This document shows, piece after piece, positions 1-64,000 of a stretch of DNA of 64,000 bases. Below the pieces are notes generated by a model. That model had not been told where the DNA came from. It ran no database searches and was given only the letters and a program-made list of their open reading frames with translations. This DNA comes from Verrucomicrobia bacterium S94. GTDB lineage: Bacteria; Verrucomicrobiota; Kiritimatiellia; Kiritimatiellales; Pontiellaceae. Made by a program: the position numbers and the translations under genes. Positions within the stretch are counted from its first letter, which is position 1. The number at the start of each line of letters is the position of its first letter. The stretch covers positions 558,001-622,000 of the forward strand of contig CP036201.1 in the NCBI GenBank assembly GCA_004299845.1, given 5' to 3'.

Positions 1-257
1 TTGAACGCGCGCTTGAGCGGTTTGAGATCAGAAGTTTTTCCTGCGCCGGCGGGGTTTCGATGAACCGGGTGCTGCGTGAAAAACTGGCGGCTCTTTCTGA
101 AAAAACCGGCGTTCCATTGCTGCTCTGTCCGCCGCCGCTCTGTACCGATAATGCGGCGATGATTGCCGGAGCGGCTTATGAAAAGGTCCGGCTGAATAAA
201 GCGAAAGAGGAGCCGCTCGACGTCAATCCTAATTTACGTCTTGCCGACTGGGAATAG
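1..257 (+). CDS. tsaD: tRNA N6-adenosine threonylcarbamoyltransferase, C-terminal part (5' end outside window)
   Basis: This is the last ~84 codons of TsaD, the ATPase-fold enzyme that transfers threonylcarbamoyl to A37 of ANN-decoding tRNAs. The reading frame is open from base 3 and ends at TAG 255-257. Two family signatures are visible: CAGGVSMN (the GGV..N loop) and CTDNAAMIA, the nucleotide-binding segment near the C-terminus. An ATG at 60 is internal to the conserved domain and is not the start. The gene lies 125 bp upstream of lysS on the same strand. The N-terminal metal-binding region cannot be seen. Identification is firm from the two motifs alone. Confidence 0.9.
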   Translation, partial: ERALERFEIRSFSCAGGVSMNRVLREKLAALSEKTGVPLLLCPPPLCTDNAAMIAGAAYEKVRLNKAKEEPLDVNPNLRLADWE

Positions 258-382
258 TGTGGATGGCGGCGTTCCCGCCGTCCGGTGATGCGCCTTAGAT
301 CTGTATAGTCCATAACACAGCAAGCTTGCCTTGCTGCAGGGGAAGCCGTATGGTTTGCGGCCAATTTTTCAGGAGAGAAAAC

Positions 383-1825
383 ATGAGCGAAGAAATTTCC
401 GGAAACGAATACCGCCAGCAACGTATTGAAAATATGAAAAAGCTTGAGGAGGCCGGTTTCCCGGCTTTCGGAAAAGCGTTTGAGCGTACGGCGCGTCTGG
501 CGGAACTGCATGCAGATTTCGAACTGGATAAAAAGGTGAAAGCCTGCGGCCGGATTGTGGCGATTCGAAAAATGGGGAAAATGGCGTTTGCTCATATTTC
601 CGATGGCTCAGCTAAATTCCAGCTCATGGTGAAAAAAGATCTGCTGGGCGATGAAAAATTTGCGGCGTTTAAACTGCTTGATCTCGGCGATTTTGTGGGT
701 GTGGAAGGCGAACTTTTCATTACCCGCACTGAGGAGGAAACGATCCGCGTGAGTGATTGGACGCTGCTTTCAAAAGCGCTGCTGCCACTGCCGGAAAAAT
801 TTCACGGACTTACCGACGTGGAAACGCGTTATCGTCAGCGTTCTCTCGATCTGATTTCCAATCCGGAAGTGATGGAGGTTTTCAAAAAACGCACGCAGAT
901 CTTAAAGGAGATCCGAAACTTTCTCGACAGCCGGGGCTATTTTGAGGTGGAAACGCCGATGATGCATCAGATTGCCGGCGGTGCGGCGGCCAAGCCGTTT
1001 AAGGCACATTATAATGCGCTGAGTACGGATGTTTATATGCGGATTGCCCCCGAGCTTTATCTGAAGCGTCTGATCGTTGGCGGCATGGACCGCGTGTATG
1101 AAATGAACCGGAATTTCCGTAATGAAGGACTCGATCGCACGCATAATCCGGAATTTACGGCGCTGGAAATTTATGAAGCCTTCGGCGATATGCGCACGAT
1201 GCAGGAGCTGATCCAGTCGATGTTCACGCACCTGGCCGAAACCGTATTCGGTAAAATGGAATTTGACTGGATGGGCAATACCATCAATCTGGCGACGCCG
1301 TGGCGTGAGGTGCCGTATTATGACCTTATCAAAGAACATCTCGGTGATGACTGGTTCGAGAAAAACCTTGATGAAGCGCGGGCCAAGGCTGAAGAACTTG
1401 AAGTGCATATCGAAGAGGATATGGATTTCAAACAGGTGACCCATGAGATTTATGACAAGACCATTGAGGGAACACTGATCCAGCCTACCTTTATTACCCG
1501 TCTGCCGAAGGAGCTGGTTCCGCTGGCCAACCACTGTGCCGACGATCCGGAACTGGTCGATGTGTTTGAACTGATTATTGGCGGTAAGGAAATTGCTCCG
1601 GCCTACAGCGAGTTGAACAACCCGATCGAACAGCGCAAACGCTTCGAAGAACAGGCGGCCGGCGATGGCTCCAAAATCGACGAGGACTTTCTTGAAGCGC
1701 TCGAATACGGAATGCCTCCGACCGGCGGTATGGGGATCGGCATCGACCGTCTGGTCATGCTGCTGACCGGCTCCGATGCCATCCGTGATGTAATCCTGTT
1801 CCCGCAGCTCAAGCCGCGTACGTAA
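383..1825 (+). CDS. lysS: Lysyl-tRNA synthetase, class II
   Basis: Charges tRNA-Lys with lysine in the cytoplasm. The 480-residue product has the class II layout: an N-terminal OB-fold anticodon-binding domain (about residues 40-145) and a C-terminal catalytic domain. Motif 2 is seen in RNFRNEGLDRTHNPEF and motif 3 in GIGIDRLVMLLT, with the family-typical ending DVILFPQLKP. The start at 383 is chosen because AGGAGAG lies at 371-377 and the protein then opens MSEEIS, normal for LysS; an ATG 57 bases further up would add residues with no family match. Length is slightly below the usual ~500. It is followed by a 21-bp hairpin-forming stretch (1828-1848) without a T-run. Confidence 0.95.
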   Translation: MSEEISGNEYRQQRIENMKKLEEAGFPAFGKAFERTARLAELHADFELDKKVKACGRIVAIRKMGKMAFAHISDGSAKFQLMVKKDLLGDEKFAAFKLLDLGDFVGVEGELFITRTEEETIRVSDWTLLSKALLPLPEKFHGLTDVETRYRQRSLDLISNPEVMEVFKKRTQILKEIRNFLDSRGYFEVETPMMHQIAGGAAAKPFKAHYNALSTDVYMRIAPELYLKRLIVGGMDRVYEMNRNFRNEGLDRTHNPEFTALEIYEAFGDMRTMQELIQSMFTHLAETVFGKMEFDWMGNTINLATPWREVPYYDLIKEHLGDDWFEKNLDEARAKAEELEVHIEEDMDFKQVTHEIYDKTIEGTLIQPTFITRLPKELVPLANHCADDPELVDVFELIIGGKEIAPAYSELNNPIEQRKRFEEQAAGDGSKIDEDFLEALEYGMPPTGGMGIGIDRLVMLLTGSDAIRDVILFPQLKPRT

Positions 1826-1949
1826 TCGCATTCAGGTTGATTGAATGCTGGAACCGCAGTGTCGACGTGATGGTGGAACAAATGCGGTTTCAGTAATTTT
1901 CTGCTAATGCCGGTGGAATGCCGTCAACGGTTTCCGCCGTACGAAGCGA

Positions 1950-2615
1950 TCAGATGGTGAATTGCTTTCTGATGAGCAGCAGGGATATGCTGGTCAGTGA
2001 AATCAGCAGAATACTGCTGGGTTCGGGGATCACCGATGCGTTGAGGTTGTCGAACTGCACGTTGAACGCGGCGTCGGCTGCTCCGTCATTATCATAGTAA
2101 TTACCCTGTACTCCATAAGCGGTGATGGCGCTTAAATCCAGCCCGGCTACGGTTCCGCCTGAAGAGATGAGTCCTTCGCTGAAATCCACCCGTACTGTGG
2201 AGAATGAACTGGTATTGAAATCTGAGCTGGAAAAGCTGAAGCGCTCCCGGGTTCCGTCGGCATCCAGTAAAAGTACCTGAATAACGCTGGCTTCATTGCC
2301 GGACAGCAGGCGGGCGGTCAGTTCCAGAGAAAGGGTTCCGGAGAGATCCAGATTCAGGCCGAGTCGTTCGGCACCCCCGCTCACGGTCGGGCTTCCGCCT
2401 GAGAGCGGGAGTACTTCCTGTCCGGAAACACTGCCGTCTGTAAAGGACTGAAACTGGTTCACCGGGGAGCTCCACGTTGTACCCGGATAGGAATACTGCA
2501 GTGGATTTACTGTTTTAAAATCTGTGATCAATACATCGGATAAAGCTCCGGTGATACAGAATGCGGCAATCAAGAATGCGGGAGTTCGTGGGTTTATGCG
2601 GGAGCGGGATTTCAT
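1950..2615 (-). CDS. PEP-CTERM sorting-domain secreted protein of unknown function
   Basis: A 221-residue exported protein. Residues 1-27 form a signal peptide with a basic start (MKSRSR) and a hydrophobic core. The C-terminus carries a PEP-CTERM sorting signal: PEPSS at about 197-201, a hydrophobic stretch (ILLISLTSISLLLI) and a basic tail RKQ. PEP-CTERM signals are cleaved by exosortase and are typical of PVC and other exopolysaccharide-producing bacteria. The middle is rich in Ser, Gly, Asp and Asn and looks like a beta-sandwich, but no domain was recognised. A strong Shine-Dalgarno (AAAAGGAGG on the minus strand) precedes the ATG. The gene stands alone between convergent lysS and mfd. Substrate or role unknown. 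Confidence 0.8.
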   Translation of the reverse strand: MKSRSRINPRTPAFLIAAFCITGALSDVLITDFKTVNPLQYSYPGTTWSSPVNQFQSFTDGSVSGQEVLPLSGGSPTVSGGAERLGLNLDLSGTLSLELTARLLSGNEASVIQVLLLDADGTRERFSFSSSDFNTSSFSTVRVDFSEGLISSGGTVAGLDLSAITAYGVQGNYYDNDGAADAAFNVQFDNLNASVIPEPSSILLISLTSISLLLIRKQFTI

Positions 2616-2783
2616 GACAATCCTCCTTTTTTGATAATTAAGAGTTTTAAAAGCATTTTGTATACCTCGATACGCAAAAAAATAAGATTTACAGTTGGCG
2701 ACCGGAATGCCGGAGGATATTGAGGGGAGGAGAATGAATGATGTGCGGATGCGGCAGGTGTTACGTCGGGTTTAATTTTGTTG

Positions 2784-5700
2784 TTAGTCTTTCTGTATTA
2801 AAAGAATAAGCTTTTTAAGCATTGGGGTGGTTTTGTCTTTTTCCAGTCGGGGGTGCATGCCTCCGAACATTTTATACTGTTTTTCTTTGGAAAGCATAAC
2901 CTGTTGTTTTCGGACGATGACCGATCGGTATCCCCGGTCGGCGGCGACGATTCTCAATTCTGCGATGAGCAGAAGACGCTGCACCTCCTGCGGCAGTTTT
3001 CCGAAGCGGTCTTTAATTTCGCGCTTCATCCGGCTGATCTCCTGTTTAGTAGCCAGGGCCGATATACGCTGGTAGAGGCGCAGGCGGAGGTTTTCGTCCT
3101 CAATATATTCATAGGGAATGTAGGCCCCGTTTTCGGCATTTCCGGATTTCGGGGAAAGATCGAGGAAATCGATCTTAACGGTGACATCCATTAGCGGAGG
3201 CGGTTTTCTTCCCTGCATGATGGCAATAGTGCGTTTGAGCAGTTGGCAGTATAGATCGAATCCGACGGCGGAAATATGACCGCTCTGTTTGGCCCCGAGC
3301 ATATTGCCGGCACCGCGCAGTTCGAGGTCGCGCAGGGCGAGACGGAAACCGGAGCCGAGGCCGGTATAGCGTTTGATCGCATTCATGCGGTCGCGGGCGG
3401 CGTCGATCAGGTCGCCGCCGGGGGTAAGCATCATAAAGACAAAGGCTTTGTGGTTGGAGCGACCGACGCGGCCGCGCAGCTGGTAGAGATCGGACAGGCC
3501 GAAACGTTCAGCATTTTCCACAATCATTGTGTTGCAGTTAGGAATATCGACGCCGCTTTCGATGATGGTGGTGCAGAGCAGGACATCGAACCGGCCCTCT
3601 ACAAATGCATGCATGATTGCAGACAGTTCTTTTTCGCCCATCTGTCCGTGGGCGACGGCAATCCGGGCTTCGGGGACCAGTGCCATCAGTTTGGTTTCAA
3701 CGGTGTGGATGGTTTTGACGCGGTTGTGCAGGTAGAAAATCTGGCCGTTGCGGTGGAGTTCGGCGCGGATGGCTTCGGCGATAATTTCCTCGTCGTAGGG
3801 AATGACATGCGTGTCGACCGGCTGTCTTTCCTGCGGCGCGGTTTTTATGGTGCTGAGGTCGCGGACGCCGGTGAGGCTCATGTAGAGTGTGCGGGGAATC
3901 GGTGTGGCGGACATGGTAATGACGTCGACCTGTTTGCGGAGTTCCTTCAGGTGTTCCTTGGCGGTGACGCCGAAGCGCTGCTCTTCGTCGATAATCACCA
4001 GTCCGAGGTTTTTAAAGTTCACGTCTTTGGACAGAATACGGTGGGTTCCGATGAGAATGTCAACCTCTCCTTTCCGGGTTCGGGCAAGGGTACTGTTCTG
4101 CTGGGTTTTGGTGCGGAAGCGGCTGACCATGTCGACGGTGACCGGGAAGGCGGCCATGCGTTCAACGAAAGAATCGAAATGCTGTTGAGCGAGAACCGTT
4201 GTCGGTACGAGTACTGCCACCTGCATGCCATCCATAACTGCTTTAAATGCTGCCCGCATGGCGACCTCGGTTTTTCCGAACCCGACATCGCCGCAAAGCA
4301 GGCGGTCCATCGGCCGCAGTTTTTCCATATCCCGTTTAATTTCATCGGCGGCTGTCAGCTGGTCCGGTGTTTCAGTATAGGGAAAGGCGGCCTCGAATTC
4401 GGCCTGCATGGCGGTGTCTTTGGAAAAACGGAACCCTCGTTTCGCCTGCCGTTCGGCCTGGGTCTGCAGCAGTTTCGCTGCAAGATCCTGTACGGCCTCT
4501 TCGGCCCCGGCTTTATCATTCCGCCATTTTCGTCCGCCGAGCGTATGAGGCTTCGGCGCGTTTTTACCCATCCCTTTATAGCGGGTGAGCAGGTGGGCCT
4601 GGGTGACGGGAAGGTAGACCTTTTCGCCTTTGGCATATTCGATGGCGAGCACTTCCATGCTTTTGCCGGAGAAGGTGGTTTCGACCATGCCGAGGTATTT
4701 TCCGACGCCGTGCTCGACGTGGACTACGAAATCGCCGGGCTGAATGTCGGCGGCCTCGTTGACGCGTTCCTGTTTCCGGAAGCGTCTGGCGGTTCGTGCA
4801 TGGGCACTGCGGTTGGTGTGGTAGGCATAGAAATCGGCTTCGGTGATCAGCAGAATTCTACGGTCATAGTCGACCGCGCTTTCGTGAATGACGCCTTTGT
4901 GGAGTTCCAGCGCCTTGAATCCTTCGAGGTCGGAATAAAGTTCGACGAAACGGTTCAGAGTTCCTTCTGTTTCAAAAAAAAAGTGGATTTCCCAGTCACT
5001 GGAAGCTTCTGCACAGCGCTGATCCACGAAGCGACGGCGTGCCTGTTCGGCTTCTTTGGGATGGATATCAAAAGAAACGGAAACCAGGTTGGTGTCGTAA
5101 TGGGAGAATCCGGTATCCAGTGTGGGGGTGGGTGACCGGCCTTTTCCGGTTTCCGGACCAGGGTTTACAATCAGGGCATCCGGAGGCAGTAGTTCAGTAA
5201 GCGGAACGGTGTCGTTTCCGGCAGGGCCCGTGTTGAGCCGGGGCAGTTGAACGGTATTGATTTTTTCGATGGAACACTGGGTCTGGTCATCGAAAAAGCG
5301 GATGGAATCAATTTCGTCACCGAAAAATTCGATGCGTACGGGGCGGGGCGATCCAGGAGGCCAGCAGTCGAGAATACCGCCGCGCAGTGCGGCTTCGCCC
5401 TGAGTGTAGACTTCTATGCCGAATTCATATCCGGCTTCGGTCATCCACTCACAGAGGGTGCCGGGATTGCGGTCTTCACCGAGTCTGAGGGTCTGGACGT
5501 CCTGCCCGGGTTCTCCGGACCGCGGGACTTCCTGTTCTATGGCCTGCGGACAGGTGATCATGATGAAGCGCTGTTTTTCGGCAAGAAGCTGGACGAGTTT
5601 GAGGTGTTCGCCGAAAACCGCAGGATCTTTTTCCATCGGCCGGAAGAGGTGAACCGCTTTTTTTCTGTCGTTGGAAATCAGCGATAGGAACGATTCATAA

Positions 5701-5891
5701 AGGCGTTCCATTTCCCGGGCGTCGGCGGCGATCCAGAGGATATCTTTTTCCAGCACCTCGAAAAGGTCGGCACATAAAAGGGCCTGGGCGCTGATCGGAG
5801 AGTCGGAAATCTGCAGTTTTCCGGTGCCTGCGCGTTTAAGCACCTCCCGGTTTACACTGAGGGTGTCTGCTCTCATTTTCGCTACGGTCAT
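2784..5891 (-). CDS. mfd: Transcription-repair coupling factor (ATP-dependent DNA translocase)
   Basis: Mfd removes RNA polymerase stalled at DNA lesions and recruits the UvrABC nucleotide-excision system. Domains in order: UvrB-homology region (about 1-270), RNAP-interaction domain (PGDFVVHVEHGVGKYLG, around 390-405), superfamily 2 helicase (Walker A GDVGFGKTE, DEEQ box, SATPIPRTLY) and a C-terminal TRCF domain. The start at 5891 gives 1,035 residues, a little short for Mfd (usually 1,100-1,150), the shortage being in the N-terminal UvrB-like part. The frame stays open to 6113, but that stretch lies in the divergent promoter region shared with pyrB and has no family match. No clear Shine-Dalgarno was found; an ATG at 5876 is also possible. 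uvrB lies 8 kb away. Confidence 0.93.
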   Translation of the reverse strand: MTVAKMRADTLSVNREVLKRAGTGKLQISDSPISAQALLCADLFEVLEKDILWIAADAREMERLYESFLSLISNDRKKAVHLFRPMEKDPAVFGEHLKLVQLLAEKQRFIMITCPQAIEQEVPRSGEPGQDVQTLRLGEDRNPGTLCEWMTEAGYEFGIEVYTQGEAALRGGILDCWPPGSPRPVRIEFFGDEIDSIRFFDDQTQCSIEKINTVQLPRLNTGPAGNDTVPLTELLPPDALIVNPGPETGKGRSPTPTLDTGFSHYDTNLVSVSFDIHPKEAEQARRRFVDQRCAEASSDWEIHFFFETEGTLNRFVELYSDLEGFKALELHKGVIHESAVDYDRRILLITEADFYAYHTNRSAHARTARRFRKQERVNEAADIQPGDFVVHVEHGVGKYLGMVETTFSGKSMEVLAIEYAKGEKVYLPVTQAHLLTRYKGMGKNAPKPHTLGGRKWRNDKAGAEEAVQDLAAKLLQTQAERQAKRGFRFSKDTAMQAEFEAAFPYTETPDQLTAADEIKRDMEKLRPMDRLLCGDVGFGKTEVAMRAAFKAVMDGMQVAVLVPTTVLAQQHFDSFVERMAAFPVTVDMVSRFRTKTQQNSTLARTRKGEVDILIGTHRILSKDVNFKNLGLVIIDEEQRFGVTAKEHLKELRKQVDVITMSATPIPRTLYMSLTGVRDLSTIKTAPQERQPVDTHVIPYDEEIIAEAIRAELHRNGQIFYLHNRVKTIHTVETKLMALVPEARIAVAHGQMGEKELSAIMHAFVEGRFDVLLCTTIIESGVDIPNCNTMIVENAERFGLSDLYQLRGRVGRSNHKAFVFMMLTPGGDLIDAARDRMNAIKRYTGLGSGFRLALRDLELRGAGNMLGAKQSGHISAVGFDLYCQLLKRTIAIMQGRKPPPLMDVTVKIDFLDLSPKSGNAENGAYIPYEYIEDENLRLRLYQRISALATKQEISRMKREIKDRFGKLPQEVQRLLLIAELRIVAADRGYRSVIVRKQQVMLSKEKQYKMFGGMHPRLEKDKTTPMLKKLILLIQKD

Positions 5892-6066
5892 GAGTAAAAT
5901 GTATTGGAGTGGGCAGGGTATTGAAAGTTTGGATTTCTGTAGTTCTCTTCCGGTCCGTTTTTTTTTATTCTCCGGTGTAAAACAGAATATTGCGGTTTGG
6001 GAAGGGTGGACTTTATGGCGTATACCGTTATTATCGTCCGCTTGTTTTCTGGAGAAGAAACGGATC

Positions 6067-7134
6067 ATGGCTGATAAGAAAAAACTGAGTGATATTTCGT
6101 GGAAGGCGTTCAAAGCGCTTTCACTTACGGAAAAGGGCTGCTATTTCCGGGGGAAGCATACGCTGATTGCCCAGCAGTTTACGCGCAGTGAAATTGAGGA
6201 GCTCTGTAGGCTGGCAACACGGATTAAGCGGATTAATAAACGCCGTGCCGGAGCAAATTTTCTCAGGGGACTGCTGTCCGACAAGCGGGCGATGCTGTAT
6301 TTCGCCCAGCCGTCGTCGCGCACATATCTTTCACACAATGCGGCCTGCCAGATTCTGGGGCTGAATACGATGGATGTGCGTGATCAGAAGACGTCTTCCG
6401 AGGTGAAAGGGGAAACGCCGGAGGATACCATCCGAACGTTCAGTTCGTATGCGGATATGATTATCATGCGTCACCCTGTGGGCGGTTTTGCGGAGCGCGT
6501 TGCCTGGATGATGGCGCATACAAGGCGTGAAATTCCTATTCTGAATGCCGGATCGGGGGCGGATCAGCACCCGACACAGGCGTTGCTGGATATTTATACA
6601 CTTCAGCGTTCTTTTGAAAAAATCGGCGGGATCGATGGAAAGCACGTGGCGTTTGTGGGGGATCTGGCAAGAGGGCGAACGGTGCGTTCGTTGGCCTGGC
6701 TGTTGACTCTCTATAAGGATATGCATCTTTATTTTATTGCGCCGGATTCGTTGCAGATCGGACAGGATATTCTCGATCAGCTGGATGAAGCGGGCACAAA
6801 ATATGTGGTAACGGAGGATTTCGAATCGGTCATGCCGAAGGCCGATGCCATTTACATGACAAGAATTCAGGATGAATGGGATGTGGACGGCGAAGGCAGT
6901 ACCACAGAGGCTTCGAACTATTATATCGGTGCGGAGCATATGGATATTATCAAGGATACAACGGTGATTCTGCATCCGCTTCCGCGCCGGCAGGAAATCA
7001 GCACGGAAATTGATAATGATCCGCGTGCGGTTTACTGGCGGCAGATGCGTAACGGCATGTGGATACGTGCGGCACTGATTCTGAAGACATTCGGTCGTGA
7101 AGATGAAGTCAATCGCTACTACGACGATTATTAA
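6067..7134 (+). CDS. pyrB: Aspartate carbamoyltransferase catalytic chain (variant active-site loop)
   Basis: Condenses carbamoyl phosphate with aspartate in pyrimidine synthesis. The 355-residue protein carries ATCase signatures: GADQHPTQALLDIYT, VGDLARGRTVRSL, an SSEVKGETPEDT segment matching the mobile 80s loop, and HPLPRRQEIS near the C-terminus. It has about 45 extra residues compared with the usual ~310, mostly at the N-terminus. The carbamoyl-phosphate loop reads SSRTYLSHNAA where STRTR.SFE is usual, so the substrate is assigned with slightly less certainty than the fold. Start at 6067 follows GGAGAAG at 6051-6057. It is first in a long same-strand run with argF 65 bp downstream. No regulatory chain (pyrI) is visible. 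Confidence 0.85.
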   Translation: MADKKKLSDISWKAFKALSLTEKGCYFRGKHTLIAQQFTRSEIEELCRLATRIKRINKRRAGANFLRGLLSDKRAMLYFAQPSSRTYLSHNAACQILGLNTMDVRDQKTSSEVKGETPEDTIRTFSSYADMIIMRHPVGGFAERVAWMMAHTRREIPILNAGSGADQHPTQALLDIYTLQRSFEKIGGIDGKHVAFVGDLARGRTVRSLAWLLTLYKDMHLYFIAPDSLQIGQDILDQLDEAGTKYVVTEDFESVMPKADAIYMTRIQDEWDVDGEGSTTEASNYYIGAEHMDIIKDTTVILHPLPRRQEISTEIDNDPRAVYWRQMRNGMWIRAALILKTFGREDEVNRYYDDY

Positions 7135-7199
7135 CATAAATGAAATATGACGGCTGATACGTGAAAGATCACGTTTTCACGACTCATGAGGAAAATAGT

Positions 7200-8132
7200 A
7201 TGGAACATCTGATTTCTCTAAAACTGTGGAGTCCGGAAAAAATCCGGCAGGTGCTGGATCTGGCGAAGGACGTGAAGGCGAATCCGGAAAAATACCGGAA
7301 TGCAATGGCCCACAGAAATCTGCTGATGATTTTTGAAAAACCGAGTCTGCGTACACGCCTCTCTTTTGAATCGGGAATGACCCAGATGGGCGGACACGCG
7401 ATCTATTATGATCTGTCTACGTCACCGATGGGTAGTGGAAAGGAGACCATCAGTGATTCGATGCGGACGGCGTCTCGTTTTGTTGATGTGGTTATGGCGC
7501 GCCTGTTCAAACATGAGGATCTGCTGGAAATGGCCGAGCATGCCACGGTGCCGGTAATCAATGCGCTGACCGATGACAGCCATCCGTGTCAGATTCTGGC
7601 CGATCTTCAGGCGATCGAGGAGAAAAAAGGCAGGGTTGCCGGACTGAAGCTGGCTTATCTGGGCGATGGTTTCAATAATGTGACGCATTCGCTGATGTAT
7701 GGCGGTACCAAAATGGGTATGCATGTTTCCGTGGGGTCTCCGGCGGGCGAGGAATTTTCGCCGCGGGCCGATGTGGTGGCCGATTGTGAAGCGTTTGCGA
7801 AAGAATCCGGCGGTTCGGTTTTTGTTACAGATGATCCGGCGGAGGCGGTACGGGATGCCGATGTGGTTTATACGGATTCGTGGATGAGCTATCATATTCC
7901 GAAGGAGCAGGAGGAGGAGCGCGTTGCCAAATTTATGCCGTATCAGGTGAACAGTGCGATGATGGCTCACGCGAAACCGGATGCCATTTTTATGAACTGT
8001 CTTCCGGCAATTCGCGGGTGTGAGCAGACCGCCGAGGTCATTGACGGCCCGCAGTCCATTGTTTTTGACGAAGCGGAAAATCGTCTGCATGCGCAGAAAG
8101 CGGTGATTCTGACGCTGTGCGGTGCGGCCTGA
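7200..8132 (+). CDS. argF: Ornithine carbamoyltransferase
   Basis: Converts ornithine and carbamoyl phosphate to citrulline in arginine synthesis. The 310-residue length is standard. Motifs: EKPSLRTRLSFE (carbamoyl-phosphate loop, S-x-R-T-R), HPCQILADLQ (ornithine carbamoyltransferase type), and the C-terminal FDEAENRLHAQKA. The active-site HCLP motif reads NCLP here (FMNCLPAIRG), keeping the Cys but replacing the His. Start at 7200 follows GAGGAAAA at 7188; an in-frame ATG-less extension to 7161 begins with GTG and lacks family similarity. It sits between pyrB and a glycosyltransferase gene 8 bp downstream, so the two carbamoyl-phosphate-consuming enzymes are neighbours and probably co-transcribed. 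Confidence 0.9.
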   Translation: MEHLISLKLWSPEKIRQVLDLAKDVKANPEKYRNAMAHRNLLMIFEKPSLRTRLSFESGMTQMGGHAIYYDLSTSPMGSGKETISDSMRTASRFVDVVMARLFKHEDLLEMAEHATVPVINALTDDSHPCQILADLQAIEEKKGRVAGLKLAYLGDGFNNVTHSLMYGGTKMGMHVSVGSPAGEEFSPRADVVADCEAFAKESGGSVFVTDDPAEAVRDADVVYTDSWMSYHIPKEQEEERVAKFMPYQVNSAMMAHAKPDAIFMNCLPAIRGCEQTAEVIDGPQSIVFDEAENRLHAQKAVILTLCGAA

Positions 8133-8140
8133 ACTCCGGT

Positions 8141-9112
8141 ATGCGGATCCTGATTGTCAAAACCAGTTCGCTGGGGGATCTGTTTCATGCATTGCCGGCA
8201 GTACACCTGCTGAAGGTGACATATGATGCGGAAATTGACTGGGTGGTAAACACTCAGTATGTGAGGTTGGCAGAGTGTTTTTCCGATGTCCGTAAGGTGA
8301 TTTCATTTCCGCGCGAGGGCTGGTTTTCGCATCTGGGACAGTTCAAAGCGGCGTTGCGGCAGGAGACCTATGATCTGGTGGTTGATCTGCAGGGACTGCT
8401 GAAAAGTGCGTTGATCTGCCGGATGGCGAAGCGGTCGGAAGGGGCGAAAATACTCGGTCCTTCATTTCAGCGTGAGGGGGCACGTTTTTTTTATTCTTCG
8501 GTTGTAGGAAAGAAAAACAAGCAGCGCCATGCCGTCGAGGAAAACCTTGATGTACTCCGTTTTCTCGGAAAACCGGATTCTCCGGTTGAATTCCCGATCC
8601 GGTTTCCCGATGTTACCTTCCCGTGTCTGGAAAAAAGGCCGGCAGTGGTTTTTGCGCCGTGCTCCCGGCACGAAGCCAAAAACTGGCCGTGGAAACGGTT
8701 TGTGGAACTGGGGGCGCATCTGGAGTGTCAGATCATACTGGTCGGTTCTCCGGATGATGTGGAGACGTGTGAGAAGATTGAAAATCATCTGCCGGAAGGG
8801 GCGTGTACCAATCTGTGTGGAAAAACATCATTGCTTGAACTCGGCGGTATTTTGCAGAACGCGGATCTGGTGGTGACGGTTGATTCGGGGCCGATGCATA
8901 TGGCGTCGGCGGCGGGCACGCCGTGTCTCGCTGTTTTCGGCCCGACGGATCCGGCACGGGTGGGGCCCTTTGGCGGGCAGCACCGGGTATTACGGGGTTC
9001 CACGGTACGGAAATATTCAAAGCAGGATTTGGACAGTATAAGAATGGTGGAGTCCATTGATGTGATAAAAACAGCAGGGGAAATGCTGAACAATGAAGCT
9101 GTGGGATTATGA
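8141..9112 (+). CDS. Lipopolysaccharide heptosyltransferase I-like glycosyltransferase (family 9)
   Basis: A 323-residue GT9-family enzyme that probably adds heptose to the inner core of lipopolysaccharide on the cytoplasmic face of the inner membrane. The N-terminus MRILIVKTSSLGDLFHALPA is the classic heptosyltransferase opening (K-x-SSLGD), and the C-terminal half has the nucleotide-sugar site with VTVDSGPMHMASAAGTP followed by VFGPTDPARVGPFG. The start at 8141 is set by this motif; the frame extends further up but overlaps argF. The gene overlaps the next one by 20 bp, which suggests translational coupling. WaaC is the closest named relative, but the acceptor cannot be told from sequence. 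Its presence implies an LPS-bearing outer membrane. Confidence 0.85.
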   Translation: MRILIVKTSSLGDLFHALPAVHLLKVTYDAEIDWVVNTQYVRLAECFSDVRKVISFPREGWFSHLGQFKAALRQETYDLVVDLQGLLKSALICRMAKRSEGAKILGPSFQREGARFFYSSVVGKKNKQRHAVEENLDVLRFLGKPDSPVEFPIRFPDVTFPCLEKRPAVVFAPCSRHEAKNWPWKRFVELGAHLECQIILVGSPDDVETCEKIENHLPEGACTNLCGKTSLLELGGILQNADLVVTVDSGPMHMASAAGTPCLAVFGPTDPARVGPFGGQHRVLRGSTVRKYSKQDLDSIRMVESIDVIKTAGEMLNNEAVGL

Positions 9113-9749
9113 TGCATTTATTCTCGATCTGGACGGCACCCTGATTGATTCGGGGAAATATCATGCGCAGGCGTTTGCTGATGCGGTTTTTGCGCAGAGC
9201 GGTTATGTGTTGAAGCCGCACGAACACCATGAGTTTTTCGGTAAACACAGTGTCTGGTTTGCAGCGGTTCTGAATGAACGCTATGGTTTGAATCTGGATC
9301 CGGAATCGGTTCTGAAACAGAAACGTCGGCGTGTGCGGGAAATTTTTGTTGCAGAGCTTTTTGAGGGGGCACGGGAGTTTCTGGATTTCTGGAAAGGGAA
9401 AACACCGATGGCACTGGCCACCAATTCTCCGCTCAGCTTTGTGGAACCGGCTTTGCGGGATGCGGAGCTCCTGCACTATTTTGAGGCCATTACTACAGCT
9501 GGAGATGTTAAACATCGAAAACCCGATCCTGAAATTATTAAGGAGAGTGCACGCCGGCTCGGGGTGGAGCCTCCGTCCGTTCTGGTGTTTGAGGATCAGC
9601 TGATCGGGATCAAAGCGGCACGGTCGGCCGGTGCTAAAGTGATTGCCGTGGATAATGGGCAGCCGGTGAATTATCCGGTGGATGTGGCGGTCCATACCTG
9701 GAACGATCTTTTAAAACTTTCGGAGTTGCATAGATGGAATCCCAATTGA
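9093..9749 (+). CDS. HAD-superfamily hydrolase, subfamily IA (sugar-phosphatase or phosphoglucomutase-like)
   Basis: A 218-residue haloacid-dehalogenase phosphatase. Motif I is LDLDGTLIDS (nucleophile Asp, acid/base Asp two residues on), motif II is LATNSP, and motifs III/IV are KHRKPDPE and VFEDQLIGIKAA. The helical cap between residues ~20 and 85 places it with beta-phosphoglucomutase and fructose-1-phosphate phosphatase relatives. It overlaps the heptosyltransferase by 20 bp and the next HAD gene by 16 bp. A role as a sugar phosphatase in heptose or other sugar-nucleotide supply is possible from context only; the substrate cannot be read from the sequence. Confidence 0.85.
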   Translation: MKLWDYDAFILDLDGTLIDSGKYHAQAFADAVFAQSGYVLKPHEHHEFFGKHSVWFAAVLNERYGLNLDPESVLKQKRRRVREIFVAELFEGAREFLDFWKGKTPMALATNSPLSFVEPALRDAELLHYFEAITTAGDVKHRKPDPEIIKESARRLGVEPPSVLVFEDQLIGIKAARSAGAKVIAVDNGQPVNYPVDVAVHTWNDLLKLSELHRWNPN

Positions 9750-10369
9750 TTATTTTTGATCTTGATGGAACGTTGATTGATGCGCGGGGGGATCTGACCT
9801 CTGCAGTAAACCGGATGCGGGCGCACTTCGGGCTGGGAGCGCTCTCTCTTGAAACGGTCAGCGGCTACATTGGAAACGGCATGGTCCGGTTGGTGGAGCG
9901 TTCGCTGCAGGATTCAGATGTTTCGACAGAAGAGGGGATGAAGATTTATCCGGATCTATACCGTTCCGATCTGACAACACACACGGCGTTGTATGAGGGG
10001 GTTGCGCAAGGGATTCCGGAGCTGGTACAGGCCGGGCACCGTGTGGCGCTGATGACCAATAAACCCGGGGATATGAGCCGGGCAATTCTGGAGCATTTCA
10101 ACCTTTCAGCATATTTTTCCGCTATTATCGGCAGTGGTGATGTGCCGAATCTGAAACCGGAGCCGGATGGGGTTTTCCGGTGCCTGGAAATTTCGGCGAT
10201 GGAAAAATGCAAAGCATGGATGGTCGGGGATCACTATACGGATCTGGCGGCGGCGGAAAATGCGGGCATCCGCAGTGCGTTAATGGAATACGGTTTCGGG
10301 GAGGCGCGGGGCCATAAACCCGATGCACAATTTTCTTCGTTTCCTGAATTGGTCGGGTACTTTGTCTAG
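9734..10369 (+). CDS. gph: Phosphoglycolate phosphatase-like HAD hydrolase
   Basis: A 211-residue HAD subfamily IA phosphatase. Motif I is FDLDGTLIDA, motif II is LMTNKP, and motif III/IV are NLKPEPDG and MVGDHYTDLAAAENAG. The spacing and the YIGNGMVRLVERSL segment of the cap are those of Gph, which clears 2-phosphoglycolate formed during repair of oxidised DNA ends. The gene begins inside the upstream HAD gene (16-bp overlap) and ends 3 bp before queE, so it is surely part of the same transcript. Gph and other small-molecule phosphatases are hard to separate by motif, so the symbol is tentative. Confidence 0.75.
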   Translation: MESQLIIFDLDGTLIDARGDLTSAVNRMRAHFGLGALSLETVSGYIGNGMVRLVERSLQDSDVSTEEGMKIYPDLYRSDLTTHTALYEGVAQGIPELVQAGHRVALMTNKPGDMSRAILEHFNLSAYFSAIIGSGDVPNLKPEPDGVFRCLEISAMEKCKAWMVGDHYTDLAAAENAGIRSALMEYGFGEARGHKPDAQFSSFPELVGYFV

Positions 10370-10372
10370 CCT

Positions 10373-11122
10373 ATGAAAACGTACCTGTCAGAAATTTTCA
10401 GCTCGATTCAAGGTGAGGGTCCGTATGTCGGCGAACGCCATCTGTTTGTGCGGTTCTGTGCATGTCATCGGAAGTGCGTTTATTGCGATACGGATACGTC
10501 GCTTTCTGATTACTGTATTGTGGAGCGACGTCCGGGCTCCGGTGAATTTGAGCAGATCAAAAATGCGATGTCGGTGGAGCAGGTTTTTGAGCTGATTCAG
10601 GAAGTAGATGCCAAAACGCGAAACAACCGGATTTCCATCACAGGCGGGGCTCCGCTGATGCAGCACCGGTTTCTGCTGAAACTGCTGCCGATGCTGAAAA
10701 ATGCCGGGCATAATATTTATCTGGAAACCGCGGGCGATCTGCCGAGTCAGCTGAAAACGATTATTGAGTTTGTTGATGTCATTGCCATGGATGTTAAACT
10801 TGAAAGTGTTACGGAGGAACCGGCAACGTATCCGGCCCACTGGCAGTTTCTGAGTATCTGTCGCGATTACAAGGTGGAGACTTTTGTCAAGCTGGTGCTT
10901 TCAGCGAATACCCATGAGGGTGAGCTGATTGAAGCGGCCAAAGGAATCCGGAAAGCGGGCGGCGAAGATACGCTGGTGATTATTCAGCCGATGACCAAAT
11001 CGAGCCGGACCGATGCTGTTCCTTCCGGTGCGCAGCTGTTCCGGTGGCAGGATAAAGTGGCGTCTGTACTGCCGAATGTCCGGGTGATTCCGCAGACCCA
11101 TAAAATGCTGGAGATGCTTTGA
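10373..11122 (+). CDS. queE: 7-carboxy-7-deazaguanine synthase (radical SAM)
   Basis: QueE contracts 6-carboxytetrahydropterin to 7-carboxy-7-deazaguanine in queuosine synthesis. The 249-residue protein opens with [16 protein letters not shown], the QueE signature, then the CX3CX2C iron-sulfur motif CHRKCVYC. The SAM-binding GGE motif reads TGGAPL instead of TGGEPL. The gene is directly followed by queC with a one-base overlap (TGATG) and then queD, so substrate flow is matched by gene order. Identification rests on the opening motif, the cluster motif and context; confidence is high despite the altered GGE. Confidence 0.92.
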
Positions 11123-11808
11123 TGGCGAAAAAAGCGATAGTTTTGTTGAGCGGTGGATTGGATTCCGCCACGGCGATGGCGATGGCGCTGCATGAGGGTT
11201 ATGAAGTGTATGCGGTTTCATTTCGTTATGGTCAGCGCCATTCTGTGGAACTGGACTGTGCGGTTGAACAGGCGGCGGAGGGGGCCCGGGAGCATAAAAT
11301 TGTGGATATTGATCTGAGTTCGTTCGGAGGTTCGGCACTGACCGATGATATTGATGTGCCGAAGCATGAAGCGGTGGAGGATCTGGGCGATGAGATTCCG
11401 GTTACCTATGTTCCGGCGAGGAATACGGTTTTTCTTTCCTATGCACTGGCCTGGGCGGAGGTGCTCGAAGCATATGATATTTTTATTGGAGTGAATGCGC
11501 TGGACTACAGCGGTTATCCCGACTGCCGGCCGGAATTTATCGAGGCGTATGAAAAAATGGCCAACCTCGCCACGGTGGCCGGAGTGCAGGGTCGTAAACT
11601 GACGATTCATACACCGCTCATTGATCTGACCAAGGCCGAAATTATTCAGCGCGGGCTTGAACTGGGTGTTGATTACGCTAAAACCACGAGCTGTTATGAT
11701 CCCGCGCCGGATGGAAAAGCGTGCGGGCATTGCGATTCCTGTCTGTTGCGCAAAAAGGGTTTCGCCGATGCCGGAGCCACGGATCCGCGCCCCTATGTAG
11801 AGGATTGA
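11122..11808 (+). CDS. queC: 7-cyano-7-deazaguanine (preQ0) synthase
   Basis: QueC converts 7-carboxy-7-deazaguanine, ammonia and ATP to preQ0. The 228-residue product has the N-type ATP pyrophosphatase P-loop [11 protein letters not shown] near the N-terminus and the zinc site at the C-terminus, [17 protein letters not shown] (four cysteines). Start at the ATG 11122 overlaps the queE stop by one base; a TTG three bases earlier would add one residue. Only 3 bp separate it from queD. All catalytic elements look intact and length is standard (~220-230). Confidence 0.95.
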
Positions 11809-11811
11809 TTT

Positions 11812-12177
11812 ATGCCGAAAATGACTATTTCGAAAGAGTTCAAATTTGATTCCGCCCACTTTCTGCCGTATGTCCAGCCGGATCATAAGTGTGCCAACAT
11901 GCACGGACATACCTATTATATCGAGATCCATTGCGAAGGAGAGCTCGATCCGAAACTCGGGTGGGTTATTGATTTTAACGATGTAAAAAAAGTCGTGGAC
12001 CCGCTGATCAGTCAGCTGGACCACAAAGTGCTTAATGATATTGAAGGGCTGGAAAATCCCACAGCGGAAATGATTGCCGTCTGGTTCTGGAAAAAAATAA
12101 AACCGGATCTTCCGAAGCTGGTAAAAGTGGTGGTAAAGGAAAATCCCACCAATGTCTGTATGTACTCCGGAGACTAG
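11812..12177 (+). CDS. queD: 6-carboxy-5,6,7,8-tetrahydropterin synthase
   Basis: QueD makes 6-carboxytetrahydropterin from dihydroneopterin triphosphate. The 121-residue length is standard for this small T-fold enzyme. Zinc ligands are visible as DSAH and HGHTY, with the catalytic Cys in KCANMHGH and the later LDHKVLND (catalytic His) and NPTAEMIAVW segments typical of the family. It closes the queE-queC-queD run. Its TAG stop shares three bases with the stop codon of convergent queF (CTAG at 12174-12177). Confidence 0.94.
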   Translation: MPKMTISKEFKFDSAHFLPYVQPDHKCANMHGHTYYIEIHCEGELDPKLGWVIDFNDVKKVVDPLISQLDHKVLNDIEGLENPTAEMIAVWFWKKIKPDLPKLVKVVVKENPTNVCMYSGD

Positions 12178-12590
12178 GCTTCGGCTGAATCAATTTTTAC
12201 CGAAGAAGTGATTCCTCCGCGGGCGGTGAAATCGCCGTTCACCACGAGCCGTTTCGGCTGGAGCTCTTTTTCCAGATCCGTGTAGATTCTGTTTACAATT
12301 TCTTCGTAGAACGTTCCGGTCTGACGGAAGGAAAAGAGGTAGAGCTTCAGCGATTTACTCTCAACACAGATTTTATTCGGGATGTATTCGATGGTGATTG
12401 TGGCAAAATCGGGCTGTCCTGTAATCGGGCAGAGGGAAGTGAATTCCGAGGTTTTGAAGGTAATCCAGTAGTTGCGCCCCTGATTTGCGTTTTCAAAGGT
12501 TTCCAGTTTTGCTTCATCCGGTGAGGTCGGGTAGCGCGTTTCGCCTTTTTTCAGCAGGGTGAGTCCGGTCAGTTTAGTTTCGTCTGTCAT
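12174..12590 (-). CDS. queF: NADPH-dependent 7-cyano-7-deazaguanine reductase, short type
   Basis: QueF reduces the nitrile of preQ0 to the amine preQ1. The 138-residue product is the short, single-domain (YkvM) type. The catalytic Cys lies in SLCPITGQPDFA together with its Asp, and the QueF signature ESKSLKLYLFSFR follows. Start at 12590 (MTDETKL) is chosen because the frame upstream shows no family similarity. It is convergent with queD and overlaps its stop. With queE, queC and queD this supplies all steps from dihydroneopterin triphosphate to preQ1; folE and tgt are not in the window. Confidence 0.93.
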   Translation of the reverse strand: MTDETKLTGLTLLKKGETRYPTSPDEAKLETFENANQGRNYWITFKTSEFTSLCPITGQPDFATITIEYIPNKICVESKSLKLYLFSFRQTGTFYEEIVNRIYTDLEKELQPKRLVVNGDFTARGGITSSVKIDSAEA

Positions 12591-12757
12591 AATGTCCCAT
12601 CTTTGGAAAAATTCGCGCGTCATCCTATCCAAACCCCGGAATCGGGCAAGCCCCATTTTCAACGGTTTGCGTATTGTGCGGTCGATAACTTAGGCAAGAT
12701 GCAAGATTGACCGGATTCACCGGTTTTGGTCTTCTCTGCGGAATTCGAAAGGGAAAA

Positions 12758-13609
12758 ATGTTTAATAGCGAACCCAGAAATATCGGCAGCATGCTGGGAA
12801 TTACTCCTGCTGTTAAGTTTTTGCTGATTCTGAATATCGGACTGTATATTTTTGATGCGGTCATCTCCATGGGGGCTTCTGAGCGGATTCTGCAGGGCTG
12901 GTTTACACTGCGGGCCAACTGGTGGGAAACGTTCGAATTCGGCCAGTTGTTTACCTATATGTTCATTCATGCGGGCACGACGCATCTGCTGGCCAATATG
13001 ATGGGCCTGTTTTTCCTCGGTCCTTCTGTGGAGCGTACAATCGGCTCCTATAAGTTTTTCATTCTTTATTATGTCAGCGGTATTCTGGGCGGTCTGGGCT
13101 GGTCCATGATCGCCGATCCGGTTCTGGTTCAGGATATTTACGGTAATGTTCAGAAGCTTTATCCGATGTGTGCCGGTGCTTCCGGAGCAGTTATGGGCAT
13201 TCTCGGAGCATTTGCGGCGCTCTATCCTCATGCAAAGCTGCTTTTGTGGTTTGTGATTCCGGTTCGTGCCTGGGTGCTGGTGCTGATCCTTACGCTGTTT
13301 GAGCTGTGGGAGACCATTCATTCGGATCATCCGCTGATTGCCGGAATTGCCAATGCCGCGCATCTCATCGGCGGAGTGGCCGGATTTACCTACGCGTTTT
13401 CTCTGAAACATCCGCATATGCTGAATGACCTGAAGACAAAACTTCCGGATCTCGGCAGAAAGAAGCCGAAATCACGCACAAAGTCTTCAGCTCAGCCGTC
13501 GCTCTCAAAAGCAGAAGTGGACGCTATTCTCGACAAGATCGGGAAGCAGGGTATGGGCGCGCTCACTCCGCGTGAGCGTGAGTTGCTCAAGCGGGCAACG
13601 AGAGGATAA
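12758..13609 (+). CDS. Rhomboid-family intramembrane serine protease
   Basis: A 283-residue membrane protein with about six transmembrane helices. Rhomboid hallmarks are present: HLLANMMGLFFLG, the catalytic Ser in GASGAVMG (Ser142 from this start) and the catalytic His in AAHLIGGVAGF (His202), after the FTYMFIHAG segment. Rhomboids cut substrate helices inside the membrane. The cytoplasmic C-terminal tail is basic and ends with a small conserved helical motif, ALTPRERELLKRA, found behind many bacterial rhomboids. The start at 12758 is preferred over 12707 because the latter adds a low-similarity stretch. It stands alone, convergent with uvrB. Confidence 0.88.
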   Translation: MFNSEPRNIGSMLGITPAVKFLLILNIGLYIFDAVISMGASERILQGWFTLRANWWETFEFGQLFTYMFIHAGTTHLLANMMGLFFLGPSVERTIGSYKFFILYYVSGILGGLGWSMIADPVLVQDIYGNVQKLYPMCAGASGAVMGILGAFAALYPHAKLLLWFVIPVRAWVLVLILTLFELWETIHSDHPLIAGIANAAHLIGGVAGFTYAFSLKHPHMLNDLKTKLPDLGRKKPKSRTKSSAQPSLSKAEVDAILDKIGKQGMGALTPRERELLKRATRG

Positions 13610-13668
13610 GATTCAATCTGCAGAGAGCGCCGGGAAAATGGATGATTCTGTGAGTTCTTCGTGGTAAT

Positions 13669-15638
13669 TTATTTTTCTTTGAGCGCCTGAATCTGGTCCC
13701 GCAGTGTGGCCGCCCGTTCGAATTCCAGTTTTTCGGCGGCTTCCATCATTTCCTGTTCTAACTGGTGGATGGTTTCGGCCACGGAATATTCCACACCTTC
13801 TTCGGCGACAGCGGCCTCGACGGTTTCCTCGGCAGTTTCATAGATCGTTTTCAGGCTGTCCTGAATTTCTTTTTTAATGGCCTGCGGAACAATGCCGTGC
13901 TTTTTGTTATAAGCCAGCTGTTTAGCCCGACGTCGGTCACACTTGTCGAGCATGCGCTGCATGGAATCAGTGATTTTTTCCGCGTACATAATGACCCGGC
14001 CATCGATGTGTCGTGCGGCGCGTCCCGCAGTCTGGATAAGCGAGGTTTCCGAGCGTAGAAAACCTTCCTTGTCGGCATCAAGAATAGCAACGAGAGAAAC
14101 TTCGGGAGATCAAGGCCTTCGCGCAGCAGGTTGATGCCGATCAGGCAATCCACGGTTCCGCTGCGCAGTTCACGCAGAATATCCACCCGTTCCAGCGCAT
14201 CGATTCCAGAGTGAAGATAGGAAACTTTCAGTCCGGTTTTTTCAAGGTATTCCGTCAGGTCTTCGGCCGTTCGTTTGGTGAGGGTGGTCACCAGTGTACG
14301 TTCGCCGCGCTCAGCGCGGATGCGGATTTCTTCCATCAAATCATCAATCTGATTTTTCAGCGGGCGCAGTTCCACCGGGGGATCGACAATGCCGGTCGGG
14401 CGGATAATCTGTTCCACCGGTGTTCCGCCATGTTCCAGTTCATAGGGGCCGGGGGTGGCGGAAAGAAAGATGATCTGGTTGGTTACGCTGATAAATTCAT
14501 CAAAATTCATCGGTCGGTTATCCAGAGCCGATGGCAGACGGAACCCGTGTTCCACCAGCGTACGTTTGCGGGACTGGTCGCCGTTGTACATGCCGCGCAC
14601 CTGCGAAAGGGTAACGTGCGATTCGTCAATGATCGTGATGAAGTCGTCGGGGAAATAGTCGAGCAGGCATTCCGGGCGCTCCCCTGCGCAGCGGCCGGCG
14701 AGGTGGCGGGAATAGTTTTCAATACCGCCGCAGAAGCCGATCTCCTTGAGCATTTCCAGGTCGTATTCCGTGCGCATCTTGATCCGCTGCGCTTCAATCA
14801 GCCGGTTTTCCTGTTCAAATTTTGCAATCTGCTGCTCCATTTCCTGGCGGATGGCCACGAGTGCCGCGTCGATTTTGGTCTGCGGCATGACAAAGTGTTT
14901 GGCCGGGGAGACCATGATGTGGTCATAGGTTTCGATTGTATCGCCGGTCAGCGGATCCACTTTTCTGATGGTTTCGATCTCATCGCCCCAGAATTCGAGG
15001 CGGATGCCGTAATCTTTGGCATAGGAAGGAAAAATATCCAGGGTATCGCCTCGCACGCGGAATTTGCCGGGACCGGGTTCATAGTCGTTCCGTTCATACT
15101 GAATATCGACCAGTTTTTTCAGAATGGTATCGCGGTTCAGCTCCTGGCCTACGTTTGCGCTGACCACCATTTCCTTATAATCTTCCGGCGAACCGAGGCC
15201 GTAGATGCAGGAGATGGAGGCAACGATGATAACATCATCGCGGTTCAGCAGGGCATCGGTGGCGGCGAGACGCAGGCGTTCAATCTCATCATTGATGGAG
15301 GAGTCTTTTTCAATAAAGGTGTCGGTCTGCGGAATGTAGGCTTCGGGTTGGTAGTAGTCGTAGTATGAAATGAAATATTCGACGGCATTGTTCGGAAAAA
15401 AGGCTTTGAGCTCGGCATAAAGCTGGGCGGCCAGCGTTTTGTTGTGTGAAAGTACCAGCGCAGGACGTCCATACTGCGCAATCGTATTGGCAATGGTGAA
15501 GGTTTTTCCCGAGCCGGTTACGCCTTCCAGGGTCTGGAATTTCCGGCCTTCAGAAAGACCCTTAACCAGTTTTCTGATGGCTTCCGGCTGGTCGCCGGTC
15601 GGTTTGAAATCGGCTGCGATCTGGAATGATTTGTCCAT
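13669..15638 (-). CDS. uvrB: UvrABC system protein B, interrupted by one missing base
   Basis: UvrB is the damage-verification helicase of nucleotide excision repair. The N-terminal part has Walker A GVTGSGKT, the beta-hairpin segment [12 protein letters not shown] and the DESHV box. After REGLDLP the frame is lost near 14101-14106; reading one frame over restores [14 protein letters not shown], helicase motif VI (QTAGRAARH) and the C-terminal UVR domain ([17 protein letters not shown]) to the stop at 13669. Adding one base gives 656 residues, the normal length. The usual residue after LDLP is Glu (codon GAA), so a lost G or A explains the break. Either an assembly error or a very recent mutation; the flanking parts show no decay. 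Start is ATG at 15638. Confidence 0.9.
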
Positions 15639-15685
15639 AGGGGTCAAACTATATACGTCTCACTGAAAAAGCCAATTGAAAGGGG

Positions 15686-17215
15686 ATGAGCATGAAAAGA
15701 TTCCTGTTGTTAGTGGGAGTGCTGCTGCTTGCCGGTTTTGTGCCGGCCGTAGAGCGGCCGAACGTAGTGATCCTGTTTGCGGATGATATGGGATTCGGCG
15801 ATCTGGGAGCGAATAATCCCGATTCAAAGATTCCGACGCCGAATTTTGACCGGCTGGCCGCTGAGGGTATGCGCTTTACAGATGGTCACAGTTCGTCGGG
15901 CATCTGCACGCCAAGCCGTTTTGCGCTGTTGACCGGAATGCATCATTGGCGACGTTTTCACGGGATTACGCAGAGTTTTGATGACAGCGTTTTCAAACCC
16001 GACGATTTTACATTGGCCAAAATGTTCAAAGCGAAAGGTTACAATACGGCAGCTATCGGAAAATGGCATCTGGGCTGGGGATTTGATGAGATAAAACGGC
16101 AAGGAGCCAAGCCGATTGTTGTGGAGCTGGGCGGTCGGAAAAAGAAGGCGTATACTCCGGATGCTTTTGACTGGAGCCGTTCAGTACCGCGCGGCCCGCT
16201 CGATCAGGGATTTAATTATTATTTCGGTGACGGTACCATTAATTTTGCACCCTACTGTTTTATTGAAAACGACCGGGTGGTTGAGGCGCCGACGGTCATG
16301 ATGGATACGGCTGCCTTTGACCCGATTCCTGAAGGTAACTGGGAATTCCGTCCTGGACCGATGGTGGAAGGGTGGGATCCCTATCAGGTGCTGCCGACAC
16401 TGGCTGATAAAGCCGTTGCCTGGATTGAAACGCAGAAAAAAGAACAGCCGTTCTTTTTATACATGGCTTTTCCATCGCCCCATGCACCGATTATACCTAA
16501 CGATGAATTCCGTGGAAAATCGGAGGCCGGCCCTTATGGTGATTTTGTCTTTGAAACCGATGCCATTGCCGGGAAAATACTCCGGGCTCTGGAAAAGAAC
16601 GGTTTTTCTGAAAATACGGTAGTGGTATTTACTGCGGATAACGGAGCGGAAAAATATGCGTTTGAGCGTTACCGCAAATACGGCCACTGGAGTTCCGGCC
16701 ATCTGCGCGGGTTGAAGCGCGATGTCTGGGAAGGCGGGCACCGGGTGCCTTTTATCATAAAATGGCCGGGACGGGTGCAGGCGGGTTCGGTGTCGGATGA
16801 AACCGTGAGCCAGGTTGATCTGGCGGCTACGTTTGCGGCAATGCTTGATTATGAACTGCAGTCCGACGAAGCAATTGACAGTTATGATCTGTCGCCGGTG
16901 CTGGATGGCGAGGATTTGAAAGAGCCGCTGCGGGTTGCTACTGTTCAGAATACCAAACCGAATCTTTTTGCCATCCGGAAAGGGGACTGGCTGTTGATTG
17001 ATGCGAAGAGTGGGACTCATTCGAAGCCGCCGGAGTGGTATGTAAAGGAAATGGGCTATATCAGCGATACTACGCAGGGACTGCTGTATAACCTGAAGGA
17101 CGATCCGTCCCAAAAAAACAATCTGTATGCTGGTCATCCGGAAAAAGTGGCGGAAATGAGGGCGCTGCTGAAACAGTATCGCTCCGGAAAAGGCTGTGCA
17201 CCGCATGCGGAATAA
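15686..17215 (+). CDS. Secreted sulfatase, formylglycine type (S1 family)
   Basis: A 509-residue arylsulfatase-fold hydrolase that removes sulfate esters, probably from polysaccharide. Residues 1-22 are a signal peptide ([15 protein letters not shown]). The metal site begins with FADD (Asp33/34) and the modified residue is Cys74 in CTPSR followed by LLTG, the C-x-P-S-R signature that is oxidised to formylglycine. Further family marks are IGKWHLG and FTADNGAE. Two ATGs (15686, 15692) follow an AAAGGGG Shine-Dalgarno; either may be used. The next gene downstream is a secreted GH5-like enzyme on the same strand. No maturase (FGE or anSME) is seen in the window. Confidence 0.92.
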
Positions 17216-17363
17216 AACAGGGCCGGCTCAGTCCCGGTGCGAACGGAGGGCGGAGTCCCCGGCGCAATGTGCCTATCAGTCGTATATAATTGACGCAAAC
17301 CCCGATATTTTTATTGCCGGCGATTCTGCATGTTGATGGGTGAGTATAACGGAGGTGTTGCGG

Positions 17364-19904
17364 ATGCGTTTGTATGGATTCTTTTTGCTGTGGTTGAGTG
17401 TGTGTGCGGGAACTGCCGTTCCGGCATCCACTTATGTTGACCATCAGGGAGTGATGCGCTGGACGGAGACGCAGGAGGAAGTCTGTGTGTTCGGGGTCAA
17501 TTATGCGCCGCCGTTTGCCTATTGGGAAATGCGTCAGCCGATTGGTTATGACCAGCACCGGGCGATTGATGAGGATGTGTATCACATTGCCCGACTTGGA
17601 ATTGATGGTTATCGCGTACACGTCTGGCCGTCTTATATCAGCGATGAAGAGGGGAAACTGATTTATAATGAACACTTTGAGTTATTTGACTATCTGCTGT
17701 TCAGGCTGAAAGAACGCGGGATTAAACTTTTCATTACACCGATGTATCTGTCCGGGACGCATGGAGGGTTTCCGAAAAAATTCGGGGGGAAGATCGGCTG
17801 TCTGTCGAATCCCGAAGCTTTTCCGGTGCAGGAAAATTATCTGGCCCGGTTTGTGGCACATGTGAATCCGTATACCGGGGTGGCGTATCAGGATGATCCC
17901 GATATTCTCGGGTTTGAGATTGTCAACGAGCCGGCACACTGGAAACGACCGGATTTGACGGAGGAGTATATTGACCGGATGGTTGAGGCCATCCGGTCGG
18001 CCGGATGTGAAAAACCGCTGTTTTACAATATGACCACCAGTGCCGCGCAGATTGACGAAATTCTCAAAGGGAAAATCAACGGTGGTACATTTCAGTGGTA
18101 CCCGACCGGACTGACGTCCAATCATGATCTGAAAGGGAATCTGCTGCCGAATGTGGATCGTTACGTCATTCCGTTTGCGGACCGGCTTGAGGGGCTGGCA
18201 AAATTTGTGTATGAATTCAGTCCTGCCGATGTCGGGGCATCGTCGCATCTGTATCCGGCGATGGCGCGCAGCTTCCGTGAGGCGGGGTTTCAGTTTGCGG
18301 CGCAATTTGCCTATGATCCGATGCATGCGGCGTACTGCAATGTGGCGTATCGTACTCATTTTCTGAATCTGGCCTATACCCCGAAAAAGGCCATCGGTAT
18401 GCTGATTGCTTCGGAGGCCTTTCATGCGGTTCCTCGCAATCGGAGTTACGGGCGTTATCCGCAGAATAACCGTTTTGAAGCGTTTCGTCTGAGTTATCCG
18501 GATGATCTTGCGGAGCTGGTGACGGACAAAAAGTTTCTTTATTCCAATGATACCGAAACCGAACCGCCGAAGCCGGAATTACTGGAAAAGGTGGCCGGAA
18601 CCGGTTGTTCTCCTGTGGTGGAGTATGATGGAACCGGAGCCTATTTTTTCGATAAACTGAGTGACGGCGTGTGGCGAATGGAAATCATGCCGGATGCCGT
18701 CTGGTTGGAAGATCCGTTTTTTGTTCCGTATATTCAGCGTGAAGTGGCGGTTACTGTATGGAATGAACGGACGGTGAAGCTTTCGCTTCCGGATCTGGGC
18801 GGGCGGTTTTCGGTCTGCGGTCTGAATGAGGGGAATACAATGCTGAAAACGGTGGAAAACGGTACGTTTTCTGTTGAGCCGGGGAGTTATCTGCTGGTTG
18901 GAAATGGTGTGACGACCGATTGGGATGCGGACGATCGCTGGCAGAATATCCGGCTTGGAGAATTCCATGCTCCGCAACAACGGCAGGTTCAGAGTACGGT
19001 GCTGCATACCCCGCCGGTGACCACGGAGGCCGGAACGGCGCTTCCGATCTCCGCCCGGGTGATTACGGCGAAACCGCCGGAAGCGGTGGAGTTACTGATG
19101 TATGAGGTCGGACGTTCGGCCCATCGTTTTCCTATGCAAAAGATTCGCGGATTTGAATATGAAGTGAAGCTGCCTGCCGATTTGTTGAAAAATCCCGGCG
19201 TTCTTCGATATTACATCTGTGTGAAAGAGGGGGAGAATTGGCAGACATTTCCATCGGGAACGGTGGGTGGATTTCCGATGGAGCGTAGAATTTATCAGGG
19301 CGATCGACGGATCGATAAAGCATCGTATACGCTCCGTGTTGTTGGAAAGGATTCGCCGGTTTGTCTTTTTGATGCTGAACGCGACTGGCATGAAATGACC
19401 AAGGCGCACCGTCAGCACCGGTTTGATCTTTATCCGGCACCGGTTCCGGGAAAAAGTCTGATTAAGCTGAATGTTCAGGGGAAAAAGTCTGAAGAGCAGG
19501 ATCTTTCTGTGCGTATGTACTGTCGTCCGCATTTGCGGAACCGGCTGAAATCGCTTGGATTCCAGGAGACTCTTGCGCTTTATGGCCGAGCATTGAATGA
19601 CCGGCCGTGTACGGTTCAGCTGGCACTGTTGATGGAGGATGGTTCCTGCTACGGAGCGACAATGACCGTTTTTCCTGAATGCGGAACATACCGATTGCCG
19701 CTGTCCGATTTGAAGCCGGTGAAAACGGTGCTGTTGCCGCGGGCGTATCCGTCCTTTCAGCGCTACTGGTTTGAGCTGGAAAAAAGCCCCGGATTGGATC
19801 TGGCGAAGGTGGAAAGTATTCAGCTGTCGATCCGTCCCGGCCCGGAGGAAAAGGCGCTTTCATCCGGGAGCGGAGTGGCCGTTGGCTGGATAACGGTCGA
19901 ATAA
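17364..19904 (+). CDS. Secreted GH5-like glycoside hydrolase with large C-terminal beta region
   Basis: An 846-residue secreted protein. A signal peptide (residues 1-22) precedes a TIM-barrel domain of clan GH-A, about residues 25-400. The acid/base Glu is in FEIVNEP (Glu189) and the likely nucleophile is Glu284 in FVYEFSPADVG. The remaining ~440 residues contain beta-rich segments that could be carbohydrate-binding modules, but I recognise none by name. ATG 17364 is chosen because GGAGGTG at 17351-17357 gives ideal spacing; a GTG at 17340 would lengthen the signal region. It lies 148 bp after the sulfatase, which suggests joint action on a sulfated polysaccharide. The exact glycosidic bond is unknown. 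Confidence 0.75.
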   Translation: MRLYGFFLLWLSVCAGTAVPASTYVDHQGVMRWTETQEEVCVFGVNYAPPFAYWEMRQPIGYDQHRAIDEDVYHIARLGIDGYRVHVWPSYISDEEGKLIYNEHFELFDYLLFRLKERGIKLFITPMYLSGTHGGFPKKFGGKIGCLSNPEAFPVQENYLARFVAHVNPYTGVAYQDDPDILGFEIVNEPAHWKRPDLTEEYIDRMVEAIRSAGCEKPLFYNMTTSAAQIDEILKGKINGGTFQWYPTGLTSNHDLKGNLLPNVDRYVIPFADRLEGLAKFVYEFSPADVGASSHLYPAMARSFREAGFQFAAQFAYDPMHAAYCNVAYRTHFLNLAYTPKKAIGMLIASEAFHAVPRNRSYGRYPQNNRFEAFRLSYPDDLAELVTDKKFLYSNDTETEPPKPELLEKVAGTGCSPVVEYDGTGAYFFDKLSDGVWRMEIMPDAVWLEDPFFVPYIQREVAVTVWNERTVKLSLPDLGGRFSVCGLNEGNTMLKTVENGTFSVEPGSYLLVGNGVTTDWDADDRWQNIRLGEFHAPQQRQVQSTVLHTPPVTTEAGTALPISARVITAKPPEAVELLMYEVGRSAHRFPMQKIRGFEYEVKLPADLLKNPGVLRYYICVKEGENWQTFPSGTVGGFPMERRIYQGDRRIDKASYTLRVVGKDSPVCLFDAERDWHEMTKAHRQHRFDLYPAPVPGKSLIKLNVQGKKSEEQDLSVRMYCRPHLRNRLKSLGFQETLALYGRALNDRPCTVQLALLMEDGSCYGATMTVFPECGTYRLPLSDLKPVKTVLLPRAYPSFQRYWFELEKSPGLDLAKVESIQLSIRPGPEEKALSSGSGVAVGWITVE

Positions 19905-19936
19905 AGCGTATTTTCCGGTTGGAATTCCAAAGAGAC

Positions 19937-20497
19937 TCAGCGTCGTGCTGTTTTCGGGTTTTCCCAGATTTCGTCGGAAATGCCGTCGAGTTTGGAAGCA
20001 TAGCGCGCGAGAACAAAGAGGGTGTCGGACAGCCGGTTGAAATAAGCGAGCAGGGTGGGATTAACGTCGGTGGTTTCGCGCAGGGTGACGAGCCGGCGTT
20101 CCACTTTGCGTGATGCAGCGCGGGCGACGTGCAGATGGGCAGACGCTTTTCCGCCTGCGGGCAGAATGAAGTGGGTCAACGGTTCAAGTTGTTCCTCTGT
20201 GGTGTCGATCAGTTCCTCCAGTTCGGTGATGTTGTCATCGGAGATAAAGGGTAGTCGTTGGTCCAGGCCGACGTTGGTGACTTCGGACCCGGCGACCAGC
20301 AGGAGACTCTGAAATTTTCTGAGGATTTCATTAAGTTGAGTGTCGGCAATATAGGCGCGGGCCAGACCGATGGCGGAATTACATTCGTCAATGGAACCCT
20401 GCACTTCCATCTGCGGATCGTTTTTCGGTACGCGGGTTCCGTCAAAACGTCCGGTTTCTCCTTTATCTCCGGTTTTGGTGAAAATCTTCGGCATCAT
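19937..20497 (-). CDS. Cob(I)alamin adenosyltransferase, PduO type
   Basis: Transfers the adenosyl group of ATP to cob(I)alamin, giving coenzyme B12. The 186-residue protein has the PduO N-terminal P-loop-like motif IFTKTGDKGETG, then VQGSIDECNSAIGLAR (the D-E-C-N site), HLHVARAASRKVERR and YFNRLSDTLFVLAR, all characteristic. Two ATGs (20497, 20494) follow GGAGAAAG; the second has better spacing. It is convergent with the GH5-like gene upstream in the window. No other B12 gene is nearby, which suggests use of salvaged cobalamin or a distant pathway. Confidence 0.93.
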   Translation of the reverse strand: MMPKIFTKTGDKGETGRFDGTRVPKNDPQMEVQGSIDECNSAIGLARAYIADTQLNEILRKFQSLLLVAGSEVTNVGLDQRLPFISDDNITELEELIDTTEEQLEPLTHFILPAGGKASAHLHVARAASRKVERRLVTLRETTDVNPTLLAYFNRLSDTLFVLARYASKLDGISDEIWENPKTARR

Positions 20498-20579
20498 CTT
20501 TCTCCAGTTTTAACGTTCGGAATGTTGACCTCAGAGAGTATGGCGAACGCAGAATTTTTAAATCAAATATGAAAAGGAA

Positions 20580-21029
20580 TTAAACACTCAGGCCGTGGAT
20601 AAATTTTCGCAGAACCTGCTCCGGAACTTTGCGGTAGTTGCGGTGTCCTTTTTTACGGAAAAAAGAGCCGAGTTCGGCTTTGGTAACATTGAAACCGGCT
20701 TTCTTAAAAACCGCGAGTACACCCTCTTCTTTGAGTTCGAGGGCAATACGCAGTTTTTTCAGAATTTCGTTGTTGGAGAGAAATTCCTGTGGTTCGGGAG
20801 CTTCTCCGGAAGGCCGGGGGCCGCGGTTTTTAATGATAAGGCCGTCAAGAAAGCGACACAGATCGATATCGCTGAGTGCACTGTGGCCTGATTCATCTTC
20901 GCGTTTCAGCCAGTTTGTCACTTCATCAGCCGCTGTGGGCCGGCCGGTGAGGGCGATGGTTTCCGCGACGTCGGTGTCGCTGATATTAAACGCATAACGT
21001 AAACGACGAAGCGTATCATTGTTGGTCAT
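20580..21029 (-). CDS. YehS-like DUF1456 protein
   Basis: A 149-residue cytoplasmic protein made of two copies of the ~65-residue DUF1456 unit. The first copy begins NDTLRRLRYAFNISD and the second NNEILKKLRIALELKE, each followed by an LxxFLxG-like or FFRKKGHRNYR helix pattern. This duplicated layout is that of E. coli YehS, whose function is unknown. The start overlaps the end of the upstream desaturase gene by 14 bp, so the two are translated from one message. A link to membrane lipid change is conceivable only from this neighbour. Confidence 0.85.
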   Translation of the reverse strand: MTNNDTLRRLRYAFNISDTDVAETIALTGRPTAADEVTNWLKREDESGHSALSDIDLCRFLDGLIIKNRGPRPSGEAPEPQEFLSNNEILKKLRIALELKEEGVLAVFKKAGFNVTKAELGSFFRKKGHRNYRKVPEQVLRKFIHGLSV

Positions 21030-22083
21030 GGTCCTGGGCTTTCTTGCGGCGGGCCTTGCGAATCAGCTTCATGGCTTTGAAGCTGATCAGTTTTCTGGAC
21101 TCTTCATCCCAGAGATGGATGCGTAGCGATTTGAGACTTTTTCGCACACCGAGCGGTTCGATGTGCTGGAGCTTTTGGATTTCATCGTGGCAGGGCTGCA
21201 GATTGTAGTTCGGGATGGAGGGGTTCAGATGGTGGATATGGTGCAGGCCGATGTTGCCGGTGATCCATTGAGCCACCTTGGGCAGTTTATAGTATGAGCT
21301 GCCTTCCAGCGCGGCTTTAACGGAATCGCGGACATCGTTGCGGTCCCAGTAGACCTCTTCGTATTGGTGTTGTACGTAAAAAAGCCAGACGCCGAGTGTG
21401 GCGGCAATGATGGTGATCGGCAGGTAGATCCACAGGAAGGTGGTATAACCGATCGTCATGCCGGCGGTCAGAAATATCAGCAGCATGGTGAGGTTGGTAA
21501 TGTAGACGCTCATCCGGCCTTTGTGCTGGATCCCTTTCTGAGAAAACCGATGGAGGATCAGAAAAACATAGGATGGGCCGACGCCCAGCAGAAAAAACGG
21601 ATTGCGGAAAATCCGGTAGATGATCCGCTTTATTTTCGGGGCTTCGATATATTCATCAACCGTCAGGGTCCAGACATCACCGACGCCCCGTTTGTCCAGA
21701 TTGCCGGCGGTGGCATGATGGCGGATATGGGCTTTCCCCCAATCTTTGAACGGAGTGGAGCAGAGTATGCCGGTTATATAACCCACCAGGGTGTTGGCCC
21801 AGTTGGATTTAAAGTAGGAGGAATGACAGCAGTCGTGGAAGATAATGAATATCCGAACGAGCAGCGGTCCGGCGATCAGGATAGCCAGAATGCCGACCCA
21901 AAGCGGCAATGCGGTAGTGAAGGCGGCAATGGCCAGCGCCCAGAGCAGGGCGTAGGGGATCAGGGTGTTAATCATCTGCCAGGCGGCTTTTTTCCGGCTG
22001 GGTGTGGTGTATTTGAGAATAATTTTATTCAGTTGCTGTCGGGTGACAGGCTCTTTGGATTGCTGTTCGGTCATGGTGTTCAT
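21016..22083 (-). CDS. Membrane fatty acid desaturase
   Basis: A 355-residue integral membrane di-iron enzyme expected to insert a double bond into acyl chains. Three histidine boxes are present in correct order: HDCCH, HIRHH and HHIHH (in IGLHHIHHLNP), with hydrophobic pairs between them (about residues 37-85 and 205-240). The pattern fits the DesA/delta-12 type that acts on lipid-bound acyl groups. These enzymes need molecular oxygen, which is notable next to the anaerobic NifJ further along; it suggests exposure to some oxygen. The gene overlaps the YehS-like gene by 14 bp. Confidence 0.9.
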   Translation of the reverse strand: MNTMTEQQSKEPVTRQQLNKIILKYTTPSRKKAAWQMINTLIPYALLWALAIAAFTTALPLWVGILAILIAGPLLVRIFIIFHDCCHSSYFKSNWANTLVGYITGILCSTPFKDWGKAHIRHHATAGNLDKRGVGDVWTLTVDEYIEAPKIKRIIYRIFRNPFFLLGVGPSYVFLILHRFSQKGIQHKGRMSVYITNLTMLLIFLTAGMTIGYTTFLWIYLPITIIAATLGVWLFYVQHQYEEVYWDRNDVRDSVKAALEGSSYYKLPKVAQWITGNIGLHHIHHLNPSIPNYNLQPCHDEIQKLQHIEPLGVRKSLKSLRIHLWDEESRKLISFKAMKLIRKARRKKAQDHDQQ

Positions 22084-22268
22084 TCTTGGATAAAACCTCC
22101 GATCTGTTTAGTTACAGATAAAAGATTCTGTTCAATCTTTAATCTACATGAACGAGTGTATCTGGCGAGCTAATAATGAGAAGTGGTTGAAACGTTTTTG
22201 GTTTTGCCTCCGGAGGGGCATTCCGCTTAACTCCGGGCTTCGAATAAACCTAACGAAACAGATTCCCT

Positions 22269-23612
22269 ATGTTTGAAAATTTAAGCTCTGCATTGCAGAA
22301 GACATTCAAGGATTTACGCGGCTACGGCAAACTGACGGAGAAAAATGTCAGGGACTCGATGCGCGAGGTGCGTATGGCTCTGCTTGAAGCGGACGTCAAT
22401 TTTAAAGTGGCGCGTGATTTTGTTAAAAAAGTCCAGGAAGAGTGCATGGGCGAGGAGGTGATGGGCAGCATTACGCCCGGTCAGCTCGTCGTTAAACGTG
22501 TGCAGGATCATCTCGAAGAACTGCTTGGTGGAGCACACAAGGAATTTGACCTCACCGGAAACCCGGCGTCGGTGATGATGATGGGACTGCATGGTTCCGG
22601 TAAAACGACGTCTTCCGGTAAACTGGCTCTACGCTGGAAAAAATCAGGTCGACGTGTTCTGCTGGTGGCCTGCGATATCCGGCGCCCGGCTGCGGTGGAG
22701 CAGCTTATGATTCTGGCAGGGCAGGTGGGGTGCGATGTGATCGGTCCCGAGCCGGGCGAAACGGTCCCCGTGCTGGGGAAACGTGCGGCGCAGTATGCCA
22801 AAGACCATAAATATGATGTGGTGATTTATGATACCGGCGGCCGGTTCCAGGTGGATGATGAGCTGGTGCAGGAACTGAAGGAATTCAGTGAAAATACTCA
22901 GCCGAAAAACCGGGTGCTGGTGCTTGATGCCGCCATTGGTCAGGAATCGGTGAATGTGGCGGAAACCTTCCGTGATGCCGTGGGGCTGACCGGCCTGATT
23001 CTGACCAAGCTGGATGGTGATGCGCGCGGCGGTGCGGCACTTTCGGTTCATGCAGTGACGGGCTGCCCGATTCTGATGACCGGTTCCGGTGAAAAAATGG
23101 AGGATCTGGAGCCGTTTTATCCGGACCGCATGGCTTCACGTATCCTGGGTATGGGCGATGTCGTCAGTTTTGTGGAGAAAGCACAGGGCGTTATCGATGA
23201 AAAAGAAGCGCTGAAAATGCAGGAGAAGCTGGCGAAAAACCAGATGGACCTGGAGGATTTCCTTAGCCAGATTCAGCAGATGAAAAAACTGGGTTCGATG
23301 AGCAGTATTTTCGATATGATGCCGGGCGACGCTCTGAAGATGGACCAGAAGAAAAAAGAGGCCATTGCCGCAGCTTCCGAACAGGAAATGAAAAAGTTTG
23401 AATCGATCATTCAGAGCATGACGCCGTGGGAGCGGCGTAATCCGAAGAAGATCGATCGTTCCCGCCGTATGCGCATTGCGGCGGGTTGCGGCCGCAAGTT
23501 CCAAGATGTCAACCAGTTGCTTAAGCGGTTTGAGCAAATGGGTAAAATGGGCAAGCAGTTCAAAAAGATGGAAAAAAGGTTGCGGCACCTGAAGAAGTTC
23601 ACTACAAAGTAG
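22269..23612 (+). CDS. ffh: Signal recognition particle GTPase Ffh (variant motifs)
   Basis: Ffh binds signal sequences on ribosomes and with 4.5S RNA targets them to FtsY. The 447-residue protein has the N helical bundle, the G domain and the Met-rich M domain. Motifs: G1 GLHGSGKTTSSGK, G4/G5 TKLDGDARGGAAL, and C-terminal MGKMGKQFKKM. Several otherwise near-invariant spots differ: G3 reads DTGGRF (usual DTAGRL), the I-box reads DIRRPAA (usual D-x-YRPAA) and the RNA-binding loop reads RRMRIAAGCG (usual GSG). Length is normal. It leads a same-strand block with rpsP 47 bp downstream. No 4.5S RNA gene was found beside it. Confidence 0.93.
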   Translation: MFENLSSALQKTFKDLRGYGKLTEKNVRDSMREVRMALLEADVNFKVARDFVKKVQEECMGEEVMGSITPGQLVVKRVQDHLEELLGGAHKEFDLTGNPASVMMMGLHGSGKTTSSGKLALRWKKSGRRVLLVACDIRRPAAVEQLMILAGQVGCDVIGPEPGETVPVLGKRAAQYAKDHKYDVVIYDTGGRFQVDDELVQELKEFSENTQPKNRVLVLDAAIGQESVNVAETFRDAVGLTGLILTKLDGDARGGAALSVHAVTGCPILMTGSGEKMEDLEPFYPDRMASRILGMGDVVSFVEKAQGVIDEKEALKMQEKLAKNQMDLEDFLSQIQQMKKLGSMSSIFDMMPGDALKMDQKKKEAIAAASEQEMKKFESIIQSMTPWERRNPKKIDRSRRMRIAAGCGRKFQDVNQLLKRFEQMGKMGKQFKKMEKRLRHLKKFTTK

Positions 23613-23659
23613 CCCCTTTATCCGGAAAACCGGGTTAATTTTCTTAGGAGAGATAATAA

Positions 23660-24019
23660 ATGGCAGTGAAAATTCGACTTCGCAGAATGGGCAACCGTAA
23701 TGCTGCATTCTATCGTGTAATTGTTCAGGATGGTCGCTATGCACCGACCGGTCGTTTCATTGAAACGCTGGGATGGTACGATCCGAAGCAGGAAGGTAAC
23801 AACTTCTCGCTGAACATCGATCGTGTAAATTACTGGCTTGAAAACGGTGCGCAACCTTCTGATACCGCCGCGAGTCTGATCAAAAAAGCGGAAGCGCTTC
23901 CGGTTGAAAAAGCAGTCTCCGGTGAAGTGACCGAAGAGGAAGTTCCGGCAGCAGCCGTTGAAGCGGAAGAAACTTCAGAAGAAGCGCCTGTCGCTGAAGA
24001 AGCAGAAAAAACTGAGTAA
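23660..24019 (+). CDS. rpsP: 30S ribosomal protein S16, with acidic C-terminal extension
   Basis: Small-subunit assembly protein. The N-terminal 80 residues are typical S16 (MAVKIRLRRMGNRNAAFYR, GRFIETLGWYDPK, YWLENGAQPSDT). The product is 119 residues, about 35 more than E. coli S16, the extra part being Glu/Ala-rich (EEVPAAAVEAEETSEEAP); such tails are common in PVC and Bacteroidota S16. A strong Shine-Dalgarno (TAGGAGAG) precedes the ATG. The stop TAA overlaps the next ATG by one base. Confidence 0.96.
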   Translation: MAVKIRLRRMGNRNAAFYRVIVQDGRYAPTGRFIETLGWYDPKQEGNNFSLNIDRVNYWLENGAQPSDTAASLIKKAEALPVEKAVSGEVTEEEVPAAAVEAEETSEEAPVAEEAEKTE

Positions 24020-24249
24020 TGAAGCAGATTCTTGAAACCATCGCCAAATCGCTGGTCGATGCGCCGAATGAGGTGCAGATCACGGAAATTGACGGCGAAA
24101 AGACCCTGATCTTCGAGCTGCGTTGCAACGCGAAGGACGTGGGTAAGATTATCGGAAAAAGCGGCAAGACGGTAGGTGCTATGCGCACGATACTCAATTC
24201 CATGGCTGCCAAGCAGGGGCGGAAAGCCATGCTCGAAGTGGTTGATTAG
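24019..24249 (+). CDS. khpA: KH-domain RNA-binding protein KhpA
   Basis: A 76-residue single KH-domain protein. The GxxG loop is seen in IIGKSGKTVGAMR. KhpA binds many RNAs, works with KhpB in some bacteria and sits between rpsP and rimM in many genomes. It shares one base with the rpsP stop (TAATG), which implies coupled translation. A Rho-independent terminator follows within 30 bp, so rpsP-khpA probably ends a transcript here. Confidence 0.93.
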   Translation: MKQILETIAKSLVDAPNEVQITEIDGEKTLIFELRCNAKDVGKIIGKSGKTVGAMRTILNSMAAKQGRKAMLEVVD

Positions 24250-24276
24250 GATTCTTCCGATGTTTGGAAGTTCAGA

Positions 24277-24306
24277 AGGGCGTTCTCTCCGGACGCTCTT
24301 TTTTTT
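24277..24306 (+). terminator. Rho-independent terminator after khpA
   Basis: A 7-bp stem (AGGGCGT at 24277-24283 with ACGCTCT at 24293-24299, one G-T pair) and a 9-base loop are followed by a run of eight T. It separates rpsP-khpA from trmD, where rimM is found in many genomes. Confidence 0.75.
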
Positions 24307-24390
24307 ATGTGTATCGGATGGTGAAAAAGGAGCAGGTGACTCACGGATCTTGATTGCCGGTCTTCTTTCGGTGTATTCAGGAGCTTAAAT

Positions 24391-25106
24391 ATGTGTGATG
24401 TACTTAAAATTGATGTGATTACGCTGTTTCCGGGCATGCTGAAAGGTTTTCTCGAGGAGAGCATGATGAAGCGGGCGGCGAAAGCCGGGCTTGTGGAGTT
24501 CAGTATTATCAATCCGCGTGATTTTGCGGCCGATAAGCATAATACGACCGATGACCGTCCGTTCGGCGGCGGTCCCGGTATGGTTATGAAATGTGAGCCG
24601 CTTTTTGCCGCTGTCGAATCGGTGAAAACGCCGAAAAGCCGCGTAATTTTTATGACTCCCTCCGGCACGCCGTTTAAACAGACTGACGCTGAACGGATTT
24701 CCAGGGAATGGACACATCTTATTTTCATCTGCGGACATTATGAGGGTGTGGACCAGCGGGTGATTGATGCGCTCGTGGATGAGGAAATTTCCATTGGGGA
24801 TTATGTGCTGACCAACGGTGCGTTGTCGGCGGTGGTGGTGATTGATGCAGTGGTCCGGCTGCTGCCCGGAGCCCTGGGGGCCGGCGAGATCGCAACCAAA
24901 GATGAATCGTTTTCGTCGGGCCTGCTGGAATATCCGCAATATACCCGCCCCCCGAGTTCCGAGGAATGGAGGTGCCGGAAATCCTCTTTTCCGGTGACCA
25001 TCGGAAAATTGAGCAATGGCGCCGTAAGCAGGCGCTGAAACGTACAGAAGAACGCCGGCCGGATTTGTTGACACCTGCAAAGGAAAATGACGAAAACAAC
25101 ACTTGA
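24391..25106 (+). CDS. trmD: tRNA (guanine-N1)-methyltransferase TrmD, interrupted by one missing base
   Basis: TrmD methylates G37 of tRNAs reading CNN codons and is essential in most bacteria. The SPOUT trefoil knot is visible: [14 protein letters not shown], then [22 protein letters not shown]. After [11 protein letters not shown] the frame fails in a run of six C (24948-24953) and would stop at 25038. With one more C it continues [16 protein letters not shown], then [11 protein letters not shown], exactly the family's C-terminal tRNA-binding domain, to TGA 25104-25106 (238 residues, normal length). A homopolymer undercall is the simplest explanation. AGGAG at 24379-24383 precedes the ATG. 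The restored stop lies inside the rplS promoter. Confidence 0.92.
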
Positions 25107-25130
25107 CCGGACCGTCCAGTCATATATTAT
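25103..25130 (+). promoter_or_regulatory. Predicted sigma-70 promoter for rplS
   Basis: TTGACC at 25103-25108 and TATTAT at 25125-25130 are separated by 16 bases. It lies about 40 bp before the rplS ATG and overlaps the end of trmD, so rplS can be transcribed separately. Sequence match only. Confidence 0.55.
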
Positions 25131-25169
25131 CTGGCGCTCTTTGAATAAATCCAGAAGTGAGAGAGTTTT

Positions 25170-25517
25170 ATGAACACTGTAGAAAAAATTAGCCGGGAAC
25201 AGGCTAAACAGGATCGTTTTCCGAATTTCCAGATCGGTGACACCATTAAGGTTCACTATAAGATTAAAGAAGGCGATAAAGAGCGTATTCAGGTATATGC
25301 CGGCACCGTTATTGCCCGTAAAGGCAGTGGCGTTATGGAATCGATCACCGTTCGTCGTGTTTCCTACGGAGAAGGTGTTGAACGTATTTTCCCGCTGAAC
25401 AGCCCGAATATCGATAAAATTGAAATCGATCGTCACGGTAAAGTGCGTCGTGCAAAGCTGTACTACCTGCGGGATCTCGCCGGTAAGAAAGCCCGCATTA
25501 AAGAACGCCGTGTCTAA
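25170..25517 (+). CDS. rplS: 50S ribosomal protein L19
   Basis: Large-subunit protein at the 30S-50S interface. The 115-residue length is standard. Family motifs are [32 protein letters not shown]-like (here [12 protein letters not shown]), [17 protein letters not shown]-like, and [18 protein letters not shown] at the end. It has its own likely promoter and is followed by a hairpin at 25537-25564 before rnhB. Confidence 0.96.
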
Positions 25518-25536
25518 TCATTTCCGATTCCTGGTT

Positions 25537-25564
25537 GCCGGTTTCGGGTTTACTGAAAACCGGC
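25537..25564 (+). terminator. Hairpin between rplS and rnhB (weak or attenuating)
   Basis: An 8-bp perfect stem (GCCGGTTT at 25537-25544 with AAACCGGC at 25557-25564) lies 20 bp after the rplS stop. It has no T-run, so complete termination is doubtful; mRNA 3'-end protection or partial read-through is as likely. Confidence 0.4.
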
Positions 25565-25583
25565 TGTCTGTAATCTGAAATCG

Positions 25584-26234
25584 ATGATGAATCATCCCGA
25601 TGTTCTGCTTTATGAAGAAGAAGCCTGGGCGTCGGGTTTTCTGCGTCTTGCCGGTATTGATGAGGCAGGTCGCGGTCCGTTAGCCGGGCCGGTCGTTGCT
25701 GCTGCGGTTATTTTTGATCCGGACTATATCCGGGCTGAACTGGTTTCAACTTTTGGGAAACTGACCGACTCCAAAGCGATGCCGGAAAAACGGCGCGAGG
25801 AATTTTTCCGGATCCTGGAAAGTTGCGATCATGTCCGAATCGGTGTCGGTATTATTGAGCCGGCCGAGATCGATGAAATCAATATCCTGCAAGCCACCCA
25901 TAAAGCGATGGGACTCGCGGCCGCTCAGGTGGAGGCCGATTTCGCGTTGGTGGATGGATTGCCGGTTAAAGGGCTGCCCTGTGAACACAGATCAATCGTT
26001 AAAGGCGATGCGCTTTCCATTTCCATCTCTGCTGCCAGCATTATTGCGAAAGTGACGCGAGATCGCATGATGGTTGCATTGGATGAAGTGTATCCTGAGT
26101 ATGGATTTGCCGGCCACAAGGGATACGGAACGAAAAAACATCTCGAAGCTCTGCAGAAATACGGCGCAACGCCGGTACACCGGCAGTCCTTCCGTCCTGT
26201 AGCGGAACTGAGGCAGGGTGAGTTATTCGAATAG
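25584..26234 (+). CDS. rnhB: Ribonuclease HII
   Basis: Removes ribonucleotides from RNA-DNA hybrids, including single ones. The 216-residue protein has the HII active-site series: GIDEAGRGPLAGPV (Asp-Glu), the later ALVDGL Asp, and SAASIIAKVTRDR plus GYGTKKHLEALQKYGATPVHRQSF, all typical. Start is one of two ATGs at 25584/25587. It ends the ffh-to-rnhB block and overlaps the end of convergent ybeY by 12 bp. Confidence 0.95.
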   Translation: MMNHPDVLLYEEEAWASGFLRLAGIDEAGRGPLAGPVVAAAVIFDPDYIRAELVSTFGKLTDSKAMPEKRREEFFRILESCDHVRIGVGIIEPAEIDEINILQATHKAMGLAAAQVEADFALVDGLPVKGLPCEHRSIVKGDALSISISAASIIAKVTRDRMMVALDEVYPEYGFAGHKGYGTKKHLEALQKYGATPVHRQSFRPVAELRQGELFE

Positions 26235-26684
26235 GTTGCTGAGGGCTTCCGTTCCTATTTCTTCAAGCCATGCGGTTTCGGTATCCAGCATGGCTTTTTT
26301 CTTTTCCGGCGTATCGTCTTCGGCGCCGGAGAGGTGATCAAAGCCGTGGGCAATGTAGAGAGCGAGCTCGTAGTCGGCTCCTTTTTCTTCTGAACCGCGC
26401 TGCACGGCCCGGTCGACATTGACAATCAGGTCGCCGGTATAGCCTTCGTCTTCACCGGGAACCGGGTCGTAGCGGAAGCTGATGACGTCGGTGGGGCGTT
26501 CCTTGCCAAAGTATTCTTTGTTGGCCGGAACAATGCCTTCATCGTCGGTCAGCACCACGCAGACTTCATTCCATGGATTGGATGTGCGCGGTTCCAGCCG
26601 TTCTGCGAGCCACTCAGCCAGCTTTTGAATTTTTTCCGGATTCAGTGGATGGTTTGTCTGTTGATTTAGCAGTGTTATTGTCAT
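26223..26684 (-). CDS. ybeY: Endoribonuclease YbeY (variant zinc site)
   Basis: YbeY takes part in 16S rRNA 3' maturation and ribosome quality control. The 153-residue product shows RPTDVISFRYD (usual TDVLSFP) and a zinc site reading HGFDHLSGAEDD. The first two His are kept; the third ligand, usually His in GYDH, is Asp here. The start overlaps the 3' end of pgpH by 71 bp, so the pair is translationally linked. The order phoH-pgpH-ybeY is a well-known conserved run and supports the call. Confidence 0.88.
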   Translation of the reverse strand: MTITLLNQQTNHPLNPEKIQKLAEWLAERLEPRTSNPWNEVCVVLTDDEGIVPANKEYFGKERPTDVISFRYDPVPGEDEGYTGDLIVNVDRAVQRGSEEKGADYELALYIAHGFDHLSGAEDDTPEKKKAMLDTETAWLEEIGTEALSNLFE

Positions 26685-28920
26685 CGTCTTTAGGATAGGG
26701 GATTCGGCCGTGAAGCATGTTGGATAGTGAAAAGATAAAGGACTGTTTCACTACATTGATCTGCGCTATAGTTAAATTTGCAAAGTCCAGCTGTCCATCG
26801 CGTATTTTCATGGAGAAGATTTCATCCATCAGATTCGAGATTTTCTGAGGGGTCGGTTTTTCGATGGAGCGGGCGGCGGCTTCGGCGGCATCGGCCAGCG
26901 AAAGAATGGCCATTTCCGGGGTGACAGCGGGAGCACCGCCGTAGCGGAAATCGGAGTCGTTGATGACTTCGCTCATGGAGCTTCCGGAGCCTTCTTTGGC
27001 GGCCTGTTTGGCTTTGTGGTAGAAGAAGGAGATCAGGCCGTTTCCGTGGTGCTGTTCGATGGCGTCGAGAATCGGCTGCGGCAGTTTGTGGCGTTTGGCC
27101 AGCGTAAGTCCTTCTTTTACATGTGATGAGATAACCAGAGCACTCATGTGCGGGGAAAGTTCGTCATGCGGATTTTCCTTGTGCTGGATATTTTCGGTGA
27201 AAAATTCCGGTTTGGCCATTTTGCCGATGTCGTGGTAGTAGGCACAGACGCGGATGAGCAGGGAATTGGCACCGATAGCTTCGGCGGCGTTCTGGGCCAG
27301 CGTCGCGACCATCAGGGAATGATGATAAGTACCCGGGGCCTGAATCGCCATTTTCTGCAGGAGCGGGTGGCCCATATCCGAGAGTTCGAGCAGGGTAATG
27401 TCGGTTGTGATTTTAAAGAGTTTTTCAAACAGCGGAATCAGCAGAAGCGTCATCACCGTGGCGATCAGTCCCGAAATGACGGAGGTGATGATTTCCTTGA
27501 TCATGACCGGCATATCCGGACGGTTCAGGATGGCGGAGACGAGCACAAACAGCACTTTTACGGCACAGATCCAGATGCCTGCGCGAAACAGGCTGGAGCG
27601 TTTATGGATATTCCGCACGCAGCTGGCGGCGGTGATGGTTACAATCATGCCGAGTGCAAAAACATTGAACTGTTCGCCGTAGAGAACAGCGGCGGCAAAG
27701 CTGCACCAGAAACCGAGCGTTATGGCAGCGCTTCCGCCAAGCAGAATGCCGGCAAGCAGGACTGCGAGGCCGAAGGGGACGCCATACATGAGTAGGGAGT
27801 GGGAAAAGAGGCTGTAGGAGACGGAGAGGTAGGTGAGCAGCCGGGCGAGTCCCAGTGTGATCAGGGAGAGAATGACGAGCAGGAGCACTTTGTCGGGCTG
27901 CCGGATGAGTTCGGCATGGGTGGTGCGCAGAATGACGGCCGTGGCAATGAGGCCGGCCAGAAGCATAATACTGTTGCCGAGTACTTCGAGAGCCTGTTCC
28001 CAGATATCCTGTTCGGCAATTCGCTGTTTGGTGTGCTCATTTAACAGTAGCAGGGTCTGTTCATTGGCTTTTTCTCCGGCCCTTGCGATTGTTTTGCCGG
28101 CGGGGATTTTCTGAATAACGGGAGGGACGAGGTCTGCGGCGGCTTTGCGGGCGGTTTCGGTAGCTTTCCGGTCGTAATGCAGGTTTTCATCAATAAAATA
28201 CGGGAGTACACGGTTGAGTACTTTCCGCTGGGCGGCATTGTTCAGATTTTCCGTAACGGTCCAGACGGCTGTGCGGGTGGAGTAAATGTCCTGTTGCGCG
28301 GCTGTGCGGGTTTGTTTGCTGATGCTGGTGACGATGGTCAGCGTGTTGCCGTTTTTGTTGTTGAAAAGGTTGATGCGGGATTCGTCGGAAATCACACCGA
28401 CAGACATGACATTCCGTATTCCCCGGGCCGTTTCTTCCTTTAAAACGGGAATGCTGTTTGTGGGGAAGAGGGAAATGAGGTCCTGAAGTTTTGTTTTCGA
28501 GCCGGAGAGGACTTCAGTGAGTTCGGCGGAAATCGCGGACTGGCGGTTGGTGTTTGCACTGTGATATGCGGTGAGCAGGTTGAAGAAATTATCGGTATTC
28601 TGCACTGCTTCTTCGATGGTGTTTTCCTCGAGAATAAATACACCGGGTACCGCATCGGCTGCGCTCTGTTTGTTGAGTGCGGTTTCGTTCAGATTTTCGC
28701 AATAGAAATCGACAACGGCTACGACGGGCGTCGTGATCTCCTGACCCAGGCTGATCATGGGAGTATGGACAACCCCCTGGCCGTAGAAGAGCCAGGTGAT
28801 ACCGAGCCAGAGCAGCAGGCCGAGGCCGATGGATTTATAGGGAATCTCCTGCTTGCGTTTGACTTCAGTCTTGCGCTCGGCAATTCCTTTTTTCTTTTTG
28901 TCTTTGAAGCGTTTTTTCAC
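26614..28920 (-). CDS. pgpH: PgpH-like 7TM HD-domain c-di-AMP phosphodiesterase
   Basis: A 768-residue membrane protein with the 7TMR-HDED extracytoplasmic domain, seven transmembrane helices and a cytoplasmic HD domain. After a basic N-terminus one helix (about 32-50) leads to an outside domain of ~240 residues; the helices run about residues 315-500. The HD motif is visible as YYHDIGKM with preceding HHSLMVATLAQNAAEA and later HVKEGL, IEQHHG ligands. This architecture defines PgpH, which hydrolyses c-di-AMP. Named by architecture and by the phoH-pgpH-ybeY context; no c-di-AMP cyclase gene is in the window. Confidence 0.88.
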   Translation of the reverse strand: MKKRFKDKKKKGIAERKTEVKRKQEIPYKSIGLGLLLWLGITWLFYGQGVVHTPMISLGQEITTPVVAVVDFYCENLNETALNKQSAADAVPGVFILEENTIEEAVQNTDNFFNLLTAYHSANTNRQSAISAELTEVLSGSKTKLQDLISLFPTNSIPVLKEETARGIRNVMSVGVISDESRINLFNNKNGNTLTIVTSISKQTRTAAQQDIYSTRTAVWTVTENLNNAAQRKVLNRVLPYFIDENLHYDRKATETARKAAADLVPPVIQKIPAGKTIARAGEKANEQTLLLLNEHTKQRIAEQDIWEQALEVLGNSIMLLAGLIATAVILRTTHAELIRQPDKVLLLVILSLITLGLARLLTYLSVSYSLFSHSLLMYGVPFGLAVLLAGILLGGSAAITLGFWCSFAAAVLYGEQFNVFALGMIVTITAASCVRNIHKRSSLFRAGIWICAVKVLFVLVSAILNRPDMPVMIKEIITSVISGLIATVMTLLLIPLFEKLFKITTDITLLELSDMGHPLLQKMAIQAPGTYHHSLMVATLAQNAAEAIGANSLLIRVCAYYHDIGKMAKPEFFTENIQHKENPHDELSPHMSALVISSHVKEGLTLAKRHKLPQPILDAIEQHHGNGLISFFYHKAKQAAKEGSGSSMSEVINDSDFRYGGAPAVTPEMAILSLADAAEAAARSIEKPTPQKISNLMDEIFSMKIRDGQLDFANLTIAQINVVKQSFIFSLSNMLHGRIPYPKDDDNNTAKSTDKPSTESGKNSKAG

Positions 28921-28941
28921 GGCAGTTCTCCGTTAAGGCGG

Positions 28942-29892
28942 TCAGGCTTTTCGTTTTTTCTGATAGGCCTCGATAACCTTCTGTACAAGCGGGTGACGCA
29001 CAACGTCACGCTCGGTGAGGTCACAGATTTCCAGTCCCTGAATGTTTCCGAGTATTGAACGGGCCTCTTTCAGGCCGGAAGTTTTATTGCCGGGCAGGTC
29101 GATCTGTGTGAGGTCGCCGGTGATGGCGCACCTGGAGTCGAATCCGATACGGGTGAGAAACATGAGCATCTGCTGCGGTGTGGTGTTCTGGGCTTCGTCC
29201 AGAATCACAAAGGCGTGGTTGAGAGTTCGCCCGCGCATGTAGGCCAACGGTGCCACTTCAATAATGCCGCGCTCAATATAGGTTTCGATGGACTCGGCCG
29301 GAAGCATGTCGTGCAGTGCATCATACAGGGGCCTTAAATAGGGGGCCACTTTCTGCTGAAAATCTCCGGGGAGAAATCCGAGGTTTTCACCGGCCTCGAT
29401 GGCGGGGCGGGTCAGGATAATCCGGCTGACATCCTCCCGCAGAAGAGCAGAAACGGCCATGGCCATGGCGAGGTAGGTTTTTCCGGTTCCGGCGGGACCG
29501 ATCCCGAACGTGATGGTGTTCTTCAACATGGTATTGAGATAAATCTGCTGGCCGAGAGTTTTGGGAAATACGGCCGGTTTGCGGGGGCTGACATCTATGC
29601 GGATGCTGGCGAGTTTCTCGAATACCTGTTCTTCTCCGCGTGTAAGCGCGTCATAGGCATAGCTGACGGCATGCCGGTCGAGGGGGCCGCGGTTCCGTGC
29701 TTCGCGGAGGTGTTCGATGAAGCCGGCAATAAGGGATGCCTGGTGTTCCGGTCCCAGAACGGTTGCATCCAGATCGCGCAGTACCAATTGAAGCTGGTGA
29801 TCTTTTTCAATGAGGTCGCTGAGCGGTTCTATAACAGCACCGATCTCACGGGCTTCACTGGCATTATTAAAATGTACGGTAGTTGTAGTCAT
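28942..29892 (-). CDS. PhoH-family ATPase
   Basis: A 316-residue cytoplasmic P-loop protein. Walker A is [15 protein letters not shown] and Walker B is [13 protein letters not shown], followed by [22 protein letters not shown], the PhoH signature. PhoH proteins are thought to act on RNA, often with YbeY. It lies 21 bp upstream of pgpH and starts the phoH-pgpH-ybeY operon. A divergent 258-bp spacer separates it from the PEGA gene and should hold both promoters; I could not assign them. Confidence 0.92.
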
Positions 29893-30150
29893 ATCATCAG
29901 AGGGGTGCGGGCCGGATCACAGTCCGGTGCCTGAAGGGGCGGGATCGAAAACCGGCCTACTCGGCAGGCGGCCATGTTTTTTTTGAAGTCATCGTCGGGA
30001 GTTAAGGCGATTTTGTGGATGCCGTCAACCCTATTGGCGGAGTTCCGGAGGGAGGAAAAAGATCTAATTATTTGAAGGGTTGGAATGCTTTCTGCTTAAA
30101 AGGCAGACTCTTATTTTTAATGGAAATCAATGAATCAAGGGTAGGGTAAA

Positions 30151-31497
30151 ATGAACCGGAAAACTGCAGTAAAGCTTAGTCTGGCAGTGGGAGCCCTGTT
30201 TTCGCTGATGTTATCCGGATGTGCACCTGTGACTCTGTCCAGTGAACCATCCGGGGCCTATGTATATGAAAAAGGCGGAGAAGAGAAAGCTCTGGGAACA
30301 ACACCGTTTAAGGTGAATCTGGTAGCCAATCAGAAAGAACTGGTGGTTCGAAAGAGCGGTTATTTTTCCAAAACGATTGTTCTTTCTCCAATCGATCCGG
30401 AAAACATTACTGTTGAACTGCAGCCTCGTAATAAAGTGCTGCTGCGTTCGAATCCGCCCGGAGCTGATCTGTTCGTGGACGGCAGGCGTGTCGGTCGCAC
30501 ACCATATCGGGTGGATTACAAAAAGCCCTGGAGAAAATTCGAGATCCGTTCGTCCGGTTATGCTTCGCAGGTCTGCACGATCCCGGATGATCCGGAAGGG
30601 GATATTGTGGTGGATCTGGTGCGTGATAAGTCACTGATGATTACGAGTAAGCCCAAAAATGCCGCTGTCTATACGGAAGATGGAGAACTGCTTGGGAGAA
30701 CGCCGCTGGGTGTTCCGGCGGAAGATACACTGGTTCTGGAGCTGCGCAAAGAAGGCTATTATTCCAAAACCTTCACGGTGAATGAGGAAACCGTCAGTCC
30801 GTTAGTGGTTGAACTGGAGCGTGAACCGATTGTGATCATCTATACGGAACCTGAAGGGGCCCGGGTTAAACATCGCGGTGTTACACTCGGAGTGACTCCA
30901 TTCCGGCACTTGGTTGAAGAGGATATGGAAATCGAACTGATGTACGATCGGTACAAAACCACCGAGATCACCATTGCTCCGGATTCACCGCGGGAAGTCC
31001 GTGTTGAGCTTGAAAAGGAGCCTTATGTCACGATTAACAGTAATCCGGAGGGCGCTAAACTTTACCGTTCCGGCGGTATTGAACTTATCGGTACTACTCC
31101 GGTGGAAGTGCTGGTGAGCAAGGATACTGCATTCGAAATGCACAAACCCGGTTACGATATCAAGCCGTTCACTCTTTCGCCGCAATCCAAAAGCACGGTC
31201 ACGGTGCCGCTGAAGAAGACGGTCGGTAATGTAGAGAAAATTGTTGAAATCGACAGTGTGCCCAGCGGAGCAAAGGTTTACCGGCCGGGCGGAGCAGAAT
31301 TTATTGGAACAACGCCGCTTGAGCTGCCGGTACGTGGGGAGCGTACGTTTGAACTGCAGCTCGACGGATTTAAAACCAAGATTGTAACCGTTGCGCCGGA
31401 TTCGGCAGACAGCGTAACCTTTGCATTGGCTAGGGATGAATCGGCGAGGAATGTCACGGTCAGCGACCCCTTGTTGAATACCCCTTCATCCTTCTAG
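30151..31497 (+). CDS. PEGA-repeat lipoprotein
   Basis: A 448-residue exported lipoprotein: signal peptide with lipobox LMLSGC (Cys at residue 25), then six PEGA repeats that fill nearly the whole protein. Each repeat carries P-x-GA-x-(V/L/D) followed by a LG-x-TP or IGTTP turn, for example EPSGAYVYEKGG, NPPGADLFVDG, EPEGARVKHRG, NPEGAKLYRSGG and VPSGAKVYRPGG. PEGA domains are beta-sandwiches linked to surface layers and cell-envelope assembly. It is a single-gene unit, closed by a perfect terminator at 31518. No partner is indicated by neighbours. Confidence 0.88.
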   Translation: MNRKTAVKLSLAVGALFSLMLSGCAPVTLSSEPSGAYVYEKGGEEKALGTTPFKVNLVANQKELVVRKSGYFSKTIVLSPIDPENITVELQPRNKVLLRSNPPGADLFVDGRRVGRTPYRVDYKKPWRKFEIRSSGYASQVCTIPDDPEGDIVVDLVRDKSLMITSKPKNAAVYTEDGELLGRTPLGVPAEDTLVLELRKEGYYSKTFTVNEETVSPLVVELEREPIVIIYTEPEGARVKHRGVTLGVTPFRHLVEEDMEIELMYDRYKTTEITIAPDSPREVRVELEKEPYVTINSNPEGAKLYRSGGIELIGTTPVEVLVSKDTAFEMHKPGYDIKPFTLSPQSKSTVTVPLKKTVGNVEKIVEIDSVPSGAKVYRPGGAEFIGTTPLELPVRGERTFELQLDGFKTKIVTVAPDSADSVTFALARDESARNVTVSDPLLNTPSSF

Positions 31498-31517
31498 CCA
31501 ATGCACTTATCTAAACG

Positions 31518-31543
31518 AAAAGCCCCGCTTCGGGGCTTTTTTT
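31518..31543 (+). terminator. Rho-independent terminator after the PEGA gene
   Basis: A perfect 10-bp stem (AAAAGCCCCG with CGGGGCTTTT) and a 3-base loop CTT are followed by three more T. It lies 20 bp after the stop codon. Confidence 0.9.
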
Positions 31544-31759
31544 GTTTGTTTGTGTAAAAAATACTATTGATATTGAGTATAAATAACTGAAACGCAGTGG
31601 ATTATCGTAAAAATTAGCATCAAAAAAACTTTCAATCGGGCTGTTTTGTGGGATTATCCGTTGATTCTCCGGTTTCGGCCGGGAGCAGAAGTGTGAAATG
31701 GGTAATATTTTCGTACTTTTTAAAAACTAGGGATGTTAACAATCAAGGAGTAATCTCAC

Positions 31760-34700
31760 ATGAGCAAGAACATGGTTACCATCGATGGTAATACTGCTGC
31801 AGCACATATTGCATATGCGTTTTCCGATATAGCGGCTATTTATCCAATCACCCCTTCCTCCAACATGGGAGAGTATTCGGACGAATGGGCAGCACAGGGA
31901 AAGAAAAACCTTTTCGGCAAGACAGTGGACGTAGTGGAAATGCAGTCCGAGGCCGGAGCCGCCGGAGCTGTTCATGGATCGCTCAGTGCCGGTGCACTGA
32001 CCACCACCTTTACAGCATCGCAGGGACTGCTGCTGATGATTCCGAACATGTATAAGATCGCCGGCGAAATGCTTCCGACCGTATTTCACGTGTCTGCCCG
32101 TTCGCTTGCCGCGCAGTCGCTCTCCATTTTCGGTGACCATTCCGATGTCATGTCGGTCCGCAACACCGGCTGGGCTATGACCTGCGGAAATTCCATTCAG
32201 GAGACGATGGATATGGCCACCATTGCGCATCTGTCGACCCTGAAAGCACAGGTTCCGTTCCTTAACTTTTTTGATGGTTTCCGTACTTCCCATGAGTTGC
32301 AGAAAGTCGAAAATATCGAATATGACGATCTTAAAGAACTGGTAGAGCTGGAATACATTGAACGTTTCCGTGCCCGCGCACTGAAACCGGAAAACCCGAC
32401 CGTGAAAGTTGCGGCGCAGAATCCGGACGTTTATTTCCAGGGACGGGAAACTTCCAATAAATACTACGATGCGATTCCCGAAATCGTTCAGGAATACATG
32501 GATAAATTTGCGGCTAAGTTTGGACGCAAATACCATCTGTTCGACTACGTCGGCGCGGCTGACGCTGAAAAAGTGATCATTGCCATGGGCTCTGCCTGTG
32601 ATACCATTGAGCAGACCATTGAAAAGCTGAATGCCAAAGGCGAAAAGCTGGGCCTCGTCAAAGTGCGCCTCTACCGTCCGTTTTCCGCGAAAGCTTTCGC
32701 AGGCTGCATTCCGGAAACTGCGAAAAAAATCATCGTGCTTGACCGTACTAAAGAGCCGGGTGCACTCGGTGAGCCGCTTTACCTCGACGTGGTAGCGGCA
32801 CTGGAAGGAAAAGGCTGTAAGATCATCGGTGGTCGTTATGGTCTTTCTTCGAAGGAGTTTTCACCGGCTATGGTGAAGGCGGTTTATGATCATGCGGATA
32901 ACGGTGCATGGCATAATTTCACGGTAGGTATCCATGACGACGTCACCAATCTGTCCATTCCGGTCGGCGAAGAGCTGAATATCGAGCCGGAGGACGTGAA
33001 GTCTGCGGTCTTCTGGGGCTTCGGATCTGACGGAACCGTCGGTGCATGTAAAAACACCATTAAAATTATCGGCGACAACACCGATATGACGGCTCAGGCT
33101 TATTTTGTGTATGACTCGAAGAAATCGGGCGGCGTGACCACCTCTCATCTGCGCTTCGGTGAAAGTTCGGTCAACTATCCGTATCTCATTCAGAATGCCG
33201 GATATGTGGCCTGTCATAATGTATCCTACATCGGCCGCTATGACATGCTCGGTGCACTGGCTGAAGGTGGAACATTTGTGCTGAACTCGGAAATTCCGAC
33301 GTCGGAAGTTTTCAACCACCTCACGAGGGAAGAGCAGCAGATCATCATCGACCGCAAGATCAACTTCTATAACGTGAATGCACTGAAGATTGCTTTGGAA
33401 GTCGGTCTTGGATTCCGGATCAACACGGTCATGCAGACGGTATACTTCAAACTCTCCGGTGTTCTTCCGGAAGATGAAGCTATTCAGCTCATTAAGGACT
33501 ATGTCAAAAAGACTTTCGAACGTAAGGGAATGGACATTGTTGAAATGAACTGGAAGGCAATCGATGCTGCGGCTGCTGCCATCGAAAAAGTAGAGGTTCC
33601 GTCTGAAATCACTGAGTCTTATGTGCTGCCGGACCTCATTCCTGCTGATGCATCCGACTTCACGAAAGACGTTATTCTGCCGACCATGCAGCAGAAGGGG
33701 GACAGCATTCCGGTTTCGAAGATGACCTTCGACGGAACGCTTCCGACCGGTACCACCAAGCTGGAAAAACGCGGGATCGGCCCGCGTGTTCCGAAATGGA
33801 TCAGCGACAACTGCATTCAGTGTAACCAGTGTGTCATGGCCTGTCCGCATGCCGTGATCCGCGCCAAGCAGATTGTTCCGGCTGAGCTTGAACATGCACC
33901 GGAAACCTTCAAGACGGTTAAGTCCAAAACGAAAAACGAAAATGATCTGGAATACAAGATTCAGGTCTATATCGAAGACTGCACCGGTTGCGGGGTCTGT
34001 GTGGAAACCTGCCCGGCAAAAAACAAAGCGCTGGAATTCACCACTCTCGACGACGAGCGGGCCGCCGGCGAAGTGGAAAACACCACGTTCTTCGAAAATC
34101 TGCCGGACAACAACCTTGAAGGTGTCAAGGTTGATACCGTTAAAGGCATGCAGATGAAGAAGCCGCTGTTCGAATTCTCCGGGGCCTGTGCCGGTTGCGG
34201 CGAAACTCCGTATGTGAAGCTGGTTTCGCTGGTTTGCGGTGAACATATGATTACCGCAAACGCCACCGGTTGTTCCTCGATTTACGGAGGAACATTCCCG
34301 ACGATTCCATACTGCACCAACAAAGACGGCCGCGGACCTTCCTGGGCGAACTCGCTCTTTGAAGATAATGCGGAATACGGTCTCGGTTTCCGGATTGCGG
34401 TGGACAATAACAGGGCACTGCTTCGCAATGCCGTTGCTGCACTGTTGGAAGTCGGTACTACGGCTGATCTTAAAGCTGCGCTGGAAAAAGCAGTGGAAAT
34501 CTGCAAGGACAATGTGATTACTGACGAAGCTATTGCCGCGCAGAATGCTGTAAAAATGCTGCTCGACAGTGCCATGGCTGAAGCTTCTGCTGAAGCGGCC
34601 CCGCTGATTCGTAAAATCAAGGAGCTCGAAGATTACTTTGTAGATAAAGCTGTCTGGATTTTTGGTGGTGACGGCTGGGCCTACGATATCGGATACGGCG

Positions 34701-35284
34701 GTCTCGACCATGTTGTGGCTTCCGGCAAGAATGTAAATATTCTCGTGCTGGATACTGAAGTGTACTCCAATACCGGCGGTCAGGCCTCCAAGTCCACGCC
34801 GATCGGTGCGGTGGCCAAGTTCGCTACTGGTGGCAAACGCGCCGGTAAGAAGAATCTCGGGTTCATGTGCATGAGCTACGGTACGGTTTACGTTGCTCAG
34901 ATCTCCATGGGTGCCAATCGCGTTCAGACACAGAAAGCCATTCAGGAAGCTGTTGCCTATGATGGACCGTCCATCATCATTGCCTACGCTCCGTGTATTG
35001 CACACGGCATCGATATGATGAAGACGCAGACCATTGCGAAGGAAGCGGTTGAATGTGGTTACTGGCCGCTCTATCGCTACAACCCGGAAGCCGAAGAGGG
35101 GTCCCGGTTCATCTGGGATGCACGTCCGCCGAAAGGTGATTTCCAGGAATTCATCCGTAATGAACGCCGTTACACGACGCTGCTCAAAACGGCGCCGAAT
35201 GAAGCGGAAGAACTGTTCTCTCTGGCAGAAAAAGATGCGAAGAGACGCTGGGACTTCATGCAGGCCGTTGGCCCGATGATGTAA
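31760..35284 (+). CDS. nifJ: Pyruvate:ferredoxin (flavodoxin) oxidoreductase, single-chain
   Basis: Oxidatively decarboxylates pyruvate with CoA to acetyl-CoA, CO2 and reduced ferredoxin, the central step of anaerobic pyruvate metabolism. The 1,174 residues match the full single-chain enzyme. Order: pyrimidine-binding domain (AYPITPSS-like YPITPSSNMGE), transketolase-C-like and gamma domains, two 4Fe-4S motifs (CIQCNQCVMACPH and CTGCGVCVETCP), and the TPP domain with CAGCGETPYVKL, FGGDGWAYDIGYGG and DTEVYSNTGGQ. C-ending codons are favoured more than in neighbours, as expected for high expression. It is monocistronic with a terminator at 35305. Confidence 0.97.
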   Translation: MSKNMVTIDGNTAAAHIAYAFSDIAAIYPITPSSNMGEYSDEWAAQGKKNLFGKTVDVVEMQSEAGAAGAVHGSLSAGALTTTFTASQGLLLMIPNMYKIAGEMLPTVFHVSARSLAAQSLSIFGDHSDVMSVRNTGWAMTCGNSIQETMDMATIAHLSTLKAQVPFLNFFDGFRTSHELQKVENIEYDDLKELVELEYIERFRARALKPENPTVKVAAQNPDVYFQGRETSNKYYDAIPEIVQEYMDKFAAKFGRKYHLFDYVGAADAEKVIIAMGSACDTIEQTIEKLNAKGEKLGLVKVRLYRPFSAKAFAGCIPETAKKIIVLDRTKEPGALGEPLYLDVVAALEGKGCKIIGGRYGLSSKEFSPAMVKAVYDHADNGAWHNFTVGIHDDVTNLSIPVGEELNIEPEDVKSAVFWGFGSDGTVGACKNTIKIIGDNTDMTAQAYFVYDSKKSGGVTTSHLRFGESSVNYPYLIQNAGYVACHNVSYIGRYDMLGALAEGGTFVLNSEIPTSEVFNHLTREEQQIIIDRKINFYNVNALKIALEVGLGFRINTVMQTVYFKLSGVLPEDEAIQLIKDYVKKTFERKGMDIVEMNWKAIDAAAAAIEKVEVPSEITESYVLPDLIPADASDFTKDVILPTMQQKGDSIPVSKMTFDGTLPTGTTKLEKRGIGPRVPKWISDNCIQCNQCVMACPHAVIRAKQIVPAELEHAPETFKTVKSKTKNENDLEYKIQVYIEDCTGCGVCVETCPAKNKALEFTTLDDERAAGEVENTTFFENLPDNNLEGVKVDTVKGMQMKKPLFEFSGACAGCGETPYVKLVSLVCGEHMITANATGCSSIYGGTFPTIPYCTNKDGRGPSWANSLFEDNAEYGLGFRIAVDNNRALLRNAVAALLEVGTTADLKAALEKAVEICKDNVITDEAIAAQNAVKMLLDSAMAEASAEAAPLIRKIKELEDYFVDKAVWIFGGDGWAYDIGYGGLDHVVASGKNVNILVLDTEVYSNTGGQASKSTPIGAVAKFATGGKRAGKKNLGFMCMSYGTVYVAQISMGANRVQTQKAIQEAVAYDGPSIIIAYAPCIAHGIDMMKTQTIAKEAVECGYWPLYRYNPEAEEGSRFIWDARPPKGDFQEFIRNERRYTTLLKTAPNEAEELFSLAEKDAKRRWDFMQAVGPMM

Positions 35285-35304
35285 CCTCCATATCCGGATT
35301 AAGG

Positions 35305-35334
35305 AAAGCCCGCCCTCGACGGCGGGCTTTTTTT
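35305..35334 (+). terminator. Rho-independent terminator after nifJ
   Basis: A 10-bp perfect stem (AAAGCCCGCC with GGCGGGCTTT), 6-base loop and T-run, 20 bp behind the nifJ stop. Confidence 0.92.
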
Positions 35335-35460
35335 GGGGCCCTTCCTGTGACGCTGATCCGGACGATCTGGATTATATCGTTAATGTTCCTGGGGTGTTTG
35401 CTCTGGGAGAGGGAGGCAGCCCGGTACGCCCGTACAGAATGGAAGGTTATGTGATCGCCG

Positions 35461-35523
35461 GGCGGATGAGCCGGATTCATCCGCCGGACTATAAAAACAC
35501 CGGCAGATTCGGCCGGTGTTTTT
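35461..35523 (-). terminator. Tandem hairpins with bidirectional terminator, 3' of the Gfo/Idh gene
   Basis: A 12-bp perfect stem (35493-35504 with 35512-35523) is flanked by A and T runs, so it can stop transcription in both directions; it lies 20 bp beyond the stop of the minus-strand oxidoreductase. A second perfect 9-bp stem (GGCGGATGA at 35461-35469 with TCATCCGCC at 35477-35485) sits just beside it. Confidence 0.8.
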
Positions 35524-35542
35524 CTGTTTGGAATGGCAGGTA

Positions 35543-36916
35543 TTATTTCCAGAGATCTTCGCCGTATTCCCAGCCTTTACGGACGGGCTCTTTCAGATAG
35601 CGGTTCAGTTCCGGACGGTTGGTGATTTTCATGTTTTTTGAATCCCACTCGATTTTTCCGCCGTGGTTGGCGGCAATCAGACCGAGCAGCATAATTTCAG
35701 TGAACGGTGCGGCATAGTCGAAGTTGGCTCCGCATGCGGGTATATTGCCTTTGACGGCTTCGACGAGTTCTCTGATCGGACCACCTTTGACACGTGGAAT
35801 GACTTCGTCCGGATAGCCGGCTTCTTTGAATGCAATCTGCGCCTCTTTGCTGGCCAGACGCGGATTGTTGGAGCGGTTATCGGTGTAGCCGTTGTTTTTT
35901 GTGCCGAAATAGTAGGTTCCGGCTTGGGGTTTGTTGCCGGGCCAGGACCAGTCTGCCGGGACTTTCGGTTTAAAGTCATCTGTCGTGCCGTTATGCCAGT
36001 AGAAGGTGCAGGGGGCTTTATCGCCACGGCGCTGGAATTCAAATTTAATACTGCAGCCGTCTACAACCATCCATTCGTTACCGCCGGCGGTTTTTACGGC
36101 TTCAACCGAAACCGGTTCATAGAGATCAAGAAGCCATACCGGAGCGTCGGCTACGTGGCAGAACCAGTCCCCGAATGTGCCGGTTCCGTAGCGGTTGAAT
36201 CCGCGCCAGGTTTTGGGGTGGTATCGGTGATGGAAGGACGCGGGACCGGTTGGGCCCTGCCAGAGATCCCAGTTGAGTGTTTCCGGGATTGGATCTTTTG
36301 TGGGCGGCAGAGATTCCGGACGGGAGAAAAACTGGTTGCCCCAGTGGGGGCCGCCAATAAAGCTGTGCGCTTCGGTAATCTGACCGAAGATGCCGTGATC
36401 GTACCATTCCTTCAGCTGGCGGATACCGTTGAAGGTGTGCCCCTGATTGCCCATATTGGTGAGAACCTTATACCGGTTTTTCGCCTTCTTCAGCGTGCGG
36501 GCCTGCCATACATTATGCACCAGCGGTTTCTGGGTGAAGACGTGCAGGCCGCGCTGCATGGCTTCCATTGTGGCGGGAAAGTGAGTGTGGTCGGGTGTGT
36601 TGACGCAGACCATATCAAGGTCTTTGCCGATTTTGTCCAGCATGATGCGGAAATCGGTGAATTTCCGGGCCTTGTCAATTTCAGGAAATACGCCGGCATG
36701 CTGCGAAAACTGTGCGGAATCCACATCGCATACCGCCACAAGGTTCTCGCCGCGTGTTCCGCCATAGGCCTGCTTGGCAATATTTCCTGCACCGATCATG
36801 GCTACATTCACTTTGTTGTTAGCGGATTGGCCGGCTTTGCCGATGCTGAACATCGGGATTGCGGTGGAAGCGGCGGCTGCGGTTTTCTGAAACGTCCGCC
36901 TGTTCAGGTTCTGCAT
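35543..36916 (-). CDS. Tat-exported Gfo/Idh/MocA-family oxidoreductase
   Basis: A 457-residue NAD(P)-dependent dehydrogenase-like protein. The N-terminus NRRTFQK followed by a weakly hydrophobic Ala-rich stretch is a twin-arginine signal, so the folded protein is exported with its cofactor. The Rossmann motif is VAMIGAGNIAK and the EKP-like signature reads FTQKPLVHNVWQAR. This group is greatly expanded in PVC and Bacteroidota genomes and acts on sugars or sugar acids. Start at 36916 follows AAAGGAG; a longer frame to 36955 would bury the Tat motif. Substrate unknown. Confidence 0.86.
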   Translation of the reverse strand: MQNLNRRTFQKTAAAASTAIPMFSIGKAGQSANNKVNVAMIGAGNIAKQAYGGTRGENLVAVCDVDSAQFSQHAGVFPEIDKARKFTDFRIMLDKIGKDLDMVCVNTPDHTHFPATMEAMQRGLHVFTQKPLVHNVWQARTLKKAKNRYKVLTNMGNQGHTFNGIRQLKEWYDHGIFGQITEAHSFIGGPHWGNQFFSRPESLPPTKDPIPETLNWDLWQGPTGPASFHHRYHPKTWRGFNRYGTGTFGDWFCHVADAPVWLLDLYEPVSVEAVKTAGGNEWMVVDGCSIKFEFQRRGDKAPCTFYWHNGTTDDFKPKVPADWSWPGNKPQAGTYYFGTKNNGYTDNRSNNPRLASKEAQIAFKEAGYPDEVIPRVKGGPIRELVEAVKGNIPACGANFDYAAPFTEIMLLGLIAANHGGKIEWDSKNMKITNRPELNRYLKEPVRKGWEYGEDLWK

Positions 36917-37247
36917 GATGGTCTCCTTTGTGTTTCCTCTTGAAATAAACAGCACGCACAGTCTGTTCGGATTTAATAATGTTTATCAGACTGGTTGCAA
37001 CGTGCCGGGTTCAGAAAGAAAACGTTTGCCCGGTTAGCGGATGGACAGGGCCTTTTGGTTAGGTTTTTGAGAAAATACTTAATCAGAAAGTCCGGACCCT
37101 TCTAGAGTGGAAGGCGGTTCTGTTTCTGTTCTGTGTGCTGGATATCTCGATGCGGGACAGCTGGTTTCGCAACGGTCGGATAATCATCACGGATAAGCTC
37201 CTAACTGCCATTCGGTGGTGTTGAATTCGGGCAGGGATGGCCGGAAT
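36917..37247. other. Intergenic stretch, 331 bp, no gene seen
   Basis: Lies between the start of the Gfo/Idh gene and the stop of the DUF2231-cytochrome gene, both on the minus strand. No frame of useful length or family similarity was found. The half near 36917 should hold the oxidoreductase promoter; a LacI-like TTGCAACG element is visible near 36991 but is too short to call an operator. Confidence 0.5.
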
Positions 37248-38204
37248 TCAAGGGGAATTCTTATGACGTCTGGAAAGAAGGGCATCTAATGCTTCAGGAG
37301 GATTATCCAGTTCCGCAATTGAGGCGGTTTCGGAAGCTCCGGATGCAATCCACCAGCTTACCAATAGAACCTCGTCCTGAGTCAATGGAGTGCGCCCGTA
37401 AGGAGGCATGAAGGCGTTGGAGGAGGGGGTAAGGGTGATACGGTAGTGTACCTCGCTGTCTTCAGGACTGCCGGGAGTAATACCTGGCATCCCTCCGTCA
37501 CCGCCGGCGAGCAGCAGTTCATAGTCATCCATGCGGAAGCCGCCCTGTTCCCGGGCTTCGCTGTGGCAGAAGTAGCAGTGTTTTTCAAAAATCGGTTTAA
37601 TGATCTGTTCATAGGCGGAGGCATCGGCTGTAATTGCGGTTTCATCGGGCTTGCTGCTGAACAGCATCCGGAATGATAGCGGCAGTTTGGCGTAGAGGTA
37701 ATCCTTGCCGTGAACCATCGAAGCTCCATGGTGGCTTCCGATGGAAAGTATTCCTATCGACAGTGAAAGGGCAGACAGATAAAGCACTCCGGATCCTGTA
37801 TGCGGATGGTTGAGATGGATGGTCTTTAAAACCAGTGTGAGAGCAATGAGAACCGTTGCAGCTATTTCATTTTGCATGTGTTGTTTCAGCAGTTCACCTG
37901 AGTCGCCTTCCCCGAGGGCCAGTGCATAGCCTAGGATACATGCTGCAGTGCCGAAGAGGAGGCACAGAAAAAGAATCACCAGCCCTGCTTCCCGCAGATA
38001 TTTCATGGCATCAAAACGGCTCAGCAGCTCAAGGACGGGGACAACCAGAAGCAGGGCGATGGGAAAGTGGAGAACCAGAATATGAAACCGCCCGATTGCG
38101 GCTGCAGTGTCGCTTTCGGGATTTCCGGACAATGGAAATAGAACAGGAAGCAGAAGAATCAGTATCGAAAGAGAACCGAAAACGAGTGACAGTTTTAATC
38201 GCAT
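37248..38204 (-). CDS. DUF2231 membrane protein fused to a planctomycete-type cytochrome c domain
   Basis: A 318-residue protein. Residues 1-170 form four to five transmembrane helices in the DUF2231 pattern (GRFHILVLHFPIALLLV, a His-containing first pair). After a short linker comes a cytochrome domain of the planctomycete PSCyt1 type with one haem site CYFCH, then GGFRMDDYELLLAGGDGG and MPPYGR-x-PLT-x-DEV, with Met-Pro-Pro offering the sixth ligand. The haem domain should face the periplasm. A role in electron transfer to an unknown partner is inferred. In PVC genomes such domains usually precede DUF1549/1553 proteins; neither is present beside it. Confidence 0.8.
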   Translation of the reverse strand: MRLKLSLVFGSLSILILLLPVLFPLSGNPESDTAAAIGRFHILVLHFPIALLLVVPVLELLSRFDAMKYLREAGLVILFLCLLFGTAACILGYALALGEGDSGELLKQHMQNEIAATVLIALTLVLKTIHLNHPHTGSGVLYLSALSLSIGILSIGSHHGASMVHGKDYLYAKLPLSFRMLFSSKPDETAITADASAYEQIIKPIFEKHCYFCHSEAREQGGFRMDDYELLLAGGDGGMPGITPGSPEDSEVHYRITLTPSSNAFMPPYGRTPLTQDEVLLVSWWIASGASETASIAELDNPPEALDALLSRRHKNSP

Positions 38205-38538
38205 ACGCCGACCGGTTAATTGTTCAAGGTTTCATTCATTGCCTTTGTTTGTTCCATATGGGTAAGGAATGGGTCAAGTCCCCGGTATTTCTCACAGAAC
38301 CGTTCCGGATAGATTCAAACGGCAGCATTTCGAAGTGTGCCGTCCGATATGTTCTGGTTCTGTAATCTGCCGGGGAATGAATTCCGCTTTTTCCCGGCGG
38401 ATTTGAGATGTTTTTCTTTTCTGCTGATGCTTAAACATACCTTGATTCCGTTCCGACAGTGTTTTTCAGCGGGCGCGGATTGTACTGAAAAACGGCCGTG
38501 AAGTTTAACCGGTCGGGATTCCGGAGCGGTTGGTTGAG
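38205..38538. other. Intergenic stretch, 334 bp, no gene seen
   Basis: Between two minus-strand genes. No supported reading frame and no perfect hairpin was found. The 10-mer AACCGGTCGG occurs twice (near 38507 and 38541), probably by chance. Confidence 0.5.
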
Positions 38539-39657
38539 TTATAACCGGTCGGCATATTTGGTGCGGAACGCTTCCACTTCGGCCATTTGGGCTGCGGGCA
38601 GTTTATGTTCTTTCAGAAAGTTGTACGCACGGCGGCCGATCAGGAATGATTTGCTTTGGAGCAGTGGGAGTGTATTGGAGATCACCTGCGAGGAGTCGAA
38701 ATTGTGTTCCGTCATCAGATTGAGCATGAGATGAACTTCATAATAGCTTCCCAGGTTCGGAAGCTGTCCGCTGAGCCGGTCATAAAATCCATCCGGAGCC
38801 GGAAGGTCGATGGAGGCCAGCGAAGAGAGGTAGAGTACCTGTTTTTTGGAATCACCCAGCGGAAAAAGTTCGCTGATGGCTTTATAATAGGTTGTAGGAC
38901 CCTGACTTTGGAAATAGCTGATGGCGGCACTGGCGAGTTCGGTTGTGCCGTGAAGCGCTAGTGCTTTGATCTGTTTCTGTATGGCAGGGTCGCTGATGTT
39001 TCGTTTCGCGAGTGCTTCAACAGCGAATGCCACTTTTGAGCTGTTGCTGTTTTTCAGCATAGTGAGCAGCTGTTCGGTGCCGATGGTGTCGGCGGTGATA
39101 TTCCTGATTTCCGTCTGCATGTCGCCGTGCACCCAGTGCCACAAGGTATAGCAGGTGTAGACTGCGCCGGCTACAAAGGCCGATTTGTCAGAGAGCAGTG
39201 TTGCGCTGGAGGTGCCGTCGGTGTCCGAATTTTCATTCATCATGGCATCGACGGGCGAAACGATGTCTGCGGCGCTGACATCGGCAAGTGTGGAATACGG
39301 ATCGTTCAGAATTTTTATCAGTTTGGCGTGATCGGCCTCAGTAAACTGTTCATGCCCCATTTTTGTGAGGTTTCCTCCCTTTGGGAATTCGTAGCGGAGA
39401 AATTCACCGTACACGTTCCAGACAAGTCGAACGGTGATTACTTCGCATTGGCCGTCGCCGCAGATCACGGAATCGACATCGGCATAGTATTCCCTGATAA
39501 AGCCGTTTTTTTCCTGAATCTGGAAAACCGGCTGAATTCGCGGTTCCTGGACTTCGAAACCGGGATGAAGTACAAGCGCCTCAAACGGCTTTGCCGCGTG
39601 CGAAACGAAGGCCAGCAATGCGGCCGCTAAAAACGGTGTGATAACTTTTAAATTCAT
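38539..39657 (-). CDS. Secreted FMN-binding-like protein with helical repeats
   Basis: A 372-residue exported protein with signal peptide (residues 1-21, cleavage after SHA). Residues ~30-190 resemble an FMN-binding domain of the NqrC/RnfG kind: MGHEQFTEADHAKLIKIL, then SPVDAMM and DGTSSAT at 147-153, close to the D-G-x-S-G-A-T motif whose Thr carries covalent FMN. The second half is alpha-helical with HEAT-like pairs (VAFAVEALAKRN, ELASAAISYFQ, KKQVLYLSSLASI). It would act in the periplasm. I infer covalent FMN from one motif only; the fourth position is Ser for Gly. No ApbE gene is in the window. Confidence 0.55.
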   Translation of the reverse strand: MNLKVITPFLAAALLAFVSHAAKPFEALVLHPGFEVQEPRIQPVFQIQEKNGFIREYYADVDSVICGDGQCEVITVRLVWNVYGEFLRYEFPKGGNLTKMGHEQFTEADHAKLIKILNDPYSTLADVSAADIVSPVDAMMNENSDTDGTSSATLLSDKSAFVAGAVYTCYTLWHWVHGDMQTEIRNITADTIGTEQLLTMLKNSNSSKVAFAVEALAKRNISDPAIQKQIKALALHGTTELASAAISYFQSQGPTTYYKAISELFPLGDSKKQVLYLSSLASIDLPAPDGFYDRLSGQLPNLGSYYEVHLMLNLMTEHNFDSSQVISNTLPLLQSKSFLIGRRAYNFLKEHKLPAAQMAEVEAFRTKYADRL

Positions 39658-39970
39658 CCTTCAAGCCTACTTAAAATTGAGAATAAACATATACTGCTTT
39701 AGTCCTATATTATGCACAATAACGTCACGAACCTGATTTATTGGACCGTTTATGCCATCTGAAAGTCCGTAGAAACTGAAATTTTCTGCCGCCCTGGAGG
39801 AAATAAAAGGAAGATCAACAAAAAGGGTTGCGCAATTTGCGCTGAAAGTTAGTATGGAATCTGCTTATTGAACAAGTATCTAACTGGCAGACCGGTATTG
39901 GTAAATAAGAGTACGAATGGGTGCTTCAATTTGGCGGAACGATCCGTCTGAGAACTATTGAGGGGTAAAG
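39658..39970. other. Divergent intergenic stretch, 313 bp, no gene seen
   Basis: Separates two divergent genes, so it should contain both promoters. AT-rich patches with TATATT and TATTAT-like elements near 39683 and 39705 are compatible with a minus-strand promoter, but no box pair with good spacing was found. A GCGCAA-type repeat (GCGCAATTTGCGC, 39829-39841) could be a protein-binding site. Confidence 0.45.
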
Positions 39971-41332
39971 ATGCAAAAACGTTTTTTTGCTAAACATGCA
40001 AAGTCGAGTGCGGCTTTGGTGAGTTTGGGGATCCATGCGGTCCTGATTGTAGTTGCGCTGTCCTTTGTTGCGGTGACCGTGATTAAGAAGGAAGAGCAGA
40101 ATTTTGAAGCCAAGCCGGTAAGTCGACCGAAGATGAACCTGCGAAAGCTTCAGGTTCCGGTGAACATTAAAAAGAAGAAAGTGCAGAAGCCCAAGCTGCG
40201 TAAGCGCATTGTGGTGCAGCCGAAGCTGAATCAAAGTGTGCCGGATATAAAAATGCCGGAAATTACCGGAGTTAAGGGCGGTATGGGTAACGCTGTCGGT
40301 GACGGTCTCGGCGGTGCCGGTGCTCTGGGCTTTTCTATGCCGGAAATTGAAATTTTCGGGGTTAAGGGCAAGGGAGAGAAAATAGTTCTGATTCTCGGAG
40401 CCGATGCCGAAATGATGTCCGATGAAATGGGCGGTATTCCGGCGTACACCATTATTAAAGAAGAGATGATCCGTATTGTGGATGAGCTGCCTCCGACCGC
40501 GCTGTTCAATGTTATGATCTACGACTGGAAGGAGGTTACTATGGCCTTTCCGGATATGGTTCCGGCAACCGATGCTAATGCCCAGAAAATGCAGAAGTGG
40601 CTGGAGCCGCTTAATGCGGTCCGCAAAGGAATGGGGGATAGAGATTTCGGTATGCATACGTTAGGCCCGGGCGGTACCGTTACTTCAGAAAAGCTGGTTT
40701 ATGGAAAATTTGCGGACCCCACTAAGGTCGGAGCAAAAAAAGGAGCCGAAGTAGATGTGAGGGCTTGGTACCGGGCAACAATGCTGGCACATAAAATGGG
40801 GGCTGATACGATTTTTGTTCTGACCGATGATTGGGACCTTCAGCGTGTGGCAACCTCTAAATCTATGTCGCGTGAAGAGTGGGATAAAACAACGGCCGGT
40901 AAAAAATGGAAAGAGTGTCATAGGAAGGGGCTCAAACTTCTCGATGAGGAGAATAAGAAACGGCGTGACGCTGGAAAGCCTCCTAAAGCGCTGAACCGTA
41001 ACGAATGGGCCATTAATGGGGAATATTTTCCGGATATTGAGCGTCCACCGACTCCGGAATGGTACAACTTCACCCCGAAAGATTTTGCAGAAGCTTTCGT
41101 GCTGAATCGTGCGGATAACGCGAAGGACAGCATTGCAACAACAAGTGGTCTGAGAAAAAAGAAAAAAATAGACTTCTCACTTAACGTCATTCAATTTGTT
41201 CCGAAAGGAAAAAATCCGAGCGGAACCTCTGCGAACAACTTTAAAAAGCTGACCAGCCTGTGCAATGGCGAATACCAGACCATTGCCGGTATGGATGAAG
41301 TTAAAAGTTATGTAACCGCCGATTCTGAATAG
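39971..41332 (+). CDS. TonB-like anchored protein with MIDAS-less vWA-like domain
   Basis: A 453-residue protein. Residues 14-37 form a single N-terminal transmembrane helix preceded by a basic stretch; residues 44-95 are Lys/Pro-rich (SRPKMNLRKLQVPVN, VQKPKLRKR), like the periplasm-spanning part of TonB. After a Gly-rich hinge (GGMGNAVGDGLGGAGALG) a domain starts with GEKIVLILGADAEMM and ALFNVMIYDW, the beta1 and beta2 strands of a von Willebrand A fold. The metal site D-x-S-x-S is replaced by GADAE. A later strand, ADTIFVLTDDWD, also fits. Probably a structural or complex-forming envelope protein. Monocistronic, with a terminator at 41354. Confidence 0.65.
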   Translation: MQKRFFAKHAKSSAALVSLGIHAVLIVVALSFVAVTVIKKEEQNFEAKPVSRPKMNLRKLQVPVNIKKKKVQKPKLRKRIVVQPKLNQSVPDIKMPEITGVKGGMGNAVGDGLGGAGALGFSMPEIEIFGVKGKGEKIVLILGADAEMMSDEMGGIPAYTIIKEEMIRIVDELPPTALFNVMIYDWKEVTMAFPDMVPATDANAQKMQKWLEPLNAVRKGMGDRDFGMHTLGPGGTVTSEKLVYGKFADPTKVGAKKGAEVDVRAWYRATMLAHKMGADTIFVLTDDWDLQRVATSKSMSREEWDKTTAGKKWKECHRKGLKLLDEENKKRRDAGKPPKALNRNEWAINGEYFPDIERPPTPEWYNFTPKDFAEAFVLNRADNAKDSIATTSGLRKKKKIDFSLNVIQFVPKGKNPSGTSANNFKKLTSLCNGEYQTIAGMDEVKSYVTADSE

Positions 41333-41353
41333 TTTTTTTTCGTAGTCTCTGAT

Positions 41354-41387
41354 AACACCGGCTGTTAATTCGGCCGGTGTTTTTTTT
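41354..41387 (+). terminator. Rho-independent terminator after the vWA-like gene
   Basis: A 9-bp perfect stem (AACACCGGC at 41354-41362 with GCCGGTGTT at 41373-41381) followed by a T-run. The same stem core, ACACCGGC/GCCGGTGT, also forms the terminator at 35493-35523. Confidence 0.88.
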
Positions 41388-41428
41388 CTTTATCGCCTCA
41401 TATACACCGATACCTTAATATAACAGGG

Positions 41429-42559
41429 ATGCCTAAAACTGTTGAAATTGCCCTGGCTATGGATTACGCAAACCCGTTTGTCCGCAAAGCGGTCGAAGGG
41501 ATTGCCCGTTATGCTTTTCATTCGGGAAACTGGCGTTTCTATGCCCCGCACGGAGCTCCCGAAGTAACATTGGGTGAGCTCAAGGGGTGGAAAGGCGGCG
41601 GGGTGATCGGCATGCTGGACCGGCAGTCGGTTGCCCGGTTGAGAAAACGCGGTATTCCTGCTGTAAACATATTCGGGCGGTTTAGCGAACTGCCGGAAAC
41701 TTCTGTTGTTGTGGATAATCAGGAAATTGCGGAAATGGCGGCGGAATATTTCATACACAAGGGGGTACGGCGCTTTGCCATTACCGGTCGACGGGTATTC
41801 GGCGATGCAACACTGAAGTATCAGGCTTATCTCGGAACATTGGCAGAACATGGCTTTCAATGTCTGGAACTGAAGTCCCGTCAGGCGATTCAGAATATCG
41901 GGACCGAGATCCGGACTCTGGAAGGGGATGGACCCGTCGGGGTATTTGCCACGGAAGATCCGGTGGGGCGCGTGGTGATCGACGCCTGTGCTGATCATGG
42001 GCTGCGTGTTCCTGAGGACGTTGCTGTACTGGGAGTGAACAATGATCTGTTTGCCTGCGAAATGCTCCATCCGCAGATGTCGAGCATTGAACTCAGTCCG
42101 GAGCGAGTTGGCTGGCAGGCCGCCAGAATGCTCGATGAACTGATGCAGGGAGGAGATCTGCCCGAAGAACCGGTACGGATTTCGCCGGAGCGGATTGTTG
42201 AACGGCATTCAACCGATTTGGTTGCTGTGGGGGACCGGGTGGTTGGAGATGCTTTACGCTTTATTCGTGATCATGCTCATCAGCCGATTCTGGTTGATGA
42301 TGTTGCCAAAGCCGCTCATGTGGCCCGCCGTACGCTTGAGCATAAATTCAGGAATCTGCTTTCGGTGTCGGTACACGATTCTATCCGAAGAGAACGTATT
42401 GCTCGCGCCTGCCGTTTGCTGAAAGAGACGGATATGCTGGTGGAGGAGCTGGCCGAATCGTGCGGTTATACTACGCGGGAACGGTTCAATCAGGCCTTTA
42501 AAGCTGTTACAGGAATTACGCCTTCCGGTTATCGTAAACGCTTTCGTTTTATGGATTAA
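41429..42559 (+). CDS. XylR-type transcriptional regulator (sugar-binding domain plus AraC HTH)
   Basis: A 376-residue regulator. Residues ~4-265 are a LacI/ribose-binding-protein-like ligand domain (VEIALAMDYANPFVRKAVEGI, VVVDNQEIAEMAAEYF, DVAVLGVNNDLFACE, LSSIELSP-like MSSIELSPERVGWQAA). Residues ~275-376 are an AraC double helix-turn-helix (VDDVAKAAHVARRTLEHKF, CGYTTRERFNQAFKAVTGITPSGYR). This order is that of E. coli XylR. It lies 277 bp upstream of kdgK-eda on the same strand, so it may sense a uronate-derived sugar and control these genes; the ligand is inferred from neighbours only. Confidence 0.87.
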   Translation: MPKTVEIALAMDYANPFVRKAVEGIARYAFHSGNWRFYAPHGAPEVTLGELKGWKGGGVIGMLDRQSVARLRKRGIPAVNIFGRFSELPETSVVVDNQEIAEMAAEYFIHKGVRRFAITGRRVFGDATLKYQAYLGTLAEHGFQCLELKSRQAIQNIGTEIRTLEGDGPVGVFATEDPVGRVVIDACADHGLRVPEDVAVLGVNNDLFACEMLHPQMSSIELSPERVGWQAARMLDELMQGGDLPEEPVRISPERIVERHSTDLVAVGDRVVGDALRFIRDHAHQPILVDDVAKAAHVARRTLEHKFRNLLSVSVHDSIRRERIARACRLLKETDMLVEELAESCGYTTRERFNQAFKAVTGITPSGYRKRFRFMD

Positions 42560-42740
42560 TGGCGGGTTGGTTTGAGCAGCGTGTATTTTCCAGGTTAACG
42601 ATGCAGGCGATCGGCGTGCTGTACATGGGTAGGTTATGAGACGGGAAGACCCTCCGGTTTTTTCTCTGATTTCTGCATCTGATGAAGAAGATTGTGTTTG
42701 CCGGTTGTACCAGGAGTTCCTGTTCATGAAGTACTATTTG

Positions 42741-42772
42741 CGCATATCAGCCGTAATAATGCGCGATATGCG
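42741..42772. promoter_or_regulatory. Inverted repeat upstream of kdgK, possible operator
   Basis: CGCATATC at 42741-42748 and its exact complement GATATGCG at 42765-42772 are 16 bp apart, ~65 bp before the kdgK ATG. A TAATAATG between them may contribute a -10 element. It could bind the adjacent XylR-like regulator. Confidence 0.4.
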
Positions 42773-42836
42773 TATTTACCAATGAGGGCGGGAATTGTAG
42801 GGTGTTTGCTGTATTTTTTAAACATGGAGAGATCTG

Positions 42837-43936
42837 ATGAGTAAGCTTGAAGTGAAGCCGGCCGAGGAGTGCCGTTATGATATTCTTTCGTTGGGCGAAG
42901 TGATGCTTCGTCTTGATCCGGGGGAGGGCCGGATTCGTACTGCCCGCCAATTCCGCGCCTGGGAGGGCGGAGGCGAATATAATGTGGCACGTGGTCTGCG
43001 CCGCTGTTTCGGGCAGCGTGCCGGTGTGGTTACCGCTTTCGCGAAGAATGAAGTTGGGCTGCTGATGGAGGATTTTATCCTGCAGGGCGGAGTGGATACG
43101 TCGCTCATTAAATGGATGGATTATGACGGTATCGGTCGGACTGTTCGCAACGGACTGAATTTCACGGAGCGCGGTTTCGGCATTCGCGGTGCTGTCGGTT
43201 GCTCGGATCGTGGTAATACAGCGGCTTCGCAGCTCAAAGCCGGTGATATTGACTGGGAATATATCTTCGGTACGCTGGGCGTTCGCTGGTTTCACACGGG
43301 GGCATTTTCGCGGCTCTTTCCGAAACCACGGGTGAAGTGGTGATTGAAGCGGCGAAGACCGCGAAAAAATATGGAACGATTGTGTCCTACGACCTTAACT
43401 ATCGGCCGTCGCTCTGGAAAGGTTTCGGTGGGCAGGAAAAATGCCGGGAGATCAATCGCGAGATTGCAAAGTATGTTGATGTTATGATCGGTAACGAAGA
43501 GGATTTTACGGCCTGTCTCGGTTTTGAAGTTGAAGGGGCGGATGAGAATCTGACCGATCTGGAAGTCGGCGCTTTTCAGAAAATGATCAAAAAAGCGGTT
43601 GCTGAATTTCCGAATTTCAAAGCAACTGCAACAACGATGCGCGGAGTGAAAACCGCCACGGTGAATGACTGGGGTGCGATGTGCTGGATCGACGGCGAAT
43701 TCTATACGTCTACGCATCGCCCGGAGCTGGAAATCATGGACCGTGTGGGCGGGGGCGACAGTTTTGCATCCGGTTTTATTTACGGTATGATGATTCTGAA
43801 GGATCCGAAGATGGCGATTGAGTACGGTGCAGCTCACGGTGCTCTGGCAATGACCACGCCGGGTGATACCACCATGGCGTCATTGAATGAAGTCGAGAAA
43901 ATTGTGGCCGGTGCCGGTGCACGGGTGGATCGGTAA
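42837..43936 (+). CDS. kdgK: 2-keto-3-deoxygluconate kinase (PfkB family), interrupted by one missing base
   Basis: Phosphorylates KDG to KDPG, which the next gene's product cleaves. The N-terminal part has LSLGEVMLRLDPGEG and WEGGGEYNVARGL. In a run of five G (43298-43302) the frame breaks after RWFHTG; with six G it continues GIFAALSETTGEVV and joins the rest, which holds SYDLNYRPSLWK and the PfkB catalytic motif VGGGDSFASGF. One added base gives 366 residues. The kinase is thus complete apart from a single-base loss, probably a homopolymer undercall. GGAG at 42826-42829 precedes the ATG. eda starts 38 bp downstream. Confidence 0.86.
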
Positions 43937-43974
43937 TGGCGACATGCATGGCATCATGGTAAAGGAGAAAGATA

Positions 43975-44610
43975 ATGCTTAACGAACTTTTAAAACGGCC
44001 GGTTATTCCGGTGATTGTGATTGAGGATGCAAATGATGCGGAACCGCTGGCGGAGGCGTTGCTGAACGGGGGGATGGACGTCATTGAAGTGACCTGCCGT
44101 ACGGCGGCGGCAGCAGAAGCCCTGGGGCGGATTAAAAAGGCTTTTCCGGAAATGCTGCTGGGTGCCGGAACCGTGGTGACGGAAGAGCAGGCGAAAATGT
44201 GTATTGATACGGGCGTGAGTTTCGGTTTGGCGCCGGGGCTGAATCCGGAGACGGTCAAATTTTTCCAGGCCAATCAAACCCTCTTTATTCCGGGGGTGAT
44301 GACACCTTCGGAAATTGAGAAGGGGTTGGCACTGGGGCTGAAAATGCTGAAGTTTTTTCCGGCCGGTGCGGCCGGCGGGGTGAACATGCTGAAAAACCTT
44401 GGAGCGCCATATGCGCCGCTGGGGGTTCGTTTCTGTCCGACCGGCGGGCTGAATCTGGATAATATGAATGATTATCTGTCATTGCCGGTTGTGAGTGCCA
44501 TCGGGGGCTCCTGGCTTGCGACGAAACAGCAGATTGCGGATAAACAGTGGGGTGTGATTACCGCACAGGTTAAAGAAGCGTTGGCCCAAGCGGCTGAAGT
44601 GACTGCATAA
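43975..44610 (+). CDS. eda: 2-keto-3-deoxy-6-phosphogluconate aldolase
   Basis: Splits KDPG into pyruvate and glyceraldehyde-3-phosphate. The 211-residue product has the KDPG/KHG aldolase marks: general base Glu in MDVIEVTCRT, GAGTV, and the Schiff-base Lys in MLKFFPAGAAGGV. It follows kdgK by 38 bp and ends a transcript at the terminator 44634-44672. Together with kdgK it forms the lower part of the pathway used for uronates such as those from pectin, alginate or ulvan. Confidence 0.93.
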   Translation: MLNELLKRPVIPVIVIEDANDAEPLAEALLNGGMDVIEVTCRTAAAAEALGRIKKAFPEMLLGAGTVVTEEQAKMCIDTGVSFGLAPGLNPETVKFFQANQTLFIPGVMTPSEIEKGLALGLKMLKFFPAGAAGGVNMLKNLGAPYAPLGVRFCPTGGLNLDNMNDYLSLPVVSAIGGSWLATKQQIADKQWGVITAQVKEALAQAAEVTA

Positions 44611-44633
44611 CGTCTTTTTAAAGCTACGGAAAT

Positions 44634-44672
44634 AAACCGCCGGTCTCTTGCGTGGAGGTTGGGCGGTTTTTT
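44634..44672 (+). terminator. Rho-independent terminator after eda
   Basis: An 8-bp stem (AAACCGCC at 44634-44641 with GGCGGTTT at 44662-44669), a 20-base loop and a T-run end the kdgK-eda unit. Confidence 0.75.
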
Positions 44673-44762
44673 CGTGAACGTAATGTGTTATAACCTGCTC
44701 CTGCTCATAAGTTGCTGACATTTCAGTGTCAGATTTCGGTCTCATCTACAAAGGAGTGTTCG

Positions 44763-44939
44763 ATGTTCATTATGCACAGTACCATGAAGGAGCAGGGTGC
44801 GGATTGTCTGGATGTGAAAATGTATGAAGACAGCCGGAATGAGGCGAGCCTGATTTCGCATACACAGGTTTGCCGGGATGAATCCAGGAGGCTGGCAGAA
44901 TGTATTCTGTTCCGTCGGAGGGTCGGCATATCAGCTTGA
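44763..44939 (+). CDS. Possible small protein, 58 residues
   Basis: A short frame with an AAGGAG Shine-Dalgarno at 44751-44756, six bases before the ATG. The product starts MFIMHSTMKEQ and has no hydrophobic segment or recognised motif. It ends just before the stop of the convergent YceH-like gene. The ribosome-binding site is the only evidence; it may be a false gene. Confidence 0.3.
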   Translation: MFIMHSTMKEQGADCLDVKMYEDSRNEASLISHTQVCRDESRRLAECILFRRRVGISA

Positions 44940-44946
44940 AAAGCGA

Positions 44947-45612
44947 TTATTCAAAAGCGGTTTTAAACTGCTCAAACTGTTGTTTCAGATCGCAGAGTTC
45001 CTGTCGGAGCGCTGCGATTTCTTTTTCCAGCGTTTGGATACGGTCTTCCCGTGTCGGTTCCACAGTGTTTCCGGGGAGGGAAGGTTCCTGCGGGGATTCT
45101 CCGATGGCGGGAAGGGGAGCGAAGAGGTGGGCCCAGCGTCGTTCGCGTTTGCCGGGTTCTTTTTCCAGCTGGATGACAACAGGTCCGCTTTCGCAGGTTC
45201 CGAGATCATGCAGGGTTTCCTCGACTTCGGCGGCATCGGCAAAAGGATGGAGACGTGAAGCGTGAGCCCGCAGGTCTCCCGGGGTCTGCGGACCGCGGAT
45301 GAGCAGTTCGCAGATAATGGCCATTTGAGCCGGTGAAAACGTCCAGTGGTCGTGAAAGCAGTGGCGGTATTTCAGGGTCCGGCTTCCGGAGGATGAAACC
45401 TCGACGGCCAGCCGGTGTTCGACGCGCAGCTCATAGATGGTTCGGGTGATGGTTTCCGAGTCGAGTGCCATGACGGGATTTCGATTGTTTTTCTGGTTGC
45501 AGGCATTGGTGAGGGCGTTGAGGGTGAGGGGATAGTACTCCGGTGTGGCCATCTCTTTTTCGATCAGGCAGCCGAGCACGCGTTCTTCGACGGGATTGAG
45601 TTGCACTTCCAT
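44947..45612 (-). CDS. YceH-like DUF480 protein
   Basis: A 221-residue cytoplasmic protein of the YceH/DUF480 family, built of two winged-helix domains. The opening LNPVEERVLGCLIEKEMATPEYYPLTLNAL, split over residues 5-34, is the family signature, followed by NACNQKNNRNPVM and a second wing (SPAQMAIICELLIRGPQTPGDLR). The C-terminal ~35 residues form a coiled coil (EKEIAALRQELCDLKQQFEQF). Function is unknown; the fold suggests DNA binding. Divergent from the sulfatase gene, 89 bp apart. Confidence 0.88.
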   Translation of the reverse strand: MEVQLNPVEERVLGCLIEKEMATPEYYPLTLNALTNACNQKNNRNPVMALDSETITRTIYELRVEHRLAVEVSSSGSRTLKYRHCFHDHWTFSPAQMAIICELLIRGPQTPGDLRAHASRLHPFADAAEVEETLHDLGTCESGPVVIQLEKEPGKRERRWAHLFAPLPAIGESPQEPSLPGNTVEPTREDRIQTLEKEIAALRQELCDLKQQFEQFKTAFE

Positions 45613-45701
45613 GGGAAATCTCCATTAAACAGCACTCCAATTTAGCGGATATGTGACGTTCTTTCAATATCAGGAAAACTTGAATCATGGAAAGGGCGTT
45701 G

Positions 45702-47216
45702 ATGATGAAAAAGGGATTGGTTGTCGTAGGAGTAGTATTGCTGGGCCTGGGGGTGTTTGCGGGGCGGCCGAATATTGTCTGGATTTTTTCAGATGATCAC
45801 TCGTATCAGACGATCGGTGCATACGGCGGGCGTTTGGCGTCGTTGAATCCTTCGCCGAACATTGACCGCATTGCCGAGCAGGGCATACGTTTTGACCGTG
45901 CGTACGTCGGAAATTCAATCTGCGCCCCGAGCCGTGCGACGTTGCTGACCGGTAAGCACAGTCATATGAACGGGAAGTATGTGAACTGGAAGACGAATCC
46001 GTTTGATCACGATCAGCAGCAGTTCCAGAAGATTCTGCAGAAGCATGGCTATCAGACGGTCATGATTGGGAAGATTCATCTCAATGGAAAGATGCAGGGA
46101 TTTGACTACTGGGAGGTGCTGCCGGGACAGGGAAAATATTACAGTCCTGATTTTATCACGGAAAACGGAACCACGAGATATCCAGGGCGTTATGTAACGG
46201 ATGTGATTACAGAACGTGCGCTGAACTGGCTCGAGAATGGGCGGGATAGAGATAAACCTTTCATGCTGATGGTTCACCACAAGGCGCCGCACCGGAACTG
46301 GGAACCGGTGGATCGGCATATGAGCAAATATGCCGATATTGAAATTCCGGAGCCGGAGAATCTTTTTGACGAGTATATCAGCCGTGGAGCGGCGGCGAAC
46401 GGGCAGGATATGAGTATTGATCAAACAATGACGCTCGATAATGATCTGAAAGCAGATGGAGAGAAATACGCGGGGAATTCCCGCTATGCCGCCCGGCAGA
46501 AATGGTTTGCGGAACATCACCCCGAAGGGCGTGAGCTTGTGCAGTGGAAATATCAGACCTATATGAAGGATTATATGCGCTGTACGTGGGCGGTGGATGA
46601 AAGTGTCGGTCGGATTCTGCAGGCGTTGAAAGAGCAGGGGCTGAGTGAGAATACGATTATTTTCTATTCATCGGATCAGGGTTTTTATATGGGTGAACAC
46701 GGCTGGTTCGATAAGCGGTTTATGTATGAAGAATCGTTCCGCACACCGCTGCTTGCAATGTGGCCGGGAAAAATCAGACCAGGATCGGTTAACAGCGATC
46801 TGGTGCAGAATATTGATTTCGCAGAGACCTTTCTGGATCTGGCTGGTGCGCCGGTGCCCGATGACATGCAGGGACGGAGTCTGGTACCTTTGCTGAAAGG
46901 GGAGACGCCGGATGATTGGCGGGAGTCGTTATATTATCACTACTATGAATATCCGGGAGCGCATTCGGTACGCCGGCATGAAGGGGTTTTTGACGGGCGC
47001 TGGAAGCTGATTCGGTTTTATGGAAAAGATGTACCCGACGCAGAGGAATGGGAGCTTTATGATTTGCAGAATGATCCGGCGGAGATGATGAATGTGTATT
47101 CCAATCCGGAGAATTCCGTGCAGATTAAGCGCTTGAAGAACGAACTGAACGTTTTGAAGAAGCGGTATGAAGTACCGGATGAAATGTTTGATGTGGAGTC
47201 CCTTAGAAAGAAATAA
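45702..47216 (+). CDS. Secreted sulfatase, formylglycine type (second copy)
   Basis: A 504-residue exported sulfatase (counted from 45702) with signal peptide MMKKGLVVVGVVLLG. Metal ligands begin with FSDDH, the modified residue is Cys74 in SICAPSRATLLTG, and MIGKIHL, MLMVHHKAPHRNW and SDQGFYMGEHGWFDKR are typical of choline/iduronate-type relatives in the S1 family. An earlier ATG at 45687 is also preceded by AGGAAA and would add five residues. It differs clearly in sequence from the sulfatase at 15686, so the two probably act on different sulfate esters. No other polysaccharide gene is next to it. Confidence 0.92.
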   Translation: MMKKGLVVVGVVLLGLGVFAGRPNIVWIFSDDHSYQTIGAYGGRLASLNPSPNIDRIAEQGIRFDRAYVGNSICAPSRATLLTGKHSHMNGKYVNWKTNPFDHDQQQFQKILQKHGYQTVMIGKIHLNGKMQGFDYWEVLPGQGKYYSPDFITENGTTRYPGRYVTDVITERALNWLENGRDRDKPFMLMVHHKAPHRNWEPVDRHMSKYADIEIPEPENLFDEYISRGAAANGQDMSIDQTMTLDNDLKADGEKYAGNSRYAARQKWFAEHHPEGRELVQWKYQTYMKDYMRCTWAVDESVGRILQALKEQGLSENTIIFYSSDQGFYMGEHGWFDKRFMYEESFRTPLLAMWPGKIRPGSVNSDLVQNIDFAETFLDLAGAPVPDDMQGRSLVPLLKGETPDDWRESLYYHYYEYPGAHSVRRHEGVFDGRWKLIRFYGKDVPDAEEWELYDLQNDPAEMMNVYSNPENSVQIKRLKNELNVLKKRYEVPDEMFDVESLRKK

Positions 47217-47312
47217 ATCTAAATAGGCCCGCCGCTTTAATTTCAGTTGAACGCGCCGCCAAAAACCATTTCAATCTCCGAATCGTTCTGAAAATATCGA
47301 ATTTGGAGAAAC

Positions 47313-47651
47313 ATGGAATTATTACGCATAGCTCACGCTCTTGATGCGGAGTTGATTTACGGGCCCGACGGCTGGGAGCACATACCGATTGAATCCGTTT
47401 TCGCCTCGGATCTCATGAGCGATGTGCTGATGAGTGATCGAGAGGAGATGCTATTAATTACTTCGCTTTCGACCGAGCAGTCGATCCGTTCCGCCGGCAT
47501 TGTCGGTGCGAAAGCGGTTGTGATTGCCAATCATAAAACGGTTGCTGCAGGCATGATTGAACTGGCGGAAGATCAGGAAATCGCTCTGTTTGTTACGCGT
47601 CATCCGAAGTATGAAGCCTCGGTTTGTATCGGGCGAATTATGGAACCCTGA
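47313..47651 (+). CDS. DRTGG-domain protein, first copy
   Basis: A 112-residue stand-alone DRTGG domain. The family pattern is seen in ASDLMSDVLMSDREEMLLIT, IRSAGIVGAKAVVIANHK and IALFVTRHPKYEA. DRTGG domains are regulatory units of unknown ligand, found in some phosphotransacetylases and beside hydrogenase genes. TTGGAGAAA precedes the ATG. Its stop overlaps the next start (TGATG), so translation is coupled. It is the first of four genes that form one compact module ending at 49612. Confidence 0.8.
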   Translation: MELLRIAHALDAELIYGPDGWEHIPIESVFASDLMSDVLMSDREEMLLITSLSTEQSIRSAGIVGAKAVVIANHKTVAAGMIELAEDQEIALFVTRHPKYEASVCIGRIMEP

Positions 47652-48583
47652 TGAGCAGTGGAGCCAAACAGCCGCTTCAGTCTTCGCTCCGGGTTCAGGA
47701 GCTGCTTTACGGTCTCCGGATCAGTGAGGTGATGACCCATAAGGTTTTTGCTGTTTCCAGAAACTGCACCATGCGTGATGTTCGCGTGATTATGCGGAAT
47801 AACGAAATCAGCGGAGTGCCCGTTGTGGATAACAAACGGGTGGTCGGCATTGTAACGATGAACGACCTGATGAATGCGCTCGAAGAAGGGGCGCTTGATG
47901 ACTGCGTGATTAGCTGGATGTCGGGCGAAGTTCAGACGCTGGCTGAAGATATGCCGCTTTCATTCGCTATTTCCGCCTTTGGGAAATTTTCATTCCGTCA
48001 GTTTCCGGTGGTGAATAAAGCCAATGAACTGACGGGCATTCTGACGTTCCGTAACATCAACCATGCATTGATTCGGGAACTTTCCCGGCAGCTGCGGGAA
48101 ATGGAACAGCAGAGCGAAAATCCGCCGGAGCCTGATTCTCTTCAGCTTACCAGAGTGTATCAGCTGGCCCGCTATGATTTTGAAAACGGCGGCAAAGCAT
48201 CGAGTGCCATCAAAAAATTTCTGCAGTCACGAGGTGTTCCGCCGAAGCTGGTTCGCCGGGTTGCGGTTGCCGGCTATGAGCTGGAAATTAATCTGGTCGC
48301 GCATTCCATTGGCGGGATGCTGGGATTTGATATTAATGAAGAGCGCGTTAAAATTTCATCGCATGACCGCGGGCCGGGTATTGAAAATATTGAAGATGCG
48401 CTGACTGAAGGGTTTTCAACGGCCAACGAGTGGATTCGTTCGCAGGGATTCGGGGCAGGTATGGGGTTGCCGAACGTGAAACGGGTGGCAGATAAATTTG
48501 CAATCGAATCCGCTGTGGGAATGGGGACGATGGTGCAGGCTGTTATTTATTTGAAACAGGAGAAGGCACATGAAGATCAGTGA
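47651..48583 (+). CDS. CBS-pair protein with RsbT/anti-sigma-type ATPase domain
   Basis: A 310-residue cytoplasmic fusion. Residues ~22-145 are two CBS motifs (ISEVMTHKVFAVSRNCTMRDV, split; GVPVVDNKRVVGIVTMNDLM; FRQFPVVNKANELTGILT), which usually bind adenine nucleotides. Residues ~175-300 are a GHKL/HATPase domain: N-box ELEINLVAHSIGG, G1 HDRGPGIEN and G2 GFGAGMGLPNVKR, closest to RsbT/RsbW serine kinases. No His phospho-acceptor is present, so it is not a normal histidine kinase. Starts inside the stop of the first DRTGG gene and overlaps the second by 14 bp. Confidence 0.85.
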   Translation: MSSGAKQPLQSSLRVQELLYGLRISEVMTHKVFAVSRNCTMRDVRVIMRNNEISGVPVVDNKRVVGIVTMNDLMNALEEGALDDCVISWMSGEVQTLAEDMPLSFAISAFGKFSFRQFPVVNKANELTGILTFRNINHALIRELSRQLREMEQQSENPPEPDSLQLTRVYQLARYDFENGGKASSAIKKFLQSRGVPPKLVRRVAVAGYELEINLVAHSIGGMLGFDINEERVKISSHDRGPGIENIEDALTEGFSTANEWIRSQGFGAGMGLPNVKRVADKFAIESAVGMGTMVQAVIYLKQEKAHEDQ

Positions 48584-48914
48584 TATTGAAGCTCTGGATC
48601 AGTTTACCTGTCTGCAGGATACCTATACCGATGTTGAAATCGAAGCGGGGTATACTTCTGATTTGCTCAGCGATGTAATGGCCCATGCGGAGGAAAAATC
48701 GGTGTTGATCACGATTCAGGCCCATAAAAATACCGTGGCGGTTTCTTCGCTGGCAGGTGTTGCTGCCATTATTATCTGCAACAACCGTCCGGTTCCGGAA
48801 GATATGATTTCTGCTGCCGCCGAGGAAGGGATTGCCGTTTTTAAAACAGCGGGGAATCAGTTTGAGACCTCCGCGCTGATTGCCCATTACCTCGGCGGGA
48901 CTTCGGCTGCGTAG
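48570..48914 (+). CDS. DRTGG-domain protein, second copy
   Basis: A 114-residue DRTGG domain with TSDLLSDVMAHAEEKSVLIT, VSSLAGVAAIIICNNR and GIAVFKTAGNQFETSA, paralogous to the gene at 47313. The two flank the CBS-ATPase gene. It begins 14 bp inside the CBS-ATPase gene and is followed after 9 bp by the PHP gene. Confidence 0.78.
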   Translation: MKISDIEALDQFTCLQDTYTDVEIEAGYTSDLLSDVMAHAEEKSVLITIQAHKNTVAVSSLAGVAAIIICNNRPVPEDMISAAAEEGIAVFKTAGNQFETSALIAHYLGGTSAA

Positions 48915-48923
48915 GGACGGACG

Positions 48924-49612
48924 ATGAGCTATCGAGCGGATTTTCATATTCACAGCTGTCTGTCTCCCTGTGCGTCGCTGGAGATGTCGCCCGCCGCCAT
49001 CGTGAAAGCGGCAAACGCTGCGGGACTGAATGCGCTGGCATTGACCGATCACAACTGCACCTTCAATCTTCCGGCATTCGGAGCCGTCTGCGACCGTCTC
49101 GGTATGGAATGTCTCTATGGGATGGAGGTTACTTCTGTTGAAGAAGTGCATATACTCTGTTTATTTGATCGCCTTGAAGTGGCGATGAAAATGGGGGCTC
49201 TGGTGTATGAAAGTCTGCCCGATATTCCGAACCGGCCCGAAAAATTCGGAGATCAGCCGATTATTGACGAAGAGGAAGGAATCCTGGGGTTTGCTGAAAA
49301 GTTTCTGATCAGCGCATCAGGATTTGATGTTTCAACGCTGGTGAACGAGGTACACGCGCTCGGCGGGCTGGTGATTCCGGCTCACATCGACCGGTTGGTC
49401 TACGGCATTATTGCCCAGCTCGGTTTCCTGCCGGACGAATCGTTTGATGCTGTGGAGTTGACGGCCTGTGGCGATCCTGCATTGGCGGGGGGTACCCCGT
49501 TATCCGAAGTTCGGATTCGCACTGCTTAAACATGTTGGGTACGGCGCACACCGATCTGGAAATAGGAAGTCTTTCGGTTGATGCGGTGCGCTCCGGGCTA
49601 CAGCATACGTGA
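48924..49612 (+). CDS. PHP-domain metal-dependent phosphoesterase, interrupted by one missing base
   Basis: A TrpH/polymerase-type PHP hydrolase expected to use two or three metal ions. Metal motifs are FHIHSCLSPC, LTDHNC and YGMEVTS, with IPAHID later. In a run of six G (49487-49492) the frame breaks after ALAG; with seven G it continues GYPVIRSSDSHCLNMLG, supplying the last metal motif SSDSH, and ends at TGA 49610-49612 (229 residues). The missing base is most likely an assembly error. It closes the four-gene DRTGG/CBS-ATPase module. Substrate unknown; nucleotides or phospho-proteins are possible. Confidence 0.85.
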
Positions 49613-49615
49613 GTG

Positions 49616-50386
49616 TTATTTTTTCTTATCTTTCACAAACATGGCGTTCCCGTTACCGCTTTTCCGACGTTCGATTTCGAATAGGCCTATGCCTTCGTAA
49701 AGCAGAGGAAATGTTTTATAACCGTATTCCCGGGGATCGAAGTCGGAATATTGACGTTTGATCAGGCTCCCGCAGGTTGATGCTCTTGCCCAGCCGTCAT
49801 CATCCGCGGTTTCTGCAACAGCATCTCTCAGCGTCTTCACCAGCTTGGTATTTTGTTTTAAGGTCTTCTGTTCCGTCGTTTTTGCGGCGGCTTTCTTCGG
49901 CGCTTTTTTTGCACTTTTTTTCGGAGGCTCTTCCTCTTCTTCTTCGGTATTCAGCAGTTCGGTGAGAATGAAGTCGTCGCAGGCACTGCGGAATGCTTTC
50001 GGGGTTTTCTTTTCTCCGACACCGAATACATAAATCTGTGATTCTTTCAGGCGGGAGGCGAGTTTGGTGAAATCGCTGTCGGACGTGATAAGCGCAAAGG
50101 CGTCATATTGGTTCGAATAGAGCAGGTCCATGGCATCAATAATCAGCGCGGCATCGGAAGAGTTTTTACCCTGAGTGTATGAAAACTGCTGCACGGGATT
50201 AATGGCCAGGTCGTTAAGCGGCTGTTTCCAGTTTACAAGATGTTTGCTGCTCCAGTCGCCATAGGCTTTTTTTACAACGATATGACCGTGTTTGGAAAGT
50301 TCGGTCATTACCGCACTGAGCACTTTGTATGAAGCATTTTCGGCATCAATCAGTACCGCGATCTTTTTATCCGTATTCTTATTCAT
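49616..50386 (-). CDS. NYN-domain (PIN-like) protein with Lys-rich linker and OST-HTH/LOTUS-like end
   Basis: A 256-residue cytoplasmic protein. Residues ~8-145 are a NYN ribonuclease fold: VLIDAENA (catalytic Asp), SSDAALIIDAMDLLYS and FALITSDSDFTKLASRLKE (two more Asp). A Glu run and a Lys/Ala-rich linker (KKSAKKAPKKAAAKTT) lead to a C-terminal winged-helix of the OST-HTH/LOTUS kind, DGWARASTCGSLIKRQYSDFDPREYG split over residues 200-225. Such LabA-like proteins are thought to bind or cut RNA. It converges on the DRTGG/PHP module with 3 bp between. Confidence 0.86.
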   Translation of the reverse strand: MNKNTDKKIAVLIDAENASYKVLSAVMTELSKHGHIVVKKAYGDWSSKHLVNWKQPLNDLAINPVQQFSYTQGKNSSDAALIIDAMDLLYSNQYDAFALITSDSDFTKLASRLKESQIYVFGVGEKKTPKAFRSACDDFILTELLNTEEEEEEPPKKSAKKAPKKAAAKTTEQKTLKQNTKLVKTLRDAVAETADDDGWARASTCGSLIKRQYSDFDPREYGYKTFPLLYEGIGLFEIERRKSGNGNAMFVKDKKK

Positions 50387-50503
50387 GGGCTTGGCCTTTC
50401 GTTGAAGAAAAAGATGATATCGTATGATTTAATCCATTTTCTTTACATTGTGAAGCATGGTTAAAAATGGAATGATAAGCAGAATTAAGCGAGGTTTAAA
50501 TTC

Positions 50504-51580
50504 ATGCGTACGCCGATCTTGAAGGAGTGGGGACTGAAAGCGGAACCTGTATTTCTGGCGGCAGGGCCGTGCAGTGCTGAAAGCGAACAGCAGGTGCTGA
50601 CCACTGCCCGGGCGCTGGCGAAAAAAGGGGTCGGGTTTTTCCGTGCCGGAATCTGGAAGCCGCGCACGCGTCCCGGGAGTTTTGAAGGAGTTGGTCCGGC
50701 GGGACTGGTATGGCTGGAGCAGGTTCGTGCGGAAACGGGGCTGAAGGTCGGGACTGAGGTTGCAGAGCCGGCACATGTGGAGGCCTGCCTGGAACACCGG
50801 ATGGATGTGCTCTGGGTTGGTGCGCGAACCACCACCAACCCTTTTTCGGTGCAGGCTATTGCAGATGCGCTGAGGGGAACGGATGTTCCCGTTTTTGTAA
50901 AAAATCCGATGAGTGCTGATGTGGCCCTGTGGCTGGGGGCTCTAGAACGGTTGGCCAATGCTGGATTAACCCGGCTGGGGGCCATTCACCGTGGGGTCAG
51001 TTCGCCGCTTGAAATGCGTTATCGCAATGCGCCGGCCTGGAAAATGCCGGTTGAGCTGATGCGTCTTATGCCGGAAATTCCGATGATCTGCGATCCCAGT
51101 CATATTTGCGGCAAAGCGGAGCTGATACCTGCCATCGCCCAGGAGGCTATGGATCTGCTGTTTGACGGACTGATGATCGAGGTGCATCCGAATCCGTCTG
51201 AAGCGCTTTCCGATGCGGCTCAGCAGCTGACGCCGGAAGAGTTTTTTCTGTTGATCGATAAACTTCAGCTGCCTCAGGAAAAAAGCGGGAGTACAGCATT
51301 CGTCAACCGCATGAGAAAACTGCGGGATGGAGTTGACGAGCTTGACAGCCGGATGCTGGAACTGCTGAGCAGACGTATGGAGACTGTACGTGAAATGGGG
51401 AAGTTGAAGAGTGAACAGAATGTTTCGACATTGCAGCCGGAGCGTTGGGCGGAGATTCTGGAAGACCGTCTGAAACGGGGCAGACAACTCAATCTTCCGG
51501 AAGCCTTTGTGCAGCAGCTGATGCAATCGGTTCATGAGGAGGCAATCCGTCAGCAGGAAGCGGATCGAATCGGACTCTAA
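50504..51580 (+). CDS. DAHP synthase - chorismate mutase fusion
   Basis: A 358-residue bifunctional enzyme of the shikimate pathway. Residues 1-265 are a type I beta (KDO8P-like) DAHP synthase: AAGPCSAES, GVGFFRAGIWKPRTRP, VFVKNPMS and MICDPSHICGK. Residues ~270-350 are an AroQ chorismate mutase (MRKLRDGVDELDSRMLELLSRR, VREMGKLKSE). The order synthase-mutase is the reverse of the Bacillus AroQ-AroA fusion and matches that seen in Bacteroidota. The mutase part usually serves as feedback sensor. Standing alone, convergent with the next gene (9 bp gap). Confidence 0.93.
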   Translation: MRTPILKEWGLKAEPVFLAAGPCSAESEQQVLTTARALAKKGVGFFRAGIWKPRTRPGSFEGVGPAGLVWLEQVRAETGLKVGTEVAEPAHVEACLEHRMDVLWVGARTTTNPFSVQAIADALRGTDVPVFVKNPMSADVALWLGALERLANAGLTRLGAIHRGVSSPLEMRYRNAPAWKMPVELMRLMPEIPMICDPSHICGKAELIPAIAQEAMDLLFDGLMIEVHPNPSEALSDAAQQLTPEEFFLLIDKLQLPQEKSGSTAFVNRMRKLRDGVDELDSRMLELLSRRMETVREMGKLKSEQNVSTLQPERWAEILEDRLKRGRQLNLPEAFVQQLMQSVHEEAIRQQEADRIGL

Positions 51581-51589
51581 GTCGGGAAG

Positions 51590-54019
51590 TCAGCTTCGGT
51601 TTTCCTGGTATTCCGCGTACTCCTCCGCATCAATTGCGCCGTCGCTGTTCGAGTCAATGCGGTCAAAATAGGTATGTAACCGGCCGATCACTTCGTCTGC
51701 TGTCAGTTTACCGTTGCGATCAATATCATACCTGCGGAGCATGGCGCGATATGCGCTGGAGCTCCTGGTGGTCGAACTTTCGCCTGATGGAGATTCCGCC
51801 GGGGTGACCAAGGGAATCTGACGACCGAAAACCTCGCCGCCGAACCGGTCCTTCTGCAGATAAACCAGATAGTTCTGGGTAACTTCTATATTGCGTTTGT
51901 TTCGGTGTACGGAATAAGTGACCTGCAGGGTCAGCGGTTTATCAAGGTCGAGTTTACGTGCCTGCAGCATAAATTCACGGGGTTCGGTATCGGTGGCTGC
52001 GACAGTGACGCGCGCGGCGGAATTAATGGATGGAGCAACCACTCCGGAAGGTGTTTTCAGCTGGTATTTCAGCGGTTCTCCGAGATTGTTCCATTCAACG
52101 TCGAAGAGCGGATCGATGTGGAAGCCGAGATAAAGCTTGCCGTCGCCGGACTCAAGCAGCGCCTCGCTGCCCTCGACCCGCGCTTTAACAAAATAGGGCT
52201 GTCGCGTTTGACCCGGTGTGATTTCCAGAGGCTGTAGGCGGTCTTCCATACTGACTTTTACACGGGGGACCAGTTGGGATTCCCTTATATTGACCGGTTC
52301 AAGAGTCGGTTCGGGGAGAGTCTCGATATCAAAGGGCTCTGTGACCGGCGAACTCAGTTCGGTCAGTTTTTCGTACAGGCGGGCATGGTCGGCCAGTGTG
52401 CCGGAAAAAATTTCCTCCCCTGAACCGGAGAAGATGAAGATTCCGGTTCCGTTTTCACCGGCGAGCCGATATGCCGTATCATTGTCCATCGTATCATAAA
52501 GCCAGGGCACTGCGGTGCCCAGCTGTTCTTTAGCCACCAGTGTGTGCTGTGCCCGGGCCCGAAGGGTGAAGGGTTTAATATACCCGTTGTTTTCTGGGTG
52601 CCTGAGATATTTGTAAATATAGTAAAACCGGATACCCTGGGGATAGAAATCACGCGCGGCGGCTTCGATGAAGCGGTAATGCTGTATGAAAACATCGTCG
52701 GTCAGATCGCCGAGCACCAGAACGGTGTAGGGAGCTTCGGAAACAATGCTGCGCAGTTTGATTTTCGGACTGTCTTTTCCGCGATGGACGTAAACATCCG
52801 GAAGGGTGCGTACTTCAGGCTCGCTGTCCTGTTCGGAAACCGTTTCTTCCGAGTCCTGGAGCTGGAGTTTTCGGGCTGCTTCTTCCAGCAGTTCGCGGGC
52901 TTCTCCGGCGGAATTTATAATCCGGGAGGAGGCATCATTGCCGATATTTTCAAGGCCCTTGGAGCCCCGGTTTTTAGCAAATACTGCATTAAGTACAACC
53001 GTGCGAACTCCGGCGTGGCTGGCGATGGCTCCGGCGCCACGCGGAGAAAAATTCTTTTCAAAAGTACAGTTTTCAACCACCGGAATAAACGGGCCGGAAA
53101 AACCCAGCGCTCCGCCGTTATTACGTGCGGAGTTCTGGTCGAAGCGGCAGTCGGACAGCGTTAATGCAATGTTCGATGCATCCGAACAGACGGCGGCGAT
53201 CGCCCCCCCGAAGTCGTCGGTCGAGTTATAAAGAAAGCTGGAATTCCCGATCTCAACCTGTCCGTCTTCGTTCACGAAAACTGCACCGCCGGGTTTCGGA
53301 GCAAAATTGGAAGAGAAAGTGGAATCGATGATTTTAAGGCTGCTTTCTCCCTGTGAAGCAATCGCCCCTCCCGTATCGGCGGAGTTGGAATAGAAGGTGC
53401 AGTTGGAGAGCATGAGTTCACCCCCGCTGAGATGGACGGCCCCGCCGGATTCTGCTCCGTTCTTTTCAAATATAGCATTAAGAACCTGAATGTTTCTGCT
53501 GCCCGGCACCACACGCAGGCCGCCGCCGAAGCGGTTTTCTTTAATCGAATTGGCATTTCCTCGCTGAATAATAAAACCGTCTATGAGGGTATTCCCGGAG
53601 GCGGTAAGGACATGATAGGCATTATCGGTTGTGGAGCCGATCCGTCCGATATCTCCACTGAGCACGGTCCGGTTCGCCCTGGGGATGCGCTGGTTCAGAT
53701 TGGTTTCGTTTCCCCGGAACCCCCCGTACAGTGCTGTGTTTTCCGGGATCCGAAATGTGGCATCTCTGCTGCTGCCTTCAGGTTTATAGTGTCCCGCGCG
53801 AACCCAGATCTGTCCGCCACCGTTGGTTGAAGCGGCTTCCAGTGCACTGTTCAGGGAGGGAAAGGCGCTGAACCACGATTCGCCGGAAGGAGATTCGCCT
53901 TGAAAACCGGAATCCACATAATAGGTGGCTGCCATTGCACAGAAAGTCAGACCGGTCGAGAGAACCGTGAGTATCTTTTTTATGGTTGAGACTATACACA
54001 TACATAGACTGTCTAACAT
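51590..54019 (-). CDS. Secreted beta-helix protein with deiodinase-like thioredoxin fold and EF-hands
   Basis: An 809-residue exported protein with a signal region ending near residue 31. Residues ~33-360 are a right-handed beta-helix (start YYVDSGFQGE, repeats like GGAVHLSGGELMLSNCTF and GGAIASQGESSLKIIDSTF). Residues ~425-555 look like an iodothyronine-deiodinase-type thioredoxin fold: IRFYYIYKYLRHPENNG and PWLYDTMDNDTAYRLAG, then IFSGSGEEIFSG; the catalytic Cys/Sec position (VLGDLTDD) is empty. After a beta-rich part (560-725) two EF-hands close the protein, DIDRNGKLTADE and DSNSDGAIDAEE. Role unknown; a calcium-dependent surface adhesin or enzyme is possible. ATG 54001 is an alternative start. 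Confidence 0.65.
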   Translation of the reverse strand: MLDSLCMCIVSTIKKILTVLSTGLTFCAMAATYYVDSGFQGESPSGESWFSAFPSLNSALEAASTNGGGQIWVRAGHYKPEGSSRDATFRIPENTALYGGFRGNETNLNQRIPRANRTVLSGDIGRIGSTTDNAYHVLTASGNTLIDGFIIQRGNANSIKENRFGGGLRVVPGSRNIQVLNAIFEKNGAESGGAVHLSGGELMLSNCTFYSNSADTGGAIASQGESSLKIIDSTFSSNFAPKPGGAVFVNEDGQVEIGNSSFLYNSTDDFGGAIAAVCSDASNIALTLSDCRFDQNSARNNGGALGFSGPFIPVVENCTFEKNFSPRGAGAIASHAGVRTVVLNAVFAKNRGSKGLENIGNDASSRIINSAGEARELLEEAARKLQLQDSEETVSEQDSEPEVRTLPDVYVHRGKDSPKIKLRSIVSEAPYTVLVLGDLTDDVFIQHYRFIEAAARDFYPQGIRFYYIYKYLRHPENNGYIKPFTLRARAQHTLVAKEQLGTAVPWLYDTMDNDTAYRLAGENGTGIFIFSGSGEEIFSGTLADHARLYEKLTELSSPVTEPFDIETLPEPTLEPVNIRESQLVPRVKVSMEDRLQPLEITPGQTRQPYFVKARVEGSEALLESGDGKLYLGFHIDPLFDVEWNNLGEPLKYQLKTPSGVVAPSINSAARVTVAATDTEPREFMLQARKLDLDKPLTLQVTYSVHRNKRNIEVTQNYLVYLQKDRFGGEVFGRQIPLVTPAESPSGESSTTRSSSAYRAMLRRYDIDRNGKLTADEVIGRLHTYFDRIDSNSDGAIDAEEYAEYQENRS

Positions 54020-54180
54020 GAGCAGTGAACGCCTCTCAAATCAAAAGGGTTTACTCTTCAGATAAATGATCGGAATGGTGCGATGAATGATTGGGAAATC
54101 TGGGTTGAAAGGGCATGATTCCTTTAAAATCGACTTGCCTTGTTTTATGAGGAATCGATACATTCCGCGTTCTTCCACAC

Positions 54181-54268
<88 letters not shown>

Positions 54269-54334
54269 TTTTTTAGAAGCACTTTTTCAGGGTGTGAATG
54301 AAGAAAGGCCCCTCCAGCAGAATCTGTGGGTTCG

Positions 54335-54660
54335 TTACAGCTCCGGGAGCTCACCCATGGTGTGAAACAGGGCGGTTTCAACCACTTTGTAGCTTCGGAA
54401 ACCGAATGCTTTTCCCGTTATCGGATTTACTTTGCGGTTCAAGCTTTCGGTGTCGTCCGGTGAACAGGTCTTCCTGGCTTTGAACCAGTTCATGATCAGC
54501 GGCTGTGGTGCCGCCGAATCGTTCAGATAAATTTCCTGAAGGGATGGAGTCCGGAGCGCATGGCGCAACCGCCTGACCTCGTCGATTCCCACCTGGTTCA
54601 AGGTCTTGTTCTGGTGGTAAACCGCACATAGCAGATAAGTTGTCCGATGTGTTAATCATT
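54335..54660 (-). pseudogene. Transposase remnant, C-terminal part (ISL3-like)
   Basis: A decayed fragment of about 105 codons without a proper start, reading YLLCAVYHQNKTLNQ and later MNWFKARKTCS, GKAFGFRSYKVVETALFHT and MGELPEL. The last motifs match the end of ISL3-type transposases (F/Y-GFR..., A-L-Y/F-H-x-LG-x-LPEP). The catalytic DDE residues lie upstream and are missing. No terminal inverted repeats were found. It lies 67 bp behind the tRNA-Ser gene. Family assignment comes from memory of the motif and is moderate. Confidence 0.55.
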
Positions 54661-54758
54661 TGTTTTTACCTTCAGATTCAGCAGAAGCCTCCTTTTTTTA
54701 TTTTACTGGTCTCCATATTTAATATATACTTAAAATAAGTACATGATATGAGGTAATA

Positions 54759-56489
54759 ATGAAGAGGTTGGTAGGAGTATGCTGGATGTGCTGGGTTGCG
54801 ATGATCGCGCAGGCCAATGATTTTAAAGTCGCGGCGAATGACGGAGCGATCACGATCACAGGGTATACCGGTGATGGCGGTGATATCACCATTCCGGATG
54901 TAATAGATGGGTTGCCGGTTACCCGCATCGGGGACCGTGCGTTTTACGATTGCACCGAGCTGACCGGGGTGACGATCTCTTCCAACGTTACAACGATCGG
55001 ATATTCCGCATTTAAGGATTGTACCGAGCTGACCACTGTGACGATCCCCTCCGGCGTCAGTACGATTAATAATTCGGCTTTCTACAATTGTTCGAGTCTG
55101 ACCAACATGGTGATTCCCGTTGGCGTCACCCGCATTGGCGAAGATGTGTTCTACAAATGTTACAGTTTGGTCCGTGTGACGATTCCTGCCGGTGTGACCA
55201 CAATTCAAAGGGGCGCATTTTATAACTGCTCGAGTCTGACCGGTGTGATGATTCCTGAAGGAGTTACTTCTATCGGGCATTCAGCGTTCGACGGTTGCTC
55301 CAGTCTGAGTAGCGCTTCGATTCCCTCCAGCGTCACCTCTATTGGAGGTTACGCATTTTACGGATGCTCCAAGCTGACCCGTGTTGTGATTCCCGCCGGT
55401 GTTGTCTCTATTGGGGATTATGCATTCGACCGTTGTTCAAAGCTGACGAATCTAACGGTGGATGAGGAAAACCCGAACTACAGCAGCGAGGACGGTGTGC
55501 TCTTCGATAAATTAAAAACCATGCTGATCAAATATCCCGGAGGCAGGAACGGAGCCTATGTGATTCCCTCCGGCGTCACCACGATTGGGGATTCCGCGTT
55601 CTCCTATTGTTCCGGGCTGACTCATGTCACGATCCCCTCCAGTGTTACAACGATCGGGAGCTCTTCTTTCAATCATTGCAAGGGACTGATGGAGGTGACT
55701 ATTCATCCCGGGGTTACCACGATTGGGAGTTCTGCGTTTTACTGCTGTTCCGAGTTGACCCGCGTGACTCTTCCATCGAGCGTTATCACGATAGAGGACG
55801 TGGCGTTTGGGCATTGTGACCGTTTGGCCCATGTAACGATTCCCTCCAGTGTTACTACGATTGAGGATCAGGCGTTTTACCAATGCGTCGCGCTAACGGA
55901 GGTTACGATTCCTGCCAGTGTTACTTTGGTTGGGAGCAGTGCATTCAGTGGTTGTTCCGGGTTGACGAGCGCAACTTTTTTAGGTCATGCCCCGGCCGTG
56001 GGCTATATGATTTTTTATAACACAGCGGGTGATTTTACGGTCTATTATTATGCGGGGCGCACGGGATTCTCCACTCCGTTTTGGGAGGGGTATCCATCTT
56101 CAGAACTGGATATGCCGCCATTGTATGGGTTTGATCTGTGGGCAGAAGAACACGGTTTGGTTGGAGGCCGGGGAATGCTGTTTCGTCAGGATCGGAATGG
56201 CGACGGCATCCCCAATGGGCTGGAGTACACATTTGGAACGAATTGTCCCGCCACGAGTTCTTTGGTGAAAATTTTCCGGACAACGAATGGTTGCATGGTG
56301 GTGGAAACCCCGAAACAGGAAGAATCTACACAGCCTTATGTGACGGTTCAGGTTCGGGGCAGCACAAACCTTGTGGACTGGACGTTTCCGGTTGCTCCGA
56401 CCAATGGTGCTCCTGCCGGATATGAGTGGTTTTCGGGGGATGATGCTGAAAAAGTGTTTTTCAAACTGGAGGCTGTATTGACGGAATAA
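54759..56489 (+). CDS. BspA-type leucine-rich repeat surface protein
   Basis: A 576-residue exported protein with signal peptide (residues 1-19, ending AQA). Residues ~55-420 are 14 tandem BspA/TpLRR repeats of 23 residues with pattern V-T-x-IG-x-x-AF-x-x-C-x-x-L-x-x-V-x-IP, each with a Cys at the same place; repeat eight carries an insert with LFDKLKTMLIKYPGG. Near the C-terminus DRNGDGIPNGLE is a calcium-binding motif, common in secreted PVC proteins. Such proteins bind host or matrix molecules. The DNA repeat unit is 69 bp. It lies just behind tRNA-Ser and a transposase relic. Confidence 0.85.
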   Translation: MKRLVGVCWMCWVAMIAQANDFKVAANDGAITITGYTGDGGDITIPDVIDGLPVTRIGDRAFYDCTELTGVTISSNVTTIGYSAFKDCTELTTVTIPSGVSTINNSAFYNCSSLTNMVIPVGVTRIGEDVFYKCYSLVRVTIPAGVTTIQRGAFYNCSSLTGVMIPEGVTSIGHSAFDGCSSLSSASIPSSVTSIGGYAFYGCSKLTRVVIPAGVVSIGDYAFDRCSKLTNLTVDEENPNYSSEDGVLFDKLKTMLIKYPGGRNGAYVIPSGVTTIGDSAFSYCSGLTHVTIPSSVTTIGSSSFNHCKGLMEVTIHPGVTTIGSSAFYCCSELTRVTLPSSVITIEDVAFGHCDRLAHVTIPSSVTTIEDQAFYQCVALTEVTIPASVTLVGSSAFSGCSGLTSATFLGHAPAVGYMIFYNTAGDFTVYYYAGRTGFSTPFWEGYPSSELDMPPLYGFDLWAEEHGLVGGRGMLFRQDRNGDGIPNGLEYTFGTNCPATSSLVKIFRTTNGCMVVETPKQEESTQPYVTVQVRGSTNLVDWTFPVAPTNGAPAGYEWFSGDDAEKVFFKLEAVLTE

Positions 56490-56514
56490 TTTGCGGGTTC
56501 CGTTCGGGTGATTT

Positions 56515-57336
56515 TTAAATCTGTTTGTCGACCGGAGATATTCCGTGAAAATGGTGCACGGGACCGTGGCCGGAACCGATGTCGTAGTCCGCTCCGCCGG
56601 CGACGGCGTTGCTGATGTATATTTTGGCCCGGCGGGCGGCTTCCTGCAGTTCGAAGCCGCGGGCGATGTATGCGGCCAGTGATGAGGAGAGGGTGCAGCC
56701 GGTTCCGTGGGTGTTGCGGGTACGGATGCGTTCTGACTGGAGTCGCAGGATTTCCTTCTTTTCAAAATCGTACAGGACATCCGTCAGCTTATCACCGTCG
56801 AGGTGGCCGGCTTTGAGCAGGACGGAAACCTGATAGCGGTCCGCAAGTTTTTCCGCATAACGCGGGAGCTCATCCTCGTTGGTGATCGATTCGTCGAGCA
56901 GGATTTCGCCCTCCGGAATATTCGGCGTAATGATGCGGGCTTTGGGAATGAGTTTTTCCCGCAGTGCGCTGAGGGCCTCGTTCTGCAGCAGGATGTCGCC
57001 GGACGTGGCGACCATGACGGGATCGAGCACCACATTTTCGATAGCGTACCGGTCCAGTGCACGGCAGACGACGTCGATAATTTCCGCTGAATGCAGCATG
57101 CCGATTTTGATGGCGTTCGCGCCGATATCACTCAGCACGGCCTCAATCTGTTCTTCAAGAATCTGCGGAGGAACCGGGTGTACATTGCTTACGCCGACGG
57201 TGTTCTGAACCGTGATGGCGGTGATGGCGGTGGCGGCATAGGCTCCGCAGGCTGAAATGGCTTTGATGTCGGCCTGAATGCCGGCGCCGCCGCCGGAATC
57301 GCTGCCGGCAATGCTGAGTACGGTGCTGTATTTCAT
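56515..57336 (-). CDS. thiD: Hydroxymethylpyrimidine kinase / phosphomethylpyrimidine kinase
   Basis: ThiD phosphorylates HMP twice in thiamine synthesis and salvage. The 273-residue ribokinase-fold protein has SIAGSDSGGGAGIQADIK at the N-terminus, VLDPVMVATSGD and the catalytic Cys/anion-hole motif NTHGTGCTLSSSLA. Length is standard. Its start overlaps the stop of nudC by 4 bp (ATGA), so the pair is one operon. No TPP riboswitch sequence was recognised upstream of nudC. Confidence 0.94.
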   Translation of the reverse strand: MKYSTVLSIAGSDSGGGAGIQADIKAISACGAYAATAITAITVQNTVGVSNVHPVPPQILEEQIEAVLSDIGANAIKIGMLHSAEIIDVVCRALDRYAIENVVLDPVMVATSGDILLQNEALSALREKLIPKARIITPNIPEGEILLDESITNEDELPRYAEKLADRYQVSVLLKAGHLDGDKLTDVLYDFEKKEILRLQSERIRTRNTHGTGCTLSSSLAAYIARGFELQEAARRAKIYISNAVAGGADYDIGSGHGPVHHFHGISPVDKQI

Positions 57337-58142
57337 GATGTAACTCCGGTGCGGTTCAGATAATCATCGATCAGAGCGCGGGCGATGGTGGATTTTGACG
57401 GAATTTTGTCGGGCAGGTTTTCTGCGGTGTACCAGCCGGCATCTTCGATTTCCTCCGGATCAATCCGAATTTCACCGCCGGCATAGTCGGCCGTAAAGCC
57501 GATCATGAGCGAGTGGGGAAAGGGCCAGGGCTGACTGGAGTGGTATCGGATATTTTTGATTTCTATGCCGGTTTCTTCCATGACTTCCCGGGCAACGCAC
57601 TGTTCCAGATTTTCGCCCGGTTCCACAAAGCCGGCGACAACGCTGTAGAGTCCTTCAGGGAAATGGTGACCGCGCGCCATCAGCAGTTCATTGCCACGGG
57701 TGACGGCTACAATCATACTGGGCGAAATCCTCGGGTAGTTCTGCAGTCCGCATGTCGGACAAATCATAGCCCGTTCTTTTTCGGAAGGCTCGGCTTTCGT
57801 ACCGCATCGGGAACAGAACTGATGGTTTTCGCGCCAGGTTAGGATCTGCGAGGCATAGCCGATGAGTGAATAGAGCTCGCCTTCAATCTCGCCATGGAGC
57901 GAACGGATATCGCTTATTTCATATGCCGCCGGCACATCAGTATTTTGATCCAGACGGGCCGCATAGCAGGGTTCGGTACCATACGTTCCCAGATATACCG
58001 CATTTTTAAGCAGGGGGCTGTCAACGCTCAGAACAGGGATAAGACGTGCCAGGGTCAGAATCCCGTTCCCGTTGCGGAAGAGAAACGCCCGGACTTCGGG
58101 AGGTGTAGGCAGTTCCGGTTGAATGGCTGGATAAAAGTTCAT
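57333..58142 (-). CDS. nudC: NAD+ diphosphatase (NudC-type Nudix hydrolase)
   Basis: Cleaves NAD(H) to NMN(H) and AMP, and in some bacteria removes NAD caps from RNA. The 269-residue product has the NudC layout: N-terminal beta domain, zinc ribbon (CSRCG and CPTCG), then the Nudix box GFVEPGENLEQCVAREVMEE, and SQPWPFPHSLM, the SQPWPFPxS motif that defines NADH-specific members. It precedes thiD with a 4-bp overlap. All catalytic residues appear intact. Confidence 0.95.
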   Translation of the reverse strand: MNFYPAIQPELPTPPEVRAFLFRNGNGILTLARLIPVLSVDSPLLKNAVYLGTYGTEPCYAARLDQNTDVPAAYEISDIRSLHGEIEGELYSLIGYASQILTWRENHQFCSRCGTKAEPSEKERAMICPTCGLQNYPRISPSMIVAVTRGNELLMARGHHFPEGLYSVVAGFVEPGENLEQCVAREVMEETGIEIKNIRYHSSQPWPFPHSLMIGFTADYAGGEIRIDPEEIEDAGWYTAENLPDKIPSKSTIARALIDDYLNRTGVTS

Positions 58143-58924
58143 ACGGATAAGATTAAATTATTTTGTTCGCAAGGCACGTATAATCTATTTCGAATTACGG
58201 AGGAATTGAACAGGAGTTCTGGCGATCCGCAGGTTCTGTTTTCTGTTTTGAAAATACAGCGGAACTTCTGAAGGGTTGGAGAGGCGTAAGAAATCCGTAG
58301 AACAGAAAGCAGGTTGGTTTTCTTTCGTTATTATCTGCCGATCGAAGTTTTTACAAAGCGATCCCTCCGCCCGGCGGGCGCGGTGGAATATCTCATCATG
58401 ATGTCCATTGTGAAAAAGGGGCGATGAATGGTTCTGCTGTCTCCTGTGCTGTATTCGTTGCCATCGAAGTGCCGGTGATTACACACGCTCGGGACTCGGT
58501 GTGAGTATATCGTTGAGCAAGATGGAGATCTTTGGCGGTAGTTCGGCTTTTTGCCGAAAAGCGTGGCATGCACGACGTCAGGAAGGTCATCAGCGGAGCA
58601 CTGACGGGATTGCAGCGTGCCTTTCAACTTCAATATTCCTGCCCTGAAGGAAGTTGTGCATCTGTTAGAAAAACGGTCGAAAAGTACCGGGAGAAAGTCG
58701 GCAGATCTGCCGACTGAATGGAGGATAATCTTCCCGATGGCTTTGCGGTTTTCGGCCCTTTCCCTGAATCAGAGTTTCAGCCGGCTGTTATATGCTGAAC
58801 TGGAGCTGGCGCACTGTCATAACGCTTATAGCGACTGAGTCCTTTTCTGATATGAAATTTCATTAAAAAGATTGGGGTATAAAAGGTTATTAAAGCAATG
58901 ATATATATAACTTTTAAAGAATAA
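58143..58924. other. Intergenic stretch, about 780 bp, no gene recognised
   Basis: Lies between divergent nudC and the RHS gene. Both strands were read. Short frames exist (for example plus strand 58617-58838) but they lack family similarity, consistent codon use or start signals. A TATAAT box at 58178-58183 reads on the plus strand but lacks a good -35. It may be decayed DNA; nothing can be named. Confidence 0.5.
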
Positions 58925-58952
58925 TTGACACTGGGTTGAGGTGGTGTAATCT
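58925..58952 (+). promoter_or_regulatory. Predicted sigma-70 promoter for the RHS gene
   Basis: A perfect TTGACA at 58925-58930 and TAATCT at 58947-58952, 16 bases apart, lie in an AT-rich tract ~50 bp before the RHS start codon. Confidence 0.6.
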
Positions 58953-59001
58953 GATTTTTTATATTTTTAGTTTTTCTTAACGAATAAGGGTTGGGTTTTC
59001 G

Positions 59002-62000
59002 ATGATGAAGAAGCGAATGGTCTTAACGGTTGGCGGTTGTTTTTTGATGGGATGGGCGACATTATCTGCTCAGAGACCGGTTTTTGACTGGATCGGGTCA
59101 GACTCAAACGGTTGTCCGTCTATGCGGATGGAGGGACGGGTAGATAAACGTATTGAGATACAATACTCCACGAACTTATTGTCCGGGTGGACTTCTCTTG
59201 ATTGTCTTTATCCGGAAAGTAATCAGTTTTCCTATGTACACACGTCAGGACAACAGGATGTCGGTTTTTACAGAATGCTTGAATTTCCCGGAACTAACCA
59301 ACCTGCATGGTCGCAGGAAAGCGAGCTGAATGGTTTTCTGTCTGAATCCGGCACTTTTGATTTGCAGTGGGAAGAACCGGTAAGCGGATATCCCATTACC
59401 GAGTACGTGATTTATCAGGATGGAATTGAATTGGATACCGTTGACGCCCAAACACGTTCGTATCAACTATCCGGGGCGGCTCCCGGTGATGTGTATGAAA
59501 TTTCTGTTATGGCACGGAATTCGAACGGTGATTGGTCAGAGGTTCAGTTGTCCAGTACAGTAACCGTGGCTCCGACTGATCCCGTGAAGATTGCACCGTC
59601 ATTGCCGGTTGGTGCCATTGGATCGTTTAGTTCCCGTGTTTCGTTTCTCTATCAGGGAGATCATCCTGTTCAATTTGAAGTTCAGGAAGAGGCGTTGGAT
59701 ACCAATCGGCTTTCTGTGGTGCGCGGATGTGTGAAAGACCGTTCGGGACAACCTTTGGCCGGGGTTCGGGTATCGCTTCGCGATCGTACAGAGTCCGGAT
59801 ATACCTATTCACGAGCTGATGGAATGTTTGATTTGGTTGCAAATGGCGGTGGAGCTCTGTTCGTGGATTATGAACGGGAGGGGTTTTTGTCCGCTCAACG
59901 GACAGTCAGAGTGGGGTGGAATGAAATCAAGGTCGCTCCGGATGTCGTACTGATCCCATTGGATCCGGTGGCAACTCCCGTTGAGTTTGGAGTATCTGCC
60001 AGGGCTCAGGTCGCTGAAAGCAGTGTTGTTACGGATGAAGACGGTGCGCGTCGTGTAACGGCCATTTTTTCAAAAAATACGGAGGCTTTTGCCGTTCTGC
60101 CTGACGGATCTACAAATTCTGTCGACCAGCTGACGGTCCGTGCCACAGAGTATACGGTTGGTGACAGTGGGCCGGAAGCCATGCCCGGTGAGCTGCGTGC
60201 GCCCATGGCTTATACCTACTGTGTGGAATACAGTGCCGATGAGGTGATGGACGGTCGGATCGAATTCACGCAGCCGGTGGCAATCTATCTTGATAATTTT
60301 CTCAATATCCCGGTCGGTCTGCCGATTCCTGTGGCGTGGTACGATGATGAAACCAAAGCATGGATTGCTGAGAAAAACGGAAGTGTGGTTGATTTTCTTG
60401 GTACGGATGCCAACGGGCTGGCACAGATTGACTGCGACGGGGATGGTATGGCCGAATCACTTTCCGGTCTGCTGGCTGATGGATATACAGAAGATGAATT
60501 GCTTCTTCTTGCCCGGACACGTACTGCCGGCTCCTACTGGCGCACGACGGTGACTCACTTTACGCCTTATGACTGGAATTATCCATACGTTTCTGAGCTC
60601 TCCAGCGAGGAGAGACCGCAACCTCTGGATATAAAACAACAGCAGACGGTAAGTGATGCTTCAACAGATCCAGGCCACGGAACAGTTGCCATCGAGAATC
60701 GCAATTTCAACGAAGCACTGGCGGTCCCCGGAACCCCGTATAATCTTCATTACGAATCGTCGGCGCATCGCGGTAATACGCTGGAAATCCCATTGACCGG
60801 CGAAACGCTTTCGCCGGATGTGAAGCGGGTGGATCTTTCGGTTCGGATTGCAGGCAAGACGTATACGTATGAATACGATCCTGCCACCAATCTTAACTTT
60901 TCTTTCCAGTGGGATGGGTTGGATGCATATGGTTATCCGTGTGCTTCTGCAAGGGGTAAGTTTACGTTGTCTTATTTGGCGCATGCCCGATATTCGATTT
61001 CTAATTCCGAAGCTCAGGAAATATTCGGCCGTAGCGGCATGCCTCAGAATGTGATTACGAATCAGCAGGGCGAAGTGCTGACGCGTCAATTGATTCCTTC
61101 ATCTGTGCAGAAGAGGTGTTTAATTGAAAATCCGGAAGGAATTGATCGCACGGATTTCGGGGGGTGGGCGCTGGATGTGAACCACCAGTATGATCCGAAA
61201 AGCGGCATACTGTTCTATGGAGACGGCCGCCGCGATACGCCGAAAAGTCTGCACGCATTAGATTTCTTAGATGGAGAGAGCCGTGGATTTTGGTATGGCA
61301 ATGGGGATATTGTAAGCGCGCCGGACGGCACAGTTTATCTGTCTGAATTTGGGGCTGTTTACCGCGTGAAGACAACCGGCGAAACCAACCTTATCATTGG
61401 CGGAATTTATCTGTGTTCAATCGGTGAACCCGGAACGGATTGGTATTTAAGTGATCGTGTTTGTCTGGCCGTGGACTCCGCAGGCGTTCTGTATTTCTCG
61501 GATACAAGTAAGGGCCTTATTTGTCGATGGACTGAAGATCAAGGGGTTGTGCCGATTGCCGGAGGGGGAACGTCTGACGCCGATGGAACGCCCTGTGATC
61601 AGATTCGTCTGAATGATCCCGAGGCGTTATACGTGATGGATGACGGTTCTGTTTTTTATACAGAACCGTCTTTGAACCGTGTGCGTTGTATTTATCCGGA
61701 CGGGAAGGTGTACACTGTCGCCGGAGACGGAACCGATGAATATCGGGGGGATGGTTCAGCGGCTCGTCTGGCAGGACTTCCAGGCCCTTGCGATGTCGCA
61801 GCAGCTTCCGACGGGTCTTTGTATATTGCGGGCCCATCGGCATCTGTTTCGGGAGAGCTGTATTACCTGAGAAAGGTGGATCCGCAGGGCATCATTCATA
61901 CGGTTTTCGATCCGCAGATTGATGGCACTGGAGGTTCTATCTCGGCAATTTGTATCGACGTTGATGATGTGGTCTGGTTTTTGGAGGACTGTTCGAATGG

Positions 62001-64000
62001 CACGAAGGTTTGGCGTTTAGATTCGGGCGGTGCGCTGCTGTTTTACGACGGAACGATTACCGAGGATACATTCAATACAATCACAGCACGTTCTGATGGT
62101 GATATTTTACTCGGCGGCGAGAACTTTATCAGAAAGCTGTCCGGTGATTTTTCTGCAAATGAAGTTGTTACAAAATATTCCATAAAATCTTCGAGTGGAT
62201 CTCAGCTGTTTTGTTTTGATATCCATGGCCGCCATCTCTTTACACTGGATGCCCAAACAGGACAAAAGCTTTATTCTTTTGAGTACGATTCTGCCGGCCG
62301 GCTGCTGTCGATAACGGATCTGGATGGTCTGAAAACGGTTATTGAAAGAGATGACTCCGGATCTGCTGCGGCGATTATTGCTCCGCACGGTCAGCGGACG
62401 GAACTGGAGATGAATACAGAACATCAGCTGATCGCGGTTCGCAATCCTGCGGGTGAAGAGGTGACGCTGGCGTACAATGAAAGCGGATTGCTTACAGATG
62501 TGATCAGTCGTCGTGGGTATCGCACGCAGATTGAATATGATGACACCACCGGGTTGCTCAACGCAGTGATCGATCCGGAGGCAGAACCTCAGACGGTAGA
62601 AACGCTCTTTACGTCCGGTGCAACCCAAACGGTTCGGCAGGTCACTGCTGCGGGGATTACCAATCTCTATACCTCCGTCCAATATAATAATGGGGAGACC
62701 GTTCGAATGATTGTAAATGGTGCGGGACTGACCAACCGGACGGAATCGACCGATATGAAATCGACTTCGGTTGCGGCTGATGGAACGCAGGTGTATACCG
62801 AATATGCCCCGCACCCCTATTTTGGAATGCGGGCGAAATACCCGGCATATACGCAGACCACCCTGCCGTCCGGGCGTACGCTGAGTGTGACGTCAGAGTG
62901 GACGGCGGTCTATGTGTGCGATACCGATTTTCTGGCACTGGATTCATCGCTTAAAACACAGCGTATACAGGATCGGGTGACCCGTTTCGAATATGCCCGG
63001 AGTAATCGCACGTCGATTGTTACCTCTCCGGAAGGACGTATTTCCCGTGTGGAATCTGATGAAAAGGGCCGTCCGGTCCTTGTTCAGGATCCCCGCCGCT
63101 GGCCGCTGATCAATGAATACGACGACGAAGGACGTCTTGTTGAAATCCGTCAGGGCGAAGGGGAGGAACTGCGCCGCACGACGTTCCAGTACAATGAGGC
63201 CGGCTGGCTGGAAGTTTCCAGAAATGCACTGGAACAGGGCATAACCAACACCTGTGATGCCGTCGGACGCGTGATCCGCACCGATCGTGCCGACGGAACC
63301 GACACACAGCTCGGGTACAACAAATCCTCTGTTCCGGTCTGGATCCAGCTGCCGAACGAACAGGTTCACACCTACACCAACAGTCCCGTCAACATCCGGT
63401 CGCGTTATACCCCGCCAAACCTGGACGGACAGGATTTCACAACCCGATACACACACGACGACGACCGCCGTCCGACTTCCACCGTCAAACCTGACGGCAC
63501 GGTAATCACCAATCAATATGACGCGGCGGGCCGGCTGGTTGATATTCAGGCCCTGCGCGACGGCACGCAGCTGCATCACACCGAACGGATCTTTGATCCG
63601 GAAACCGGCCAGCTGTCGGAAGTCCGTCAGGGCACGGAATCTGTGGCCTACGCCTTCGACGGCTCGCTGCTCACCAACGTCACACTCAGCGGTGCAGTCA
63701 ACGCACAGCTGGGGCTGGACTACAACGACTACTGGGAACTGTCCGGCCTGACCCTCAACGGCGAGCTGCTGGCCGACTATGAATACGACCTCGACGGACT
63801 GCTCACCCGAGCCGGCGCGCTCGACTATACCCGCCATCCCGACAGCGGCGACCTGACCGGTTCGTCCTGCGGCACCGTCAGCGATTCCATCGAGCTCAGC
63901 CTCTTTGGTGAAACGACGAACTACACGGCCTCCTCCGGTTCAGCGCAGCTCTACACCGCCGCCTGTCAGCGCGACGCCCTGGGCCGCATCGCCTGCAAAA
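59002..64000 (+). CDS. Giant secreted teneurin-like RHS repeat protein (3' end outside window)
   Basis: One frame is open from ATG 59002 to the window end, at least 1,666 residues. Signal peptide 1-24 (ending LSAQ). Then a possible discoidin/lectin-like start, a fibronectin III-like domain (about 126-192, ITEYVIYQDGIELD), a carboxypeptidase-regulatory-like fold (about 240-310, VRGCVKDRSGQPLAGVRV), a beta-rich middle, NHL-type repeats (about 760-1055, VCLAVDSAGVLYFSDTSKG, GKVYTVAGDGT) and, from about 1085, YD/RHS repeats (FEYDSAGRLLSITDLDG, LVDIQALRDGTQL). NHL plus YD repeats is the bacterial teneurin layout; YD repeats build a shell around a C-terminal toxin. That C-terminus is not visible. 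TTGACA promoter and AAGGG site precede it. Confidence 0.85.
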   Translation, partial: MMKKRMVLTVGGCFLMGWATLSAQRPVFDWIGSDSNGCPSMRMEGRVDKRIEIQYSTNLLSGWTSLDCLYPESNQFSYVHTSGQQDVGFYRMLEFPGTNQPAWSQESELNGFLSESGTFDLQWEEPVSGYPITEYVIYQDGIELDTVDAQTRSYQLSGAAPGDVYEISVMARNSNGDWSEVQLSSTVTVAPTDPVKIAPSLPVGAIGSFSSRVSFLYQGDHPVQFEVQEEALDTNRLSVVRGCVKDRSGQPLAGVRVSLRDRTESGYTYSRADGMFDLVANGGGALFVDYEREGFLSAQRTVRVGWNEIKVAPDVVLIPLDPVATPVEFGVSARAQVAESSVVTDEDGARRVTAIFSKNTEAFAVLPDGSTNSVDQLTVRATEYTVGDSGPEAMPGELRAPMAYTYCVEYSADEVMDGRIEFTQPVAIYLDNFLNIPVGLPIPVAWYDDETKAWIAEKNGSVVDFLGTDANGLAQIDCDGDGMAESLSGLLADGYTEDELLLLARTRTAGSYWRTTVTHFTPYDWNYPYVSELSSEERPQPLDIKQQQTVSDASTDPGHGTVAIENRNFNEALAVPGTPYNLHYESSAHRGNTLEIPLTGETLSPDVKRVDLSVRIAGKTYTYEYDPATNLNFSFQWDGLDAYGYPCASARGKFTLSYLAHARYSISNSEAQEIFGRSGMPQNVITNQQGEVLTRQLIPSSVQKRCLIENPEGIDRTDFGGWALDVNHQYDPKSGILFYGDGRRDTPKSLHALDFLDGESRGFWYGNGDIVSAPDGTVYLSEFGAVYRVKTTGETNLIIGGIYLCSIGEPGTDWYLSDRVCLAVDSAGVLYFSDTSKGLICRWTEDQGVVPIAGGGTSDADGTPCDQIRLNDPEALYVMDDGSVFYTEPSLNRVRCIYPDGKVYTVAGDGTDEYRGDGSAARLAGLPGPCDVAAASDGSLYIAGPSASVSGELYYLRKVDPQGIIHTVFDPQIDGTGGSISAICIDVDDVVWFLEDCSNGTKVWRLDSGGALLFYDGTITEDTFNTITARSDGDILLGGENFIRKLSGDFSANEVVTKYSIKSSSGSQLFCFDIHGRHLFTLDAQTGQKLYSFEYDSAGRLLSITDLDGLKTVIERDDSGSAAAIIAPHGQRTELEMNTEHQLIAVRNPAGEEVTLAYNESGLLTDVISRRGYRTQIEYDDTTGLLNAVIDPEAEPQTVETLFTSGATQTVRQVTAAGITNLYTSVQYNNGETVRMIVNGAGLTNRTESTDMKSTSVAADGTQVYTEYAPHPYFGMRAKYPAYTQTTLPSGRTLSVTSEWTAVYVCDTDFLALDSSLKTQRIQDRVTRFEYARSNRTSIVTSPEGRISRVESDEKGRPVLVQDPRRWPLINEYDDEGRLVEIRQGEGEELRRTTFQYNEAGWLEVSRNALEQGITNTCDAVGRVIRTDRADGTDTQLGYNKSSVPVWIQLPNEQVHTYTNSPVNIRSRYTPPNLDGQDFTTRYTHDDDRRPTSTVKPDGTVITNQYDAAGRLVDIQALRDGTQLHHTERIFDPETGQLSEVRQGTESVAYAFDGSLLTNVTLSGAVNAQLGLDYNDYWELSGLTLNGELLADYEYDLDGLLTRAGALDYTRHPDSGDLTGSSCGTVSDSIELSLFGETTNYTASSGSAQLYTAACQRDALGRIACK

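What the first reader, a model, noticed from the sequence alone, without database searches (positions are those of the whole stretch)
47313..49612. Compact DRTGG / CBS-ATPase / DRTGG / PHP module without its usual hydrogenase
Four genes with one-base or 14-bp overlaps encode two paralogous DRTGG domains, a CBS-pair joined to an RsbT-like ATPase, and a PHP phosphoesterase. Such sets are known to me beside electron-bifurcating [FeFe]-hydrogenase or NuoEF-like genes in anaerobes, yet here the neighbours are a sulfatase and a NYN protein. The parts suggest a sensing circuit: CBS binds adenine nucleotides, the ATPase could phosphorylate a partner, the PHP enzyme could reverse it, and the DRTGG pair may be the sensor or target. 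To my knowledge no biochemical role has been shown.
Basis: partly seen in the sequence, partly recalled or inferred. Interest (0 to 1): 0.65.

Follow-up and report, generated by a model that had tools for sequence, protein, structure and literature searches.

The report
Unlinked regulatory module for bifurcating hydrogenase

Summary
An operon of D1 (DRTGG), CBS pair–SpoIIAB-like ATPase, D2 (DRTGG) and PHP phosphoesterase lies at 47313–49612. One correction: the PHP frame breaks at a six-G run (49487–49492). No relative has this break, and a nearby kinase gene shows a second single-G loss, so a sequencing error is likely.
The title is misleading. The same genome carries hydCEDBA, the trimeric [FeFe]-hydrogenase set with rex, about 160 kb away. 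In the sister family the module sits directly beside rex–hydCEDBA.
In 28 genomes of the genus, the module never occurs without the HydA ortholog (18 both, 3 HydA only, 0 module only, 7 neither). In a phylum draw, 35 of 36 module genomes have an [FeFe]-hydrogenase; the exception carries an HdrA-type NuoEF set. All 15 named genomes with an unlinked module carry a HydB homologue elsewhere. Some linked partners are formate dehydrogenase or HdrA types, so the module follows NuoEF-type electron-bifurcating enzymes, not hydrogenase alone.
Best mechanism (inferred): CBS domains read adenylates and gate a SpoIIAB-like kinase acting on a D1/D2 pair or the enzyme, with PHP reversing it. No step is biochemically shown. 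Association is well supported; mechanism is tentative.

The parts
47247..47275 (+). Putative sigma70-type promoter of the operon: TTGAAC-N17-TTCAAT, about 38 bp before D1
   Evidence: Recurs upstream of D1 in the 14 genus relatives inspected while flanks diverge; only match in the window to a pattern written from it, though 0.44 expected by chance
47313..47651 (+). D1, DRTGG-fold protein, 112 aa
   Evidence: Pfam below cut-off; profile match to the DRTGG part of 3l2b, E 0.0012; model pLDDT 95.9, PDB 2ioj TM 0.85
47651..48583 (+). CBS pair (two CBS domains) fused to a SpoIIAB-like HATPase domain, 310 aa
   Evidence: Pfam; conservation in 110 sequences; structural matches AcuB/CBS and SpoIIAB 1til
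48194..48544 (+). HATPase_c_2 domain (residues 182-298) with N box E210/N214, G1 D239-G241-G243, G2 GFGAGMG 266-272
48570..48914 (+). D2, DRTGG protein, 114 aa, paralogue of D1
   Evidence: Pfam above cut-off; D1/D2 split with 100/100 support, 2 of 162 tips misplaced
48924..49529 (+). PHP metallo-phosphoesterase, N-terminal frame (201 aa as read)
   Evidence: Pfam 2.2e-10; metal-ligand residues 99-100% conserved; nearest PDB 2yb1, 3e0f
49487..49492 (+). G6 run, one base short relative to relatives: PHP frame breaks here (probable sequencing indel)
   Evidence: analogous G-run break in the kdgK gene near 43297
49490..49612 (+). PHP C-terminus in the other frame, with the last metal ligands SSDSH, to the stop at 49612

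Best explanation
The operon is an accessory control module for NuoEF-type electron-bifurcating oxidoreductases; in this genome the client is the trimeric [FeFe]-hydrogenase hydCEDBA 160 kb away, served in trans. Shown here: domain content, intact ATP and metal sites across relatives, linkage in the sister family, and genome-level dependence on the client enzyme. Inferred: the CBS pair binds adenine nucleotides and gates the SpoIIAB-like ATPase; the ATPase phosphorylates, or binds in an ATP-dependent way, a D1/D2 pair and/or a subunit of the bifurcating enzyme (the HATPase of the hyd operon, HydE, is a candidate); PHP reverses the modification or removes the signalling nucleotide. The effect would be to match NADH/ferredoxin/H2 electron flow to energy charge.
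For: hydCEDBA and rex elsewhere in the genome. The sister family f2 has rex-D1-ATPase-D2-PHP divergent from hydCEDBA. Genus co-occurrence 18/3/0/7, nominal Fisher p 1e-4. Phylum draw: 35 of 36 module genomes have PF02906 against 98 of 195 others, nominal p 8e-9; the exception G158 has HydB/HydC/HydD plus an HdrA-like subunit in the same locus. All 15 unlinked named genomes have a HydB homologue, 12 with adjacent [FeFe] HydA. Partners also include FdhA- and HdrA-type subunits. ATP-site boxes and CBS G-x-x-[ST] motifs are conserved. The ATPase half matches SpoIIAB 1til and the CBS half AcuB with AMP/ADP/ATP/Ap4A. CBS-PPases with CBS+DRTGG are inhibited by AMP/ADP and activated by ATP/ApnA (PMC11172384). 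One natural PHP-HydE fusion ORF (L143).
Against: No biochemical or expression data. No target residue is identified: D1 and D2 are conserved but no phospho-acceptor is evident. No shared Rex-like operator was found upstream of the module and hydC in this genome. Co-occurrence p-values ignore shared ancestry. HydA-positive genomes without the module exist (G003, G007, G010 and others), so it is not strictly required. G041 has the module but no HydA ortholog was found (81% complete). The CBS-ATPase model is only moderately confident (pTM 0.47). In CBS-PPases the DRTGG domain is reported hardly to play a part in regulation (PMC11172384).
Confidence: 0.5

Rival explanations
1. Assembly or repair factor: the GHKL ATPase acts as a chaperone-like machine with D1/D2 during flavin/Fe-S assembly of the NuoEF subunits, and PHP removes a damaged or inhibitory nucleotide.
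For: Association with NuoEF-type enzymes whatever the catalytic subunit ([FeFe], FdhA, HdrA), as expected of a factor acting on the shared flavin/Fe-S core; not required in every HydA genome.
Against: A CBS adenylate sensor and a SpoIIAB-like rather than Hsp90-like domain fit signalling better; no chaperone feature found.
Confidence: 0.25
2. Partner-switching transcription control: the SpoIIAB/RsbW-like domain is an anti-sigma factor and the DRTGG proteins act as anti-anti-sigma factors, setting expression of the hyd operon.
For: Nearest ATPase structure is SpoIIAB; rex is part of the cluster in the sister family; the genome also has a PP2C/SpoIIE-like gene in the sensory-hydrogenase cluster.
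Against: No STAS or sigma-factor gene among the operon genes; DRTGG is not a STAS fold.
Confidence: 0.15
3. Independent or relic module that merely hitch-hikes with anaerobic metabolism and no longer serves the hydrogenase after being separated from it.
For: Unlinked, and PHP frame broken in this assembly.
Against: Gene set and order kept in all 13 genus loci compared, 65-92% protein identity, PHP in one frame in relatives; never without the HydA ortholog in the genus.
Confidence: 0.1

Closest known systems
Halanaerobium hydrogeniformans hydrogenase operon Halsa_1862-1871 (PMC4237134)
   Same: HydA, NuoF, ferredoxin-like, histidine kinase, NuoE, PHP protein, 'iron-sulfur binding hydrogenase', Fe-S domain protein and anti-sigma factor in one operon
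   Different: There linked to hydrogenase and, by its annotation, a stand-alone anti-sigma factor with a separate Fe-S protein; here a CBS-HATPase fusion, two DRTGG proteins, and unlinked
CBS-DRTGG inorganic pyrophosphatase (C. perfringens, 3l2b/3l31)
   Same: CBS pair and DRTGG domain in one regulatory unit; CBS reads AMP/ATP/ApnA
   Different: One polypeptide attached to a DHH pyrophosphatase; no HATPase or PHP
SpoIIAB / RsbW anti-sigma kinases (1til)
   Same: HATPase fold, N/G1/G2 boxes
   Different: Here fused to CBS; no STAS or sigma partner gene in the operon
AcuB (CBS adaptor, B. subtilis/Geobacillus, PMC13039410)
   Same: CBS protein in an Ap4A-dependent control system acting on a partner enzyme
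   Different: No ATPase domain; controls the deacetylase AcuC
Sensory [FeFe]-hydrogenase plus kinase genes beside bifurcating hydrogenases (PMC3561251)
   Same: Proposed regulatory genes beside trimeric hydrogenases
   Different: H-cluster protein as the sensor; in this genome that type lies in a separate cluster at 165-170 kb

Membership tests
DRTGG domain proteins (PF07085) | Score above the curated cut-off | tested here: inconclusive
   D2 28.5 bits, above 25.2; D1 19.9 bits, below
DRTGG domain proteins (PF07085) | DRTGG fold | tested here: met
   D1 model matches 2ioj (TM 0.85) and 3l31/3l2b; D1 profile to D2 hhalign E 8e-17
SpoIIAB/RsbW-type kinase | HATPase_c_2 domain with intact N, G1 and G2 boxes | tested here: met
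   28.7 bits vs 27.4; E210/N214/D239/G-boxes 96-100% conserved; 1til match
SpoIIAB/RsbW-type kinase | STAS anti-anti-sigma and sigma partner genes in the operon | tested here: not met
   Operon holds only DRTGG and PHP genes besides the ATPase
SpoIIAB/RsbW-type kinase | Protein kinase activity | not testable with these tools
   Needs biochemistry
PHP phosphoesterase | HxH, DH, E, H, DxH metal ligands | tested here: met
   99-100% conserved in 90 sequences; in the window assembly the last DxH lies after the frame break
Hydrogenase-linked DRTGG/ATPase/PHP module | Adjacent to hyd or NuoEF genes | tested here: not met
   Neighbours are a sulfatase and a NYN gene
Hydrogenase-linked DRTGG/ATPase/PHP module | Bifurcating-type hydrogenase genes present in the genome | tested here: met
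   hydCEDBA at G000:C1:439790-444782
Adenylate-binding CBS pair | G-h-x-[ST]-x-x-[DN] motif in each CBS | tested here: met
   G66/T69/D72 and G129/T132 conserved; the seventh position of the second motif is N in the window; binding itself not tested

The most novel reading that the evidence does not exclude
A general, previously undescribed post-translational switch, reading adenylates through CBS domains and acting through a GHKL kinase, a DRTGG heterodimer and a PHP phosphatase, that controls NuoEF-based flavin electron bifurcation (hydrogenase, formate dehydrogenase, HdrA types) across about ten or more bacterial phyla, in trans where unlinked.
Probability: 0.3. Interest if true: 0.8.

Novelty: new variant of a known kind. 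Interest (0 to 1): 0.5.

Why it matters
Electron-bifurcating enzymes set the energy budget of many anaerobes, and how they are regulated after synthesis is poorly known (own knowledge). A conserved four-gene module that tracks these enzymes even when unlinked gives a defined, testable candidate regulator, and extends the association from hydrogenase to formate dehydrogenase and HdrA-type partners.

Tried and rejected
Rex operator shared by hydC and the module: no convincing site upstream of D1. Genome-wide promoter pattern search: the pattern was mis-spaced and did not find even the window site, so its zero says nothing. Natural fusions: only one, PHP-HydE in L143. Literature: no paper in the held library was found that names this set as a system; DRTGG with hydrogenase gives one unrelated hit. 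A predicted Rex site before a PHP gene in Thermoanaerobacterium was not identified as this PHP.

Full report
OBSERVATION. Pfam supports CBS, HATPase_c_2/HATPase_c, DRTGG for D2, and PHP; D1 scores below the DRTGG cut-off. The D1 model (pLDDT 95.9) matches PDB 2ioj, annotated 'Pfam DRTGG', at TM 0.85, and the DRTGG part of the CBS-pyrophosphatase structures. D1 and D2 are ancient paralogues: on a tree of 162 sequences from many phyla the upstream and downstream copies separate with 100/100 support and two misplaced tips, both from loci that are cut or hold overlapping ORFs (my reading).

FRAME BREAK. The PHP frame ends at 49529, but the conserved C-terminus with the last metal ligands continues in another frame to 49612. 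Relatives read on in one frame; the window is one base short in a G6 run at 49487-49492. The PfkB/KDG-kinase gene at 42837-43936 is split in the same manner at a G run near 43297, while four relatives have one open frame of 371-388 aa. Two single-G losses in G runs within 7 kb suggest under-called homopolymers; this is inference.

WHERE THE HYDROGENASE IS. The window's genome (4.1 Mb, one contig) has three PF02906 matches. The one at 440 kb belongs to hydC (NuoE), hydE (HATPase), hydD (2Fe-2S), hydB (NuoF) and hydA, with rex divergent upstream. The module lies at 605-608 kb, about 160 kb away. Two further H-cluster proteins at 165-170 kb lie with a PP2C/SpoIIE-like gene, near rex and pyruvate formate-lyase genes (names are my reading of the sequences).

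LINKAGE IN RELATIVES. In the sister family (f2) and other families of the class, rex-D1-ATPase-D2-PHP runs divergently from hydCEDBA. In the window's genus the module sits in a stable neighbourhood, kdgK-kdgA-yceH'-(sulfatase in some)-module-NYN'-DAHP synthase. G015 of the same genus keeps the linked form and G019 has both about 23 kb apart, so separation appears derived. Of 32 named loci with full flanks, 17 have NuoEF/HydE genes nearby and 15 do not.

CO-OCCURRENCE. Genus (28 genomes): 18 with module and HydA ortholog, 3 HydA only, 0 module only, 7 neither (nominal Fisher p 1e-4). Phylum draw of 231 genomes: 36 have the full CBS-HATPase (above 200 bits); 35 of these have an [FeFe]-hydrogenase domain against 98 of the other 195 (nominal p 8e-9). 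The exception, G158, carries HydB, HydC, HydD and an HdrA-like subunit in the same locus. All 15 unlinked named genomes have a HydB homologue; in 12 a PF02906 gene lies next to it. The other three HydB-like hits (52-57%) could be other NuoF proteins. Relatedness is not corrected for, and several genomes are incomplete; G041 in the sister family has the module without a HydA ortholog found (81% complete).

MORE THAN HYDROGENASE. In many loci outside the Spirochaetota and Kiritimatiellota the partner catalytic subunit is not an H-cluster protein but FdhA-like (L124), NuoG/FdhA-like (L123, L132, L137, L150) or HdrA-like (L135, L136, L139, L149) (assignment by reading the sequence). The module therefore follows the NuoEF core.

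MECHANISM. In 110 sequences the N, G1 and G2 boxes are 96-100% conserved; the ATPase half matches SpoIIAB 1til (E 1.2e-8, TMt 0.76), the first non-CBS match listed, and the CBS half matches AcuB solved with AMP, ADP, ATP or Ap4A. [quoted passage not shown] PHP ligands are 99-100% conserved, with nearest solved relatives 2yb1 and 3e0f. The simplest reading is an adenylate-gated kinase with a reversing phosphatase, acting on D1/D2 or the enzyme. The target, the kinase activity and the direction of control are all inferred. The single PHP-HydE fusion ORF (L143) hints at a link to the HATPase of the hyd operon but may be a lost stop codon.

PRIOR KNOWLEDGE. A Halanaerobium paper lists a hydrogenase operon with PHP and anti-sigma genes (PMC4237134), and a meta-analysis notes kinase genes between sensory and bifurcating hydrogenases (PMC3561251). 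I found no study of the module as a system in the held library, which lacks most subscription journals.

VERDICT. A real, widely conserved module; its 'missing' hydrogenase is elsewhere in the genome. Association is strong, mechanism open.

Noticed in passing
window 42837-43936: PfkB-family (KDG) kinase split into two overlapping ORFs by a one-base loss at a G run near 43297; intact in four genus relatives. Suggests homopolymer errors in this assembly.
   Followed up: partly
L050:7353-12363 (G000:C1:165-170 kb): Two H-cluster (sensory-type) hydrogenase proteins with a PP2C/SpoIIE-like phosphatase and small 2Fe-2S proteins, near a second rex and pyruvate formate-lyase genes.
   Followed up: no
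L143:11273-12580: Single ORF joining PHP and the HydE-type HATPase in a planctomycete locus that also has HdrC-like and [NiFe]-hydrogenase-like genes.
   Followed up: partly
window 45687-47216: Sulfatase upstream of the module is present in only some genus relatives (L055, L057, L038), so it is an optional neighbour.
   Followed up: yes
L081:9090-9920: In Breznakiella homolactica a HAD-like hydrolase ORF lies between D1 and the CBS-ATPase; D1 has the same 1.5-kb offset in L080, L083 and L085.
   Followed up: no
window 54759-56489: BspA-like leucine-rich repeat protein (my reading of the repeats), 576 aa.
   Followed up: no
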